DNA from: Archaeoglobus sp.
GTDB lineage: Archaea > Halobacteriota > Archaeoglobi > Archaeoglobales > Archaeoglobaceae
Reading direction: 5' to 3'
Assembly (NCBI RefSeq): GCF_017656475.1
Contig: NZ_JACDNT010000013.1
Coordinates: forward strand, 1 to 52,985
DNA: 52,985 nucleotides
In this document: piece by piece, positions 1-52,985 of the stretch
Position numbering within the stretch: position 1 is the first letter of the stretch
How the letters are laid out: every line of letters begins with the position of its first letter
Translations under genes and position numbers: made by a program
Notes under the pieces: generated by a model
What the model saw: the letters and a program-made list of their open reading frames with translations, nothing else
What the model was told of the DNA's origin: nothing
Databases searched by the model: none

Positions 1-2
1 TC

Positions 3-158
3 GTTTACTGGTACAACAACGTCAGATTCCACGAAAGCCTTGACACCAAACACTATCTCCAAACACCAGAAGATGCCTTCTGGAGCAGGTTGCCGGTAGA
101 GGCAAGGTTAGGTGTTGCATTCAAGCTTTTTGATGAGGTGTTGGGGGATGAGAGGTAG
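3..158 (+). CDS. IS-element transposase, C-terminal end (cut by window edge)
   Basis: An open frame runs from the window edge to TAG at 156-158 and gives 51 residues. It begins VYWYNNVRFHESLDTKHYLQ and continues TPEDAFW. The YN..R.H.SL....P...F pattern is typical of the end of DDE (rve-type integrase core) transposases of the IS481/IS3-like kind. The catalytic DDE residues would lie outside the window, so whether the element is intact cannot be judged. Two decayed genes follow directly, which fits an insertion-prone spot. I could not recognise a terminal inverted repeat in the bases after the stop, so the element's right end is not defined. Confidence 0.75.
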   Translation, partial: VYWYNNVRFHESLDTKHYLQTPEDAFWSRLPVEARLGVAFKLFDEVLGDER

Positions 159-249
159 GGTTTATAAGGTCAAAAATTTCGGGACTATACACCTCAAGTT
201 TAGTTCCTAAATCTTCTTTATTTAAAATTTTCGAACTCAAAGGTTCTGA

Positions 250-694
250 GACAGAACTCCCCTAATCTCTGACAACGATTACATTAGCCCTCCACCAAAT
301 ATACCTCTTCGGAACCTTAATTTTGGCTCCGAACTTCCCGGGAAGAATTGCAAATACTTTACCTTGCCGAAACAAAGGTAGGCTAATGCCAGAATGTTCG
401 TCGCTGGAGCCACTCAGAGTACCATCATAAGAACTGTGCTTGTTCTTTTGAAAATGCCGAAAGCTATGGGAATAACTGTATGAACATCCGCAAGGAAATG
501 AAATTAACGCCAAGGGAAACGATTTCACCTTGGATGTTGCCGCTCCGAGGTAGTTTATTAAAAACAGCTTTGTTTATCATCGACATCAGTGCTCCCGCAA
601 TGAGTAAAGCCGGAACCAGACAGGTCAGCACGTGCAGAACTATGTATTCTTTTAAGGCATTGATTCCCGCTAGTATTAGTGTGTAAGCATCCAT
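250..694 (-). pseudogene. Decayed ArsP/COG0701-type permease, N-terminal half
   Basis: The start at 694 reads MDAYTLILAGINALKEYIVL and then a membrane helix, like the start of single-chain ArsP (DUF318) permeases. One extra T in the run near 565 breaks the frame; in the next frame the text resumes as LINYLGAATSKVKSFPLALI. A second indel near 478 destroys the expected CSCTVIPI motif, after which a third frame reads VIPIAFGIFKRTSTVLMMVL, then a TGA where Trp is expected, then VAPATNILALAY. Homology fades below about 380. There are therefore at least two frameshifts and one stop, and the 3' half is missing. Two intact half-length relatives lie at 5830-6866. The reading of the family is from remembered motifs. 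Confidence 0.8.
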
Positions 695-699
695 ATCTG

Positions 700-826
700 G
701 GTTAAACCTTATTACATTAAGACTTTGGTTTAAATATGATTTAAAAATTAAACAACAAAAGTTTAAAAATTCAGATTTGTGCTGAGCAGTGTAATGTTTA
801 CTCTAACCCAATAAGTGGTGATAAGC
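700..826. promoter_or_regulatory. AT-rich divergent promoter region between two pseudogenes
   Basis: The stretch separates two diverging decayed genes. It is very AT-rich, with several TTTAAA-type TATA candidates (around 728-775). GGTGAT at 817-822 can serve as a ribosome binding site for the ATG at 827. No operator is clear. Confidence 0.35.
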
Positions 827-1513
827 ATGGAACTCGATATTGAGAATTTTAAAAAAAATACATCCTGGCGAGGCAGAACGAAGATGGGGGTTTTGCAATC
901 TGCAATCCTTTGCCTTCATCCCTTGCAGAGACCTTTTATGCTGTCCAGATTCTTAAAGCTCTGGAAATAGAAATCCTCAGGAAGGAGAGGCTAATAGAAT
1001 GCTGACAGCACACTAAGCGGGGAGAGGGGGGTTACTGCAACATACTCATTCGAATCGCCCAACATTCTAAGAGAAATCTACTGCATAGCAACATCTCTGA
1101 AAATCGGTGGAGTTAGGATTCCTGAGAAAGTGAGAGGTTTTGTTGAGAACTTCAGGAAAGATGGTGAGTATGGCACAAAAGATGCAACTTTGAAGGAGAC
1201 TTTCTACTGCGTTTCAGTTTTGGGAGTGAAAGACAGGAGACTCATCAGATTTGTTAAAAGATTTCGGTATCGTGAAGGCGGTTATGTTAAAAGTCCTAGC
1301 AGCTATCCGCCTTACCTTGAGGAAACGTACTACACACTCTCGATTCTGGACATTGCGGGACAGATCGAACCAGATCAGGAAACGAGAAGATACTTGCTAC
1401 CACTCCAGAACTCTGATGGCGGATTCAGAAGGAGCCCTTATCTCGGAATTTCAAGCCTTGAAAATACTTTTTATGCTGTTATGAGCCTAAAATTGCTGGA
1501 TAAGTCCATATGA
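827..1513 (+). pseudogene. Frameshifted alpha/alpha-toroid (prenyltransferase/cyclase-like repeat) protein
   Basis: ATG at 827 follows GGTGAT and reads MELDIENFKK. The frame is lost in the run of eight A at 851-858. A second frame continues YILARQNEDGGFAICNPLPS and then LAETFYAVQILKALE, ending in TGA near 1001. A third frame from about 1036 to TGA at 1513 holds LREIYCIATSLK, LKETFYCVSVL, LEETYYTLSIL and QNSDGGF...LENTFYAVMSL. The repeated Q-x-DGGF and E-T-x-Y-A units about 45 residues apart are those of prenyltransferase/squalene-cyclase-like toroids. The intact protein would have had about 225 residues, so it is probably a short stand-alone member. At least two indels are needed, so it is not functional unless the sequence has errors. 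Confidence 0.75.
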
Positions 1514-1603
1514 TAACATGTTCTGACTTCAAATGGTGAGGATGTTATTGGGATACCGCTAAATACTGTAACTTTTTTATTTTGTTTTTTCAAGCTTATC
1601 TCG

Positions 1604-3199
1604 GTGCGAGAGAAAATCGGTTTCTGGGAAGCTGTTAGTATCGGCATAGGAGGAATGATTGGTGGTGGTATATTTGCCGTTCTCGGCTTGAGCGTGCAGA
1701 TTGCGAAGGGTTCAGCTCCAATTGCGTTTCTCATTGCTGGGTTGGTAGCGTTAATTACAGCATACTCCTATGCAAAGCTGAGTCTCAGGTTTCCAAGCGA
1801 GGGTGGGACTATAGAGTTCATAGTTAAGGCTTATGGAACAGGTTTGTTTTCTGGAGGTCTGAACGTCCTCCTTCTGGTTAGCTATGTTGTCATGATTGCT
1901 CTCTACGCCTACGCCTTCGGAAGCTACGCTGCAAACAGCATTGGAGCCCCATTTTTGAAGGACTTCTTTATCGCTTTCGTTATCATCCTCTTTACAGTTT
2001 TAAACGCCCTCGGAGCTGTTGTAAGCGGGAGAACTGAAGATTTGCTTGTTGCATTCAAGCTTGCAGTCTTGATCATCGTTGCGGCAGCGGGAATCGTCTT
2101 TGTAAACTCAGAGAAGCTCATGCCCTCGAACTGGGCAGATGCTGCAAGCATCATTGCTGGAGGGATGGTTATATTTCTTGCGTATGAGGGATTTGAGCTG
2201 ATTGCCAACGCTGGTGGCGACGTTGAGCATCCGAAGGTTCTTGAGAAGGCTTTCTACACATCAGTGGCTGTTGTCATCACCGTTTATGTTTTAATAGCCG
2301 TAATAACTGTCGGAACATTGCCCTATGAGAAGGTCGTGGAGGCTAGAGACTATGCTTTGGCCATCGCAGCAGAACCATCCCTCGGCCAACTCGGTTTCTG
2401 GTTCGTCACCTTTGCCGCGCTCGCCTCAACAAGCTCAGCAATCAATGCAACTCTTTACGGCACTGCAAGGGCAAGCTACATGGTTGCAAAATTTGGAGAG
2501 CTTCCTGAGTTTGTGGGGAAAAGACTGTGGAAGCAGGCTTACGAAGGATTAATAGTAATCTCAGTTCTTTCCATGATTGTATCTTCCACAGCGAACCTCG
2601 AAACAATAGCCACTGCTGGAAGCGGCGGATTCCTGCTTATATTTGCTGCTGTGAACCTTGCTGCAGTCAAACTCAGGGATAAAGTTAAGGCCAATCCTTT
2701 CGTGTGCTTCGTTGGGGCAGTGATGGCATTTGCAGCCTTCATAATCCTTGCACTTAAAATGGCAGAGGAGAATTCCTTCTCCTTGCTGGTTATGCTCTCC
2801 CTCATACTGGCCTCATTCCTCTTCGAGTTTACCTACAGGTGGTTTACAGGAAGAGAAATCGGCAGATACGTTGACAGAAGACTGGTAGAAAGAGAGAAGA
2901 ATCTTAGGGAATGGGAAAAGTGGATTCCGAAGGTGTTGAGTGAGATTGGAAGAAGATACGACGACAGTGAAGTTTACCTCGTTGGAAGCTTAGCGAGAGG
3001 AGAGGCTGAGAGAGCTAACGATGTTGATCTGCTGGTACTGACAGATGCTGTAGAGAAGGAGGAAAAGAAGAGAATCGTGAGAGACGTCAGGGAAAAGTTG
3101 GAATTAACTCCCCAGCACTGCCTCGACCTCCATTTCGAAAAGAAAAAGTTCAAGGAAGAGGCTTTGAGAAAAGCTAAGCATTACAAACGTTTGAGATGA
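1604..3199 (+). CDS. APC-family amino-acid permease fused to a nucleotidyltransferase domain
   Basis: GTG start; 531 residues. Residues 1-410 form about 12 hydrophobic helices and begin with the helix-1 pattern AVSIGIGGMIGGGIFAVLG, typical of APC-superfamily (cationic amino-acid type) importers. A charged linker near 410-450 leads to a soluble tail that carries GSLARGEAERANDVDLLV, an exact G-S-x10-D-x-D nucleotidyltransferase (MNT-like) signature, with a later LDLHF that could give the third carboxylate. The membrane part should act in the cytoplasmic membrane and the tail in the cytoplasm. MNT domains usually pair with HEPN proteins; none is seen here. Substrate and target of the tail are unknown. 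No clear Shine-Dalgarno precedes the GTG. Confidence 0.85.
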   Translation: MREKIGFWEAVSIGIGGMIGGGIFAVLGLSVQIAKGSAPIAFLIAGLVALITAYSYAKLSLRFPSEGGTIEFIVKAYGTGLFSGGLNVLLLVSYVVMIALYAYAFGSYAANSIGAPFLKDFFIAFVIILFTVLNALGAVVSGRTEDLLVAFKLAVLIIVAAAGIVFVNSEKLMPSNWADAASIIAGGMVIFLAYEGFELIANAGGDVEHPKVLEKAFYTSVAVVITVYVLIAVITVGTLPYEKVVEARDYALAIAAEPSLGQLGFWFVTFAALASTSSAINATLYGTARASYMVAKFGELPEFVGKRLWKQAYEGLIVISVLSMIVSSTANLETIATAGSGGFLLIFAAVNLAAVKLRDKVKANPFVCFVGAVMAFAAFIILALKMAEENSFSLLVMLSLILASFLFEFTYRWFTGREIGRYVDRRLVEREKNLREWEKWIPKVLSEIGRRYDDSEVYLVGSLARGEAERANDVDLLVLTDAVEKEEKKRIVRDVREKLELTPQHCLDLHFEKKKFKEEALRKAKHYKRLR

Positions 3200-3308
3200 G
3201 TGGATAGGAGAAGTAAAAACTTCTAATATCTCTGAGACTTCTCGAATTAAAAAATCGGCAAAGGATGCAGCGTACTCCTTTAATGGCAAAGATAATTCCA
3301 ACCAAACA

Positions 3309-4025
3309 TCACAATCTTCTCAACAAAGCGTGCTCATGAAGCTTAATTGCTAATACTAAAAACCCAATCGAGAACCCAGCTAAAATGATGAAATCGAGGT
3401 AAATCGGTAGAAAAGGGCTCATTCCGAACGAATCCCTTGCTATATCCGTGAAATACGTGAGAGGAGAGATCATTGAAACAACCTTTCCCCAGGCTGGAAG
3501 CTCCTGAACAGGGATGAAAATCCCGCTTACGAATATCAGCGGAAAGCGAACAAGCGATGAGATCATCATGACCGTCGAGGGCAGGTTTGTCGGATAGGCT
3601 GAAAACAGCAATCCCAGGCAGGAGAAGCAAAAGGTAGCCAGAAGTATTGCAGGAATTATGACAGGATTTGGAGTAAATCCGAGGCAAAATGCCAAGAGCA
3701 ATGGGATGAAGGACATGCAAATTCCAAAGGACAACGAGGCGATAATGTCTCCAAAAATGATTGTTGATGTTGAGACGGGGCATGCGAGCAGCCTTTCAAG
3801 CGTTCTCATCTGTCCTTCCCACGGAGCTATAACCGGTGAGACGGAAGTTGAGGCGAAGAAGACGGTCATTGAAATCAACCCTGCCATCAAAAAATTCAAG
3901 GGAAGATCTCTGCCAATCCAGAAGGCTAAAAATAGGAATAAAGGTAGCAGAATGCCAAAAATTACAACTGGCCCTTTCAAATAATACATCATTATATCCT
4001 TCTTCGCAATTGCCAGGCATTTCAT
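3309..4025 (-). CDS. ABC-2 type transporter permease
   Basis: The protein has 238 residues and six or so hydrophobic segments. It starts MKCLAIAKKDIMMYYLKGPV, the usual amphipathic lead-in of ABC-2 permeases, and contains TPLTYFTDIARDSFG near the end, matching the conserved P-x-x-Y-x-x-x-x-x-R region of the family. Its start overlaps the stop of the ATPase gene by 4 bases (4022-4025), so the two are translated together and form one exporter. The cargo cannot be told; DrrB-like drug or lipid export and NatB-like functions are all possible. Confidence 0.88.
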   Translation of the reverse strand: MKCLAIAKKDIMMYYLKGPVVIFGILLPLFLFLAFWIGRDLPLNFLMAGLISMTVFFASTSVSPVIAPWEGQMRTLERLLACPVSTSTIIFGDIIASLSFGICMSFIPLLLAFCLGFTPNPVIIPAILLATFCFSCLGLLFSAYPTNLPSTVMMISSLVRFPLIFVSGIFIPVQELPAWGKVVSMISPLTYFTDIARDSFGMSPFLPIYLDFIILAGFSIGFLVLAIKLHEHALLRRL

Positions 4026-4924
4026 CCTTCTGCCTCCAAGAGCTTTAAAAAGGCATCCTCAAGCGTTGGGGTTCGAGTGTTGATTGAGACTATCTCTGCA
4101 CTGCTCTTTCTCGCAAAGTCAACTACCTCGCAGATCGTTTTGTATGGGTCGGTTGTGTATATCACGTATTTGTCTCCTACTTTCTCCGCATTCTCTATGT
4201 TCAGCTCCACCTTACCTCCAAAACTCACTTCAATCGCAACACTTCCGCCAACTCTGCTCTTCAGTCTCTCAGGAGTGTCTATCGTAACGATTTTGCCCCT
4301 GTTTATTATCGCAATCCTGTCGCACATCATATTTACCTCATCCATGTTGTGAGAAGTAAGAAAGACCGTTTTTCTTTCATTTGCTATCTCCAAAATCTTT
4401 TCTCTTATCATCCTCGCACTCTGGACATCTAAGCCGCTTGTAGGCTCATCCAAGAACAAAATTTCCGGATCACTTATCAGAGCCATGCAGAGCATCAGTC
4501 TCTGTTTCATGCCTTTAGAGAATCCTCTAACCTTTGCATCTTTCCGCTCATAAATTCCAAACTCTTTGAGCAATTCGTTAGCTCTCGCCTCTGCATCTCT
4601 TTTACGCATCCCGTAAAGGCTTGCGATGAGCATTATGTTCTGCCAGGCTGTTAAATCAGGATATGCGTTTGACACTTCTGGCAGAACTCCGATTGACTCC
4701 TTGGCCTTCAGAGTCTCCTCAACAACATCGTAGCCGTTCACTCTCGCTTTTCCAAAGTCTGGCTTTATTATGCCTGTCAGAATCCTAACAGTAGTGGTTT
4801 TACCGGCTCCGTTTGGACCGAGAAAACCGAAAATCTCCCCTCTTTTCACCTTAAACGATACACCTTTCAGAGCTTCAACATCGCCAAACCTCTTCTTTAG
4901 ATCTTCAGCCTCTATTGCCATCAT
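4022..4924 (-). CDS. ABC transporter ATP-binding protein (DrrA/CcmA-like)
   Basis: The protein has 300 residues. Walker A GPNGAGKT is at 36-43, the signature FSKGMKQ at about 135-141, Walker B ILFLDEP at 155-161, followed by SGLD and the switch His in LTSHNMDE. The tail of about 80 residues after the nucleotide-binding domain is typical of DrrA-like exporters. It drives the permease encoded at 3309-4025. The start is ATGATG at 4924-4919; the first ATG overlaps the stop of a 16-codon ORF (4921-4971), so either Met could be used, by coupled translation. Confidence 0.92.
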   Translation of the reverse strand: MMAIEAEDLKKRFGDVEALKGVSFKVKRGEIFGFLGPNGAGKTTTVRILTGIIKPDFGKARVNGYDVVEETLKAKESIGVLPEVSNAYPDLTAWQNIMLIASLYGMRKRDAEARANELLKEFGIYERKDAKVRGFSKGMKQRLMLCMALISDPEILFLDEPTSGLDVQSARMIREKILEIANERKTVFLTSHNMDEVNMMCDRIAIINRGKIVTIDTPERLKSRVGGSVAIEVSFGGKVELNIENAEKVGDKYVIYTTDPYKTICEVVDFARKSSAEIVSINTRTPTLEDAFLKLLEAEG

Positions 4925-4971
4925 TCTCCCACCAGAGGAAAAGATAATTTTGGTATAGCTTCAATAACCAT
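4921..4971 (-). other. 16-codon ORF coupled to the ABC ATPase gene; napH 5'-end remnant
   Basis: On the minus strand ATG at 4971 gives MVIEAIPKLSFPLVGE and a TGA that overlaps the ATPase ATG (ATGA). The first eight codons nearly repeat the start of the NapH-like gene (MVVEAIPK), including its upstream ribosome site. It looks like a leftover from a deleted copy of that gene that now leads translation into the ABC genes. Whether the peptide is made is unknown. Confidence 0.55.
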
Positions 4972-4993
4972 TTTATTCACTTCCTTCCATCCA
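4947..4993 (-). repeat. Imperfect 46-base repeat of the permease/napH junction at 5817-5864
   Basis: Bases 4947-4993 match 5817-5864 with about three substitutions and one indel. The copy covers the last codons of the upstream permease (minus-strand reading LGWKEV), the ribosome binding site and the first eight codons of the NapH-like gene. Similarity stops abruptly on both sides. It marks a lost second copy of that operon or a recombination scar. Confidence 0.8.
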
Positions 4994-5033
4994 ATTAAGC
5001 AATGAATAGAAGTGATGCTTGTGATGGCAAATG

Positions 5034-5057
5034 TTAAGCGCAACAATAGACGCTTAA
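5034..5057. terminator. Inverted repeat after the NapH-like gene
   Basis: TTAAGCG (5034-5040) pairs perfectly with CGCTTAA (5051-5057) across a 10-base loop. It lies about 30 bases after the stop of the minus-strand operon, so a terminator or mRNA-end hairpin is likely. An operator for the downstream ABC genes is the alternative. No long T run follows on the minus strand. Confidence 0.35.
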
Positions 5058-5087
5058 ATCGCATTCTTCACACCTCCACTTCTTTGC

Positions 5088-5840
5088 TTAAAAATTATTC
5101 CTACTGTATTCAATCGCATTAACAGGGCAAGCATCTACACACCTATTGCACAGATAACATTCAAGTTTCGCATCGCCGTCTGCCTCGTTTGTAGGACAGG
5201 CTCTCTCGCATTTTTTACAGTTTATGCAACTATCATTTCGCCGCAGTTTGAACAGACTTCTGGCGGAAGCCAGAGATAGCAGCACACCGTATGGACAGAA
5301 AAATCGACAAAATGGTCTATAAATGACAGCAGATATCACCAACAGCACCAAAAAGACGTAGAAAAAAGGTGACGTAATATTTAGGTAAAAGAAATCACGA
5401 AATCCGAGATATGTAAGAATTCCCACTGAAAAAACAAGACCAAAAAAGAGGAACACGATAAAAAAGAGTAAATGAACCGGTAGAGTTTTGCTTGTAATTC
5501 TCAGCTTCTTTACAGGTGCACTGTAAACTAATTCCTGTATCGCTCCGATGGGGCAAAGATAACCGCAAAAAATCCTGCCGAACACAAATGTCAGAACGAT
5601 AAACAGCAAAAAACCCACGATTGCAACCTGATTCTCCCACGCCTTACCGAGAATGAGCAGTTGGAACTGGTTTGGGAACATAGGTGCAAAAACGAGGAAT
5701 CCGACGATGGTTGAGGTAACAACAAAAAGATATCCAATTTTCCTGGTGAACCTATTTTTATAGAACAGGACGACTAAAATGAAAAATCCGATTATCGCAT
5801 AGATCATCCCAGTCATTTTTGGTATAGCTTCAACAACCAT
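5088..5840 (-). CDS. NapH/MauN-like membrane iron-sulfur protein
   Basis: The protein has 250 residues and about five membrane helices. It carries the two membrane-interface motifs CGYLCP (C92, C96) and CRFFCP (C178, C182) of the NapH/NosR/MauN group. A C-terminal ferredoxin domain has two 4Fe-4S sets, C205-C208-C211-C215 and C228-C231-C234-C238. Such proteins move electrons between the quinone pool and a partner. GGAGGTG lies 7 bases before the ATG at 5840. The start overlaps the preceding permease by 11 bases. Its partner here seems to be the two-piece permease upstream, an unusual pairing; the electron acceptor is unknown. Confidence 0.85.
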   Translation of the reverse strand: MVVEAIPKMTGMIYAIIGFFILVVLFYKNRFTRKIGYLFVVTSTIVGFLVFAPMFPNQFQLLILGKAWENQVAIVGFLLFIVLTFVFGRIFCGYLCPIGAIQELVYSAPVKKLRITSKTLPVHLLFFIVFLFFGLVFSVGILTYLGFRDFFYLNITSPFFYVFLVLLVISAVIYRPFCRFFCPYGVLLSLASARSLFKLRRNDSCINCKKCERACPTNEADGDAKLECYLCNRCVDACPVNAIEYSRNNF

Positions 5841-6387
5841 TTTCAGTCACCTCCTTCCATCCAAGTACTTTTTCAATAAATATACCCATAATTACAACGA
5901 AAATTATGGTCAAGGACAGTCGTGACAGCATGAACCGCACTCCAAGAAACTGAAGCTCCACCATTTCCTGCGGAACCTTTATGCATGCCCAAGCAGATAA
6001 GAAGACGACGATGTTGGATATTTTAGCGCCTTTTTTGAGTAACGCAGAAGCAATTGGAAAGGCAATATATAGTGGGCCGGTAGGTAATGTGCCAAGGATT
6101 ATGGCAAGGAAAATACCCTTTACACCGGATGTTTTTCCAAGATACCTCACAACAATATCTTTTGGCACCCATACTGCAAAAAGACCTAACATCACCATCA
6201 CTGCAGGAAGTATCAACATCATCTCAATGAAAAAATTCCATGATGTACTGAGTACTGGCTCTTTTTTATCTGGAAAGATGTAAAGAAGAGTTAACGTAAC
6301 AATTGAAATTACCCCTAATATAATCAAATCTCGTATTATCCCTTGTTTTTCTTTCATGTTTTTGTTTATCTTTTCTTGCTCACTCAT
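5830..6387 (-). CDS. ArsP/COG0701-type permease, second half-protein
   Basis: The protein has 185 residues, a charged N-terminus of about 18, then four or five hydrophobic helices. LGTLPTGPLYIAFPIASALL resembles the repeated T-x-P-x-x-x-A-x-P/F-x-A segment of ArsP-type permeases. Its length is about half of a normal single-chain permease (300-350), and with the 160-residue protein just upstream (4-base overlap at 6384-6387) the pair adds up to one full-length transporter. That suggests a naturally split, two-subunit permease. Substrate unknown: organoarsenicals and thiols are transported by known relatives. Confidence 0.72.
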   Translation of the reverse strand: MSEQEKINKNMKEKQGIIRDLIILGVISIVTLTLLYIFPDKKEPVLSTSWNFFIEMMLILPAVMVMLGLFAVWVPKDIVVRYLGKTSGVKGIFLAIILGTLPTGPLYIAFPIASALLKKGAKISNIVVFLSAWACIKVPQEMVELQFLGVRFMLSRLSLTIIFVVIMGIFIEKVLGWKEVTENGC

Positions 6388-6866
6388 AGAATCGCCCCCA
6401 TAATGAGCGCAATTATAATTGCGATAACGAAGCTAATACTATTTCGTAGAAGTGCTATACTCTTCCCGAGTTCTCTTATCTCCAGAGGTAACGTGGCTAT
6501 TCCAACCATAGTCAATGTGGTGATAAAAGCAGCAACCACACCCACTCCTGCCCCATTCTCTAGGAGGGATGCAGCTAAAGGGAATGCCAATAGGGAAGGG
6601 ATGTGCATTAGCGCACCAACTGCACCCACAAGCAACACACCCCATAATCCAGACTGCTCGCCCGCAAATCTTGATATTTGATCAGGTGGTGTAAATCCAA
6701 GCAGTAAACCGATGACAAGTATGATTACTAAGACCAGTGGAAGTATTCTGATGAAAGATTTCCCAGCTATTTTGAGAGATTGTATTGTCTTTTCCTTATC
6801 TTTGATAAACGCTATCGAAAGAGCAACGATGGCTATACCATTGATGAGAATTGCAGTAACGGACAT
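6384..6866 (-). CDS. ArsP/COG0701-type permease, first half-protein
   Basis: The protein has 160 residues and four or five helices. ALMHIPSLLAFPLAASLLENG followed by TLTMVGIATLPLEIRELG matches one half of the inverted repeat of ArsP-type permeases, where these loops line the pore. It starts one base before the stop of the regulator gene at 6867-7229 and overlaps the next gene by ATGA. Both halves are intact, unlike the related gene decayed at 250-694. Neither half shows the CxC motif of some family members. Confidence 0.72.
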   Translation of the reverse strand: MSVTAILINGIAIVALSIAFIKDKEKTIQSLKIAGKSFIRILPLVLVIILVIGLLLGFTPPDQISRFAGEQSGLWGVLLVGAVGALMHIPSLLAFPLAASLLENGAGVGVVAAFITTLTMVGIATLPLEIRELGKSIALLRNSISFVIAIIIALIMGAIL

Positions 6867-7229
6867 TTAATCACCTTTCACCAAATCAATTACAATTTTT
6901 CTCGTTTTGAGTTTCCACACTTTTTGCGGTGCGCCTTTCTGCTCGATATAGCCAGCAACCTCCACTATTCCGGCATTTTTGAGTTCAGACAGGTGGTAGT
7001 ATAATCCCGAAGACGTTATGGCTTCGTCTTTCTCAAGCAGGCACTCTAAAATCTCTTTCGTGCTTTTTTCTCCGTCCTTCAGGCAATCTATAATTAGCCA
7101 TCTCGTCGGGCAGTGTAAAGCCCTGACCATCCGCCTGAAATCCTCGAAGTTTTTACTCTGCACCCAGTGCTCACCGCAGTCCATGCACATATTACCACAA
7201 TATTCGAGTTTCTGGCTTGAATATTGCAT
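6867..7229 (-). CDS. ArsR-like winged-helix regulator with cysteine-rich N-terminus
   Basis: The protein has 120 residues. Residues 28-110 form a winged helix with the ArsR-type lines ALHCPTRWLIIDCL, SSGLYYHLSELKNAGIVEV and a basic wing. The first 22 residues carry C11-x3-C15-x2-C18 and C40 lies at the start of the DNA-binding domain, so a metal or redox switch is plausible. It is the first gene of the operon with the split permease and NapH-like protein and probably controls it. An inverted repeat at 7301-7320 upstream is a candidate site, although 70 bases away. Confidence 0.82.
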   Translation of the reverse strand: MQYSSQKLEYCGNMCMDCGEHWVQSKNFEDFRRMVRALHCPTRWLIIDCLKDGEKSTKEILECLLEKDEAITSSGLYYHLSELKNAGIVEVAGYIEQKGAPQKVWKLKTRKIVIDLVKGD

Positions 7230-7300
7230 GAAAACTTTATAAATTTTGTGGCGCTACTTACCACATCCGCCTAATAATTCCGGCTATCAGATTTATTCTT

Positions 7301-7320
7301 GGAACTCTCTATATAGTTCC
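7301..7320. promoter_or_regulatory. Inverted repeat between regulator and SdpI-like gene
   Basis: GGAACT (7301-7306) and AGTTCC (7315-7320) form perfect 6-base arms around CTCTATAT. It lies 70 bases before the start of the ArsR-like gene and 50 bases after the SdpI-like stop. Operator or terminator cannot be decided. Confidence 0.3.
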
Positions 7321-7369
7321 TATATGCGTTAATGCGACATCCTTATGCATGTTTTAAGGTAATGCTTTT

Positions 7370-8017
7370 TTAATTACTGCGAGTTCTGGGCTCCTTTCGG
7401 TACTCAGCGTAAGAGTAAACGATCGTATAGATCGCAACCAAAATTATGGGGGCGAGAATGAAAAATAACGCATAATTCTGGAAGAATGTGCCAATAAAAG
7501 CAATAAATCCGGCAGCTTTAAACAACTTCCCCCCAATCTTATGTGTTTTCTCCCAAACTCTCTCACTGCTCAGTGTCCAAGGAGTTCTTATTCCAATAAA
7601 CCAATTCCTCTTTGCGTTCTCTATTAAAATTCCGCAGTAGTAATACAGGAAACCAAAAGCTGGCGCCAACATCTGAACAATGCTGAATCTGGCGCCAATG
7701 TTCCACAAGATGGTCAGAACATGAACGTAAAACAGAAACAGGATTATCAGGACAACAAACCCGTCGTAGTATTTCCTGAACTCTTCAATGTTGTGCTTCA
7801 AAGGGTCTATTTTTGGAATTGACATAAAAAGCAAAAACAACCCTACGGAGATCAGCGGGACTAAGAACAGACCCCAGAACTTGGGAAGGTATCCGTTCAC
7901 TTGCCCCTGAGCATTCCAGTGTGACGCCATTTCCTCCGGCATTCGAGGATAGAGACAAACGCCAAGAATAAAGGACAGCAGGATTATCCCCAAGGCGATT
8001 GCATTACTTTTTCTCAT
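7370..8017 (-). CDS. SdpI/DUF1648-family membrane protein
   Basis: The protein has 215 residues and six helices. The N-terminal part contains YPRMPEEMASHWNAQGQVNG, the hallmark P-x-x-x-P-x-H-x-x-x-x-G-x-x-x-x-Y/G of DUF1648, and the C-terminal part has NWFIGIRTPWTLSSERVWEK, the SdpI signature G-I-R-T-P-W-T-L. In Bacillus subtilis SdpI gives immunity to the SDP toxin and signals to its repressor; many archaeal homologues have no known toxin partner. No toxin-like gene is adjacent. It stands alone on the minus strand. Confidence 0.88.
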   Translation of the reverse strand: MRKSNAIALGIILLSFILGVCLYPRMPEEMASHWNAQGQVNGYLPKFWGLFLVPLISVGLFLLFMSIPKIDPLKHNIEEFRKYYDGFVVLIILFLFYVHVLTILWNIGARFSIVQMLAPAFGFLYYYCGILIENAKRNWFIGIRTPWTLSSERVWEKTHKIGGKLFKAAGFIAFIGTFFQNYALFFILAPIILVAIYTIVYSYAEYRKEPRTRSN

Positions 8018-8061
8018 ATTTCTGGTTTAAGTTTCCCAATTTAACAACATTTCGTTCTGTT

Positions 8062-8610
8062 TTACGGATATTTACAAAGAGCTTTTAATTTAAGATTCTC
8101 AAGCTCCTTTATCCTGTATCCCAGCTCCTTCGCAGCGTTAATAGCTTCCTGATCGTTTTGAATCTCCCCCTCTTCAAAAGCGATCCCACAAACTCCTCTG
8201 TTCGCTGGGATCATCTCGTGCTTTAAGAAGTGCGTTAATGGCTGTTATTGCGCTCTCGATTCCGTATCTCCTCCCTACAGCTATCGCACCACCAATTTTG
8301 TTCCTCAGCCTACCCCTTATACACCAAGTCCTGTCCATAAAAGCTTTCATTTGAGCTGAAACGTTGTTAAAATAGACCGGAGATCCAAGAACTATAACAT
8401 CGCTCTCGAATAGCATTGGAGATATCAATTCCATGCCATCCTTAACGACACATTTTTGAGTTTCAGGCAACTTCTGCACGAGTTGCATGGATTTATTTCG
8501 TAATCGGACAGCTTTATAAGGTCTCCTCCCGTTACGGATCTCGTTATCTCAAGCAAGTAATCTGTATTGCTCCTTTTTCTCGGACTTCCAGATATGAATA
8601 ATACTTTCAT
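8062..8610 (-). pseudogene. Frameshifted NADPH-dependent FMN reductase (flavodoxin-like)
   Basis: ATG at 8610 gives MKVLFISGSPRKRSNTDYLL, the FMN phosphate loop of the family, then a CNSCRSCLK cysteine pair. A frameshift near 8460-8480 moves the rest to another frame: FESDVIVLGSPVYFNNVSAQ, MKAFMDRT and IGGAIAVGRRYGIESA. A second one near 8235 leads to HEMIPANRGVCGIAFEEGE, then a helical tail ending at TAA 8062-8064. Two indels in about 180 codons mean the enzyme is broken. An intact relative lies at 40532-41197. It starts 4 bases after the 61-residue ORF and was probably the last gene of that operon. Confidence 0.85.
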
Positions 8611-8614
8611 GGTA

Positions 8615-8800
8615 TCAATTAACATTTCCCTTTTTAAGAATCCTTGGCACAATTCTGAAGAACACGCTCGCCATCGGCATCTGAACCATGAAGCAGGCTA
8701 TAACGGCCAAAACGACGCTTGAATGCGGGAAGGCAGCTATTGCGAGGGCTATAGCGATCTCCCTTCTTGGCACTCCAAACCAGTGATCGTAGTCCTTCAC
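8615..8800 (-). CDS. Small membrane protein (61 aa), possible transporter-tail fragment
   Basis: GTG at 8800 is preceded by GAGGTGG, 4 bases away, a strong ribosome site, so it is likely translated. After FGVPRREIAIALAIAAFPHS come two hydrophobic helices and a basic end (RIVPRILKK). The G-x-x-R-R/K-x-x-A-I-A-x-A line resembles the last part of bile-acid/sodium symporter (ACR3-like) transporters; if so it is an isolated C-terminal piece. The resemblance is short and uncertain. It sits between the 104-residue protein gene and the broken flavin reductase. Confidence 0.5.
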   Translation of the reverse strand: MKDYDHWFGVPRREIAIALAIAAFPHSSVVLAVIACFMVQMPMASVFFRIVPRILKKGNVN

Positions 8801-8815
8801 GCTACCACCTCAAAA

Positions 8816-9130
8816 TCACCAGAACTCGAAGAGGCAGCGATCGCTTTCGGGCTGTCTTTCAACTCTTTTCACGTTCTCCACACCGTAAACTCTCGCAAAA
8901 CCCTTTGCAAAGGGCAAGCAGTACTTTTCACACCATATCGGCATGTAGCGGTGGATAGGACATCTGCTTGCGGTAACGAGCTTATCTCCCAGTTCCGAAG
9001 AGAATTTGAAGTCCACGTAGTCTTTCGCCTCTCCAAAAAACTTTTGGAATCCGTATTGTAATCCTTCCAAGCCGTCCTTCATTTTTACGAGCCTTCCGAG
9101 AAACTCTCCAGCCTTCTCGACAACTACCAT
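8816..9130 (-). CDS. Uncharacterised 104-residue cysteine-containing protein
   Basis: The ATG at 9130 is chosen because GGTGGGAG lies directly before it; a longer reading to 9232 would run into the TauE gene. The protein is soluble. Its C-terminal half has RCPIHRYMPIWCEKYCLPFA and ends DRCLFEFW. The C-P-x15-C-x3-C ... C-x-F spacing resembles the end of ATC-hydrolase-like and V4R-like small-molecule domains, where these cysteines may bind metal. I do not recognise a precise family. It lies 20 bases after the TauE-like gene, in the same operon. Confidence 0.65.
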   Translation of the reverse strand: MVVVEKAGEFLGRLVKMKDGLEGLQYGFQKFFGEAKDYVDFKFSSELGDKLVTASRCPIHRYMPIWCEKYCLPFAKGFARVYGVENVKRVERQPESDRCLFEFW

Positions 9131-9150
9131 ACTCCCACCTATGACAAAAA

Positions 9151-9933
9151 TTAAAGAGTTAGATATCCCTGCCAGATGAACTTCAGCGATACGTAGAGGA
9201 AGACGAAGCCGAATATTGCCTTTATCGCCCATGGCGGAACGACTTTTGTCAGCCTCGCTCCTATCTGCGCTCCGATGATCGTTCCAATGCCCAAAGCAAT
9301 CGCTGCAACAACATCAACGACACCCTGATAGAGCTTGAACGCTCCGCTGACCACCGCCATGCTTATGAATGATGCCAGAGATGTGCCGACAGCAATCTTC
9401 ACTGGAGAGCCCAGCAGGTATATGAACGAGGGGACTAGGGCGTATCCTCCACCAAGACCGACTATTCCGGTGATAATTCCGATGAAAAAGCCTATCGTAG
9501 CTTTCGCAGCCCCAGAACCGGGCACCTCATTTCCGGGTTTTTCCGGCATTGCCCTCTTAATCGTTCCTTCGTAGATCATTCTTATGCTGACGTAGAGGAA
9601 GGCAAAGCCGAGGATGAAGTTCAGGAGCCAGAGCTGGTCTGCGATGTAGAAGAAGATTACGCTTCCAACCGCTGCTCCAACTGCACCGCTTACGGCAACA
9701 ACCTTAGTTGTTGAGTAGTCTACGTTTTTCAGCCTTATGTGTCCTATGGCTCCAGAAGAGGCAGTCAGGATTACCGCTGTAATAGTTGTTCCTATAGCCA
9801 CCGGAAGCGGATAATTGAAGACGAACGCAAGGGATGGCAGCATTATGACACAACCACCTATGCCAAGCAACCCTCCAAGAGTTCCAGCAATAAGCCCCGT
9901 AATAAACAGTAGCGTTGCAGTTACCGGATCCAT
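9151..9933 (-). CDS. TauE/SafE-family anion exporter
   Basis: The protein has 260 residues and about eight helices. The two internal repeats show GLIAGTLGGLLGIGGCVIML and GIITGIVGLGGGYALVPSF, the G-x-G-G-x-x-x-P repeat of TauE/SafE (DUF81) proteins, with AIGTT and AVGTSLAS after each. Family members export sulfite, sulfoacetate or related anions, a plausible need in a sulfate reducer, but the substrate is not shown by sequence. It follows the UspA gene by 5 bases and precedes the 104-residue protein. Confidence 0.88.
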   Translation of the reverse strand: MDPVTATLLFITGLIAGTLGGLLGIGGCVIMLPSLAFVFNYPLPVAIGTTITAVILTASSGAIGHIRLKNVDYSTTKVVAVSGAVGAAVGSVIFFYIADQLWLLNFILGFAFLYVSIRMIYEGTIKRAMPEKPGNEVPGSGAAKATIGFFIGIITGIVGLGGGYALVPSFIYLLGSPVKIAVGTSLASFISMAVVSGAFKLYQGVVDVVAAIALGIGTIIGAQIGARLTKVVPPWAIKAIFGFVFLYVSLKFIWQGYLTL

Positions 9934-9938
9934 TTACA

Positions 9939-10346
9939 TCACCTCACGATCAGGACAGGCTTTTTCGCATGTCTCGCCACCCTTTCAGCGCAGGAGCCAA
10001 GAGTTACATCTTCAATTTCTGCAACTGCGCCACTTCCTTTCTCAGTCATGACAATCATGTCCACTCCTTCCTCTTCCGCTGTTTCGATTATTGCCTTCCA
10101 GCATTTTCCAGTTTTCACAATCCTCTTCTCAGCATCGTACTTCTCAAGCTCTTTCTCAGCTTCCTTCAGCCTTTCTTCCACAAACTTTTTAAAATCCATT
10201 CCGGGCTTCGAGAACCACGGGTAGATTTTCTCCAGCAAGCTCTCTTCAAGAACATGCAGAACTATCACACTCCACCCGTGTTCCTTCGCAAACTCAAGAG
10301 CTTTTTCAGCTTCCTTTGAGAAATCAAGCGGGACAAGGACTTTCAT
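9939..10346 (-). CDS. Universal stress protein, UspA family
   Basis: The protein has 135 residues. It begins MKVLVPLDFSKEAEKALEFA and ends with GSCAERVARHAKKPVLIVR, the usual two ends of a UspA domain. The ATP-binding G-x2-G-x9-G-S/T pattern appears as EKGSGAVAEIEDVTLGSCAE. It overlaps the CMD gene by 4 bases and so is co-translated. UspA partners of transporters often bind ATP and modulate them; the adjacent TauE-like exporter would be the obvious partner, by inference only. Confidence 0.9.
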   Translation of the reverse strand: MKVLVPLDFSKEAEKALEFAKEHGWSVIVLHVLEESLLEKIYPWFSKPGMDFKKFVEERLKEAEKELEKYDAEKRIVKTGKCWKAIIETAEEEGVDMIVMTEKGSGAVAEIEDVTLGSCAERVARHAKKPVLIVR

Positions 10347-10723
10347 TCCACATCACCCCCTACAAGCCATTCTAAAGCAGGAGTTGCGGTTGCAAAGATC
10401 GTTGAGGCTAGGGCAAACCTTGCAATCAAAATTGCCTCACCTATTTCTCTCTCCGTCACACCTCTCCTCTTCGCAATTTTCGTGAAAACCTCCGTGCACA
10501 TCTTACTTCCAACAGCTGCAGCGACGGCAATCATTATGAGGTGCTTGTACTTCTCTGGGATGTTTGGCAGCTGCATCACGAACTGTCTCTCGTCCATCTG
10601 CCTCGGTATCCACTCTGGAACAACTTTCGACATTAAAAGCTGCGGAACCGGTTTTTCTCCGATCATTTCTTCCATTTTTCTCAGGGTCTCAGCAATGTCT
10701 GCTTCCTGATTACTTTCCGACAT
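10343..10723 (-). CDS. Carboxymuconolactone decarboxylase (AhpD-like) family protein
   Basis: The protein has 126 residues. The centre reads EKYKHLIMIAVAAAVGSKMC and then KRRGVTEREIGEAILIARF, the CMD fold pattern. Where AhpD has CxxC plus His, only one cysteine (C-T-E-V) is present, so a peroxidase-reductase role like AhpD is doubtful. It is the first gene of the CMD-UspA-TauE-104aa operon. A TATA-like TTTATACA lies about 25 bases before the ATG and a long palindrome lies just beyond it. Confidence 0.82.
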   Translation of the reverse strand: MSESNQEADIAETLRKMEEMIGEKPVPQLLMSKVVPEWIPRQMDERQFVMQLPNIPEKYKHLIMIAVAAAVGSKMCTEVFTKIAKRRGVTEREIGEAILIARFALASTIFATATPALEWLVGGDVE

Positions 10724-10756
10724 GTTTCTGTTTAGATAGTAATTGTATAAATCACT

Positions 10757-10779
10757 TTTTGTTTAAAATTTAAACAAAA
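10757..10779. promoter_or_regulatory. 11-base-arm palindrome upstream of the CMD-UspA-TauE operon
   Basis: TTTTGTTTAAA (10757-10767) and TTTAAACAAAA (10769-10779) are perfect inverted arms around a single A. The site sits about 35-55 bases before the CMD start, immediately upstream of its probable TATA box, where archaeal activators and some repressors bind. No known consensus is matched. Confidence 0.55.
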
Positions 10780-10863
10780 GAAAAAGACTCTTTATCGAAG
10801 CAATCAAAAACCTTCAAAGATGTAACGTCGGCTACAAAAGAAAAAAGACATTAAAAATGACTT

Positions 10864-10956
10864 TCAAACTTTAACCACCATGACCACTGTTCGAACTTCG
10901 ATGAAGGCGTAGAGAGACGTTGCAGTATAGCCGAACGCAGAGAGCACGAACCCGTT
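10864..10956 (-). other. Possible remnant in the 10724-11051 gap
   Basis: The 328-base gap holds little. On the minus strand 30 codons read NGFVLSAFGYTATSLYAFIE followed by VRTVVMVVKV and a stop; it looks like the last helix of a membrane protein, with a stop just before it and no start. It may be a gene scrap or chance. The rest is the promoter area of the flanking divergent genes. Confidence 0.25.
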
Positions 10957-11051
10957 CTAAAAGATAATACTTAAGGAAAAATTTTGTTTCGAGTGTAATT
11001 ATATAAAACTGCTCAAATACCTTTAAATAACCTAAGGACAAGCGAAAGAGA

Positions 11052-11396
11052 ATGAAGAAAGTCGAACTTTACACCTACGACGATGCCGTTAAGGACCTGG
11101 AAGAAGGAGCTACGGAGATCGAGGTTACGGCGAAAAAGTGGGAGTCGATACTTTACGCTTTGAGAGAGATTGAAGACATTGCGATGCAGCTTACACCTCT
11201 CTGCGAAAAGTACATCGATTTCGACTGTGAAGGCTGTCCCTTAACCAACTTCGACCTCCCGTGTTCAGAGGCTATATCTACCTACAGCCTCTTCTGCGGC
11301 GACCTGAAAAAGCTGAGAATGGTTGCGGAGAACTTGCTCTCGATGATTATCGCCGCAGGAAGGTATGAGGAGAAGAGGAACAGCTTTTTCATCTAA
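11052..11396 (+). CDS. Uncharacterised cysteine-rich helical protein (114 aa)
   Basis: I do not recognise the family. The protein is acidic and helical. The middle carries a cysteine cluster, [20 protein letters not shown] followed by PCSEA and FCGD, with five or six cysteines in about 45 residues, which may bind metal. AACCTTTAAATAACC-like sequence about 25 bases upstream gives a TATA box. Its 3' end overlaps the radical SAM gene by 32 bases in another frame, so the two are probably one transcript. Confidence 0.75.
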
Positions 11397-12330
11397 GTGT
11401 AGAATCTGCGGCAAATCCATCCCTTTTTCACTTCCAGTTTGCCCTGATTGTTCAAAAAAGGATGAAGTTCTGGACATTGCCGTCTCACTCCACCCTCCTC
11501 TTTACAATAGGAAAATTAAAAAGTGCAAGCTGTGCAGCAACGAGTGTTCCGGCACAGCTCTTTGCGGTAAGCCTGAATACGGCAAGCTGACATACTACGA
11601 AGACCCTTTGCCAACAAACTGCTGCAACGCGTGGTTTTGCAGGGGGAGCGAACAAACAGGAACGAATCTCGCAGTCTTCTACTATGGATGTAACTTCGAC
11701 TGCCTTTACTGCCAGAACTGGACACACAAGCACTTTGAAAACGTCAGAACGGTTAGCCTTGAAGAGCTTCTTCGTGCTGTGGAGAGTTCCAGAGTGAAAT
11801 GCATCTGTCATTTTGGCGGTTCGCCTGAACCGCAGCTCCCCTTTGCCCTGAAATTCAGCAGAGAGGCTCTAAAGTTGAGGGAAAATCTGATGATTTGCTG
11901 GGAGTGGAACGGAGCAGGAAACACTTCTCTTGCTTTAAAAGCTGCCGAGCTAAGTTTAAAGTCTGGAGGAACAGTTAAGTTCGACCTCAAGGCATGGAAT
12001 CGAAACCTACACATTCTGCTGACCGGAAGGGACAATGAGAGAGTAAAACACAACTTTGAGAGAATCTTTGATAAATGTGGAGCAGAAGTGCTCTCCACAA
12101 CAACGCTGCTCGTGCCGTTTTACGTTGATGAGAAAGAAGTTGAGAGCATCGCCCGCTTCATATCTTCACTAAGCCCCGAAATCCCTTACAGCCTGCTTGT
12201 CTTTCATCCCGACTACAGAATGTCCGACTTCCCCGTTACTCCAGTGGAGCAGGTAAAGAGGTGCTACGAAGCTGCGAAAAGACACCTCAAAAAAGTGAAT
12301 ATTGGAAACCTACATCTTCTTGGACTTTAA
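11365..12330 (+). CDS. Radical SAM enzyme with N-terminal zinc-ribbon-like cysteines
   Basis: The protein has 321 residues. [12 protein letters not shown] holds C109-x3-C113-x2-C116 that ligates the SAM-cleaving 4Fe-4S cluster; the CQNW ending is typical of the PflA-like/AmmeMemoRadiSam branch. Before it are two extra cysteine sets, C12-x2-C15...C26-x2-C29 (rubredoxin-like) and C54-x2-C57-x3-C61...C67. The later GGSPEPQ and KFDLKAWN lines also match the PflA-like branch. Substrate unknown. The gene overlaps the preceding cysteine-rich gene and converges with hemD, with a 21-base overlap at 12310-12330. Confidence 0.87.
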
Positions 12331-12990
12331 AAGCCTTATAATGCCATCGAAGGTGTATTCTTCGGGAATCTCTGCCTTGATACCTTTTTCAGCAAGAACC
12401 TTCGCTGTGGGAGGGCCTATAGCCACGATTAAAATTTTCTCAAGTGCTTTGAGACACTCCTCGTCGCAGAGTTCAAGAAGGCCTCTAGCTATCATGCTGC
12501 TGGAGAAAACGATTGCATCGTAAAAACCTGCCTTCACTTTCTCAATCTCCCTTTTCTGCTCCTCTCCCTGCAATTTCTCGATTCTGTAAACCTCAATTTC
12601 CCTGAAGTCGGCAATTTCCGCCAGTCTCCTGATTACATCACTTCCAGCGTTGCTTCTGAAAGCAACAACTCTTTTCCCCCTCAGCATTTCAGCGAACTCT
12701 TTGTAAAGAGTCTCAGAGTCGAATTTTGAGGGTAAAAGCACCTCTTCTGCATCTATCAACTCTGCAGTTTTTTTGCCTATGGCAATAACCCTCCTCAGCT
12801 TTACTCCTCTCTCCTTCAAAGCTCTTGCCGCATTCTGGCTGGTGACTATCACAAAGTCATGTTCGGGAACTTCAAAATCAACGTATCTGAGCTTTATGAA
12901 TGGGCAGCCGTATGCCTCAAATCCATGCTCTGAAAACTTTTTCAGAGTATCTTCGAGCAACTCTTCAGGCCGGAGAATCAGAACTTTCAT
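12310..12990 (-). CDS. hemD: Uroporphyrinogen-III synthase
   Basis: The protein has 226 residues. It reads MKVLILRPEELLEDTLKKF, then FVIVTSQNAARAL, AIGKKTAELI, AFRSNAGSDVIRRLAE and VFSSSMIARGLLEL with VAIGPPTAKVL, the standard two-lobed HemD layout. It closes hydroxymethylbilane to uroporphyrinogen III, needed for siroheme, heme and cofactor F430-like tetrapyrroles; siroheme is essential to dissimilatory sulfite reductase in this lineage. The start overlaps the stop of the nitrilase gene by ATGA. Confidence 0.9.
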   Translation of the reverse strand: MKVLILRPEELLEDTLKKFSEHGFEAYGCPFIKLRYVDFEVPEHDFVIVTSQNAARALKERGVKLRRVIAIGKKTAELIDAEEVLLPSKFDSETLYKEFAEMLRGKRVVAFRSNAGSDVIRRLAEIADFREIEVYRIEKLQGEEQKREIEKVKAGFYDAIVFSSSMIARGLLELCDEECLKALEKILIVAIGPPTAKVLAEKGIKAEIPEEYTFDGIIRLLKSKKM

Positions 12991-13760
12991 AGAAGCTCTT
13001 CTCTCAAATCTTTAAGGAACGGGAACTTTTCCCTCACTTCATAAACCTCACTAAGCCTTATGTCGCTCATCATAACCTCCTGATACTCCGATGCTTCGAT
13101 AAGAATGGAACCCATCGGATCGACGAGCATTGAGTGTCCTCCGTAGTCCAAATCGCCCTCAACGCAGTTCACACCGGCAACAAAAACCTGATTCTCGATT
13201 GCTCTCGCCTGAAGCAGAACTCTCCAGTGCTCAATTCTCTCCTTCGGGAACTCTGCCGGAATAGCGATAATTTCAGCACCCATCTTGACGAGCTTTCTTG
13301 ACAACTCTGGAAACCTCACTTCGTAGCATATGAGCAACCCAATTTTGCCGAACGGTGTTTCAAAAACTTCAAGCTTGTCTCCCACCTTGAAGTGCTTTTT
13401 CTCATCCGTTAAGGGGAAAAGATGAGTTTTTCTGTATTTTCCAATTATCTTTCCTCTGTGGATTATAACCGCTGAATTGTATAAATCATCCCCCTCCCTC
13501 TCTGCAACGCCTGTTATTATCATGATATCCTTCTGTTGCGAAATCTTGAGCAGCAGGGAGAGCTCCTCCTCAAGAGGCTCCACAGACTCGTAGTTGTGCT
13601 TGTAAAAACCCGTGTTGAACACTTCCGGAAGTATGACAATGTTGGCTTTAACCTGAAGAGCCCTCTTAATGAGGCTCATCCCCTTCATTATGTTTACCTC
13701 TCTGTCAGGCAGAATTCTCTGCTGAGCTAAAGCCACACGAATCTTATTAGAGGTGCTCAA
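12987..13760 (-). CDS. Carbon-nitrogen hydrolase (nitrilase superfamily)
   Basis: The protein has 257 residues. The catalytic triad is visible as E46 (LPEVFNTGF), K111 (KYRKTHLF) and C145 (LLICYEVRFPEL), followed by the second conserved Glu/Arg lines. The CYEVRFPEL context is that of the omega-amidase/Nit-type amidases, but the substrate is not certain. The start is TTG at 13760, chosen because GGTGAGG lies just before it and the product begins correctly at IRVALAQQ; it overlaps the HTH gene by 14 bases. It is in an operon with hemD. Confidence 0.85.
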   Translation of the reverse strand: MSTSNKIRVALAQQRILPDREVNIMKGMSLIKRALQVKANIVILPEVFNTGFYKHNYESVEPLEEELSLLLKISQQKDIMIITGVAEREGDDLYNSAVIIHRGKIIGKYRKTHLFPLTDEKKHFKVGDKLEVFETPFGKIGLLICYEVRFPELSRKLVKMGAEIIAIPAEFPKERIEHWRVLLQARAIENQVFVAGVNCVEGDLDYGGHSMLVDPMGSILIEASEYQEVMMSDIRLSEVYEVREKFPFLKDLREELL

Positions 13761-14016
13761 TTACCTCACCCTCCTTTGTTATTCTCAACTTACCATCTTT
13801 TCTTTCAACGCAGAACCCCCACTCAAGTATTTTCAGGTGGTAATCAAGCTCTTTTTTACTTAAATTCAACTTCTCCATAATTTCCTCCTCACTCTTTCCT
13901 TCTGCTATCATCTTCAGGATTTCCTTCCTTACAGGATTTGCAACAGCCTTGTGATACCTCTCGTGGTATATCCTGCTTTTCTCGATGCTGTCGCTGTATT
14001 TTTCCCAGCTTGACAT
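13747..14016 (-). CDS. ArsR-like winged-helix DNA-binding protein (89 aa)
   Basis: Residues 25-88 form a compact winged helix: NPVRKEILKMIAEGKSEEEI, then LNLSKKELDYHLKILEWGFC and a short wing LRITKEGEV. No ligand domain is present. It is the first gene before the nitrilase and hemD genes and overlaps the former, so it probably regulates this operon or itself. A divergent promoter with purP lies at 14017-14088. Confidence 0.82.
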   Translation of the reverse strand: MSSWEKYSDSIEKSRIYHERYHKAVANPVRKEILKMIAEGKSEEEIMEKLNLSKKELDYHLKILEWGFCVERKDGKLRITKEGEVIEHL

Positions 14017-14058
14017 CTTCTTTAACTTGTTAATCTAAAATTTTAACTTTTCGAACGA

Positions 14059-14067
14059 TTTATATAA
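14059..14067 (+). promoter_or_regulatory. TATA box of purP
   Basis: TTTATATAA lies about 25 bases before the ATG at 14089, the spacing expected for an archaeal promoter with a very short or absent leader. Confidence 0.6.
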
Positions 14068-14088
14068 CCTTCACAAAAGGTCGGAGCG

Positions 14089-15159
14089 ATGAGAGAAAAG
14101 ATACTCTCAGTCCTTGAAGATTACGATAAAGATAACATCCACATAGGAACGATTGGAAGCCATTCAGCACTGAACATTTTTAAAGGAGCAAAGGAAGAGG
14201 GATTCAGCACGGTCTGCATTTGCAGGGAGAGGGAGAAGAAAGTTTACGAGAACTTTGGAGTTGTGGACAAGTTCGTAATCATTTCTGACTACGCGGAATT
14301 GCTGGAAGAAGAAATTCAGGATAATTTAAGGCAGTTAAACACAATTTTAATTCCTCACGGGTCATTCAACGCTTATATTGGTAAGTTCGACTCTCTGCTC
14401 CTCCCAATGTTCGGAAACAGAGAGCTGATGATCTGGGAGACGGATAGGGACAAGCAGAGAGAGTGGTTAGAGAGATCAGGAGTCAGGATGCCGAAGAAGT
14501 TTAGCAGTCCTGAGGAGATAAAAGGTCTGGCGATAGTGAAGTATCCGGGGGCAAAGGGGGGAAAAGGATACTTCATAGTCTCCTCTCCCGACGAATTTTA
14601 CGAAATTTCGGAAGAAATGGTTAAGAAGGGTCTTATCAGGGAAAAGGATGTAAAAAACGCTGAAATACAGGAGTACATTCTGGGAGCGAACATCTACTTC
14701 TCATTCTTCTACTCCCCCGTTTACGGGCGGATAGAGCTTATAGCCGTTGATAGGCGGTATGAGTCAACAGCAGACGCCCTGGGGAAGGTTCCTGCAAAGG
14801 AGCAGATAAGGGTGAACATAAATCCAACATACACGGTGGTGGGAAACTTCCCTGTCGTTCTTAGGGAGTCTTTGCTCGTTCAGGCCTTTGAAGCTGCCGA
14901 AAGTATCGTTGAAGTTTCGAAGGAGATAGCCTATCCGGGAATGGTTGGAGCGTTCTGCATAGAGTCGATTTTTGACGAAAACGCAACGATGTATGTCTTC
15001 GAAATCTCCGCGAGAATAGTTGCAGGGACGAATGTTGGAATTCCTACCTCACCTTACTCCTACATCCTTTTCGGAGAGAACATGTATATGGGAAGAAGGA
15101 TAGCAAGGGAGATAAGGCTTGCAATCGAAAAGGATATGCTCGCAGAACTGATATACTGA
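14089..15159 (+). CDS. purP: FAICAR synthetase, PurP-type (ATP-grasp)
   Basis: The protein has 356 residues. It has the PurP N-terminal part (IGTIGSHSALNIFKGAKEEG), the phosphate-handling IPHGSFNAYIG, the ATP-grasp lines VKYPGAKGGKGYFI and EYILGANIYFSFFYSP, and the Mg-binding end AFCIESIF..YVFEISARI. PurP makes 5-formamidoimidazole-4-carboxamide ribotide from AICAR, formate and ATP in archaeal purine synthesis. Length and motifs match the enzyme group; many archaea carry two paralogues, one of uncertain role, and this could be either. Confidence 0.88.
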   Translation: MREKILSVLEDYDKDNIHIGTIGSHSALNIFKGAKEEGFSTVCICREREKKVYENFGVVDKFVIISDYAELLEEEIQDNLRQLNTILIPHGSFNAYIGKFDSLLLPMFGNRELMIWETDRDKQREWLERSGVRMPKKFSSPEEIKGLAIVKYPGAKGGKGYFIVSSPDEFYEISEEMVKKGLIREKDVKNAEIQEYILGANIYFSFFYSPVYGRIELIAVDRRYESTADALGKVPAKEQIRVNINPTYTVVGNFPVVLRESLLVQAFEAAESIVEVSKEIAYPGMVGAFCIESIFDENATMYVFEISARIVAGTNVGIPTSPYSYILFGENMYMGRRIAREIRLAIEKDMLAELIY

Positions 15160-15203
15160 AGTGGCAAAAAATATTAAAAATTTAACGACTTATAAGGGAA
15201 AAT

Positions 15204-15959
15204 ATGGAGGATGAGATAAGAAAAGCAGCAAAAATTCTCGCCAAATCAAAGCACGCTGTGGTATTTACCGGTGCAGGAATTTCGGCAGAGAGCGGAATTC
15301 CGACCTTCAGAGGTGAAGATGGGTTATGGAGGAAGTACGATCCTGAAGAGGTGGCCTCTATTTCGGGATTCAAGAGAAACCCACGTGCTTTCTGGGAGTT
15401 TTCAATGGAGATGAAGGATAAGCTCTTTGCCGAGCCCAATCCTGCTCACTACGCCATTGCAGAACTGGAAAGAATGGGGATTGTAAAGGCCGTCATTACC
15501 CAAAACATCGACATGCTTCATCAGAAAGCAGGAAGCAGAAGAGTTTTAGAACTTCACGGCAGCATGGATAAGCTTGACTGCCTCGACTGCCACGAAACCT
15601 ACGACTGGAGCGAGTTTGTTGAAGATTTCAACAAGGGAGAGGTACCGCGGTGCAGAAAATGTGGAAGCTATTACGTTAAGCCAAGAGTTGTGCTGTTTGG
15701 TGAACCTTTACCACAAAGAACGCTTTTTGAGGCCATTGAAGAGTCGAGGCACTGCGACACTTTCATGGTCGTAGGCTCAAGCCTCGTGGTTTATCCCGCT
15801 GCCGAAATGCCGTACATGGCCAAAAAATCAGGAGCAAAGATGATTATTGTAAATGCTGAGCCAACAATGGCCGATCCGATTTTCGACGTCAAAATTATAG
15901 GTAAGGCCGGAGAAATCCTCCCAAAAATAGTTGAAGAAGTTAAGAAGCTAAGACAGTAA
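15204..15959 (+). CDS. cobB: NAD-dependent protein deacetylase, Sir2 family
   Basis: The protein has 251 residues. The Rossmann part has GAGISAESGIPTFRG (24-37) and TQNIDMLHQKAG (99-110), the catalytic H118 in ELHG, and the zinc site C126-x2-C129...C150-x2-C153. It removes acetyl or longer acyl groups from lysine using NAD. As I remember it, the sequence is the same as or very close to Sir2-Af2 of A. fulgidus, whose structure is known. An alternative reading of its target, such as Alba, comes from other archaea and is not shown here. Confidence 0.95.
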   Translation: MEDEIRKAAKILAKSKHAVVFTGAGISAESGIPTFRGEDGLWRKYDPEEVASISGFKRNPRAFWEFSMEMKDKLFAEPNPAHYAIAELERMGIVKAVITQNIDMLHQKAGSRRVLELHGSMDKLDCLDCHETYDWSEFVEDFNKGEVPRCRKCGSYYVKPRVVLFGEPLPQRTLFEAIEESRHCDTFMVVGSSLVVYPAAEMPYMAKKSGAKMIIVNAEPTMADPIFDVKIIGKAGEILPKIVEEVKKLRQ

Positions 15960-16081
15960 AGAAATTTATCCTTTTTTTATTATTTTCAGAATCTTTTCCT
16001 TTACATTCAACCGTCAGAAAATTATAAATATACCTCACGACCATTAAAGAATATTAAAATTAAAGATTGGAGGTGGTGTGA

Positions 16082-16981
16082 ATGGTCGAGTTGGACTTGA
16101 CCCAGATACAGAAGGACATCCTGTATGCGTTGATAACGCTGTACAAGAAAAAGTCCGGTGGATCGGTTAAAGGAGAAGAGATTGCCGAGCTTATCAACAG
16201 GAATCCCGGGACTGTAAGGAACCAGATGCAGGCCTTGAGAGCCCTTGGTCTTGTAGAAGGTGTACCGGGACCGAAAGGCGGTTACAGGCCAACGTCAAAA
16301 GCCTACGAGCTACTATCAGTAACCAGGCCAGAAGAGTCTGTAGTTGTTCCTATCATCGTCAACGGAAACGTTATGGAAGAGCTCTCTGCTGAAGAGATTT
16401 CCATGCCTTCCATCTCGAATCCAAGCATCTGCCAGGCGAGAATTAGAATAATCGGGGACATCAAAAAGATCAGTCCCGGTGACAGCGTGATTGTTGGCCC
16501 AACACCTGTTAACGAGATGATGATTTACGGAAAGGTCGTCGGAAGAGATGATACGGAGAACACAATTGTGTTAGACATTGAAAAAATCGTGGCTCTGCCA
16601 AAAGACACGGTTGGAGAGCACATGTCCTCACCGATAATTTCGGTTGATGCGGAGGAGAAGGTTGCTGATGCCACGAAGGTGCTTGCAGAAAACGGAATTT
16701 ACTGCACACCTGTTCAGAAGAACGGCAAGTTCGTGGGAATATTCACTCTCGACCACGTTGCAAAGGCTGTGTCAGAAGGGAAGCTTGACAGCAAAGTCGA
16801 AGAAGTGATGAGACCAAAGCTCGTAATGGTTGAAAAGGACACTAAGATCGGCGAGGCACTCAGACTCATGAGGGACGAAAAAGTGAGAATTCTCCTTGTC
16901 ACAGACAAGGGAGAGCCTGTTGGAGTTATCACCGACCAGAAGATTTTGACAAAGCTTGCACCGGAGCAGGTTGAGTTCTAA
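16082..16981 (+). CDS. HTH and CBS-pair regulator (COG2524-type)
   Basis: The protein has 299 residues. Residues 1-80 form a winged helix (IAELINRNPGTVRNQMQALR, then GYRPTSKAYELL); 80-175 is a beta-rich middle domain; the last 120 residues hold two CBS motifs, VGEHMSSPIISVDAEEKVAD and VEEVMRPKLVMVEKDTKIGE. CBS pairs sense adenine nucleotides, so this is probably an energy- or ligand-responsive transcription regulator. A strong GGAGGTG lies just before the ATG and a TATA-like AAATTATAAATATA about 55 bases before it. Confidence 0.88.
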   Translation: MVELDLTQIQKDILYALITLYKKKSGGSVKGEEIAELINRNPGTVRNQMQALRALGLVEGVPGPKGGYRPTSKAYELLSVTRPEESVVVPIIVNGNVMEELSAEEISMPSISNPSICQARIRIIGDIKKISPGDSVIVGPTPVNEMMIYGKVVGRDDTENTIVLDIEKIVALPKDTVGEHMSSPIISVDAEEKVADATKVLAENGIYCTPVQKNGKFVGIFTLDHVAKAVSEGKLDSKVEEVMRPKLVMVEKDTKIGEALRLMRDEKVRILLVTDKGEPVGVITDQKILTKLAPEQVEF

Positions 16982-17043
16982 AATTTTTATTTTTCACTTT
17001 TCTTTGATTTTGGATGTTAAAAATAAAAATTAATTAAAAAATT

Positions 17044-18204
17044 TTAATGCACTTCAAAATAAACTGCTGGAACGCTCTTTACAGCTTCACTTTCGGCCAT
17101 GTAAACTGTGTGTGTTGTTCCCGGATAGGAATAGAGTGCCAAATCTATGTCGAACGCCACAACGTTGTCATACTCGAAGTCCACATCTACAAAGAGTCCG
17201 ATGGCTCCTGCAGCAGTTGCAGCTCTGCCAGATATTTTGCCTGCAAGTACCAGAGCATCGATGAATTTAAGGCAGTCGATGGCGAGGTGGTCTGTGGTGA
17301 GGTCAAAGACGTTGAATAGGTAGTAAGGATACGTCGAACTCCTTGCAGTGTAGCTCCCTATATAGCTCCAGCTATCAACAGGCACTAATCTTGCGTTTGT
17401 TGGTTTCGAAGTTCCGGCTGTTATGGTTTCAGGATAGAAGTCCTTTACGTATACGTGCTCCATTGTTAGAATTGGGTCGTCATCGAGGTAGTAGACCCAC
17501 TTCTCGTAGCGGTATCTGACATTCATCCAGATGTAGCAGTCATCACCGACATCAAATGGTCCTGTGACGCCTTTATCATTTCTTTTTTGGATTATATTGT
17601 ACCCTGCAACGCTCCATGAATTGATGAAGGTGTTCACAGCGAAACCAACTTTCAGGTATCTGCCGTAGAAGAAGTCCATGACGCCCCACGTTGAGGAGTC
17701 AGGCTTCACGTAGCTCAAAACAACATGCAGAGTGTACTCGTAGTAATCCTCGATAGCCCAGTAGAGGTCACTGCTAAGGGGTTGAGGCTGTTCGAGCTTT
17801 GAAATGGCTTTCTTCACCTTCTCATCCTCCCTGAACTTTAACTTGACTTCTTCGCTCCTCAGATCATCCCAATCAAGATTTACGCCTTTAACATCCACGC
17901 CCTTCTCCGATACTGCAACAAGAAGAATCAAGGGCTGTGATAGTCTTCCATTTTTTCTGTATTCGTTCATCCAGGCTGATTTTGCGCTGCCTAAATACAA
18001 CGCTAAACTCTTCTTTCCCGCAACCTCGTATTTACCCGCATGCCTGAATCCGTCAGGGAATAGAACGAAGGCATGAAACACTGCTTTTTCAGGACTTTCG
18101 ACAGTTACAATCGCCGTGTTCTCCATCAGAACCTCCGCATAAACGGCGGTTCCAAGAAGTGTTAGTGCTATTAGTGCTGCTATTGCTCTGCTCAAAACTC
18201 CCAC
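17044..18204 (-). CDS. Exported protein of unknown function (386 aa)
   Basis: GTG start; the first 23 residues are a signal peptide (AIAALIALTLLGTAVYAE). The mature part is rich in Tyr, Trp and Asp, with no cysteine-pair or catalytic motif that I recognise, and contains a short hydrophobic stretch LAGKISGRAATAAGAIGLFV near 340. It is probably secreted or surface-bound. It stands alone between convergent and divergent neighbours. A direct repeat of ATTGTTAACA lies 66-96 bases before the start and suggests regulated expression. Confidence 0.72.
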   Translation of the reverse strand: MGVLSRAIAALIALTLLGTAVYAEVLMENTAIVTVESPEKAVFHAFVLFPDGFRHAGKYEVAGKKSLALYLGSAKSAWMNEYRKNGRLSQPLILLVAVSEKGVDVKGVNLDWDDLRSEEVKLKFREDEKVKKAISKLEQPQPLSSDLYWAIEDYYEYTLHVVLSYVKPDSSTWGVMDFFYGRYLKVGFAVNTFINSWSVAGYNIIQKRNDKGVTGPFDVGDDCYIWMNVRYRYEKWVYYLDDDPILTMEHVYVKDFYPETITAGTSKPTNARLVPVDSWSYIGSYTARSSTYPYYLFNVFDLTTDHLAIDCLKFIDALVLAGKISGRAATAAGAIGLFVDVDFEYDNVVAFDIDLALYSYPGTTHTVYMAESEAVKSVPAVYFEVH

Positions 18205-18269
18205 CTTCTTCGGAAGCCATATTGAATATTGACATTAAATGTTAATAAAGTTTATTGACTTGAAAAGTT

Positions 18270-18300
18270 AATTGTTAACATGATAAAGCAATTGTTAACA
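18270..18300. promoter_or_regulatory. Tandem AATTGTTAACA sites upstream of the exported protein gene
   Basis: AATTGTTAACA occurs at 18270-18280 and again at 18290-18300, exactly 20 bases apart (about two helical turns). Each contains the palindrome GTTAAC. A weaker TGTTAA copy is at 18240. The spacing suggests cooperative binding of one regulator. It lies between the exported protein gene and the end of sepS, both on the minus strand. Confidence 0.5.
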
Positions 18301-18351
18301 GGTTTGATTAGTATTTAGCTCATTTTTATCAAAATTTCTAAAAAACTAAAA

Positions 18352-19956
18352 TCACTCGATCTCAGCCTTCACCGTAACAAACAGCGGCCCCCTCACGTCG
18401 ATCTTCCCCTTCTTCCAGAGGATGTATCTCCTAACATTTTCATGAATCTGGAGGTTTATGTCTGAGAGATTCTCAACCACCCTCGCTTTTATCTTTAGCT
18501 CTTTCTCACCTTTCATTGCAGCATCCTCAATCCTCCTCGCGGCAAGATACGCAAAGCCATCGATATATCTGATTCCCGTCTGCACACCTTCCTCAAAGTA
18601 ACTTCTCCACTTCTTTGTTCTCGGAATGCCGTAGATGTCGCCCTTGTAAACAACAACCTCATTTGCGTATGCTGGACCGCAAAGCTTTGTGTTCTCCTCC
18701 TCCTCCACCACATGCACCCTAACATTTCTGCCCATCAGTTCTCCCTCGAAGGCGAGGAAGCTGCATGGGCTTGGCTCTGAGGCATGCTTTTCCGCAGTCT
18801 CCACGATACTTTGCGCAATTCTCAACCCCACAGAGGTTTGAGGCACCTCCCTGACCTTTATCTCCCTCGCTATGTCGAGGTCGCTGAGCTTGATTTCTCC
18901 GTGGATCTGCGGGTAAACCATTTTTCTAACATCATCGTAACCGTGGAGGATCATGGCGAGCCTCTCAACTCCAAGACCGAGGTTCATGACCGGATATGAG
19001 ATATCGTACTCCGCCAGCGCTGTTGGGGAGTAGATGCCGAAGGTTGCTATTTCAATCCATCCGTCGCTGTACTTTGTGTTCGACCCCACCAGCTTGGGAT
19101 GGAAGGCGAAAACCTCTGTTTGAGTGTCGGGGATGTAGTACTTGCTCCTTTTCTCGTCCTTCTTGAATCTGAAGTTCTCGAAGCCGAACTGTCTGAGCAA
19201 AGCCTCAGCAACCGCCTTTCCGTCATCAACACTCAACTCCTCATCTACAAGAACACAGCTTGCTGAGAAGTACGTGTAGAGCCTCGTGGCATCTTCCCCC
19301 TGCTCCCTCCTGAAGCAGCGATCGATGCTGAAAAGCTTGATTGGAAGGGGGAACTTGTCGGCGATGTGGCTCAGGGTTATGAACCATCCTGTGGTCATGT
19401 GGCTTCTGAGTGTTAGCGAGCCAGCCTGAGGCTTCAACTCCTTGAACTCTGGAAACACCTCATCGAGAATTCTTACCGCTGTGATGTCGTCCACACCCAA
19501 AATATCGGCAATAAGGTAGCTCAAATCGTCTCCGTCAATTTCACCCTTCTTGTATCGATGAAAAATCTCCCTAAGTGGATCCGGATCAACCTTCTTCCCC
19601 ATAATGTTCTCAATCTGCCTGACCTTCTCCGCTGACATCCCGACGTTGGGTTTGGGAAGTGTTGCGAGGTAAAAGCATCTATCGAGGACTGCCAAAGCCT
19701 CTCTTCCGAACTGCTTTCTTACGTGGACATCTTCAACGATAAGCGGATTTACAACCTCTGAAAAACCGATTGCGAGATAAGCTTCCCTTAACTTCTGGAT
19801 TGTGGAGAAAAGCGGGTGTTCTCTGCCAAAACTGAATCCAACCCGTGGATAAAGCTCATTGGGACTTCTTTCGGCAAGAACTTCTTTCCCAGCCTTCCAC
19901 GCAGCCTCGAAGTCTTTCTCTGCCAGCTCCCTGTACTTTTGTGGGTCAAATTTCAT
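18352..19956 (-). CDS. sepS: O-phosphoseryl-tRNA(Cys) synthetase, SepRS
   Basis: The protein has 534 residues, the normal SepRS length. It starts MKFDPQKYRELAEKDFEAAW and shows class II motifs: motif 2 around SIDRCFRREQGEDATRLYTY and motif 3 in VMNLGLGVERLAMILHG. SepRS charges tRNA(Cys) with phosphoserine, which SepCysS then turns into Cys-tRNA; this indirect route is confined to methanogens and Archaeoglobus, strong evidence for the organism. SepCysS is not in this window. Its start lies 47 bases from that of rnp4, on the opposite strand. Confidence 0.95.
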   Translation of the reverse strand: MKFDPQKYRELAEKDFEAAWKAGKEVLAERSPNELYPRVGFSFGREHPLFSTIQKLREAYLAIGFSEVVNPLIVEDVHVRKQFGREALAVLDRCFYLATLPKPNVGMSAEKVRQIENIMGKKVDPDPLREIFHRYKKGEIDGDDLSYLIADILGVDDITAVRILDEVFPEFKELKPQAGSLTLRSHMTTGWFITLSHIADKFPLPIKLFSIDRCFRREQGEDATRLYTYFSASCVLVDEELSVDDGKAVAEALLRQFGFENFRFKKDEKRSKYYIPDTQTEVFAFHPKLVGSNTKYSDGWIEIATFGIYSPTALAEYDISYPVMNLGLGVERLAMILHGYDDVRKMVYPQIHGEIKLSDLDIAREIKVREVPQTSVGLRIAQSIVETAEKHASEPSPCSFLAFEGELMGRNVRVHVVEEEENTKLCGPAYANEVVVYKGDIYGIPRTKKWRSYFEEGVQTGIRYIDGFAYLAARRIEDAAMKGEKELKIKARVVENLSDINLQIHENVRRYILWKKGKIDVRGPLFVTVKAEIE

Positions 19957-20003
19957 AACGGCTGAGATACAAAAGGCTATTTATCTTTTTGTTAACGGCC
20001 TTC

Positions 20004-20333
20004 GTGCTCAAAAGGGACAAAAAGAAGGAGTCGAGAATTGCCAAGGAGAGAGTTTCTTACCTCATAAAAAGGGCTGAAGAGTGGAAAAATGTTGACTATG
20101 AGCTTGCAAGGCGATATGTGGAGCTTGCAAAGAGAATTGCGATGAAATACAGGGTGAGAATACCAAAGGAGCTCAAAATAACCTACTGCAAGAAGTGTCT
20201 CTACCCCTACAAGGCTGGAAAATTCAGGGTTAGGGTTCGCAAGGGGCGTGTTATTATTAAGTGCCTCAACTGCGGTTTTGAGCGGAGAATTCCTATCCGA
20301 CCCAGGAGGTCTTCTAAAAAACTTAAACCGTAA
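20004..20333 (+). CDS. rnp4: Ribonuclease P protein component 4 (Rpp21/Rpr2)
   Basis: The product is basic and 109 residues from GTG 20004. It has a helical N-terminus and the zinc ribbon C-x2-C (YCKKCLYPY) ... C-x2-C (KCLNCGFERR) of Rpp21. The GTG is preferred to TTG at 19989 because a TATTTATC-type TATA box at about 19977-19984 places transcription start near 20004. It supports the RNA subunit in 5' tRNA maturation. Confidence 0.9.
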   Translation: MLKRDKKKESRIAKERVSYLIKRAEEWKNVDYELARRYVELAKRIAMKYRVRIPKELKITYCKKCLYPYKAGKFRVRVRKGRVIIKCLNCGFERRIPIRPRRSSKKLKP

Positions 20334-20364
20334 ACTTTAAATTGCCACTTTGAAACTAAGTAGC

Positions 20365-21158
20365 ATGACAAAGATTGGCAAAACGATAAGAATTGAGAGA
20401 ATTATAAACAGGGAAAGTGGAAACACCGTAATTGTCCCCATGGACCACGGAGTTTCTATGGGGCCGATAGAGGGGCTGAAGAATCTTGCAGAAACTGTTA
20501 ATGCAGTGGCTGAGGGTGGGGCTAATGCGGTGGTTTTGCATAAGGGAGTTGTCGGCTTCGGCCACAGGGGATATGGAAGGGATGTCGGTCTGATAATTCA
20601 CCTCAGCGCCTCAACCTCCCTATCCCCCGATCCAAACGAGAAGGTTCTTGTATGCACGGTTGAGGAGGCCATAAAGCTTGGAGCCGATGCTGTAAGTGTG
20701 CACGTAAATGTTGGAAGCAAGACGGAGGCGGAGCAGTTAAGGAAGCTCGGAGAGATTTCCAAGATAGCTGCCGAATGGGGAATGCCCCTGCTCGCGATGA
20801 TGTACCCCAGAGGAGAGGGAATCAATCAGTTCGATGAAAAGGCTGTGGCTCTTGCAGCCAGAGTAGGTGCAGAGCTTGGGGCTGATATCATTAAAACAAA
20901 CTTTACCGGAGATGTGGAGAGCTTCAGAGGAGTTGTTGAGGGCTGCCCAGTTCCGGTCGTTGTCGCTGGAGGGCCAAGGATGAGCAGTGATGAGGACATT
21001 CTGAGAATGGTCAGAATGGCGATGGATGCGGGGGCGAGAGGGGTGGCTATAGGCAGAAACATATTCCAGGCTGAGAACCCAACGAAGATGACGAGAGCTA
21101 TATCGATGATAGTGCACGATAATGCAGAGGTCAGCGAGGCCTTAGACTTCCTGAAATC

Positions 21159-21162
<4 letters not shown>
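20365..21162 (+). CDS. Class I aldolase of the DeoC/FbaB family (FBP aldolase or ADH synthase)
   Basis: From ATG 20365 the protein has 265 residues. It has [18 protein letters not shown], the Schiff-base region [11 protein letters not shown] with lysine in IIKTNF, and phosphate loops [13 protein letters not shown] and [13 protein letters not shown]. This family includes archaeal class I fructose-bisphosphate aldolase and the ADH synthase (AroA') that starts archaeal aromatic synthesis; sequence alone does not separate them here. No aroB' partner lies nearby, and the window encodes a bifunctional FBP aldolase/phosphatase at 48293. The stop overlaps that of pyrI, which is on the opposite strand. 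Confidence 0.88.
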
Positions 21163-22537
<1,375 letters not shown>

Positions 22538-22602
22538 TTATAATTTTCACCTTGTGACGAGTTTGGCAGTAACGTTTAAATATTATCAATTTAATATACA
22601 TT

Positions 22603-22932
22603 ATGCCAAGCTCAACTGGATTAAAGGAGAACGTTGCAGGAGCCCTTAGCTACCTGCTAGGTCCGATTACAGGGATTCTATTCCTCATAATGGAGAAAGA
22701 GAGCCAGTTCGTGAAGTTCCATGCGATGCAGTCAACGATAGTCTTTGGCGGGTTGTGGGTTTTAAGCATCATACTTTCCTTCATACCCTACATCGGCTGG
22801 ATGCTCTTGCCACTAATCAACCTTATTGGGCTGATTCTCTGGATATTGCTAATTTACAAGGCATACAGCAACGAGTGGTTCAAACTCCCTGTTGTTGGAG
22901 ATATTGCGGAGCAGCAATTAGGTAACGTATGA
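22603..22932 (+). CDS. Small membrane protein, DUF4870/Tic20-like
   Basis: The protein has 109 residues and three helices. GALSYLLGPITGILFLIMEK, then FVKFHAMQSTIVFG, matches the DUF4870 pattern (Y-x-G-x...G-x-x-x-x-L...F-x-x-H-A-x-Q). Function unknown. Its stop overlaps the next start by 4 bases. TATA-like AATTTAATATAC lies about 20 bases upstream. Confidence 0.85.
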   Translation: MPSSTGLKENVAGALSYLLGPITGILFLIMEKESQFVKFHAMQSTIVFGGLWVLSIILSFIPYIGWMLLPLINLIGLILWILLIYKAYSNEWFKLPVVGDIAEQQLGNV

Positions 22933-23345
22933 AGGAATTCGAGTTTGAGTTCGACAGGAGTTTCTTCCTAAGGCTGGACTATGGAAAGGATTTGGTGAGG
23001 CAGCTTGAGGAGTTTTTAACAGACAGGGAAATACACGCAGCAAAGGTTTCAGCAATAGGAGCGGTTAGGAACGCTGTCATCGGCTACTACGATCAAGAGA
23101 AGAGAGAGTACGTGAAAAGAGAGCTAAACGAGCCGATGGAAATTATTTCCCTTCTGGGAAACGTTTCTCTTAAAGACGGTAAGCCGTTCTGCCACATCCA
23201 CGTTTTGCTGGGGAAAAATGGAGAAGTTTACGGTGGTCATTTATTCAGCGCTGAGGTTTTTGCCTGCGAGGTCTTCATTCAGTCACTGAAAGGAGAAGCT
23301 CCCGAAAGAACATTTGACGAGCAAACCGGGCTGATGCTCTGGTAG
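22929..23345 (+). CDS. PPC/DUF296-domain protein
   Basis: The protein has 138 residues. The PPC (plant and prokaryote conserved) fold is shown by LDYGKDLVRQLEEFLTDREI, AAKVSAIGAVRNAVIGYYD, EIISLLGNVSLKDGKPFCHI and HVLLGKNGEVYGGHLFSAEV with conserved histidines that can bind metal. In plants the domain joins an AT-hook; here it stands alone and its role is unknown. It is translationally coupled to the small membrane protein. Confidence 0.88.
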   Translation: MKEFEFEFDRSFFLRLDYGKDLVRQLEEFLTDREIHAAKVSAIGAVRNAVIGYYDQEKREYVKRELNEPMEIISLLGNVSLKDGKPFCHIHVLLGKNGEVYGGHLFSAEVFACEVFIQSLKGEAPERTFDEQTGLMLW

Positions 23346-23915
23346 TCATCTCTTGTTCCTCGGCATGCAGATTATCTCCTTTATTTCAGCGTCAAAGAAG
23401 TTGTTCATGTGAGCCGGTCTGATCACAACTGCTGTATCACCCCCTCTGCTTCTTCCCCCGACAGCAACAACCTCCTCAATGGGTATTGCCCCACTATCTG
23501 CGGCCATTATCGTTATCTCCACACAGACTTTCAGTCCGTGACCGAACAGTGAGCGGAGGGCCTCTGCTATGGCTTCGGTTCTGCTCACCCCGCCAAGCTT
23601 CCTGCTGATGCTCCTCTCCAAGCCTGACAGGATGTGAGACTGTCTGACAACTTTTGCTCCCCTTCTTTTGAGTTCCTCTTCCACTTCAGGTGGCATCGTG
23701 TTCTCCCCTTCCTTGATAAATCCTGTGTGGTAGGTTACAACAACCACCTGCAAGTTCTGAGCCATTTCAAGAGCCTTTAATGCCGTATCCCCGTAGGATG
23801 ACGCGACAACGAGGTGCTTTATGTTCAACTCCCTTGCTCTCTCCACAGCGAGCCTCAACGTTTCCTCGGTGTTCTCCCTCCCGGGCTTTTCGAAGTAAAC
23901 TATCTTTTTCTCCAT
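23346..23915 (-). CDS. Pyruvate-kinase C-terminal-domain-like protein (COG1751)
   Basis: The protein has 189 residues. It is an alpha/beta domain: [57 protein letters not shown] and [21 protein letters not shown] with [10 protein letters not shown]. These match the family that resembles the allosteric domain of pyruvate kinase but has no catalytic part. Function is not known; a ligand-binding role is likely. The stop meets the stop of the PPC gene. Confidence 0.83.
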
Positions 23916-23961
23916 GTATGGACTTAGGAGAGTAAAATTTATAGGTTACCTGAGTTGATAC

Positions 23962-24450
23962 CTATCTGCCTTGCTTTTGCAGGGAAAGAATGAAGTCTGC
24001 AATCCTCTCCACTTCATCTCTCCTGAACCACGTGTAACCCTCTATCTTCTCATCGCAAACAACTGCCAGAATTCTCCCCTGTTTGAAGAGTTCAACCTCT
24101 TCCGGTTTCTTCACAACAACAATCCTGTCCTTTCCAGCCTTGCTGAATCCCTCTGTTATTACAAGGTCGTAGTCGCTCAAGTACCTCTCGTAAATCCAGT
24201 CCAAGTTGTTTCCCTCTTCCTCGCTCACCCTCCTGATGAAAGCCAGCTTGACGGGAGAGGCGATAACCACATCCGCACCGCTGTTGTAAATCTTCCACGA
24301 GTCTTTCCCTTCCTTGTCGATTTCAAAATCACCGTGAGCGTGCCTTTTCACAACAGCAACCCTTAATCCCTTCTCTTTAAGAATAGGCATTATCCTCGTA
24401 ATTAAAGTTGTCTTCCCGCTGTCTGAAGTGCCAACGATGCTAAGAAGCAT
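23962..24450 (-). CDS. mobB: Molybdopterin-guanine dinucleotide biosynthesis protein MobB
   Basis: The protein has 162 residues. P-loop GTSDSGKTTLITRIMPIL at 7-24, then VVKRHAHGDFEIDKEGKDSW (switch-like) and SDYDLVITEGFSKAGKDRIV are the conserved MobB lines. It binds GTP and helps attach GMP or other nucleotides to molybdenum or tungsten pterin. It stands alone and diverges from argG. Confidence 0.92.
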   Translation of the reverse strand: MLLSIVGTSDSGKTTLITRIMPILKEKGLRVAVVKRHAHGDFEIDKEGKDSWKIYNSGADVVIASPVKLAFIRRVSEEEGNNLDWIYERYLSDYDLVITEGFSKAGKDRIVVVKKPEEVELFKQGRILAVVCDEKIEGYTWFRRDEVERIADFILSLQKQGR

Positions 24451-24527
24451 AACTTTCTGAAATCTGCAAGAGCTTTTAACTTTTGTTTATCTCAAAAGAT
24501 TTAAACCTCTCAGCACTACGGTGTGTT

Positions 24528-25700
24528 ATGAAGGTCGTGCTATCATACTCTGGCGGGCTTGACACGACAGTTTGCATTCCTCTGCTAAGAGAGAAGTACG
24601 GATTTGATGAGGTAATCACGGTAACGGTTGATATCGGACAGCCCTATGAAGACATAAAGCAGGCAGAGGAGAGGGGAAAGAGGTACGCGGATAAACATTA
24701 TACAATTGACGCCAAAAAGGAGTTTGTCGATTCCCTTTTCATACTAATCAAGGCAAACGGCAATTATGAGGGTTACGTCCTTGGAACGGCTTTGGCGAGG
24801 CCTTTAATAGCAGAGAAGGTCGTTGGGGTTGCGAAGAAAGAGGGTGCGGAAGCGATAGCTCACGGCTGTACAGGAAAAGGAAACGACCAGCTCAGGTTTG
24901 AGAATATATTCAGACAGTACGGATTCAGGGTTATAGCTCCCGTAAGGGAGCTCAACCTCACAAGAGAGTGGGAGATTGAATATGCCAGGCAGCACGGTAT
25001 AGATGTACCTGCAACCAAGGAAAAACCATACAGCATCGACGAAAACCTCTGGAGCAGGAGCATTGAGGGGGGAAAGCTTGAAGATCCATCCTTCATCCCT
25101 CCAGAGGACATTTACGAGTGGACCACAAGCCCGGAAAAAGCTCCTGATGAGCCGGAAATCATAAAGATTGACTTCGAAAAAGGAGTGCCTGTTGCGATCA
25201 ATGACGAAAGGATGGATGGTTTTGAGCTGATAAAGAAGCTAAACGAAATTGGCGGAAAGCATGGAGTTGGTAGAACGGACATGATAGAAGACAGAGTGCT
25301 CGGTCTGAAGGCGAGGGAGAACTACGAGCATCCTGCAGCCACAATCCTTTTAACAGCCCACAAAGACCTCGAAAACCTCGTGCTCAGCAGGAGGGAGCTC
25401 AAGTTCAAAAAATTAGTTGAAGAGGAGTGGGCAGAGCTTGTTTACTATGGCCTTGTTAACGACCCGCTCTATGATGCGTTAAACGCCTTCATAGACAGAA
25501 CCCAGGAGAGAGTTACGGGTTGGGTTAAAGTCAAGCTTTACAAGGGCTCCGCAGTCGTTGCGGCGAGGCACTCACCGCATGCGCTCTACTCAGAAGAGCT
25601 TGTGTCCTTTGACACATCTTCCCTCGACCAGCGTCTTGCAGAGGGTTTCGCCGCCTTCCACGGGCTGCAGGGGAGGCTGTACAGGAGGCTATTTCAATAA
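24528..25700 (+). CDS. argG: Argininosuccinate synthase
   Basis: From ATG 24528 the product has 390 residues: [20 protein letters not shown] carries the PP-loop [23 protein letters not shown] and [19 protein letters not shown] follow. It joins citrulline and aspartate for arginine synthesis. The in-frame start at 24483 is rejected because a GATTTAAACC TATA box lies at about 24498-24507 and puts the mRNA start near 24525. Confidence 0.95.
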
Positions 25701-25730
25701 TATTTTTAAATTTTAAAATCAACTTGTGAC

Positions 25731-26420
25731 ATGGAATTCATCATAATCTCCGTTGGCAACGAGATTTTAAGCGGGGACATAACCAACACCAACGCTGCTT
25801 ACATGGCCAAAAAGCTAACTCAAGCAGGACACAGGGTTAAAAAGATAGTAACCATTCCCGACGATGTTGATGTGATAGCCGAAGAGGTCAGGAAAGCTTC
25901 GAAGGAGGCTGACTTCGTTCTGGTTACCGGGGGGCTCGGAGCGACTCACGACGATGTTACGGCAGAGGGAATTGCGAAGGCATTCAGCAGAAAGCTTGTT
26001 GTGAACGAAGAAGTTTACGACTGGCTCAGCAAGCTCAGCTCAAATGAGGAGGCTGTCAGAAAGATTTCATCCGTCCCTGAAGGAAGTGAGATAGTCTGGA
26101 ATGATGTTGGCGCTGCTCCGGCATTCATTGTTGAGAACGTTGCTGTTATGCCGGGAGTTCCGGCGGAGATGGAAAACACTTTCGAAAAAATCCTTAATAG
26201 GTTTGAGAAGGGCAAGTATCATGAGGAGGTTGTGAAGGTTAACGGTTTTGAGGTCAAAATCGTCGACAAGCTGAACAAGGTTGTGAGGGAAAACCCCGAC
26301 GTTAATATTGGTTCCTACCCTAAATCGGGCTACGTTATGGTCAAGTTCTCAGGAAGGGATGTGGAGAAGGTGAAAAAAGCTGTTAAGCAGTTTGAGGAGC
26401 TGCTGAATGATAGTGGGTAA
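25731..26420 (+). CDS. MoaB/CinA-type molybdopterin-binding domain protein
   Basis: The protein has 229 residues. ISVGNEILSGDITNTNAAYM, then VTGGLGATHDDVTAEGIAKA (the GGLGPTxDD-like motif) and VAVMPGVPAEMENTFEKIL show the MoCF domain used in MoaB/MogA and CinA. The C-terminal CinA deamidase domain is absent. In archaea such proteins are called competence/damage-inducible-like, but their substrate (pterin or a nucleotide) is unsettled. It overlaps pyrC by 14 bases. Confidence 0.87.
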   Translation: MEFIIISVGNEILSGDITNTNAAYMAKKLTQAGHRVKKIVTIPDDVDVIAEEVRKASKEADFVLVTGGLGATHDDVTAEGIAKAFSRKLVVNEEVYDWLSKLSSNEEAVRKISSVPEGSEIVWNDVGAAPAFIVENVAVMPGVPAEMENTFEKILNRFEKGKYHEEVVKVNGFEVKIVDKLNKVVRENPDVNIGSYPKSGYVMVKFSGRDVEKVKKAVKQFEELLNDSG

Positions 26421-27618
26421 AATCTTCTATAAAGGAGAGTTCATAGAGGCTGGGATAGAGGTAGAAGATGGCAGAATAAAGAAAATCGGAAAGCTTGTTG
26501 AGGGCAAGAGGGTTAAAGGAGTTATACTTCCCGCAGGTATAGACGTTCACGTTCATCTAAGGGATTTCGCCGAGAAGAGAAAGGAAACGATTGAAACTGG
26601 CACTTTATCAGCCCTTCATGGTGGCGTCTGCTTGGTAGTTGACCAGCCCAACACCAAACCACCGGTGGATAACGTAAAAACCTACTTTCAGAGGATGGAA
26701 AAGGCAAAAAAATCTGCCTATGTGGATTACTCCCTGAATCTCGCCCTGACAAACTCCAACCACGAAAAGCTCGGAGACATAATCAGAAAAATTTCGGAGA
26801 AGTATTTTATCCCGGCTGTAGGGGAGATCTTTATCCAGCACGACAGCGAGGATTTGCAGATAGACTACGAAACACTTCGGAAGGTTTACGGAAGGTTTGA
26901 AGGTGTTGTCTTCACAGTGCATGCCGAAGACCCGGCATACGTTGCAAAGGGCACACCAAACTTCGTCTTCAGAAGGAGAGAGGCTGAAGTTCTGGCCGTT
27001 GAAAAGCTTGTTGAGATTGGTAACTTTCACTTTTGCCATATCTCTACCAGAGATTCCGCGAAGGAGATAATGAACAGCAATTCCACTTATGAAGTTACCC
27101 CGCATCACATGCTCCTCAGCGTTAACGACTACGGAAGGCTCGGAAAATTGGTAAACGTTAACCCACCTTTGAGGGAAAAAGAGGATGTGGATTGGCTACT
27201 CAGGAATTTTCACCGGGTTGACGTATTAGCCTCTGACCACGCCCCACATACACTAGAAGACAAGGAGTTGGGTGCCCCGGGATTTCCTGGAGTTGAGACG
27301 ATGTATCCTCTTTTCGTAAACATGGCCTCGAAGGGCTACATATCCTTCAAATCTCTTGTCGAGAGAGTCGCATCAAACCCGGCAAGAATTTTCGGATTTA
27401 AGGGATACGGGGAAATTAAAACCGGTAACTTTGCAAATTTTGCGGTTTTTGACCTCAAAAATGTTAAAGAGGTTAAGGGTGAGGAGCTTCACTCAAAGTG
27501 TGGCTGGACTCCTTTTGAGGGGTTTGAAGCAATATTTCCTGAGAAAGTTTACCTGAGAGGTGAAGAAGTGCTTGAGAGTTGTTTGAAAGCAGGAAATATT
27601 CTGAAAAATAGGGCTTGA
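26407..27618 (+). CDS. pyrC: Dihydroorotase
   Basis: The protein has 403 residues. Metal motif IDVHVHLRDFAEKRKETIET with H-x-H, a later HAEDP, FHFCHIST and the LASDHAPHTLEDKE loop with catalytic Asp are all visible; FPGVETMYPLFV follows. It closes carbamoyl-aspartate to dihydroorotate, the step after pyrBI at 21159-22513. The start overlaps the MoCF gene, so they are probably co-transcribed. Confidence 0.93.
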   Translation: MIVGKIFYKGEFIEAGIEVEDGRIKKIGKLVEGKRVKGVILPAGIDVHVHLRDFAEKRKETIETGTLSALHGGVCLVVDQPNTKPPVDNVKTYFQRMEKAKKSAYVDYSLNLALTNSNHEKLGDIIRKISEKYFIPAVGEIFIQHDSEDLQIDYETLRKVYGRFEGVVFTVHAEDPAYVAKGTPNFVFRRREAEVLAVEKLVEIGNFHFCHISTRDSAKEIMNSNSTYEVTPHHMLLSVNDYGRLGKLVNVNPPLREKEDVDWLLRNFHRVDVLASDHAPHTLEDKELGAPGFPGVETMYPLFVNMASKGYISFKSLVERVASNPARIFGFKGYGEIKTGNFANFAVFDLKNVKEVKGEELHSKCGWTPFEGFEAIFPEKVYLRGEEVLESCLKAGNILKNRA

Positions 27619-27668
27619 GAAAATTAGGCCCAATTTCAAAAGTGTAAGAAAGTTTTTTTAAGGTGTAA

Positions 27669-27682
27669 ATTACAATTGTAAT
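27669..27682. promoter_or_regulatory. 14-base palindrome directly before the CheY-like gene
   Basis: ATTACAATTGTAAT is a perfect palindrome one base before the ATG at 27684. A TTTTTTTAAGG TATA-like element lies about 25 bases before it, so the palindrome covers the transcription start. A protein bound here would block transcription or, as RNA, translation. Confidence 0.5.
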
Positions 27683-27683
27683 A

Positions 27684-28049
27684 ATGGTAATACCAAGAGT
27701 TCTAATTGTCGATGATGATGACAGCATAAGGGAAATAGTGAAAATTATGCTTAAGGATTACGAGATCATTGAAGCGTCCAACGGTGAAGAGGCTGTCAAA
27801 GCATACAGGATTTTCAAACCAGATATTGTTTTAATGGACATCTCAATGCCCAGAATGGACGGTGTTGAAGCAACCAAAGAAATACTAAAAATAGACCCCA
27901 ATGCCAAAATAGTAGGTTTGACAGCATTTGCGAGAAGCAGGGGTAAGGAAATGATTGAAAACGGTGCCTTAGAGGTTGTGGAGAAACCTTTTACGAGAAA
28001 AACGCTAATAGGTCTGATTGACAAGTATGTAGCAAAAGCGGTCGCATAA
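27684..28049 (+). CDS. Stand-alone CheY-like response regulator
   Basis: The protein is a single receiver domain of 121 residues. Acidic pocket D10-D13 (VDDDDS), phospho-acceptor D52 (VLMDISMPRMDG), switch T80 (VGLTAFA) and K101 (EKPFTRK) are all present. There is no output domain and no kinase gene within the window, so its partner is elsewhere. The alpha4-beta5 face does not tell whether it serves chemotaxis or another pathway. Confidence 0.93.
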   Translation: MVIPRVLIVDDDDSIREIVKIMLKDYEIIEASNGEEAVKAYRIFKPDIVLMDISMPRMDGVEATKEILKIDPNAKIVGLTAFARSRGKEMIENGALEVVEKPFTRKTLIGLIDKYVAKAVA

Positions 28050-28113
28050 AAAATTTTTGACGTTTAAAATTTATACCAAAAGCTTATTACACGTTTAAGT
28101 TTACAACAAGTGT

Positions 28114-28647
28114 ATGGAAATAAAGGAATTGTCGCCTTGCATAGCTGACCCAAAAAAGCTGAGAGTAATTGGAAGGGTGGATGGTAACTTTCCGGCAGTG
28201 ATGCCATATCTCACAAGGTTGATTCCGAACGCGAGCTACAACGAGAAGAGGGGTTGGATATCATTCAAGAAGGGGCAAAGGATAATAACGATACATGAAG
28301 ACGGTTTCGTGGCGATGACGCAGATAAAGGACGAGGACGAGGCAAAAAGAATTCTGAACGAAATTGAGCAAAAGGCTAAGGAGGCCTGGATGAGAAAGGC
28401 TGAGATAGACCTCTCAAAACCTCTTGAAAAAACGGTTGTGAGTCCCTTTGACGTTTACAACTACCTGCCAAAAACGAACTGCGGGATGTGTGGAGAGCAA
28501 ACATGCATGGCTTTCGCCGTAAAGCTGCTCAATGGTGAAGTTGACATCAAAGCCTGCAAACCACTGTTTGAAAATGAAAAATATACTGGGCTGAGAGAGA
28601 CGCTTATAGGTATGCTTGTTGCCGCTGGGTATGATTTAGAGCTTTAG
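28114..28647 (+). CDS. Small protein with a C-terminal 4Fe-4S (CdhD/AcsC-N-like) domain
   Basis: The protein has 177 residues. The N-terminal 100 residues, MEIKELSPCIADPKKLRVIG, with an ITIHEDGFVAMTQIKDEDEA line, are not recognised. From about 122 comes TNCGMCGEQTCMAFAVKLLN, i.e. C-x2-C-x4-C-x16-C, the 4Fe-4S domain found at the front of the corrinoid Fe-S subunit (CdhD/AcsC/RnfB-like). No corrinoid domain follows, so it is a free-standing cluster carrier, perhaps an electron donor to a corrinoid enzyme. Confidence 0.82.
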   Translation: MEIKELSPCIADPKKLRVIGRVDGNFPAVMPYLTRLIPNASYNEKRGWISFKKGQRIITIHEDGFVAMTQIKDEDEAKRILNEIEQKAKEAWMRKAEIDLSKPLEKTVVSPFDVYNYLPKTNCGMCGEQTCMAFAVKLLNGEVDIKACKPLFENEKYTGLRETLIGMLVAAGYDLEL

Positions 28648-28679
28648 TTCTCTTTGCGTAGTGATTTTTAAGCACCTCT

Positions 28680-29338
28680 ACGAGCAAATCATAGAGTGCG
28701 GCCTTTCTAAAGAGTTTACCAAGTTTTCCCTCAGAGCAGAGAAAAAATTTGCAAAGCCATGTAGAGCAACCTCATGAAGTACGTTTTCTCATAGCTTCCA
28801 GGGTCTTCAACGCATAAAGAAAGAATTCTGGCCGAGATTATCGCCTTGGATATACCCTCTCCCCTGTCCGCAAGCCCGGCAGGCGTCTCAAATAAGCACT
28901 ACCGAACTCTGTAAAGCCTTAAGAAGGCTCTGTTGAAGTAGCATCCCAGTGGTGCTGCTGTGAGACTTTTAGCCCTCAAATTCTGACTTTCAAGAAATTT
29001 GTCAGGAGAGCTTCTCAGTCTTTCTGCCCCCTATCCACTGCAATCGCAGCCATTTTCTGCTCCATCTCAGGTCTGCTTACTATCTGCAAAGCTTTGCCGT
29101 CAGCCTCGAACTCGTCTACAAAAGAAAAGTTTTCATCAAACAGTTTTACATAAACCTCCTTTACCGCTCTGCCTTTAACGTAGGGCTTAATTACCGTTAA
29201 GTTGATCAGCCCTCAGCACATTTCAAAGGCAATATCCAATTTCAGTATGCCCTTCATAAACCGTAACATTGTGATTTGTGGCCAAATTATGGCGCACTCC
29301 AGACCTGCAACACTTCCACCTATGATGCAGACCTTCAC
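28680..29338 (-). pseudogene. Badly decayed FAD-dependent oxidoreductase (geranylgeranyl-reductase-like)
   Basis: The region 28648-29453 has no long ORF but its minus strand keeps a gene. GTG at 29338 reads VKVCIIGGSVAGLECAI, an FAD-binding G-G-x-x-A-G motif. A frameshift follows; the next frame reads NLATNHNVTVYEGHTEIGY. After more indels and a TGA come GLINLTVIKPYVKGRAVKEV, FSFVDEFEADGKALQIVSRP and EMEQKMAA, then ADRGEGISKAIISARILSLC, matching the G-x-x-x-x-GEGI line of the geranylgeranyl reductase family. At least four disruptions are needed. The 3' limit near 28680 is approximate. Once it would have been about 220-380 residues; it is non-functional. Confidence 0.78.
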
Positions 29339-29411
29339 GGCATATTGTTGATTTTTTAACTTTTAATTCTAGTTGATTTAACGCTAAACAACAAATGTTA
29401 AGTTACACCAA

Positions 29412-29450
29412 AAAATTTATAAGATTTGATATGTCAGCTCAATGTGAGGT
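29412..29450 (+). promoter_or_regulatory. TATA box and ribosome site of the metzincin-like gene
   Basis: AAAATTTATAAG at 29412-29423 is a good archaeal TATA box. GTGAGGT (29444-29450) lies 3-4 bases before the ATG at 29454, so this mRNA has a short leader with a real ribosome site. Confidence 0.5.
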
Positions 29451-29453
29451 AGA

Positions 29454-30587
29454 ATGCAGTATAGATGGATTTTGGGTCTGCTGTTGTGTATATTGTTGGC
29501 AGGTGTCGCTGTAGCCTTCAGTGTAGAATTAAAGACAGAAACAAATGGTGCAAATCTAAAAAAACCCAGCGAACTAACTGCAAGGGAATTGAAGGCCATA
29601 TATAAGAAATACAATGTCTCCGAGAACGATATCAAATTTGCTACCGGAAAGTTGCCCCACTATCTTGAAAGCTACCTACCAGATTCTTACGTGGTAATGG
29701 GCAAATTAGGGCCGAACGGAACTGTTGAGGAATGGATTGATGTAAAAGCTGCTGATCACTTCCGAGAACTCGGTATTAGGGTGTTAAATGCTTCAGAATT
29801 CTTGGCTATAAGGGAAGAGGCAAGAAAAGCTTACATCGAAAAATACGGTGTTGACCCGCACAACCCAAAAGTCGTCTTAGTAGAGGGTGTTCCTATTCCG
29901 AAAGAATATGTCAGGAAATTGGCTGAGAAATATGCTGGAAGGTATTTAGATGGTGGACTTTCCCAAGACTTTGCAGATCAACAACTCAAAATAACAAGCT
30001 CCGAAGCAACAGCAACAGGCCCTCAGATTAAAAATGGAGCTTTGTATTTATGGATAGTTGAAGCCACTGGGAGCGAGCGGCCAACGAATGAAGATTACTT
30101 CGATGCTACTCTGGATGCATATGGTAGATTCCAAGTATTTAACAGTGGTGCGAGTCTAAACTGGTATTTCATAAATTACTGGGATGCAAGCGATGTGACT
30201 AGTGGAAAGCTTAAAGATTATCTTGAAGACTTAAAACAAGATATGGGGAGTTGGAGGAGCTGGTACAATGATGGTGACCCACAAAACGATATAATGATAG
30301 GATGGATAAAGTCTGCTGACGACAGGTATTGTGGTTATGCATATATAAACGGATATTACAGCGTGGGTGTAACAGAAAGCGGACACTATACATGCTGGCT
30401 CATTCCTCTGAATCTCGTGGCTCAACATGAGATCTCCCACAACTTCAATGCTAAGGACAGTACTTCCTGCTGGGAACATGATCGTTGTATCATGAACTAC
30501 TGCTGGGTCACGTTGGGCGTAGACACATGGTGCGATTCCTGCTGGAACAGAATAAATGTTAACATTAACGGAATAAGCGATGAGTGA
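29454..30587 (+). CDS. Exported metzincin-like zinc metalloprotease (377 aa)
   Basis: A signal peptide (IYWILG-type core ILGLLLCILLAGVAVA) spans about residues 5-21. The N-terminal region to about 150 is charged and helical, perhaps a propeptide. Near the C-terminus AQHEISHNFNAKD gives H325-E326-x2-H329-x5-D335, the HExxHxxxxxD zinc site of metzincins with Asp as third ligand, and RCIMNYC around M347 is a typical Met-turn. Seven cysteines in the last 65 residues suggest disulfides outside the cell. Family assignment beyond metzincin is not possible. It overlaps the next gene. Confidence 0.82.
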   Translation: MQYRWILGLLLCILLAGVAVAFSVELKTETNGANLKKPSELTARELKAIYKKYNVSENDIKFATGKLPHYLESYLPDSYVVMGKLGPNGTVEEWIDVKAADHFRELGIRVLNASEFLAIREEARKAYIEKYGVDPHNPKVVLVEGVPIPKEYVRKLAEKYAGRYLDGGLSQDFADQQLKITSSEATATGPQIKNGALYLWIVEATGSERPTNEDYFDATLDAYGRFQVFNSGASLNWYFINYWDASDVTSGKLKDYLEDLKQDMGSWRSWYNDGDPQNDIMIGWIKSADDRYCGYAYINGYYSVGVTESGHYTCWLIPLNLVAQHEISHNFNAKDSTSCWEHDRCIMNYCWVTLGVDTWCDSCWNRINVNINGISDE

Positions 30588-30963
30588 GAGCATGAAGAAA
30601 AAACACATAATCCTAATACTTTTAATTTTGATACTCGCACCAGTGGCTTTCTTACTGCTGTCTCTGGCAACTTGGGACTTGGCAATGACATTTCAGGTTA
30701 CGAAGCTCACATCACCTCCAAAAAGCTACTTCGAAATTACCGAAGAGGATTTTCAAAAGTTTCCGGTTCTGAAGGACATAATGGAAGACCTTGAAAGCCT
30801 CTCTCCCGGAGAGGGGATGAGCTACGAGCTTGACCTTAAAACGGGGAATGAACTTCACAGTTACCTGACGAAGAAGCAGTCTGAAGTTGGAAGCTGCAGT
30901 AGCCACACTTATTGCTTCAAGTACGGTAATAGCTACTACGGTGCGAACATGGCTACTCCATAG
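30580..30963 (+). CDS. Small membrane-anchored extracellular protein (127 aa)
   Basis: A basic start KKKHIILILLILILAPVAFL forms one N-terminal helix that anchors about 95 outward residues. The outer part is acidic and ends with a cysteine pair (GSCSSHTYCFKYGNSYYGAN). No known domain. The start overlaps the protease gene by 8 bases, with a second Met at 30592; the close coupling suggests it works with the protease, as inhibitor, substrate or anchor. Confidence 0.7.
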   Translation: MSESMKKKHIILILLILILAPVAFLLLSLATWDLAMTFQVTKLTSPPKSYFEITEEDFQKFPVLKDIMEDLESLSPGEGMSYELDLKTGNELHSYLTKKQSEVGSCSSHTYCFKYGNSYYGANMATP

Positions 30964-31038
30964 ATTGCGGATTAAAACTTCACACACTAGGCACTCCACA
31001 ACCTAAAAAATTTTAACCTCAACTCCAAGCAAGAACCA

Positions 31039-32682
31039 ATGCCAGTTGTCACGCTATACTGGGACGAACTTGAAAGGCTAACCGGGGCTGACAGAGAAAC
31101 CATACTGAAACGCCTCCCGATGCTCGGATGCGACATTGAGAGAGTTGAAGATGATCACGTTGATGTAGAGTTCTTCCCCAATCGTCCCGATCTCTACAGT
31201 GTTGAGGGGGTTGCGAGAGCTTTAAGGGGCTTTCTGGGCATTGAGAAGGGGCTTAAAAGCTACTCCACGGTAAAAGGTGACTGGAAGATTACCGTTGAAG
31301 AGAGTGTGCTTTCCGTAAGGCCTAGAATAGTCGGATGCGTTGTTAAAGGCATTGAAATGACCGACGAAGTCATCAGAAGCCTAATGGAAGTTCAGGAAGA
31401 CTTGCACTGGACCATAGGAAGGAACAGGAGGAAGATGGCCATCGGTGTTCATGATCTGAGCAAGGTTTACTTCCCACTCCGCTACACGGCCGTGGATGCC
31501 AGCTTCTCATTCATCCCTCTCGACTTTGACAGGAAGATGACGGTTGCAGAAATTCTGGAAAAGCATCCAAAGGGCAAAGCATACTCCTTCATTCTCGAGG
31601 GAAAGGACAGGTATCCGATGATTATTGACTCAAAGAATGAAGTCATCTCCTTCCCACCAATAATAAACGCCGAAAAAACGAGAGTGACTGAGAACACAAG
31701 AGACCTCTTTATTGACGTTACAGGTTTCGACGAGAACGTGGATAGAGCGATAGCGATTCTTGCCTGCATGCTTGCGGACAGAGGGGGGAGAATTGAGAGT
31801 GTTGAGGTTATTTACCCAGACAGGAGGGAGATTGCACCCAATCTGGACGTAAGATTTATGGAACTGGATATCGAAGAGGTCAACTCCCTGCTCGGTTTGA
31901 GTTTGTCTCCTGACGAGATTAAGGATGCCCTCGAAAAGATGAGATTTTCCTGCGAGGTTTTGGACGACAAGTTAAAGGTGGGGATACCGCCCTACAGGGC
32001 GGATATAATGCACGAGTGGGATGTGATAGAGGATGTGGCCATAGGTTACGGCTACGAGAACATAACTCCCGAAATTCCCCCAACGCTCACCTTCGGCAAA
32101 ACCCATCCTTGGAACGATCTGAGGAGTCTGGCTAAGGAGATAATGATTGGTCTTGGATTTACGGAGGTCATAACGTTCACTCTGACGAACGAGGCTGTGA
32201 TGTACGAAAAGATGAGGAGGAAGGGAGAACCATGGAAGGATTACGTGCCAGTGATGCACCCCCTCACAACCGAACACACAATTTTAAGAACCTCACTGCT
32301 TCCAAAGCTCCTCGAGCTTCTATCCTATAACAAGCACCACGAGATGCCACAGATGGTGTTTGAGGTTGGGGATGTGGTTGTAAATACCAAGAACAGGCTC
32401 CATCTTGCCGCCTGCATAACTCACTCAAGAGCAAACTTCTCCGAGATAAGGAGCTACGTTCAGGCGGTGATGAGAGAGTTTGATTTATCCTGGGAGGTCA
32501 GAGAGTCGGATGATGATGCCTTTATAGATGGCAGAAGGGGCGAGATAGTTGTGAATGACAAGAGCGTTGGTGTTTTCGGAGAAATTCACCCTGAAGTCCT
32601 TGAAGCATTTGAGCTGACCATGCCCGTCTCCGCTTTTGAGCTGGACCTCAGCAGCATATTTGACACGGGAGAGCTGCTATGA
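31039..32682 (+). CDS. pheT: Phenylalanine-tRNA ligase beta subunit
   Basis: The protein has 547 residues, the archaeal length. It begins [20 protein letters not shown] (B1 domain); [20 protein letters not shown] and [20 protein letters not shown] are conserved lines; the catalytic-like end has FEVGDVV and [16 protein letters not shown]. It forms the alpha2-beta2 enzyme with PheS, which is not in the window. It overlaps apgM by 4 bases. Confidence 0.96.
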
Positions 32683-33821
32683 AGTACCTCCTGCTAATTC
32701 CGGACGGAATGGCTGACTGGGAAGTTGAAGAGCTTGACGGCAGAACACCGCTTGAAGTCGCAGACACCGAGAACATGGACTTCATTGCCAAAGAAGGGGC
32801 GTGCGGTATGGCAAAAACGGTTCCAGAGGGCTTTGAACCGGGGAGCGACGTTGCAAACCTCACCATTTTGGGAGTCGACGTGAGAAAATACTACACCGGC
32901 AGGGGCCCGATTGAGGCTTTAGCGAGGGGCGTGAGGGGAGAAATCGTATTTCGCTGCAACCTCGTTAGGGTGGAAAACGGAGTGATGGCCGATTACTCAG
33001 GCGGAAGGATTAGCAATGAGGAGGCAAAGAGGGTCATTGAGGAGCTCAACAGGAAAAAGCCCTACGACTTCGTGGAGTTCCACGCGGGCAAAAGCTACCG
33101 GAATCTGCTTGTTGTCAACAAAAATTTCAAAGACAGCATTAAAACTTTCCCGCCGCACGACATCACGGGAAAAGAGATAGACAGATACCTGCCCTCGGGA
33201 GGTGAGCTTGCAAGTTTGCTGAGGGAGCTTATGGAGTGGTCTGCAGAGATACTGCCCGAAATCACAGAGAAGGCGAACATGATATGGCCGTGGGGTGGAG
33301 GGATGATGCCATCCTTCCCGAACTTTGAGCAGAAATTCGGTGTCAGGGGAGCGATGATTACCGAGGTTGACCTGCTTGAAGGAATTGCGAGGGGCATGGG
33401 TATGGATGTTATTCAGGTTGAGGGCATTACCGGCTACATCGACACCAACTACAGGGGGCTGGTGAGGGAGACTGTGAGGGCGCTGGAGGACTACGACTTC
33501 GTTGTACTGCATACGGAGGGGATTGATGAGGTGAGCCACGAAGGAAATGCGGAACTAAAGGTTAAGGCGATCGAGCTTTACGACAGCAAAATTGTGGGGA
33601 AGCTGCTGAACAAAATCGACCTCGACGAGACAAGGATTTTGCTCCTCCCCGACCATCCAACTCCCGTGAAGGTTAAAACGCATGTTGCTGAACCCGTCCC
33701 CTTCGCTGTTTATGGCAGAGAAAGAGATGAGGTAAAGTATTACAACGAGAAAAGCTGCAGAAAAGGAAAGTACCGACTGCTGGATGGTCTCAGGCTTATG
33801 GATTTGCTGTTAAAAAAATAG
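32679..33821 (+). CDS. apgM: 2,3-bisphosphoglycerate-independent phosphoglycerate mutase, archaeal
   Basis: The protein has 380 residues. [20 protein letters not shown] and the metal/phosphate part [17 protein letters not shown] with the acceptor serine GSDVAN, then [24 protein letters not shown] and [10 protein letters not shown] show the alkaline-phosphatase-fold ApgM group. It interconverts 3- and 2-phosphoglycerate. It is translated with pheT through an ATGA overlap. Confidence 0.94.
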
Positions 33822-33824
33822 GGG

Positions 33825-34565
33825 TTATTCTTTGGCTAGATAGTTGTACATCCATGCCGCAGCTACTGCTCCAACTATTGGCCCGATGACGTAAATCGGG
33901 AAGTACTGCCAGAGGTTTATTCCCACCAGCGAGTCGCCCAAATATGGGCCGAAAGTTCTTGCGGGGTTTAGCGATGAGCCCGTTATGTTACCGATGGTTA
34001 TGATGATTCCTCCAACAGTAAGACCGATTACCAGACCAGCAAATCCCGGAGGTGCTCTTTCGTCAACCGCAACACCCATAATGACCAGCATCAGCAGAAA
34101 TGTGCCGATCGCTTCTGCCAGTATGGCCTGCCCATAACTTATTCCCGGAAACGGTGCTGTAGCTCCCAGACCACCAATGGTCGCAGCAGCGGGACCAACA
34201 CAGGCGAGGAAAAGCAAGCTACCGAGTGCAGCTCCAATTAACTGTGCGACAATGTAAGGAACAACCTCTCTCCCCGGAAACTTTCCAATGCTCCAGAGGG
34301 CGATTGTGACTGCGGGATTTATGTGAGCTCCGCTTATTCTGCCAAGAGAGTAAATCACGGCAGCAATTGCGAGTGCAAAGGCCATACCCACAGCCAACCA
34401 GTCTCCCAGCCCACCTAGAGCGCCAATGCCTATGTTAAACTCATTCGGCTTGTCAGCACCATTCGCTATCATCAGCGTTATAACAGCAGCACCAGGACCA
34501 AAGAAGACCAAGATGAAAGTTCCTAAAACCTCAGCCGTGAAGCGCTTTGCAAGAGTCATTTTCAC
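33825..34565 (-). CDS. aqpM: Aquaporin AqpM
   Basis: The protein has 246 residues, six helices and two NPA half-helices: GAHINPAVTI (N83-A85) and SSLNPARTFGP (N200-A202, R203). The filter position that is His in most water channels reads Ile (VGGIIITIGN, about 187), as in AqpM of methanogens, which passes water and glycerol and perhaps H2S or CO2. It starts at GTG 34565 overlapping the DUF2180 gene by 4 bases; an ATG two codons later, behind a strong AGGAGG, is an alternative. Confidence 0.95.
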   Translation of the reverse strand: MKMTLAKRFTAEVLGTFILVFFGPGAAVITLMIANGADKPNEFNIGIGALGGLGDWLAVGMAFALAIAAVIYSLGRISGAHINPAVTIALWSIGKFPGREVVPYIVAQLIGAALGSLLFLACVGPAAATIGGLGATAPFPGISYGQAILAEAIGTFLLMLVIMGVAVDERAPPGFAGLVIGLTVGGIIITIGNITGSSLNPARTFGPYLGDSLVGINLWQYFPIYVIGPIVGAVAAAWMYNYLAKE

Positions 34566-34771
34566 TCCTCCTGATAAGCCTCATGACAGATAACACAGAG
34601 AATTCTCGGCACTGTCTTTTTCATCTTCCTTGCCGGGAATGGATAGTCTCCCTTCCAGAGCGGAACCTCTTCTCTGACAAGGTGCTCCATGCAAACTCCC
34701 ATGCCACAAACGATGCAGATAGCAACAGCATCTGTGTCCTTACCCTGCTCCTTGCAGATGTAGCACTTCAT
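34562..34771 (-). CDS. DUF2180-type double zinc-finger protein (69 aa)
   Basis: Four C-x2-C pairs are visible: MKCYICKEQG, ICIVCGMGVC and ILCVICHEAY, with a His in MEHL. The whole protein is a B-box/ribbon-like metal-binding unit. ATG 34771 is chosen because AGGTGAT precedes it by 4 bases; GTG 34780 is possible. It sits between aqpM (overlap) and the DUF2193 gene. DUF2180 is known mostly in methanogens and its role is unknown. Confidence 0.83.
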   Translation of the reverse strand: MKCYICKEQGKDTDAVAICIVCGMGVCMEHLVREEVPLWKGDYPFPARKMKKTVPRILCVICHEAYQEE

Positions 34772-34801
34772 ACATATCACCTAAAAATAAAAAAGAGAAA
34801 A

Positions 34802-36304
34802 TTAAACTGCCTCTTTCCACTGACAGTACGCATGCCTGAAGTCTACAAGTGCAGCAGTGGCGCAGTCCTTGCAGACTCTTGCTGGTGAGGCTGGAGTTTC
34901 CTTGTGCAATGCGATTATGTTCGTCATCATCGTTGCTGTTACCGGCTCACTTGTCAGCAGACACGGATAGTCCGCGAGCCTCATAAGGGCAGAGAATCTT
35001 ACGCTGATGGCACATCCCGGATATGCGTAGCGCTGCGGGTTCATCAGAACCTCATTTTCATGTACCGGATCAAGATTAACCTCGAACCCAGCAACCCTTG
35101 GAACGAGTTTTGTGTCAACACCGTTTCTACTTCTCCTTGCATCGTCAATGTACTTCCACCCTCTGTAAATCATATCCATGAAGTCGTGGTTGTGCAGCTC
35201 CGCCGCTCCACCTCTCGTTGGATATAGCTGTACGTAGTTGTGGAACCTCTTGGTCAGCAGGTCAACAATCATGGGGGCGTTAAAGCCGTCAAGCTCGAGA
35301 ATGTACTCAACTGCAACAGCTCCCGAGCCGGTTGCAACGCTGAGAGGTTGGTATTCGTTCTTGAACTTATCAAGATTTGCGTTCAATGTTGTGTCCATCA
35401 CTGCACTCGTTGCCTCTATAACTGCCATCACAACGTCATCCTTGCACATGTTGAACGTTGACTGAGCTATGTGGTGAGCTGCATCTCCAACACAGTATGC
35501 CGGGACGGTCACAATGTTTCCGTAGTGCACACCATCATCCATAGCATCCTTCACGGCACCCTTCATGCGGTTCTTGTATTCCGACATGTATTTTCTCACG
35601 TCGAAGCTCTGGTGTCCATGCTCGTCCATCAGCTTGGCCTGAGCCTCCGTCGGCTGGTCGTAGACGAGCTTTATCATTTCGATTTCCTTCTTTATCGCAT
35701 CGGTCAGCGTGGCTCCTTTTTCAATCTCATTGGCAAAAACCTCACCGAAGCCGTATGATGTGTTCATTCCCCAGGACTTTGACGCAAGAATTGCCTGAGC
35801 ATGATCCTTGGGAATGTCAACCGTCTTGAGTATTCTGTTAACAATGTTGCTCGTGCTTCCCGGTATCAGTGCGAAATCAACAACACATGTTGGCCCGTAA
35901 AAGCCACCATATCTCCTTACAACCTCACGGCCAATAAGAGCCTCAGCCTTCTCAATGCCCTCAATGAACTTATCAACACTCTTTCTGAAGCTCTCATCCT
36001 CCTCATACAGAATCTCCAAAATTGCAGGAGTCTGATAGTGCTCCACAAACGGGTCGTCCTCAGGTCTTACCGTCTTGGTCAGACTTCTGAGGATCTCGTA
36101 GTGCGCATTGACTGAGTCAACGTGCAGCCTTATGACTGCCTTACTCTGGTTTCCAACGGCTTTCATCTGGTTTACCGCATCCACATAGGGCTTTACATCG
36201 TCAATGACGAATTCTTTTCCTCTCTTCTCCTTAATCACGTTCACATCCGCCCACTGGGCGGCCATGGCTTCCTTCACCATTTTCTCAACTACTTCATCTG
36301 CCAT
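34802..36304 (-). CDS. DUF2193-family protein (500 aa)
   Basis: A large soluble protein beginning MADEVVEKMVKEAMAAQWAD and containing RRYGGFYGPTCVVDFALIPG, HYGNIVTVPAYCVGDAAHHI and AYPGCAISVRFSALMRLADY. It ends with a C-x2-C (RVCKDCATAALVDFRHAYC). This matches DUF2193 as I remember it, a family of methanogens and Archaeoglobus without known function; the several conserved cysteines and histidines hint at a metal or cofactor. It is the first gene of the cluster with DUF2180 and aqpM, with an inverted repeat at its promoter. Confidence 0.75.
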   Translation of the reverse strand: MADEVVEKMVKEAMAAQWADVNVIKEKRGKEFVIDDVKPYVDAVNQMKAVGNQSKAVIRLHVDSVNAHYEILRSLTKTVRPEDDPFVEHYQTPAILEILYEEDESFRKSVDKFIEGIEKAEALIGREVVRRYGGFYGPTCVVDFALIPGSTSNIVNRILKTVDIPKDHAQAILASKSWGMNTSYGFGEVFANEIEKGATLTDAIKKEIEMIKLVYDQPTEAQAKLMDEHGHQSFDVRKYMSEYKNRMKGAVKDAMDDGVHYGNIVTVPAYCVGDAAHHIAQSTFNMCKDDVVMAVIEATSAVMDTTLNANLDKFKNEYQPLSVATGSGAVAVEYILELDGFNAPMIVDLLTKRFHNYVQLYPTRGGAAELHNHDFMDMIYRGWKYIDDARRSRNGVDTKLVPRVAGFEVNLDPVHENEVLMNPQRYAYPGCAISVRFSALMRLADYPCLLTSEPVTATMMTNIIALHKETPASPARVCKDCATAALVDFRHAYCQWKEAV

Positions 36305-36312
36305 GTAGTATA

Positions 36313-36330
36313 ATGGTCATAATCGACCAT
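36313..36330. promoter_or_regulatory. Inverted repeat at the DUF2193 promoter
   Basis: ATGGTC (36313-36318) and GACCAT (36325-36330) are perfect arms around ATAATC, 9-26 bases before the ATG at 36304. This is where the transcription start should lie, so a bound repressor would block the DUF2193-DUF2180-aqpM operon. The Bat-like regulator gene just upstream is a candidate binder. Confidence 0.45.
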
Positions 36331-36450
36331 CACTTTTTTGGCATACATGTAAGCTGAGGAAAAGCAACATGTCCAAAAATTAAATGAAAAATATTACGGA
36401 AAATTTGCGGATATGTCTACCAGTTCATTACCAGATGATAATAATTCAAT

Positions 36451-37104
36451 TCACAACAACTCAATCGACTTTTCGAGCTCCTTTTCCTGTATGTACCGCT
36501 CAACAAGCTTCGAAATCGCAATTTTCAGGTGCTTGTGAGCAGTGCTTTTTGCAACTCCCAGAGCCATGGCGATGTCGTTGATTGTTACCTCCCTCCTTTC
36601 GGAGAAGTATCCAAGGTCGTATGCAATTTTTAAAGCCCTTCTCTGCGCCTCGGTCAGCCCAGCCCTCCTCTCTCCAATACTCTTTATCTCTATTACCTTC
36701 CACTCACCAACATTGTTCAGGTTGGCATACGCCTTTGGAAGGTAGCTTGTGCTTGGAACAATAATTTCGTAAATCTTGCTTCCATCCTCAACAATTATAG
36801 GGGGTTTTATAAAACAGTAGGAGTTCTCAAAAGCCTTGATACCTGTAGTATCGCTAACAACAGCAATAAAGCTTGCCTCAATCGGCGTCTTCTCAAGAAC
36901 CTGAATGAACTTGGTGTTGGGGTGTCTTTCAACCTCCCTTATATATTCTGTAACATTTTCAGCATCAGATGTTTTGACCAGAAATAAAGCATCTTCATCA
37001 TTCAGAAGGATATACGAAATGATTTCCGCCCTTACTGGGCATTTTTTACTTGCAACTGCAAGGGAGCAGCGATGCTGATCCACCTTTACTTTAAGAAGAT
37101 ACAT
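36451..37104 (-). CDS. Bacterio-opsin-activator-like HTH regulator
   Basis: The protein has 217 residues. The C-terminal part AGLTEAQRRALKIAYDLGYF, then ITINDIAMALGVAKSTAHKH-like text (here EVTINDIAMALGVAKSTAHK) and LKIAISKLVE is the HTH_10 domain of Bat-type regulators. The N-terminal 150 residues form an ACT/PAS-like sensor with several cysteines (C13, C22). It precedes the DUF2193 gene on the same strand with a 146-base gap, so it probably controls that operon. Confidence 0.85.
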   Translation of the reverse strand: MYLLKVKVDQHRCSLAVASKKCPVRAEIISYILLNDEDALFLVKTSDAENVTEYIREVERHPNTKFIQVLEKTPIEASFIAVVSDTTGIKAFENSYCFIKPPIIVEDGSKIYEIIVPSTSYLPKAYANLNNVGEWKVIEIKSIGERRAGLTEAQRRALKIAYDLGYFSERREVTINDIAMALGVAKSTAHKHLKIAISKLVERYIQEKELEKSIELL

Positions 37105-37177
37105 ATATATCGTGATTTTTTCTGCTCATAAACCTTTCTCCAAAAAAGTTTAAATAACGCCAAATTCTGCTTGACTC

Positions 37178-37327
37178 ATGGCAAGGTTCCCTGAAGCGGA
37201 GGCAAGGCTGTTCAACGTGAAAATCTGCATGAAATGCAACGCAAGAAACCCAATGAAGGCCAAGGTTTGCAGGAAGTGCGGATACAAGGGTCTGAGGCCT
37301 AAATCGAAGGAGAGGAAAGGTAGGTAA
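37178..37327 (+). CDS. rpl40e: Large ribosomal subunit protein eL40 (L40e)
   Basis: A 49-residue gene easily missed by length cut-offs. It reads [20 protein letters not shown], then [20 protein letters not shown] and a basic tail. The two C-x2-C pairs form the zinc ribbon of archaeal L40e, the counterpart of the tail on eukaryotic ubiquitin-L40 fusions. TTTAAATA at 37149-37156 is a TATA box about 22-29 bases before the ATG. It ends 1 base before the stop of the convergent RNase-like gene. Confidence 0.95.
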
Positions 37328-37328
37328 T

Positions 37329-37799
37329 TTATTTTTCAACTTTTCTCAAAAACCTCGTCATGTTCTTCCAGTGTCCTCCCATCCAGTAGAGCTTTCTGCA
37401 CTTCTCGCAGTACCACAGATCCATTTTTAGCATGTCTTCCGAAAGTTTTTCCCTCAAAATGACCTCAATCGCCTCATCTCTGCTCGGCTTTCTCAAAGGC
37501 GTGTTGCAGAGGCTGCACCTGTCCATTACTATCTGAAACTTCACACCTTTCTGCATCAACTCCTTCATCTGCCCCTCTACGGAGTCCGACTTTATCAGAA
37601 TCACCTTTCTGCCATCCTTAATGCTTTTTCTGTAAAGCTCCTTGTCTTTGGTGAGCAGAACTCTGTCTCTGAAGTTTTTCAGCATAAAGTCGTCCTCTTC
37701 ACCCTTAACTTCCAGATCAGCTATGCTTAAGGTGTCATAACCTGAGATTCTCAGCCATCTCGTCAACTTTCCGAGCATTCTGTCAGTCAGAAACTTCAT
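37329..37799 (-). CDS. Mut7-C RNase-domain protein with zinc ribbon
   Basis: From ATG 37799 it reads MKFLTDRMLGKLTRWLRISG, the Mut7-C start with the acidic D of a PIN-like nuclease, then DDFMLKNFRDRVLLTKDKEL. The C-terminal half holds C-x2-C (DRCSLCNTPL) and C-x2-C (YCEKCRKLYW) of a zinc ribbon. The family (COG1656) is thought to cleave RNA. A Met three codons upstream (37808) overlaps the HD gene by 13 bases and cannot be ruled out. Confidence 0.87.
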   Translation of the reverse strand: MKFLTDRMLGKLTRWLRISGYDTLSIADLEVKGEEDDFMLKNFRDRVLLTKDKELYRKSIKDGRKVILIKSDSVEGQMKELMQKGVKFQIVMDRCSLCNTPLRKPSRDEAIEVILREKLSEDMLKMDLWYCEKCRKLYWMGGHWKNMTRFLRKVEK

Positions 37800-38299
37800 C
37801 TCCACCATACAGGGTCTTTCCTCTCCATCAAAGCCTCATACATTTTTCTGGCTACTTCAGTTTTCAGCTCAACCTTTTCTGCAAACTTTATCGCATACTT
37901 TGATTGCTCCCCATACTCCACAGCCTGAAAGGCAAGCTCAAGCCTATCTGCATCGCTCACATATACCTCAACATCGGAGAAATCAGGCTGAAACTCCATC
38001 CAAGAAAGCTGATCCCTCTTTGCCCTCTCCTCATCGCAACTAACGTAGCGCTGAGCTATCTTGTGCAAGTCCATCGTCCTCGCCTCGTGTAAATCATGGA
38101 AAAGAGCAGCGGTTGCAGCCTTGCATGCCTTTTCAAAACTTTCACCGCTTTCAATTGCAAGGACAAACGCTATTATTGCCGTTCTGAAGCTGTGATCCGC
38201 CACGCTTTCTGGTAGCCTGATCCCCAACTTAAGCCATCCCGATCTAGGGGTTAACTTCAGCGATCCGACCTCGTGAATGAACTTCACAACGTCATCCAT
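37796..38299 (-). CDS. HD-domain phosphohydrolase (YfbR-like)
   Basis: From ATG 38299 the product has 167 residues. ESVADHSFRTAIIAFVLA supplies the first His, ALFHDLHEARTMDLHKIA the HD pair, and VYVSDADRLELAFQAVEYGE the last Asp. This is the HD fold of YfbR-type 5'-deoxynucleotidases (COG1896), which dephosphorylate dNMPs. It overlaps the Mut7-C gene. The reading could extend to 38323 but would cross into the divergent promoter. Confidence 0.88.
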   Translation of the reverse strand: MDDVVKFIHEVGSLKLTPRSGWLKLGIRLPESVADHSFRTAIIAFVLAIESGESFEKACKAATAALFHDLHEARTMDLHKIAQRYVSCDEERAKRDQLSWMEFQPDFSDVEVYVSDADRLELAFQAVEYGEQSKYAIKFAEKVELKTEVARKMYEALMERKDPVWWR

Positions 38300-38331
38300 A
38301 GAGTTAATAATGCACGTTGTCAATAAGCTTT

Positions 38332-38877
38332 ATGAAAAAGTGGAGGTTCCTCGGCATCGACGACAGCTTTGACGACAAAAAATGCTGCATCGTGGGGTGT
38401 GTGACCTGCGATGGTTACGTGGAGGGGTTCATGTACACTGAGATAGAGATAGACGGTCTTGATGCAACGGAGAAGCTCATTGCTATGGTGAAGAAGTCGA
38501 AATTCAGAAAGCAGATAAAGTGCATTTTTCTTCCTGGCATCACTTTTGGAGGGTTTAATCTGGTGGACATTCAGCAGGTTTATGGTGAAACGAAAATCCC
38601 TGTTGTTGTTGTAATGCGCAGAAAGCCGAACATTGAGGAATTTGATTCAGCGATGAGGAATGTCGAGAATTACGACACAAGAAAGAGAATCGTTGAGAAG
38701 GCAGGTGAAATTCACAAGGCTGGTAATCTCTACATCCAGACCGCTGGTCTGAGCTTTGACGAGGCTGAGGAGCTTGTTAAAGCGGCAACGGTTAAGGGAA
38801 ACATGCCTGAACCCGTTCGAATAGCACACCTAGTAGCATCTGCAATCATACATGGAGAATCGCGAGGGAAAGCGTGA
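38332..38877 (+). CDS. DUF99-family protein (endonuclease V-like fold)
   Basis: From ATG 38332 the product has 181 residues: MKKWRFLGIDDSFDDKKCCI with the D-D-S-F acidic site, IFLPGITFGGFNLVDIQQVY and PVVVVMRRKPNIEEF are the DUF99 lines. DUF99 is related to endonuclease V, suggesting action on damaged or RNA substrates. The upstream TTG at 38317 is possible but has no ribosome site. It is divergent from the HD-domain gene. Confidence 0.88.
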   Translation: MKKWRFLGIDDSFDDKKCCIVGCVTCDGYVEGFMYTEIEIDGLDATEKLIAMVKKSKFRKQIKCIFLPGITFGGFNLVDIQQVYGETKIPVVVVMRRKPNIEEFDSAMRNVENYDTRKRIVEKAGEIHKAGNLYIQTAGLSFDEAEELVKAATVKGNMPEPVRIAHLVASAIIHGESRGKA

Positions 38878-38921
38878 ATATATTAGCCAAAGCTTATATA
38901 CCAAAATAACCACTTGATGCC

Positions 38922-39521
38922 ATGCAGCCAATTGAAATTGCGGAAATGCTTACAAGTCAGGCTGCCGTTCTGACTTCTTTAGTTATCATAGGCCTTATAC
39001 TCTGCTTCATCGGCTACAGGATTTTCAGAGTTTATTCCGCGGTTATAGGATTCCTTATTGGCGAGCTTGTGGGCATCTATGTCACCATGAACTACTACGA
39101 GAATGCTCTTGTAGCAATCCTCGCATCTGCTGCTGTAGGTGCTGTTCTATTCGCCCTTATAGATGAGCTGGGGCTTATCGTTACGGGAGCTGCTTTTGGC
39201 TACTTTGTCGGCATTTACCTCCTTCCTGAGTACCAGATTTACGCATTCGTTCTTGCCGCACTCTTTGCATTGACAAACCTCTTTATCGAGAAGCCTTTAA
39301 CAGTGCTCATAACATCTGTTATAGGAGCTTCATCAATTGTCCTTGCCGTGCACATGGGGATAACCGGGGCGCACATTTACGACGTACTCGCAGACCCGAA
39401 AGGCGCGTTTGACATTATGTTCTCAAACGCTTACTTCGACCTCCTGTGGTTCACTTTGATTCTTACGGGAATTATTACGCAGTACGTCGCCCACAAAGAA
39501 GAAGTAGAGGAGGAAGAGTAA
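38922..39521 (+). CDS. Polytopic membrane protein, TMEM198/DUF4203-like
   Basis: The protein has 199 residues with about seven helices, ending in an acidic cytoplasmic tail (HKEEVEEEE). The internal pattern FIGYRIFRVYSAVIGFLIGE, then AAAVGAVLFAL-type glycine-rich helices, resembles the DUF4203/TMEM198 group. Function unknown. A TATATACCAAAATAACC-like promoter lies at about 38895. rtcA follows 31 bases downstream on the same strand. Confidence 0.75.
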   Translation: MQPIEIAEMLTSQAAVLTSLVIIGLILCFIGYRIFRVYSAVIGFLIGELVGIYVTMNYYENALVAILASAAVGAVLFALIDELGLIVTGAAFGYFVGIYLLPEYQIYAFVLAALFALTNLFIEKPLTVLITSVIGASSIVLAVHMGITGAHIYDVLADPKGAFDIMFSNAYFDLLWFTLILTGIITQYVAHKEEVEEEE

Positions 39522-39552
39522 GCTTTTTTGTCTTATTTTCTTAACTACTTCT

Positions 39553-40539
39553 GTGATCGAAATAGACGGTAGTTTCGGGGAAGGAGGAGGACAGATACTG
39601 AGAACAGCCGTTGCACTTTCCTGTGTAACTGGAAAGGCCGTGAGGATTAAAAATATCAGAGCCAACCGCCCGAAGCCAGGACTGGCGGCGCAGCATTTGA
39701 AGGGTATTGAGGCCGCCAAAATTATCAGCAATGCTGAGGTCGAAGGACTTCGACTCGGTTCCACTGAGGTGGTGTTCAGGCCAAGAAGTGTGAGGGGTGG
39801 GGAGTTCAGGATAGACATAGGAACCGCTGGTAGCGTCACGCTCATCTTTCAGACGGTTCTGCTTCCACTTCTCTTCGCAGACAGGGAAAGCAGGCTTACG
39901 GTTAGTGGCGGAACTGATGTAGCCTGGGCTCCGCCAGTGGACTACTTCAAAAACGTGACTTTGAGGGCCTTGAGGGAAATGAGCGTTGAATGTGAGCTTA
40001 AGGTTCTGAAGAGGGGCTACTATCCCAAGGGAGGTGGGGTTGTAAAGCTGGAGGCAAAGCCATCCGAGATGCGAGGTGTGATTTTTGAAAAGCTTGATGA
40101 GATGGTTAAAGGCATAAGCCACTGCCAGAACCTTCCGGAACATGTTGCAGTAAGGCAGGCAAATTCGGCCAGAGGGTTCTTGGAGGAGAGGGGGGTAAAG
40201 GCTAAGATAAAGACAGAAGTTCTGAAGGGTTTATCGACGGGGAGCGGGATAGTTCTTTGGAGCGGATACAAGGGAGGCAGTGCTCTTGGAGAGAGGGGTA
40301 AAAGGGCGGAGATTGTCGGTCTGGAGGCTGCGGAGAACCTTTACAGAGAGCTGAAGTCAGAGGCTGCCTTCGACGCACATCTCGCTGACCAAGTGATGCC
40401 GTTTGCAGCAATGGCCAAAGGTAGCACGGAGTACACCACCAGCGAGGTTACGATGCATCAAAAGAGCAACGCGTACGTGATAAACTCATTCCTTGGAGAG
40501 GTTGTGAAGTTTGAGGGGAATAAAATAAAAATTAAATGA
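39553..40539 (+). CDS. rtcA: RNA 3'-terminal phosphate cyclase
   Basis: GTG start; 328 residues. MIEIDGSFGEGGGQILRTAV, then RANRPKPGLAAQHL, GTAGSVTLIFQTVLLP and YYPKGGGVVKLEA are the RtcA signature lines; the adenylated histidine lies in the late TSEVTMHQKSNAYVINSF region. It converts RNA 3'-phosphates to 2',3'-cyclic phosphates with ATP. No rtcB is near. It overlaps the convergent flavin reductase gene by 8 bases. Confidence 0.94.
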   Translation: MIEIDGSFGEGGGQILRTAVALSCVTGKAVRIKNIRANRPKPGLAAQHLKGIEAAKIISNAEVEGLRLGSTEVVFRPRSVRGGEFRIDIGTAGSVTLIFQTVLLPLLFADRESRLTVSGGTDVAWAPPVDYFKNVTLRALREMSVECELKVLKRGYYPKGGGVVKLEAKPSEMRGVIFEKLDEMVKGISHCQNLPEHVAVRQANSARGFLEERGVKAKIKTEVLKGLSTGSGIVLWSGYKGGSALGERGKRAEIVGLEAAENLYRELKSEAAFDAHLADQVMPFAAMAKGSTEYTTSEVTMHQKSNAYVINSFLGEVVKFEGNKIKIK

Positions 40540-41197
40540 GGCCTCTTTCCTTCCAGAAATCGTAATCGGCCTTCATGAGGTTTCCGTAGTTCTTTATAAG
40601 AGTTAGAAGCTGCTTTTGAAGCTCGAAATCCTCCTCAGTCGGCTCTGCTCTGTATTTTTTCTCGTACGCTTCAGCAATGTTCTTACCGAGCAAAGATGCC
40701 TTTTCCAGATCCTCCTGCCCCACTTCACCCGGAATCACACCGAAGCCCACTGCATAACCTACTGGCACTATTCCCCACGCCTTGAGCACTCTGTTCAGAT
40801 ATCCCGCAACTTCCTCCGGTTTGCCGACTCCTGCATAGACGACTATGCTTCCACCATACTTTCCCTGAAGCGTCGGTCTGTGGCCATATGCGAGCATTCT
40901 GTCAATGAAGGTCTTCATCTGTGCCGTTACGTTGAGATAGTAAACAGGAGACGCGAGGATTACAGCATCACTTTCCTCAACAAGCTTTTTCAGCTCAACC
41001 ATGTCGTCTTTCTGCACGCAATCTTTTTTCGCGAGGCATGTGCCGCATCCAGTGCAGTAGTTAATCTTCTTCGAGGACAGATGCACTTTCTTCGTCTCAA
41101 ATCCCCTTTCTTTGAGCTCCTCTAACGCAGCATCGAGCATCTTCGACGTGTTGCCATACTTTCTCGGTGAGCCGAGAATACCAACAGCTTTCATCAC
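40532..41197 (-). CDS. NADPH-dependent FMN reductase/iron-sulfur flavoprotein
   Basis: The protein has 221 residues. MKAVGILGSPRKYGNTSKML is the FMN phosphate loop, INYCTGCGTCLAKKDC gives the compact C-x2-C-x2-C-x4/5-C cluster site of iron-sulfur flavoproteins (ISF), and ILASPVYYLNVTAQMKTFID follows. ISF proteins of methanogens and Archaeoglobus pass electrons and may reduce O2 or H2O2. It is the intact counterpart of the broken gene at 8062-8610. It is 6 bases from the HAD-like gene, same strand. Confidence 0.9.
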   Translation of the reverse strand: MMKAVGILGSPRKYGNTSKMLDAALEELKERGFETKKVHLSSKKINYCTGCGTCLAKKDCVQKDDMVELKKLVEESDAVILASPVYYLNVTAQMKTFIDRMLAYGHRPTLQGKYGGSIVVYAGVGKPEEVAGYLNRVLKAWGIVPVGYAVGFGVIPGEVGQEDLEKASLLGKNIAEAYEKKYRAEPTEEDFELQKQLLTLIKNYGNLMKADYDFWKERGLI

Positions 41198-41203
41198 ACC
41201 ACC

Positions 41204-42130
41204 TTATCCGAGTTCTCCGGCCAAGCCTCTTAGCCTGACCCTCATCCTCTTCGACTTCTCAAGGACTTCGGCAAAATCTGAGTTTTCCATTATATATATT
41301 TCGGTTTCCGGAATGCTTATGTTCGAAAGCATCTCAAACGCCTTTTCCCTCTTCTCCATAAACAGCCCTATCACCTCCGCCTCGCTCATTGCAGTGGAGC
41401 TGATTATCGCGATATCAGCGTGTTTCAGAGCGTACTCATTTCCGTTGAAGGCTATCGCCACACCTCCCATACTCCTGGCAACCTCAAACATCTTGTAGTC
41501 GGATATGCTATCCCCCACAACAACGGGAAAGTCGATACCCATCGACTCACAGTAATTCCTCATAATCTCCGCTTTCTCTCCAGCTCCAATTGCCTTAACC
41601 GATTCAACGATTTCTTTAACATCTTGGCGGGAAAAAAGTCTGTCAAGCTCTCTGAAAAGCTCTTCCCCGTTCAGCGAGGCTATGACGTCAATCATATCCA
41701 GTAATTCCTTTTTCAGGTTTTCTGGGAGGCTTATGCTATCAAAGTCCACCTCAGTGCCGTGCAAATCACCCTTAACGCCAATCATTTCCGCGGTCTTTTT
41801 CAGATACTGCGTGTAGGAAGTGGATATCACCACAGGCTTCCACTTCTCCTGCAACCTTGCCATCGCCTTCTCCGCATCCGGAACAAACCTTGCCGAAAGC
41901 TCAGCGATTCTCTCAACATCTCTGTTTTTTATCTCTGCCGCAGCAAGAAACGGTGTGAGGAGCTTCAGAGTGTATCCCGCCTCATATCCCTCCTTTTTAA
42001 CCTCATACGCCAGATAATCATCATACTCGCTGAGGTTACCGAAGAACCTCGCATTGTTGAAAACTGCCATGCAGAGTTCGAGGGCAAAGTCTGTGAGTAT
42101 CCATGGCCCTTCCCAGTCTGTGAAGAACAT
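41204..42130 (-). CDS. HAD-superfamily phosphatase-like protein (COG4030)
   Basis: From ATG 42130 the product has 308 residues. MFFTDWEGPWILTDFALELC has the first HAD motif with D-x-E-G in place of the normal D-x-D, then VVISTSYTQYLKKTAEMIG (motif II), and FPVVVGDSISDYKMFEVARS with AIAFNGNEYALKHADIAI (motifs III/IV). The substrate is unknown; archaeal relatives are annotated only as HAD-like. The longer reading to 42178 lacks family similarity at its front. It forms a pair with the ISF gene. Confidence 0.82.
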   Translation of the reverse strand: MFFTDWEGPWILTDFALELCMAVFNNARFFGNLSEYDDYLAYEVKKEGYEAGYTLKLLTPFLAAAEIKNRDVERIAELSARFVPDAEKAMARLQEKWKPVVISTSYTQYLKKTAEMIGVKGDLHGTEVDFDSISLPENLKKELLDMIDVIASLNGEELFRELDRLFSRQDVKEIVESVKAIGAGEKAEIMRNYCESMGIDFPVVVGDSISDYKMFEVARSMGGVAIAFNGNEYALKHADIAIISSTAMSEAEVIGLFMEKREKAFEMLSNISIPETEIYIMENSDFAEVLEKSKRMRVRLRGLAGELG

Positions 42131-42283
42131 GGTCTTTGTTCTTTCCCCAAAAGATAACTTTTGTGCTTGCTTTTTCAATTCACTTCCCCAAAAGTTTTCT
42201 ACCCATGAACCGCCTTAAACATCCAAATATCCTCTATTTTGAGGTTTGAAGAATAATTGACGAATTCTCGCTGTTTGCAACGA

Positions 42284-42751
42284 TCAACTAGACTTACGGC
42301 GGTCCGATCCAAAACACTTAATGTCATCACTCAGCCTAACGACTTTTTGCATCCCATTTCGATGCCTCACAACAATGTTCCGCGATTCAAGGTTTTTGAG
42401 TATTCTCGAAACAGTTGCGTGACTCAACTTGGTTCTTGCGACAATTTCGCTTTGATTCATCTCACCATGGTTCAGGAGACATTCAAGTACTTTTCTCTCA
42501 TTTAGGTCGAATAGATTCAAAAATTCATCTTTGAGAGCGACTGCAGAGTTTGGATTGTTATCTCTGTGTATAAAATACACAGCAACTAACAAAAGTCCCA
42601 CGAAATAGTTCAGCAGTAGCCCAATTAAAACTGCAAATGACCAGAAATAGGGATTCTTGCCTTTTCTTCTTGCATCATAGTAGATAACCGGCGGGATACT
42701 TAACACAGCAATCAGCACGATTAGTTCATACAAGCCTGGGATCACAAACAT
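42284..42751 (-). CDS. Membrane-tethered winged-helix regulator
   Basis: The protein has 155 residues. Two hydrophobic helices (ELIVLIAVLSIPPVIYY and FAVLIGLLLNYFVGLLLVAV) precede a winged helix at about 80-145: LNERKVLECLLNHGEMNQSE, IVARTKLSHATVSRILKNLE and RNGMQKVVRLS, a MarR/IclR-like DNA-binding unit. The layout, membrane part then HTH, suggests a sensor that controls genes from the membrane. It overlaps the FtsX-like permease gene by 10 bases and probably senses or controls that system. Confidence 0.82.
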   Translation of the reverse strand: MFVIPGLYELIVLIAVLSIPPVIYYDARRKGKNPYFWSFAVLIGLLLNYFVGLLLVAVYFIHRDNNPNSAVALKDEFLNLFDLNERKVLECLLNHGEMNQSEIVARTKLSHATVSRILKNLESRNIVVRHRNGMQKVVRLSDDIKCFGSDRRKSS

Positions 42752-43776
42752 TCACCTCTCTTTGTCGTAAGATATACGGCGACATAGGAGGTAGCTAAGG
42801 CTAAAGATAAAATTGTGATCAGCATTAAAATTGATTCTAACGAGATGTGGCCAAAAATTAATTTTATGATGGCAAGGCTCATTATTGAAGACATGAAAAG
42901 TGCTGAGGAGATGTACAACATAAACTGTGCACCAAGATATTTTAAAGGTATATTGAATCTAAATTTTTTAATATTGAACATGAAGAAATTTAATTCCGTT
43001 AATCCCACAATTACTGCTGCAAAAATTCCTGAAAATTTAGAAAGTACGTAGAATGTGTTGTGTTTCATCTCATCAATCTTTGCCTGTAGCTCTTTTAACC
43101 TTTCACTTCTGTAATATATGTCTACTGCAGCGGAACTGATTGTCTTTATATATTCATCACTTTTGTTAAGAGGTGTTTTAAGTTTTACATACGCCTCTCC
43201 AAAAAGGGCGTGTGTGGGAAGTCTATTTGAGTAATACTCCTTGAACTCTTCAGGATACTTCAGGATTATGTCTGCATCTGTGGTAAATGGAAATTCTGCT
43301 ATACCTGCAACAAGTAGTTCAACATTCTGGTTACCGTGCAATGGACGCAGTAATACAGTATCCCCTACTTTTAAATTGAGTTCTGTCGCCAAATTTTTAG
43401 AAATTATTACGCCAGCCCCATTCCCCCCTTCTATCAGCTTGGGGATATAGTTTGTCATATTCAGCTTATTGAGGTCGCTAATAAGGATTCCTGTAGCTCG
43501 ATGATTATTAAGGTTTAAATCTGCAATCAACACAAAAACCACCTCATCAACAAAACTTTTATTTGAAATTTCATTGACAAGACTCTCGTTTATCAGAGCC
43601 GTTACTTTTAAATCATAGTCTGAGCTAACGAGTGGAGCAAGCTTCTCCTGACAATACGAGGAGCCTAATTCACTATAGTACAACGAAGATGAGACCATTA
43701 ATGATAGCAACAGCATATTCAAAACAAATCTTTTTTTATTATTTCTTAGTTTAAAAATAAAAAATAATTTGTTCAT
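42742..43776 (-). CDS. FtsX/MacB-type permease
   Basis: The protein has 344 residues: one N-terminal helix (about 19-35), a large outer domain of about 210 residues with LNLKVGDTVLLRPLHGNQNV (MacB-PCD-like), then three C-terminal helices from about 245. This is the FtsX-like arrangement of LolC/MacB permeases that work by mechanotransmission with an ATPase; no ATPase gene is adjacent. It lies between a small exported peptide gene (16 bases upstream) and the membrane HTH gene, all on one strand, suggesting a peptide-export or resistance cassette. Base composition is more AT-rich than its neighbours. Confidence 0.78.
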   Translation of the reverse strand: MNKLFFIFKLRNNKKRFVLNMLLLSLMVSSSLYYSELGSSYCQEKLAPLVSSDYDLKVTALINESLVNEISNKSFVDEVVFVLIADLNLNNHRATGILISDLNKLNMTNYIPKLIEGGNGAGVIISKNLATELNLKVGDTVLLRPLHGNQNVELLVAGIAEFPFTTDADIILKYPEEFKEYYSNRLPTHALFGEAYVKLKTPLNKSDEYIKTISSAAVDIYYRSERLKELQAKIDEMKHNTFYVLSKFSGIFAAVIVGLTELNFFMFNIKKFRFNIPLKYLGAQFMLYISSALFMSSIMSLAIIKLIFGHISLESILMLITILSLALATSYVAVYLTTKRGECL

Positions 43777-43791
43777 GGTATCAACTCGACG

Positions 43792-44095
43792 TTACTCCAC
43801 ATACAAATAAGCTGTTGCAAAGTAGCCCCAAAGCGTTCCACCATGATCAGGATCTGCCCCGGCCTTCGCTACGTATGTGCCAGTGTCGGAGGCATAAGTC
43901 TCAACCTTTGCCCAGTATGTGTACGGCTCGAAGAAATTCCAGCCGCTCTGAACTATCTCCCATGCGCCACCAGGTATGACCTGACAATCTGCATGGTAGT
44001 GTATTTCTGGATTCCTTTTTGGCAAGTGTCGTGGCACTCGCGCACAGCACCAACCCTATTGCAACAATACACATAGCTAATTTTCTTATGGTCAC
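43792..44095 (-). pseudogene. Small exported peptide gene with one frameshift
   Basis: ATG at 44095 gives the signal peptide MTIRKLAMCIVAIGLVLCAS then ATTLAKK. In the A5 run near 44015-44020 the frame changes; read with one A less, it continues RNPEIHYHADCQVIPGGAWE, then a Trp/Tyr/Gly-rich mature part (FFEPYTYWAKVETYASDTGT, DHGGTLWGYFATAYLYVE) to 43792. The peptide would have about 100 residues, about 70 after processing. The GGxW start and WG..Y end recall lactococcin-972-like bacteriocins loosely. Either a mutation, a read error or a slipping site explains the break. Confidence 0.7.
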
Positions 44096-44345
44096 TTAGC
44101 AACACCTCTTTTTACTTGCAATGTGTGATGAAAAAGCAAATAACTTTTTCTTGAAAAAGCTGAAAAAACCGGAAACATAGTTTTTTGTGCTATCTTACAA
44201 ACATAATTGATGTATAACTTCTACCAGCTCCAAGAATCATCGATATGAAGCTTTTAAGGCCAAAATGCATTCCTTAGGGATAGTCATTATTCATGTTGAG
44301 ATGAATATTGTGTAAATGCTCTATACTTTTTTAAATAAAAAACTT

Positions 44346-44711
44346 TCAAAACTCTAATCCGTAAATTTCCTCAATCAGTTCAAGAAGCCTCCTTATTGCC
44401 CTCTCGCTTATTCTGACCTCATTCCGTCTGGGGCATACCGAATCTGCGATAACATCTTCACCATCAAAAACAGCGGGATAAAGTCTGCATCCCTCCGGGC
44501 GATGTTCGTAGATTCTGCATCTGTTGTGGGAGTCGAGGAAGAAGCATTTTCCGTTTACATTTCTCAGCCTTATGATTTTGCCATCCCTTACCGCGAAATC
44601 CCTTTTTGAATACCCCAAAGCCTCTATTCTGGCGATGTCTTCTTTAGTGAGGGGCATTTCTGTCTCAATGCAGCACTTCCCGCAAAAGGTGTTCCCATCA
44701 AAGCAATTCAC
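44346..44711 (-). CDS. YkgJ-family cysteine-rich (zinc/iron chelate) protein
   Basis: From GTG 44711 the product has 121 residues: VNCFDGNTFCGKCCIETEMP, later GKCFFLDSHNRCRIYEHRPE and GCRLYPAVF, then DSVCPRR. The C-x-x-C-C...C...C-x-I-Y-x-x-R-P-x-x-C-R-x-Y/F-P pattern defines the YkgJ/UPF0153 family, which binds zinc or an Fe-S cluster. The GTG overlaps the stop of the AsnB-like gene (GTGA), giving coupled translation; the longer ATG reading to 44774 is less likely. Confidence 0.86.
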   Translation of the reverse strand: MNCFDGNTFCGKCCIETEMPLTKEDIARIEALGYSKRDFAVRDGKIIRLRNVNGKCFFLDSHNRCRIYEHRPEGCRLYPAVFDGEDVIADSVCPRRNEVRISERAIRRLLELIEEIYGLEF

Positions 44712-45823
44712 AGATACTTCTTCAAAATCTTCGCCATTCCGGTTGAGTACTGAATTGCCTTCTTTTCCTTCCATGCTATCTCCCCTGGCAGGTAATTCTC
44801 GGCTATTTTTCTCAGAATGTACTTCCTTATAACCCTTCCATCTACTCTTCTCACTTTGTACTCCGGAGGTATTTTTATGGCCGCATCAATAACATCCCAT
44901 CTCAGATATGGCGTCACCAGCCTTATCTCACTCCTGTAAGCCAGTTTGTTGTCCCTGACGAGGTTTGAATCCCCTATGGACTTCAGGTCTCTTACGATAG
45001 CGTCTTCAAGCTCGTATTTGTCCATGCTCTCGTACCTCTTGTACCCGCCAAAAAGCTCGTCAGCACCCTGCCCGAAAACTATCTCCGTAAAACCGAGCGT
45101 TTTAGCAAACTGCATTGTAAGGTAAACGGGAACTGCAATTGAAAGCTGAAGGAAGTCGTCGGTTTCAACTGTTTTTATGACGGTCTGAACTGCGTCCCTT
45201 ATCTCATCCTCTCCAACCTTCAGTATCTCAATCTCCTTCCCGAGCATCTTTGCAGCTTCCCTGAGCCATTCCTCCTCAGCTTTGCTTGCAGTCACAGATA
45301 CAAGAGGGAGGTCGTAGAGGGCTGCGAGCAGCGACGAGTCAACCCCTCCAGAGAAGGCTATGCACCCAACTCCCGGTTTGTAGCTGCTCAGGGAGCTTAT
45401 AATCCTCTCAACCATCTCGTCAACATCGGCCTGTCCAACTTTAAAAACGTCCTCGAAAGTAAATTTTTTTCTCTCCTGAATCTCCCCTGTGTAGTCTATC
45501 TTGAGCACCTCTCCCGGCATTACCTCGTAAACCTCTCCGTCGATGTAAGATTTGAAGGATGAAATGCTCATGTCGCTGCCGTAGTATAGCGGTTTTCCGC
45601 CAAGAACATCGCGGGAGAGAAATATGTGAGAAGGACGGAATGCAACGACTGAGTAAAAAGACCTCAGCCTCAAAGGCATCTCGTCAGCATATTTCAAGTT
45701 TGGAACTTCCTCCGAGTCGAAGAAGATGTTTCCTTCCTGCCTTGAGGGATACCTTGCACTCGCGTAGATCCTGCTTGCCCTTCTGCTCTCGCCATCAAAC
45801 TCTGGAAATGCATATATTGCCAC
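44708..45823 (-). CDS. asnB: Asparagine synthase-like enzyme lacking the glutaminase cysteine
   Basis: The protein has 371 residues against 480-600 for usual AsnB. The synthase part is intact: PP-loop CIAFSGGVDSSLLAALYD at about 155, VFGQGADELFGGYKRYE and EIRLVTPYLRWDVIDAAIKI. The front is a shortened GATase2-like domain (LRSFYSVVAFRPSHIFLSRD, then GGKPLYYG), but residue 2 is Ala and not the nucleophilic Cys, so it cannot use glutamine itself. It may use ammonia, or make another amide. It is coupled to the YkgJ-like gene. Confidence 0.85.
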   Translation of the reverse strand: MAIYAFPEFDGESRRASRIYASARYPSRQEGNIFFDSEEVPNLKYADEMPLRLRSFYSVVAFRPSHIFLSRDVLGGKPLYYGSDMSISSFKSYIDGEVYEVMPGEVLKIDYTGEIQERKKFTFEDVFKVGQADVDEMVERIISSLSSYKPGVGCIAFSGGVDSSLLAALYDLPLVSVTASKAEEEWLREAAKMLGKEIEILKVGEDEIRDAVQTVIKTVETDDFLQLSIAVPVYLTMQFAKTLGFTEIVFGQGADELFGGYKRYESMDKYELEDAIVRDLKSIGDSNLVRDNKLAYRSEIRLVTPYLRWDVIDAAIKIPPEYKVRRVDGRVIRKYILRKIAENYLPGEIAWKEKKAIQYSTGMAKILKKYL

Positions 45824-45858
45824 AGCTACACTTCACCATTCAGTTATTTAAAATCCCC

Positions 45859-47697
45859 TCAGGAAAGGAAGTTCTTGATAGCCTTTTTCAGCTTCTCCGC
45901 AACAACTTTACCATCAACCTTTCCCCTGAACTCCTTCATCACAAGACCCATCAGCGGCTTGAAGGCAGCTTCTCCCCTTTCAGTAATCAAATCAGCCTTC
46001 TCTTCAACCAGCTTAGCGATGAAGCTGTCTATGTCCTCAGCCGCACCGATTGTCTCCTTCAGCTCCTCTGCTGAGTAGTTGGGATTCTCAGACAGCAGCT
46101 TTAAAGCCTCCTCCGCCCCTTCCTTTGCAATGTCACCATTGAGAATCATGTCGAGCACAAGCCTGTAGTGCCTCTCCTCAAGCTTTTCGATATCAATACC
46201 TTCCTTTCTGAGCATTGCCGGGACGAGATGCAGCACTCTCGCAACAACAGTTGGCTGCAGCTTTTCCGAATACTCCTCGAAAATCTGATAGTAGAGGGAG
46301 TCCGCAATTTCCCAAGCGAGGTCTTTCGGTAACAGCTTTTCGTACCTCTTCGCCCTGTCCTCTATCAGCTCGGGAATTTCAACATTCAGCATTTCTTCCG
46401 TTATAACAACCGGAGGAACGTCTGTTTCCGGATACATTCTCGCAGCTCCGGGTAACGGACGGAGATACGATGTTGTGCCGTCCTCATTGGCCTTTCTCGT
46501 CTCCTCTGGAACTCCAATCAGACAGTACTTCGCCCTCTCGATTATCCTTCTCAACGCTCTTTCGACCCTCACAGCATCTCCCGCAGCCATCACGACCGCA
46601 TCGTTGCTTCCTACACCAACGAAATCCTTAAGCCTGCTAACTTCCTCCTCGCTAATGCCGTAAGCGGGAAGCTCGTCCGTGTGGAAAATACCCCCAAGAC
46701 CGTACGTTTTTGCGATGTCCGCAAACTCTGTTCCAATCCTTCTGCCCGGCTGTATTTCCCTGCCAACGATGCCTGCAAAGCCCTTCAGAAGTATGGCCTT
46801 CACTGTCTTGTTCTTTATTATCTTCGACTTCGTATTTTCGAATATTTTTGTAACGTCAAAAATTTTCTCTACAACCTCTGCTCCTCTTTCTATAAGCTCT
46901 TCCCTTATTTTGAGAAGGTTAACCTGCCTCAGCACCTCATACTCAACAATCTTGTCCAGAATATCTAACTCTTGGACACCCTTAATTTCAACTCTTGCCC
47001 CATCCCTTATGCTGATGTTTACATCCTGCCTTATGGTTCCCAAACCCCTCTTAACTTTTCCAGTTGATCTGAGAATCATTCCAAGCCTTGCCGCCACCTT
47101 TTTGGCCATCTCAGGGGAGTCAATGTCAGGATCGGTGCCTATTTCAACGAGGGGTATTCCGAGCCTGTCGAGGGAGTAGACAGCATACCCCTCTCCTTCC
47201 TCAACCTTTCTGCATGCCTCCTCTTCCAAACAGAGTGTGGAAACACCCACCCTTCTCCCGTCAACCTCCAGAAAGCCGCCAAATGCCACCAAGGCAGTCC
47301 TCTGAAAACCAGTCGTGTTGCTTCCATCGATGACTATTTTTCTCATTACATGCACTTCATCCACAACCTCCATGTTCAGCATCTTTGCCACTTGAATTGC
47401 TATCAGCAAAGCTTCCCTGTTGAGCTCCCTTGGCGGTTCTTCATCAGCTTCAACAAGACATGTAGTGTCGTAGTACTTGTATGTGAACCTTCTACTTCTC
47501 TCAACCTCCTCCTTTGCCGCTCTATCTTCTTCCCCAATTTCACTTCTCTTCAGTCTAAGATACCTGAAAAATTCGAAATTCGACTCCTCAACTTCTCTCG
47601 TTACAGTCGGGCAGAGGCAGAAAAGCTTGTGCTTGGTGTCGAGCTGCTGGTGGATTTCTATCCCGACCTTAAGCCCCAGGTCTTTGTAATCCATCAT
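45859..47697 (-). CDS. gatE: Glutamyl-tRNA(Gln) amidotransferase subunit E
   Basis: The protein has 612 residues, the GatE length. YKDLGLKVGIEIHQQLDTKH and the GatB/E kinase lines GTIRQDVNISIRDGARVEIK with FQRTALVAFGG and RLGIPLVEIGTDPDIDSPE are clear; an AspRS-like insert lies at about 280-400 and a YqeY-like tail closes the protein. It works with GatD to make Gln-tRNA(Gln) in archaea. GatD is not in the window. It overlaps the ThiF-like gene by 4 bases. Confidence 0.95.
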   Translation of the reverse strand: MMDYKDLGLKVGIEIHQQLDTKHKLFCLCPTVTREVEESNFEFFRYLRLKRSEIGEEDRAAKEEVERSRRFTYKYYDTTCLVEADEEPPRELNREALLIAIQVAKMLNMEVVDEVHVMRKIVIDGSNTTGFQRTALVAFGGFLEVDGRRVGVSTLCLEEEACRKVEEGEGYAVYSLDRLGIPLVEIGTDPDIDSPEMAKKVAARLGMILRSTGKVKRGLGTIRQDVNISIRDGARVEIKGVQELDILDKIVEYEVLRQVNLLKIREELIERGAEVVEKIFDVTKIFENTKSKIIKNKTVKAILLKGFAGIVGREIQPGRRIGTEFADIAKTYGLGGIFHTDELPAYGISEEEVSRLKDFVGVGSNDAVVMAAGDAVRVERALRRIIERAKYCLIGVPEETRKANEDGTTSYLRPLPGAARMYPETDVPPVVITEEMLNVEIPELIEDRAKRYEKLLPKDLAWEIADSLYYQIFEEYSEKLQPTVVARVLHLVPAMLRKEGIDIEKLEERHYRLVLDMILNGDIAKEGAEEALKLLSENPNYSAEELKETIGAAEDIDSFIAKLVEEKADLITERGEAAFKPLMGLVMKEFRGKVDGKVVAEKLKKAIKNFLS

Positions 47698-48293
47698 CTC
47701 ACCTTAAGCGATATCTTCCGCAGATAGTTCTCACTTCTAACATCAACCACGTAAGCTTCGGGAGCGATTGTGGGGAGATGGTAGCCGGTAAACACTCTCA
47801 AAACCTCCCCGGCCTGAATGCTGCAGGTCAAAGCGTATGAAATGGGATCCCTTTTTATCTCCGGATACTCTATCTCCCAGAATTTCACTCCGTCGGGCAA
47901 AAAAGTGGTAATGATGTCTGGGATGAACGGTGCACCTATCTTTTCCGCAATTTCCGCCATAATCTCGATGTTCTTGTGCGCGACAACCACATCAATACCT
48001 CTTAGAAGCTTTCTAAGCTCCGACTCGCTTTCAGGATATAAATAAGAAATAACGCACGAATCTGACGACATCGGATGAACCACATCGTAGTTGTTCGCTT
48101 CCAAGGGGTCGATTGTGCAGTCAAGTCTTGAATCTACTGGAGAAACGTAGTCTGAAATGTATCTTATGCAGCCCACACCGCTCCTCCAGAGTATTTCCAT
48201 GAGCATTCTGCTTCCTACAACTGCCACGCTGAACTTTCGCAGGTACTCTATTTTTTCCTCCTCTGCCATTCCGTGCCAGAAGATGTGCTTCAT
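47694..48293 (-). CDS. Degenerate ThiF/MoeB-like (E1-type) protein
   Basis: The protein has 199 residues. FSVAVVGSRMLMEILWRSGV is a worn Rossmann GxGxxG (here GSRM), followed by DYVSPVDSRL, a DVVVAHKNIEIMAEIAEKIG acceptor-like part, and the typical end ALTCSIQAGEVLRVFTGYHL. This resembles ThiF/MoeB E1 enzymes but lacks the catalytic glycine loop, the adenylation arginine finger and any zinc cysteines, so it may not activate a ubiquitin-like protein. It lies between gatE (4-base overlap) and the FBPase gene (1-base overlap). Confidence 0.7.
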   Translation of the reverse strand: MKHIFWHGMAEEEKIEYLRKFSVAVVGSRMLMEILWRSGVGCIRYISDYVSPVDSRLDCTIDPLEANNYDVVHPMSSDSCVISYLYPESESELRKLLRGIDVVVAHKNIEIMAEIAEKIGAPFIPDIITTFLPDGVKFWEIEYPEIKRDPISYALTCSIQAGEVLRVFTGYHLPTIAPEAYVVDVRSENYLRKISLKVR

Positions 48294-49405
48294 CAGACTT
48301 CTTCGAACCTTTCCTTCAGTTTTTCGAGCACTTTCGGCAACGTTGTATACTCCATATCCTCACTCGGCAATCTGTGCGGCTCAAATGGCCCGTGACGGCG
48401 CATGTATTCGGCAATCTCCATTGCCTTCTGCCTCGTGTAGTCGAAGGCGGGGTCATCAAACATGTCAACCGGCCCTACAATCTTTCCATTGGCAAGCTGG
48501 AATCCAGCAGCTATACACCGTGGTGGGCCGTCAAATCTTGTGCATTTTGAATATTTGAAGGGAACCGGCATGATAGGTCCGTTATGGCTGCCCCTCATCC
48601 ACCCGCTTACGAGGTGGGGGAAAGCGAAGGCTTCAAGAACCTCTCCCACTGCCGGCAATCCGCTCTGAGCCCTAACCAGGGCAACAGGATCATCCTTGCC
48701 CACGTACTCTCCAGCAATCTCGTAGAGCTTTTCTGTGCTGATTACCGCAACAGGCTCATCAGCCGGAAGTTTTCCACCTTCCTTCGGGAACACCCTCTTA
48801 ATCACAAACCTGCTCTTTCCTCCAATTAGAGCAAGGATGTCGTACATTTCCTCCGGAGTTCTCATCAAAACTCTCTTGCTCTCCTTAATATCCCATATTT
48901 CAAAAACGAAGCCCTGATGCATTGATGGGTCGATAACAAGCCCAGCAGTGTTGAATGGATCAGCAAACATTCTAAATATGGGCATGTTGAAGGCTCCGGG
49001 TTCGGTTTTATCCATCATGAATGCTATTACCGGCTCAGCCTCTCTCTCGGTAAACTCCATTTCAGCCACACCCGGCCCCAGGCCCCTAACATTTCCTGAA
49101 AAGGCATCTTTCAGCAAATCCTGCCCTGCACCGTAAAGCTTCAACTGCTTGGCAACACCTGCAGCCTTTTCAAAGGTCTCCCAGGCGAGCCTGTGAATTT
49201 CCTCGTTATCAACACCTTTTTCGTGGGTCATTAGCAGTTCAAGGTCATCACCAGCATTGAATACTCTGAAATCAATAATTAAGTCGGAATCAACTGCGTT
49301 TTTCAAATTCTCCTCAGCCGCCTTTTTCAGCTCATCAGGGACTGTTGTGTGCCCCGCCACGCTACCAACATCCGCTTTTATCAGAGAAACGGTTACCTTT
49401 CTCAT
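48293..49405 (-). CDS. fbp: Bifunctional fructose-1,6-bisphosphate aldolase/phosphatase
   Basis: From ATG 49405 the product has 370 residues. MRKVTVSLIKADVGSVAGHT, LLMTHEKGVDNEEIHRLAWE, NVRGLGPGVAEMEFTEREAE, EPGAFNMPIFRMFADPFNTA and GPPRCIAAGFQLANGKIVGP are the conserved lines of the archaeal class V enzyme that does both gluconeogenic steps. A GTTTAAATT TATA-like box lies 20-28 bases upstream, so the mRNA is probably leaderless; eight extra codons upstream are not needed. It heads the operon with the ThiF-like gene and gatE. Confidence 0.95.
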   Translation of the reverse strand: MRKVTVSLIKADVGSVAGHTTVPDELKKAAEENLKNAVDSDLIIDFRVFNAGDDLELLMTHEKGVDNEEIHRLAWETFEKAAGVAKQLKLYGAGQDLLKDAFSGNVRGLGPGVAEMEFTEREAEPVIAFMMDKTEPGAFNMPIFRMFADPFNTAGLVIDPSMHQGFVFEIWDIKESKRVLMRTPEEMYDILALIGGKSRFVIKRVFPKEGGKLPADEPVAVISTEKLYEIAGEYVGKDDPVALVRAQSGLPAVGEVLEAFAFPHLVSGWMRGSHNGPIMPVPFKYSKCTRFDGPPRCIAAGFQLANGKIVGPVDMFDDPAFDYTRQKAMEIAEYMRRHGPFEPHRLPSEDMEYTTLPKVLEKLKERFEEV

Positions 49406-49468
49406 GATAGGATGATGATGCGTAAACAATTTAAACTTTAAGGTTTATGATAGAAGGACGTGATAACT

Positions 49469-50206
49469 ATGCTGGAGCGTGTGCCCACTGGGATACCGGG
49501 ATTTGATGAACTTTGCAGTGGTGGATTGTTGAGGGACAGAAGTTATCTTGTTTCCGGCCCATCCGGTTCCGGTAAGACCATTTTCGCCATGCAGTATCTA
49601 GTTAATGGTATTGAGAAGTACAACGAACCAGGAGTATTTGTTGCCACAGAAGAAAGGCCTCAGCACCTCAGAGAACACTTTTTGACGTTTGGCTGGGACC
49701 TTGAGAAGTATGAAGATGAAAACATGCTTGCTATCGTTGACGCAACCTCGACAAAGATAGGTTTGCCTTCAGATGAGAGATACATTGACGTCAGGCCTTT
49801 TGACACTCGCTCTCTGCTCGACCAGATCATCACAATTCAGGATGAGATTGGTGCGAGGAGAGCGGTTGTCGACTCAACAACATCAATCGGCTTTACGATA
49901 TCCGATCCAGCCAAATTTAGAGTAGAACTCCTGAAAATCTCCACGACCATGGAGATTCTCGGCCTCACCTCAATACTGACCTGTGAGGTCGTTGAAGGTG
50001 GAGGAGACAAAATAAGCAGATTCGGTGTTGAAAACTTCGTCGTCGAGGGAACGATAGTTCTCTACTACACGAGAATAGAGAACACAAGAGTTAGGAGCAT
50101 TGAAATCTTCAAGATGAGGGGAACGAACCACAGCAGCAAGATTCATCCCTTCGAAATTACGGAGAACGGAATTGTGGTATATTCAAAGGAAGAAGTGTTC
50201 GCTTAA
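49469..50206 (+). CDS. KaiC-like single-domain ATPase
   Basis: The protein has 245 residues from ATG 49469 (GTG 49460 possible). MLERVPTGIPGFDELCSGGL, Walker A GPSGSGKTIFAMQYLVNG, catalytic EE in FVATEERPQHLREH, Walker B RRAVVDSTTSI and TTMEILGLTSILTCEVVEG show the KaiC/RadA-like RecA fold. Only one domain is present, as in most archaeal homologues, whose roles include signal relay. The 3' end overlaps the stop of the convergent VWA gene by 4 bases. Confidence 0.9.
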   Translation: MLERVPTGIPGFDELCSGGLLRDRSYLVSGPSGSGKTIFAMQYLVNGIEKYNEPGVFVATEERPQHLREHFLTFGWDLEKYEDENMLAIVDATSTKIGLPSDERYIDVRPFDTRSLLDQIITIQDEIGARRAVVDSTTSIGFTISDPAKFRVELLKISTTMEILGLTSILTCEVVEGGGDKISRFGVENFVVEGTIVLYYTRIENTRVRSIEIFKMRGTNHSSKIHPFEITENGIVVYSKEEVFA

Positions 50207-51435
50207 CGGAATCTTCTGACAACAAAATTTTTCAGGTTCAGCGGGTCGGAGAAGTGGAAAAGATTGGCATTTCCGCTTAGCTTGGCCATATTCTTACATA
50301 GCTCGAGGAATCTCCCCTCCTTACCGAACATTATTATCTGCAGCCTCGCTTCAACATTCCGCATCTTCTCAGCTTCTTTCAACGCACACCTCCATGGTGT
50401 TAAGTAGGGGTTGTAGCTTGAAGTTGGTTCTCCATCCGAAATAAGAAAAACCACGCCAGTACCTGAGCTTCCTTTCAGTATTTTTCTTGCTCTTTTCAAA
50501 GCGAGACCGATGTCAGTTCTCCCCCTCGCTTCCAGGTTCAGAATCTCTCCCTCCTTTATCTCATGAGCTCTGTGGTTGAAGGCTATCACTCTCAACTCGT
50601 CATTGCCCCCAGCTCTCCTTATCGCCTTTCTCAGGCAGAGGGCAGCTTCAATCGCCCCAATGATTTTTCTTCCCCTCATTGAGTCGCTCACGTCTATCAG
50701 CATTACATAAACGCACCTCTCAGTGTGCTTCGGCTGCCTTGCCACCATTTCGTTCTCGTTAAGCTCTATTTCACCTCTCATCGCGGACTTCAGCAAACTT
50801 TCAGCAAGGTCGATGTTGTCGTAGTGGTGAGTATAGGGGTCGTACTCAACCACTCTCTCACTTGAAAAGATTGACTGGCCAAGCTTCTCCGTTTCATGCT
50901 CCCCGTAGCTTCTTTTGTCGAGGTTTTGAAGACTGAGTGACAGGACTTTCTCAGCCAGAATGCTTTCAGCTTTGGCAGTGTAGTTAATCACCTTTCTGTG
51001 GAGTCTCGTTTCGACTTTCTCTATGTATCCTAATTCCTGCAGTTCATCAACAACTTCATCAAAGAAGTTGTCAACAATCTGGCTCATGCTGAGTTCTTCT
51101 TTGCCTACATCACCACTCTTAAGCATCTCCTTGAGCTCTTCCCACGCCTTCTGTTTTGCATCCTTGAGTTCCTTATTTTTCTCTGCCCAGTAGTTGCTCA
51201 TGAACCCGAATGTTTTCATGAGGTCTTTGAAAAAGGATGAGTACATTTCGAAATCCTTTGCCATCTCTGGATTCAGGTGCTTTCTGATAAGTTCTGAAAC
51301 GTCAAAATCTCCAGTGTCCCTGTGATAGGGGTTGAAGAGGGAGTAAAGCAGGTCTTCAGCTATTTTCTCCAAACCACTCTCGCTTTTCTGGCAGAGTGAG
51401 CATTCAGGCTTATCTGTCGTAGGCAAGGTAGGCAT
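50203..51435 (-). CDS. VWA-domain protein partner of a MoxR-type ATPase
   Basis: From ATG 51435, preceded by AGGAGG, the product has 410 residues; the reading to 51480 is rejected for lack of a ribosome site. A CSLCQ pair near the start and a helical middle precede a C-terminal VWA domain with MIDAS MLIDVSDSMRGRKI, NLEARGRTDIGLALKRARKI (Thr) and VVFLISDGEPTS (Asp). It overlaps the ATPase gene by 26 bases. MoxR-VWA pairs act as chaperone-like systems that insert metals or activate enzymes. Confidence 0.88.
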   Translation of the reverse strand: MPTLPTTDKPECSLCQKSESGLEKIAEDLLYSLFNPYHRDTGDFDVSELIRKHLNPEMAKDFEMYSSFFKDLMKTFGFMSNYWAEKNKELKDAKQKAWEELKEMLKSGDVGKEELSMSQIVDNFFDEVVDELQELGYIEKVETRLHRKVINYTAKAESILAEKVLSLSLQNLDKRSYGEHETEKLGQSIFSSERVVEYDPYTHHYDNIDLAESLLKSAMRGEIELNENEMVARQPKHTERCVYVMLIDVSDSMRGRKIIGAIEAALCLRKAIRRAGGNDELRVIAFNHRAHEIKEGEILNLEARGRTDIGLALKRARKILKGSSGTGVVFLISDGEPTSSYNPYLTPWRCALKEAEKMRNVEARLQIIMFGKEGRFLELCKNMAKLSGNANLFHFSDPLNLKNFVVRRFR

Positions 51436-52831
51436 AAACCCCTTCCTCCTGCTTCTCCACCAAACCAGTGCACCTCGCAATCGCCTCCAGAGTGATTTCC
51501 AGTGCGGAGTTCATTTCCTCCTTTCTTCGGGAGATAGATGATACAAAGGCCCAGAGGTTTCTGTAGTCTTCCAAACCATTTGAAGAGTAAACGTCAATTT
51601 CTCCAATTTCAGACAGCTCCTCCATCATACCGCCGAATATGTTTCTCGGTATGGCTGCATAAACCTCTCCGCAAACCGTGTCGATGGCGTCATTAACAAC
51701 ACCCTTAACAACCTCATCCTTGCTTAGCTCATCTTCGTAATCCACCTCAAACCTGCTTTTCAGAGCCAGACTCAGATTTGCAAAGTCTTTACCGTAATCT
51801 GCAAACATTACAGCCTTTCTGCCGTTTCTCATCGCAGACGCTGCAACATGGTCAAAGGCCTTTATCGTCGCTCTGCAGCTTGGCTCAACTTCAATTCTTG
51901 CAGAATATCTGCAATTATTGCTCCTCATGCATCTCACTGCTGATGCAATAATTTTCAGGTGCCATTCGGGAATTAAAGAGCCGTCGAGTGTCATGTTCCT
52001 GAGACCGACCGCTATCTCCTCCTCTATTGTTTCAGGTGGCCCTATGTCTATCTGCTCCATCCTGTCGAGAAGGGGCTCCTTAATGTCTGAAACGCCCTTG
52101 TAGTTCGCGGGATTTGTTGACGCGATGACAAGAGTGTCTATTTTCATTGGAACTATGTCCCCTTCTGGAGTGGTAATCTGCCTCTCCTCAAGAAGCTCGT
52201 GGAGAAGAGTCTGGAGGGCTGAAGGGATGGAGCCAAGTTCGTCGAAGTACGCGATACCTCTGTGAGCTTTCAGCACCCTTCCCGGAGTGAACACTTCAGG
52301 GTGGTCGAGCTCATAACCTTCCTTTATTTTCTGAAGGCTGATACCACCAATAAGCTGTCTTGTCGTCATCATCGGATCTCCGGCAATCCTTATCCATTTC
52401 TTGGGGATAAAAACGAGTTCAACCTCATCCTCCTCAAACAGCTTCTTCTTGCATGAAAAGCAGGTGGGTTGTGTGGGGTCGTCGTGGATTCTACACCCCT
52501 TAATTGCAAGTATCTTGTCCGGCAAAAGCTTCGAAATGGCCTTTGAAAACGTCGTCTTTCCGTAGCCCTTCTTGCCCTTAAAAAGGATGTTTGATCCGCT
52601 CATTAAGGCTGTCTTGACCATCTCCTTCTCCTTCTCTTTCCCTATTATCTCTTCAAACGGGTCGATGCCTTTTTTCTCAAATTCGATGAGCTTTTCCCTG
52701 ATATAATCCGAAACGCTCTTTGAGTGGTAGTTAACAAGCTCTTCATCCCAGATATCCACCTCTTCTCCGTTGAGAATGAACTTTGGAGCGCTTCCCCTTT
52801 TTATTTTCACATCTTCGAATATGTAGTCCAT
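51410..52831 (-). CDS. MoxR/Mg-chelatase-type AAA ATPase with a cysteine insert
   Basis: The protein has 473 residues. Walker A GKKGYGKT is at 86-93, Walker B GIAYFDELGS at 192-201, sensor TLVIASTNPANYKG near 245 and an arginine-finger line EPLLDRMEQIDIG. Between Walker A and B is a zinc-finger-like insert C113...C124-x2-C127 (KGCRIHDDPTQPTCFSCKKK). The C-terminal 180 residues form the lid and a helical part. Its partner VWA gene overlaps the 3' end. A TATA box on the minus strand near 52851-52858 serves it. Confidence 0.9.
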   Translation of the reverse strand: MDYIFEDVKIKRGSAPKFILNGEEVDIWDEELVNYHSKSVSDYIREKLIEFEKKGIDPFEEIIGKEKEKEMVKTALMSGSNILFKGKKGYGKTTFSKAISKLLPDKILAIKGCRIHDDPTQPTCFSCKKKLFEEDEVELVFIPKKWIRIAGDPMMTTRQLIGGISLQKIKEGYELDHPEVFTPGRVLKAHRGIAYFDELGSIPSALQTLLHELLEERQITTPEGDIVPMKIDTLVIASTNPANYKGVSDIKEPLLDRMEQIDIGPPETIEEEIAVGLRNMTLDGSLIPEWHLKIIASAVRCMRSNNCRYSARIEVEPSCRATIKAFDHVAASAMRNGRKAVMFADYGKDFANLSLALKSRFEVDYEDELSKDEVVKGVVNDAIDTVCGEVYAAIPRNIFGGMMEELSEIGEIDVYSSNGLEDYRNLWAFVSSISRRKEEMNSALEITLEAIARCTGLVEKQEEGVYAYLAYDR

Positions 52832-52862
52832 TGTTGAATATTTGGTCAGGGTTTATATTTCA

Positions 52863-52903
52863 GTTTTGGTCGCTTTTAGAGGGTATGTCCACATTACCAA
52901 AAC
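52863..52903. promoter_or_regulatory. Inverted repeat in the divergent promoter at the right edge
   Basis: GTTTTGGT (52863-52870) and ACCAAAAC (52896-52903) are perfect 8-base arms 25 bases apart; a further TTTGGTC is at 52841. They lie between the AAA gene (minus) and the edge gene (plus) and abut the plus-strand TATA box, so one regulator could control both directions. Confidence 0.4.
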
Positions 52904-52911
52904 CTATAAAT
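52904..52911 (+). promoter_or_regulatory. TATA box of the right-edge gene
   Basis: CTATAAAT lies 20-28 bases before the ATG at 52932, the standard spacing for a leaderless archaeal gene. Confidence 0.55.
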
Positions 52912-52931
52912 CTGAAATATAACACCAAATT

Positions 52932-52985
52932 ATGCAATCAGTAAAGGAAATTGTTAAGGAGCCTAAAGTATTCGAAAGGAACAAA
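52932..52985 (+). CDS. Start of a gene cut by the window edge
   Basis: ATG at 52932 opens 18 codons, MQSVKEIVKEPKVFERNK, with no stop before the edge. A TATA box at 52904 supports the start. The product cannot be recognised from this much sequence. Confidence 0.6.
   Translation, partial: MQSVKEIVKEPKVFERNK

What the first reader, a model, noticed from the sequence alone, without database searches (positions are those of the whole stretch)
42284..44095. Exported peptide, FtsX-like permease and membrane HTH: a possible peptide-toxin or signalling cassette
A Trp/Tyr/Gly-rich secreted peptide (frameshifted here), a MacB/FtsX permease and a membrane-tethered DNA-binding protein lie head to tail in an AT-rich block. 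Lactococcin-972-type bacteriocin loci likewise pair a small GGxW secreted peptide with an FtsX-like permease. No archaeal version is known to me.
Basis: inference. Interest (0 to 1): 0.72.

Follow-up and report, generated by a model that had tools for sequence, protein, structure and literature searches.

The report
Decayed mobile exported-protein/permease/regulator cassette
An Archaeoglobus genome carries a small, horizontally acquired gene cassette for a rare exported protein, a transporter-like membrane protein and a membrane-anchored gene switch; the exported-protein gene is wrecked here and in most relatives while the other two genes mostly survive, as expected if the exported protein is a weapon or signal and the other two provide protection against it.

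Summary
The three genes are real, but the "frameshifted peptide" is not a small peptide. In Archaeoglobi MAG S5B4_HD70 the intact protein has 172 aa. The window copy lost about 190-206 bp and is frameshifted, leaving the signal peptide and the last ~75 codons. The whole block (42169-44342, 2174 bp, 37.7% GC) is an insertion between two genes that abut in relatives. The cassette sits at different sites in four Archaeoglobus genomes.

Relatives suggest the original design: a methanogen carries exported protein (175 aa), FtsX-type permease and LolD/MacB-type ATPase in a row. The Archaeoglobus form has no ATPase gene in 4 of 4, a permease with eroded ATPase-coupling segments, and a two-TM winged-helix regulator. 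A 34-bp upstream element occurs exactly once in each of four carriers and in none of four non-carriers; it is probably the regulator's operator.

The exported gene was broken in at least three independent lines while permease and regulator (or ATPase) stayed open. I favour a toxin/signal plus receptor-immunity plus autoregulator cassette, logically like Bacillus SdpC-SdpI-SdpR, here reduced to a non-producer. Function is inferred. It is not a lactococcin-972 member by any test run.

The parts
42169..44342 (.). Inserted block (2174 bp, 37.7% GC); G003 and G001 carry the empty site with the two flanking genes adjacent
44129..44162 (-). Conserved 34-bp upstream element (two CTTTTTCA direct repeats around an AT-rich TATA-like centre), probable promoter/operator
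   Evidence: once in each of 4 carrier genomes, none in 4 non-carriers, control pattern 0; unique in window, 0 expected; conserved where the surrounding DNA is not
44020..44095 (-). 5' remnant of exported-protein gene: GTG start and signal peptide (MTIRKLAMCIVAIGLVLCASATTLAK)
44017..44025 (-). Junction of the internal deletion (~190-206 bp relative to relatives) with frameshift
43792..44016 (-). 3' remnant of exported-protein gene: last ~75 codons, open but out of frame with the signal peptide; 86-89% aa identity to relatives, dN/dS 0.03-0.12
42742..43776 (-). MacB/FtsX-like membrane protein, 344 aa, intact, probably 4 TM; no recognisable FtsX coupling motif, no ATPase gene beside it
42284..42751 (-). 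Membrane-anchored winged-helix regulator, 155 aa (two TM segments + MarR/DUF7343 wHTH), overlaps permease gene by 10 bp; last codons replaced by a deletion junction at 42315
42209..42267 (-). Remnant of a type IV pilin-like gene that follows the same cassette in G005 (L018 807-1238)
44346..44774 (-). Upstream flank: CxxCxxCC-domain gene (not part of the cassette)
41204..42178 (-). Downstream flank: HAD-like phosphatase gene (not part of the cassette; its real start is probably below 42169)

Best explanation
SHOWN: the block is a horizontally acquired cassette that inserted between two adjacent genes. Its members elsewhere consist of an exported protein (~172 aa) + MacB/FtsX-like membrane protein + partner (ATPase in a methanogen and in a sister genus, membrane-anchored winged-helix regulator in this genus), in this genus with a private upstream element. 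In the window the exported gene is dead (internal deletion + frameshift); permease and regulator are open. INFERRED: the exported protein is a secreted antagonistic or signalling protein (cannibalism toxin/bacteriocin-like). The MacB-like protein, which in this genus appears to have lost its ATPase and both ATPase-coupling segments, acts as receptor and immunity protein rather than as a pump, binding the exported protein with its extracellular domain. The membrane-tethered wHTH represses the cassette through the upstream element and is released or re-positioned when the receptor is occupied, so protection is raised when the exported protein is present. This is the logic of SdpC-SdpI-SdpR. The window organism is then a non-producer that keeps sensing and immunity.
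For: Association conserved across genera and orders. Exported gene strongly constrained where it was alive: dN/dS 0.03-0.12 with saturated or high dS. Asymmetric decay: exported gene broken by independent events in the window (~190-206-bp deletion), G007 (only signal peptide + last 11 codons left) and genus g2 (N-terminal half and signal peptide missing in G029; a further deletion in G008), while permease and HTH/ATPase stay open; joint chance of this order under length-proportional decay about 0.015 for three events. Permease/HTH dN/dS well below 1. The 34-bp element occurs once per carrier, never in non-carriers nor in the ATPase-type cassettes that lack the HTH, and brackets a TATA-like centre, ending 16-54 bp upstream of the likely start codons. 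ATPase absent in 4/4 cassettes of the genus, FtsX motif degenerate, ~11 residues fewer between TM2 and TM3 than in G029, C-terminal minor coupling segment missing. Cassettes sit at different sites and are far more diverged than host genes (win-G003 flank dS ~0.2, cassette dS saturated). Sdp logic and 'cheater' strains that keep immunity are documented (PMC1626106, PMC4739721).
Against: No toxicity, secretion, binding or regulation data exist. The exported protein matches no toxin family and its AlphaFold2 model failed (pLDDT 31). In G005 permease and HTH are also broken, so the pair is not always kept. The C-terminal domain of the exported protein is more conserved than the permease, which is unlike a fast-diversifying toxin. 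Carriers are few (about eight of several hundred genomes searched), so the decay statistic rests on three events. G003 and G005 are MAGs and the window genome is a 92-contig draft, so assembly errors at single bases cannot be excluded.
Confidence: 0.4

Rival explanations
1. Degraded exporter cassette: the MacB-like permease (with an ATPase supplied in trans) secretes or extracts the exported protein or a product matured by it (surface protein, lipoprotein-like or adhesin), and the membrane HTH senses envelope stress. No conflict function; the window copy is simply decaying.
For: ATPase of the LolD/MacB class adjacent in G008, G029, G132; exported protein has its own Sec-type signal and a conserved C-terminal domain; a pilin-like gene follows the cassette in G005 and as a remnant in the window; the genus has ordinary FtsX-type permeases elsewhere.
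Against: ATPase absent and coupling segments eroded in this genus although the permease is kept; the exported gene goes first while its supposed exporter is kept.
Confidence: 0.25
2. Bacteriocin export/immunity cassette of the lactococcin-972 type: small peptide toxin + FtsX-like permease + ATPase.
For: Same gene order logic in G132, G029 and G008; their ATPases score well, but below cut-off, to the L_ocin_972_ABC model among many others.
Against: Exported protein is 172-175 aa, with no hit to the lactococcin-972 Pfam family or PDB entry; permease ~340-400 aa with no hit to the bacteriocin-associated membrane protein model; the ATPases score LolD higher.
Confidence: 0.07
3. Neutral junk: a cassette of a mobile element in late decay, with permease and regulator only not yet broken.
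For: Two deletions in the window copy (44017-44025 and 42315), pilin remnant, fully broken G005 copy; the window deletion is younger than the split from G005 (dS ~0.5).
Against: Same pair open in G007, with high divergence from the window (dS ~2.5-3) and dN/dS of 0.08-0.15; upstream element conserved in all four carriers; exported gene hit first in three independent lines.
Confidence: 0.23

Closest known systems
SdpC-SdpI-SdpR (Bacillus subtilis cannibalism toxin, immunity/receptor, autorepressor; PMC1626106)
   Same: Exported proteinaceous factor, polytopic membrane protein, HTH regulator, private operator; three-protein logic proposed here
   Different: No homology: no SdpI match, SdpR model only 25 bits against a cut-off of 100; here the regulator is itself membrane-anchored and the membrane protein is MacB-like; one operon instead of two
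Lactococcin 972 cassette
   Same: Exported protein followed by FtsX-like permease and, in relatives, an ATPase
   Different: No sequence match of exported protein or permease; protein size and permease size differ; ATPase replaced by a membrane wHTH in this genus
MacB/LolCDE/BceAB (type VII ABC transporters; PMC5985334)
   Same: Probable 4-TM topology with extracytoplasmic domain (weak MacB_PCD match); relatives have the ATPase; BceAB is a known sensing-plus-detoxification use of the fold
   Different: In the window's genus no ATPase, FtsX motif unrecognisable, minor coupling segment missing
Secreted-protein and ABC-transporter systems in archaeal 'dark matter' islands (PMC4158269)
   Same: Lineage-specific, variable, horizontally mobile secreted proteins with SalXY-like or other divergent ABC permeases, proposed to serve conflict or signalling
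   Different: This protein family and the ATPase-less permease + membrane wHTH pairing are not described in the text read
Bacteriocin 'cheater' loci (pneumococcal blp; PMC4739721)
   Same: Producer function lost by disruption while response and immunity are kept
   Different: Unrelated proteins; there the broken gene is the transporter, here the exported protein itself

Membership tests
Lactococcin 972 bacteriocin family | Exported peptide matches the family model or structure | tested here: not met
   No Pfam or NCBIfam family for the window fragment, G003 or G132 proteins; PDB profile search gives no lactococcin hit at E<=10
Lactococcin 972 bacteriocin family | Dedicated large permease (bacteriocin-associated integral membrane protein model) | tested here: not met
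   No such NCBIfam hit for window, G003, G007, G029 or G132 permeases
Lactococcin 972 bacteriocin family | Dedicated ATPase (TIGR03608) | tested here: not met
   No ATPase in the window cassette; in G029 and G132 the ATPase is below the cut-off (169 and 178 of 255 bits) and scores LolD higher
MacB/FtsX-type (type VII) ABC permease | MacB periplasmic core and 4-TM topology | tested here: inconclusive
   MacB_PCD 18.5 bits against a cut-off of 27; four long helices at the expected places in a low-confidence model and three to four hydrophobic segments; homologous to G029/G132 permeases, of which G132 passes PF02687
MacB/FtsX-type (type VII) ABC permease | FtsX domain with coupling helix and an ATPase partner | tested here: not met
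   No PF02687 match for window, G003 or G007 permeases; no ATPase gene in 4/4 cassettes
Sdp cannibalism system | SdpI and SdpR homology | tested here: not met
   No SdpI family for the permease; SdpR 25.2 bits against a cut-off of 100 for the HTH, as for many wHTH models
Sdp cannibalism system | Exported factor is toxic; membrane protein confers immunity and controls the repressor | not testable with these tools
   needs bench work
Membrane-anchored archaeal wHTH regulators (MarR/DUF7343) | wHTH above cut-off plus TM segments | tested here: met
   DUF7343 45.3 bits (cut-off 27.6), MarR 40 (24.6); two TM segments in 3/3 homologues

The most novel reading that the evidence does not exclude
An archaeal Sdp-like system in which an ABC permease has been turned into an ATP-independent receptor: a MacB-like protein without ATPase or coupling helices senses a secreted rival/self protein and passes the signal straight to a membrane-tethered winged-helix repressor encoded in the same overlapping operon.
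Probability: 0.25. Interest if true: 0.78.

Novelty: new variant of a known kind. Interest (0 to 1): 0.5.

Why it matters
To my knowledge archaeal antagonism systems with identified immunity and regulation are very few. Here one small family gives a comparison series: intact with ATPase (G132), intact with regulator instead of ATPase (G003), producer-minus (window, G007) and fully decayed (G005), plus a matched upstream element. That makes two questions directly testable: whether a MacB-type permease can serve as a receptor without ATP, and whether hyperthermophilic archaea show the toxin-loss/immunity-retention dynamics known from bacterial bacteriocins.

Tried and rejected
Simple homopolymer frameshift of a small peptide: rejected, about 200 bp are missing against two relatives. 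Lactococcin-972 membership: rejected on sequence tests. Defence-system membership: PADLOC gives only generic wHTH hits. Structure: AlphaFold2 on the exported protein (pLDDT 31) and permease (39) too poor to use; no fold search was run on them. Plasmid and viral carriers: none found for the exported family. Weak hits of the G132 exported protein in other Methanosarcinales-like genomes match essentially only the signal peptide and show no permease beside them: rejected. Terminal inverted repeats, integrase or tRNA target at the insertion: none found; only a 3-bp overlap at the junction, so the insertion mechanism is unknown. Weak permease hits in G013, G022 and G173 were judged generic.

Full report
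WHAT IS THERE. The window is contig 13 (52,985 bp) of a 2.04-Mb, 92-contig Archaeoglobus-like draft genome. On the minus strand lie, in order, a broken exported-protein gene (44095-43792), a 344-aa MacB/FtsX-like membrane protein (43776-42742) and a 155-aa protein with two N-terminal TM segments and a MarR/DUF7343 winged helix (42751-42284); the last two genes overlap by 10 bp.

THE 'PEPTIDE' IS A REMNANT. In Archaeoglobi MAG S5B4_HD70 (G003; JAPDIW010000017; Guaymas Basin enrichment, PMC10811742) the homologue is an intact 172-aa exported protein. Aligned DNA shows that the window copy keeps the signal peptide and the last ~75 codons and lacks about 190-206 bp between them, with the two parts in different frames. 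The copy in S5B9_HD70 (G005) has both halves but a frameshift. G007 keeps only a signal peptide and the last 11 codons (GYFATAYLYVS) between the upstream element and an intact permease. In a second genus G029 lacks the N-terminal half and the signal peptide, and G008 has a further internal deletion. The window deletion postdates its split from G005, which still has the deleted part, so it is independent of the G007 event.

IT IS AN INSERTION. The CxxCxxCC gene and the HAD gene that flank the block lie next to each other in G001, G003 and G004. BLASTN against the empty sites of G003 and G001 puts the insertion at 42169-44342 with only 3 bp of junction overlap; its GC is 37.7% against 48%. No terminal repeats or tRNA were found. 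The cassettes of window, G003, G005 and G007 have four different neighbourhoods. Between window and G003 host flank genes differ by dS ~0.2 while the cassette is saturated at synonymous sites, so the cassettes were acquired separately.

ANCESTRAL DESIGN. A profile of the permeases finds only nine genomes out of 393 of the phylum, and a profile of the exported proteins only six. The most telling relative is a methanogen-like genome, G132 (and its sister G475): G132 has a 175-aa exported protein, a 402-aa permease that passes PF02687 and a 227-aa LolD/MacB-type ATPase in a row. Homology of the exported proteins is supported by profile comparison (probability 91%, E 1e-6) and by synteny, though not by plain BLASTP (E 0.06); homology of the permeases (E 6e-16) and, weakly. 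G008 and G029 have the same three-gene order. That the ATPase form is ancestral is inferred from its wider spread.

WHAT CHANGED IN THIS GENUS. None of the four Archaeoglobus cassettes has an ATPase gene beside it (G005 is split over two contigs). Their permeases give no PF02687 match; the segment between TM2 and TM3 is about 11 residues shorter than in G029 and no longer shows the GAS-containing coupling pattern of relatives or of true FtsX proteins in the same genomes; and the C-terminal segment that would form the minor coupling helix is missing (coupling helices as described in PMC5985334). How the shortened segment aligns is uncertain at ~22% identity. In place of the ATPase stands the membrane wHTH. 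Upstream, a 34-bp element with two CTTTTTCA repeats around a TATA-like centre is found exactly once in each of the four carriers, not in four non-carrier genomes, not with the reversed control pattern, and not around the ATPase-type cassettes.

SELECTION AND DECAY. The exported C-terminal domain has dN/dS 0.03-0.12 between species, the permease 0.09-0.23 and the regulator about 0.08 where dS can be estimated. Loss is asymmetric: three independent lines lost the exported gene first. If hits fell in proportion to gene length the joint chance would be about 0.015. The sample is small, and G005 has lost everything. A second deletion in the window fused the regulator's last codons to a fragment of a pilin-like gene.

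HOW IT PROBABLY WORKS. Shown: mobile cassette, conserved pairing, no ATPase and eroded coupling segments, private upstream element, producer-gene loss. Inferred: the exported protein is an antagonistic or signalling protein, the MacB-like protein its receptor and immunity factor, and the wHTH an autoregulator released on occupancy, as in SdpC-SdpI-SdpR (PMC1626106). The window strain would be a non-producer that keeps protection, like bacteriocin cheater strains (PMC4739721). Related wHTH proteins elsewhere in the family sit directly beside other exported proteins (G039, G011), which suggests a recurring exported-protein/membrane-regulator theme.

COMPARISON WITH KNOWN. Not lactococcin 972 by sequence. 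It fits the general class of secreted-protein and ABC-transporter systems noted in archaeal dark-matter islands (PMC4158269), but I found no description of this family or of the ATPase-less permease + membrane wHTH pairing in the papers held. A relevant 2019 paper on archaeal antimicrobial peptides and toxins (known to me from memory) was not held, so prior mention cannot be excluded.

Noticed in passing
L015 (G003:C10) 3963-5180 and 6289-6696: Next to the intact cassette lie two proteins sharing a caspase/gingipain-like 'YSGHGN' motif, the first with a weak PepSY/YcdB-like N-terminus; together with the cassette they look like an island of exported proteins.
   Followed up: partly
L019 (G029:C1:210000-229000): The related cassette sits in a dense island of predicted exported proteins, with a transposase and a membrane-associated wHTH protein.
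   Followed up: partly
L054 (G039), L056 (G011): Homologous wHTH genes lie directly downstream of a different ~261-aa exported protein family in other members of the family: a second exported-protein + membrane-wHTH pair without permease.
   Followed up: partly
G007:C27:46243-46398: A second, broken copy of the cassette's wHTH (77% identity over 52 aa, one TAG) without a second upstream element.
   Followed up: no
window 42209-42267: Remnant of a type IV pilin-like gene that is intact after the cassette in G005 (L018 807-1238, Pilin_N 21 bits, below cut-off).
   Followed up: yes
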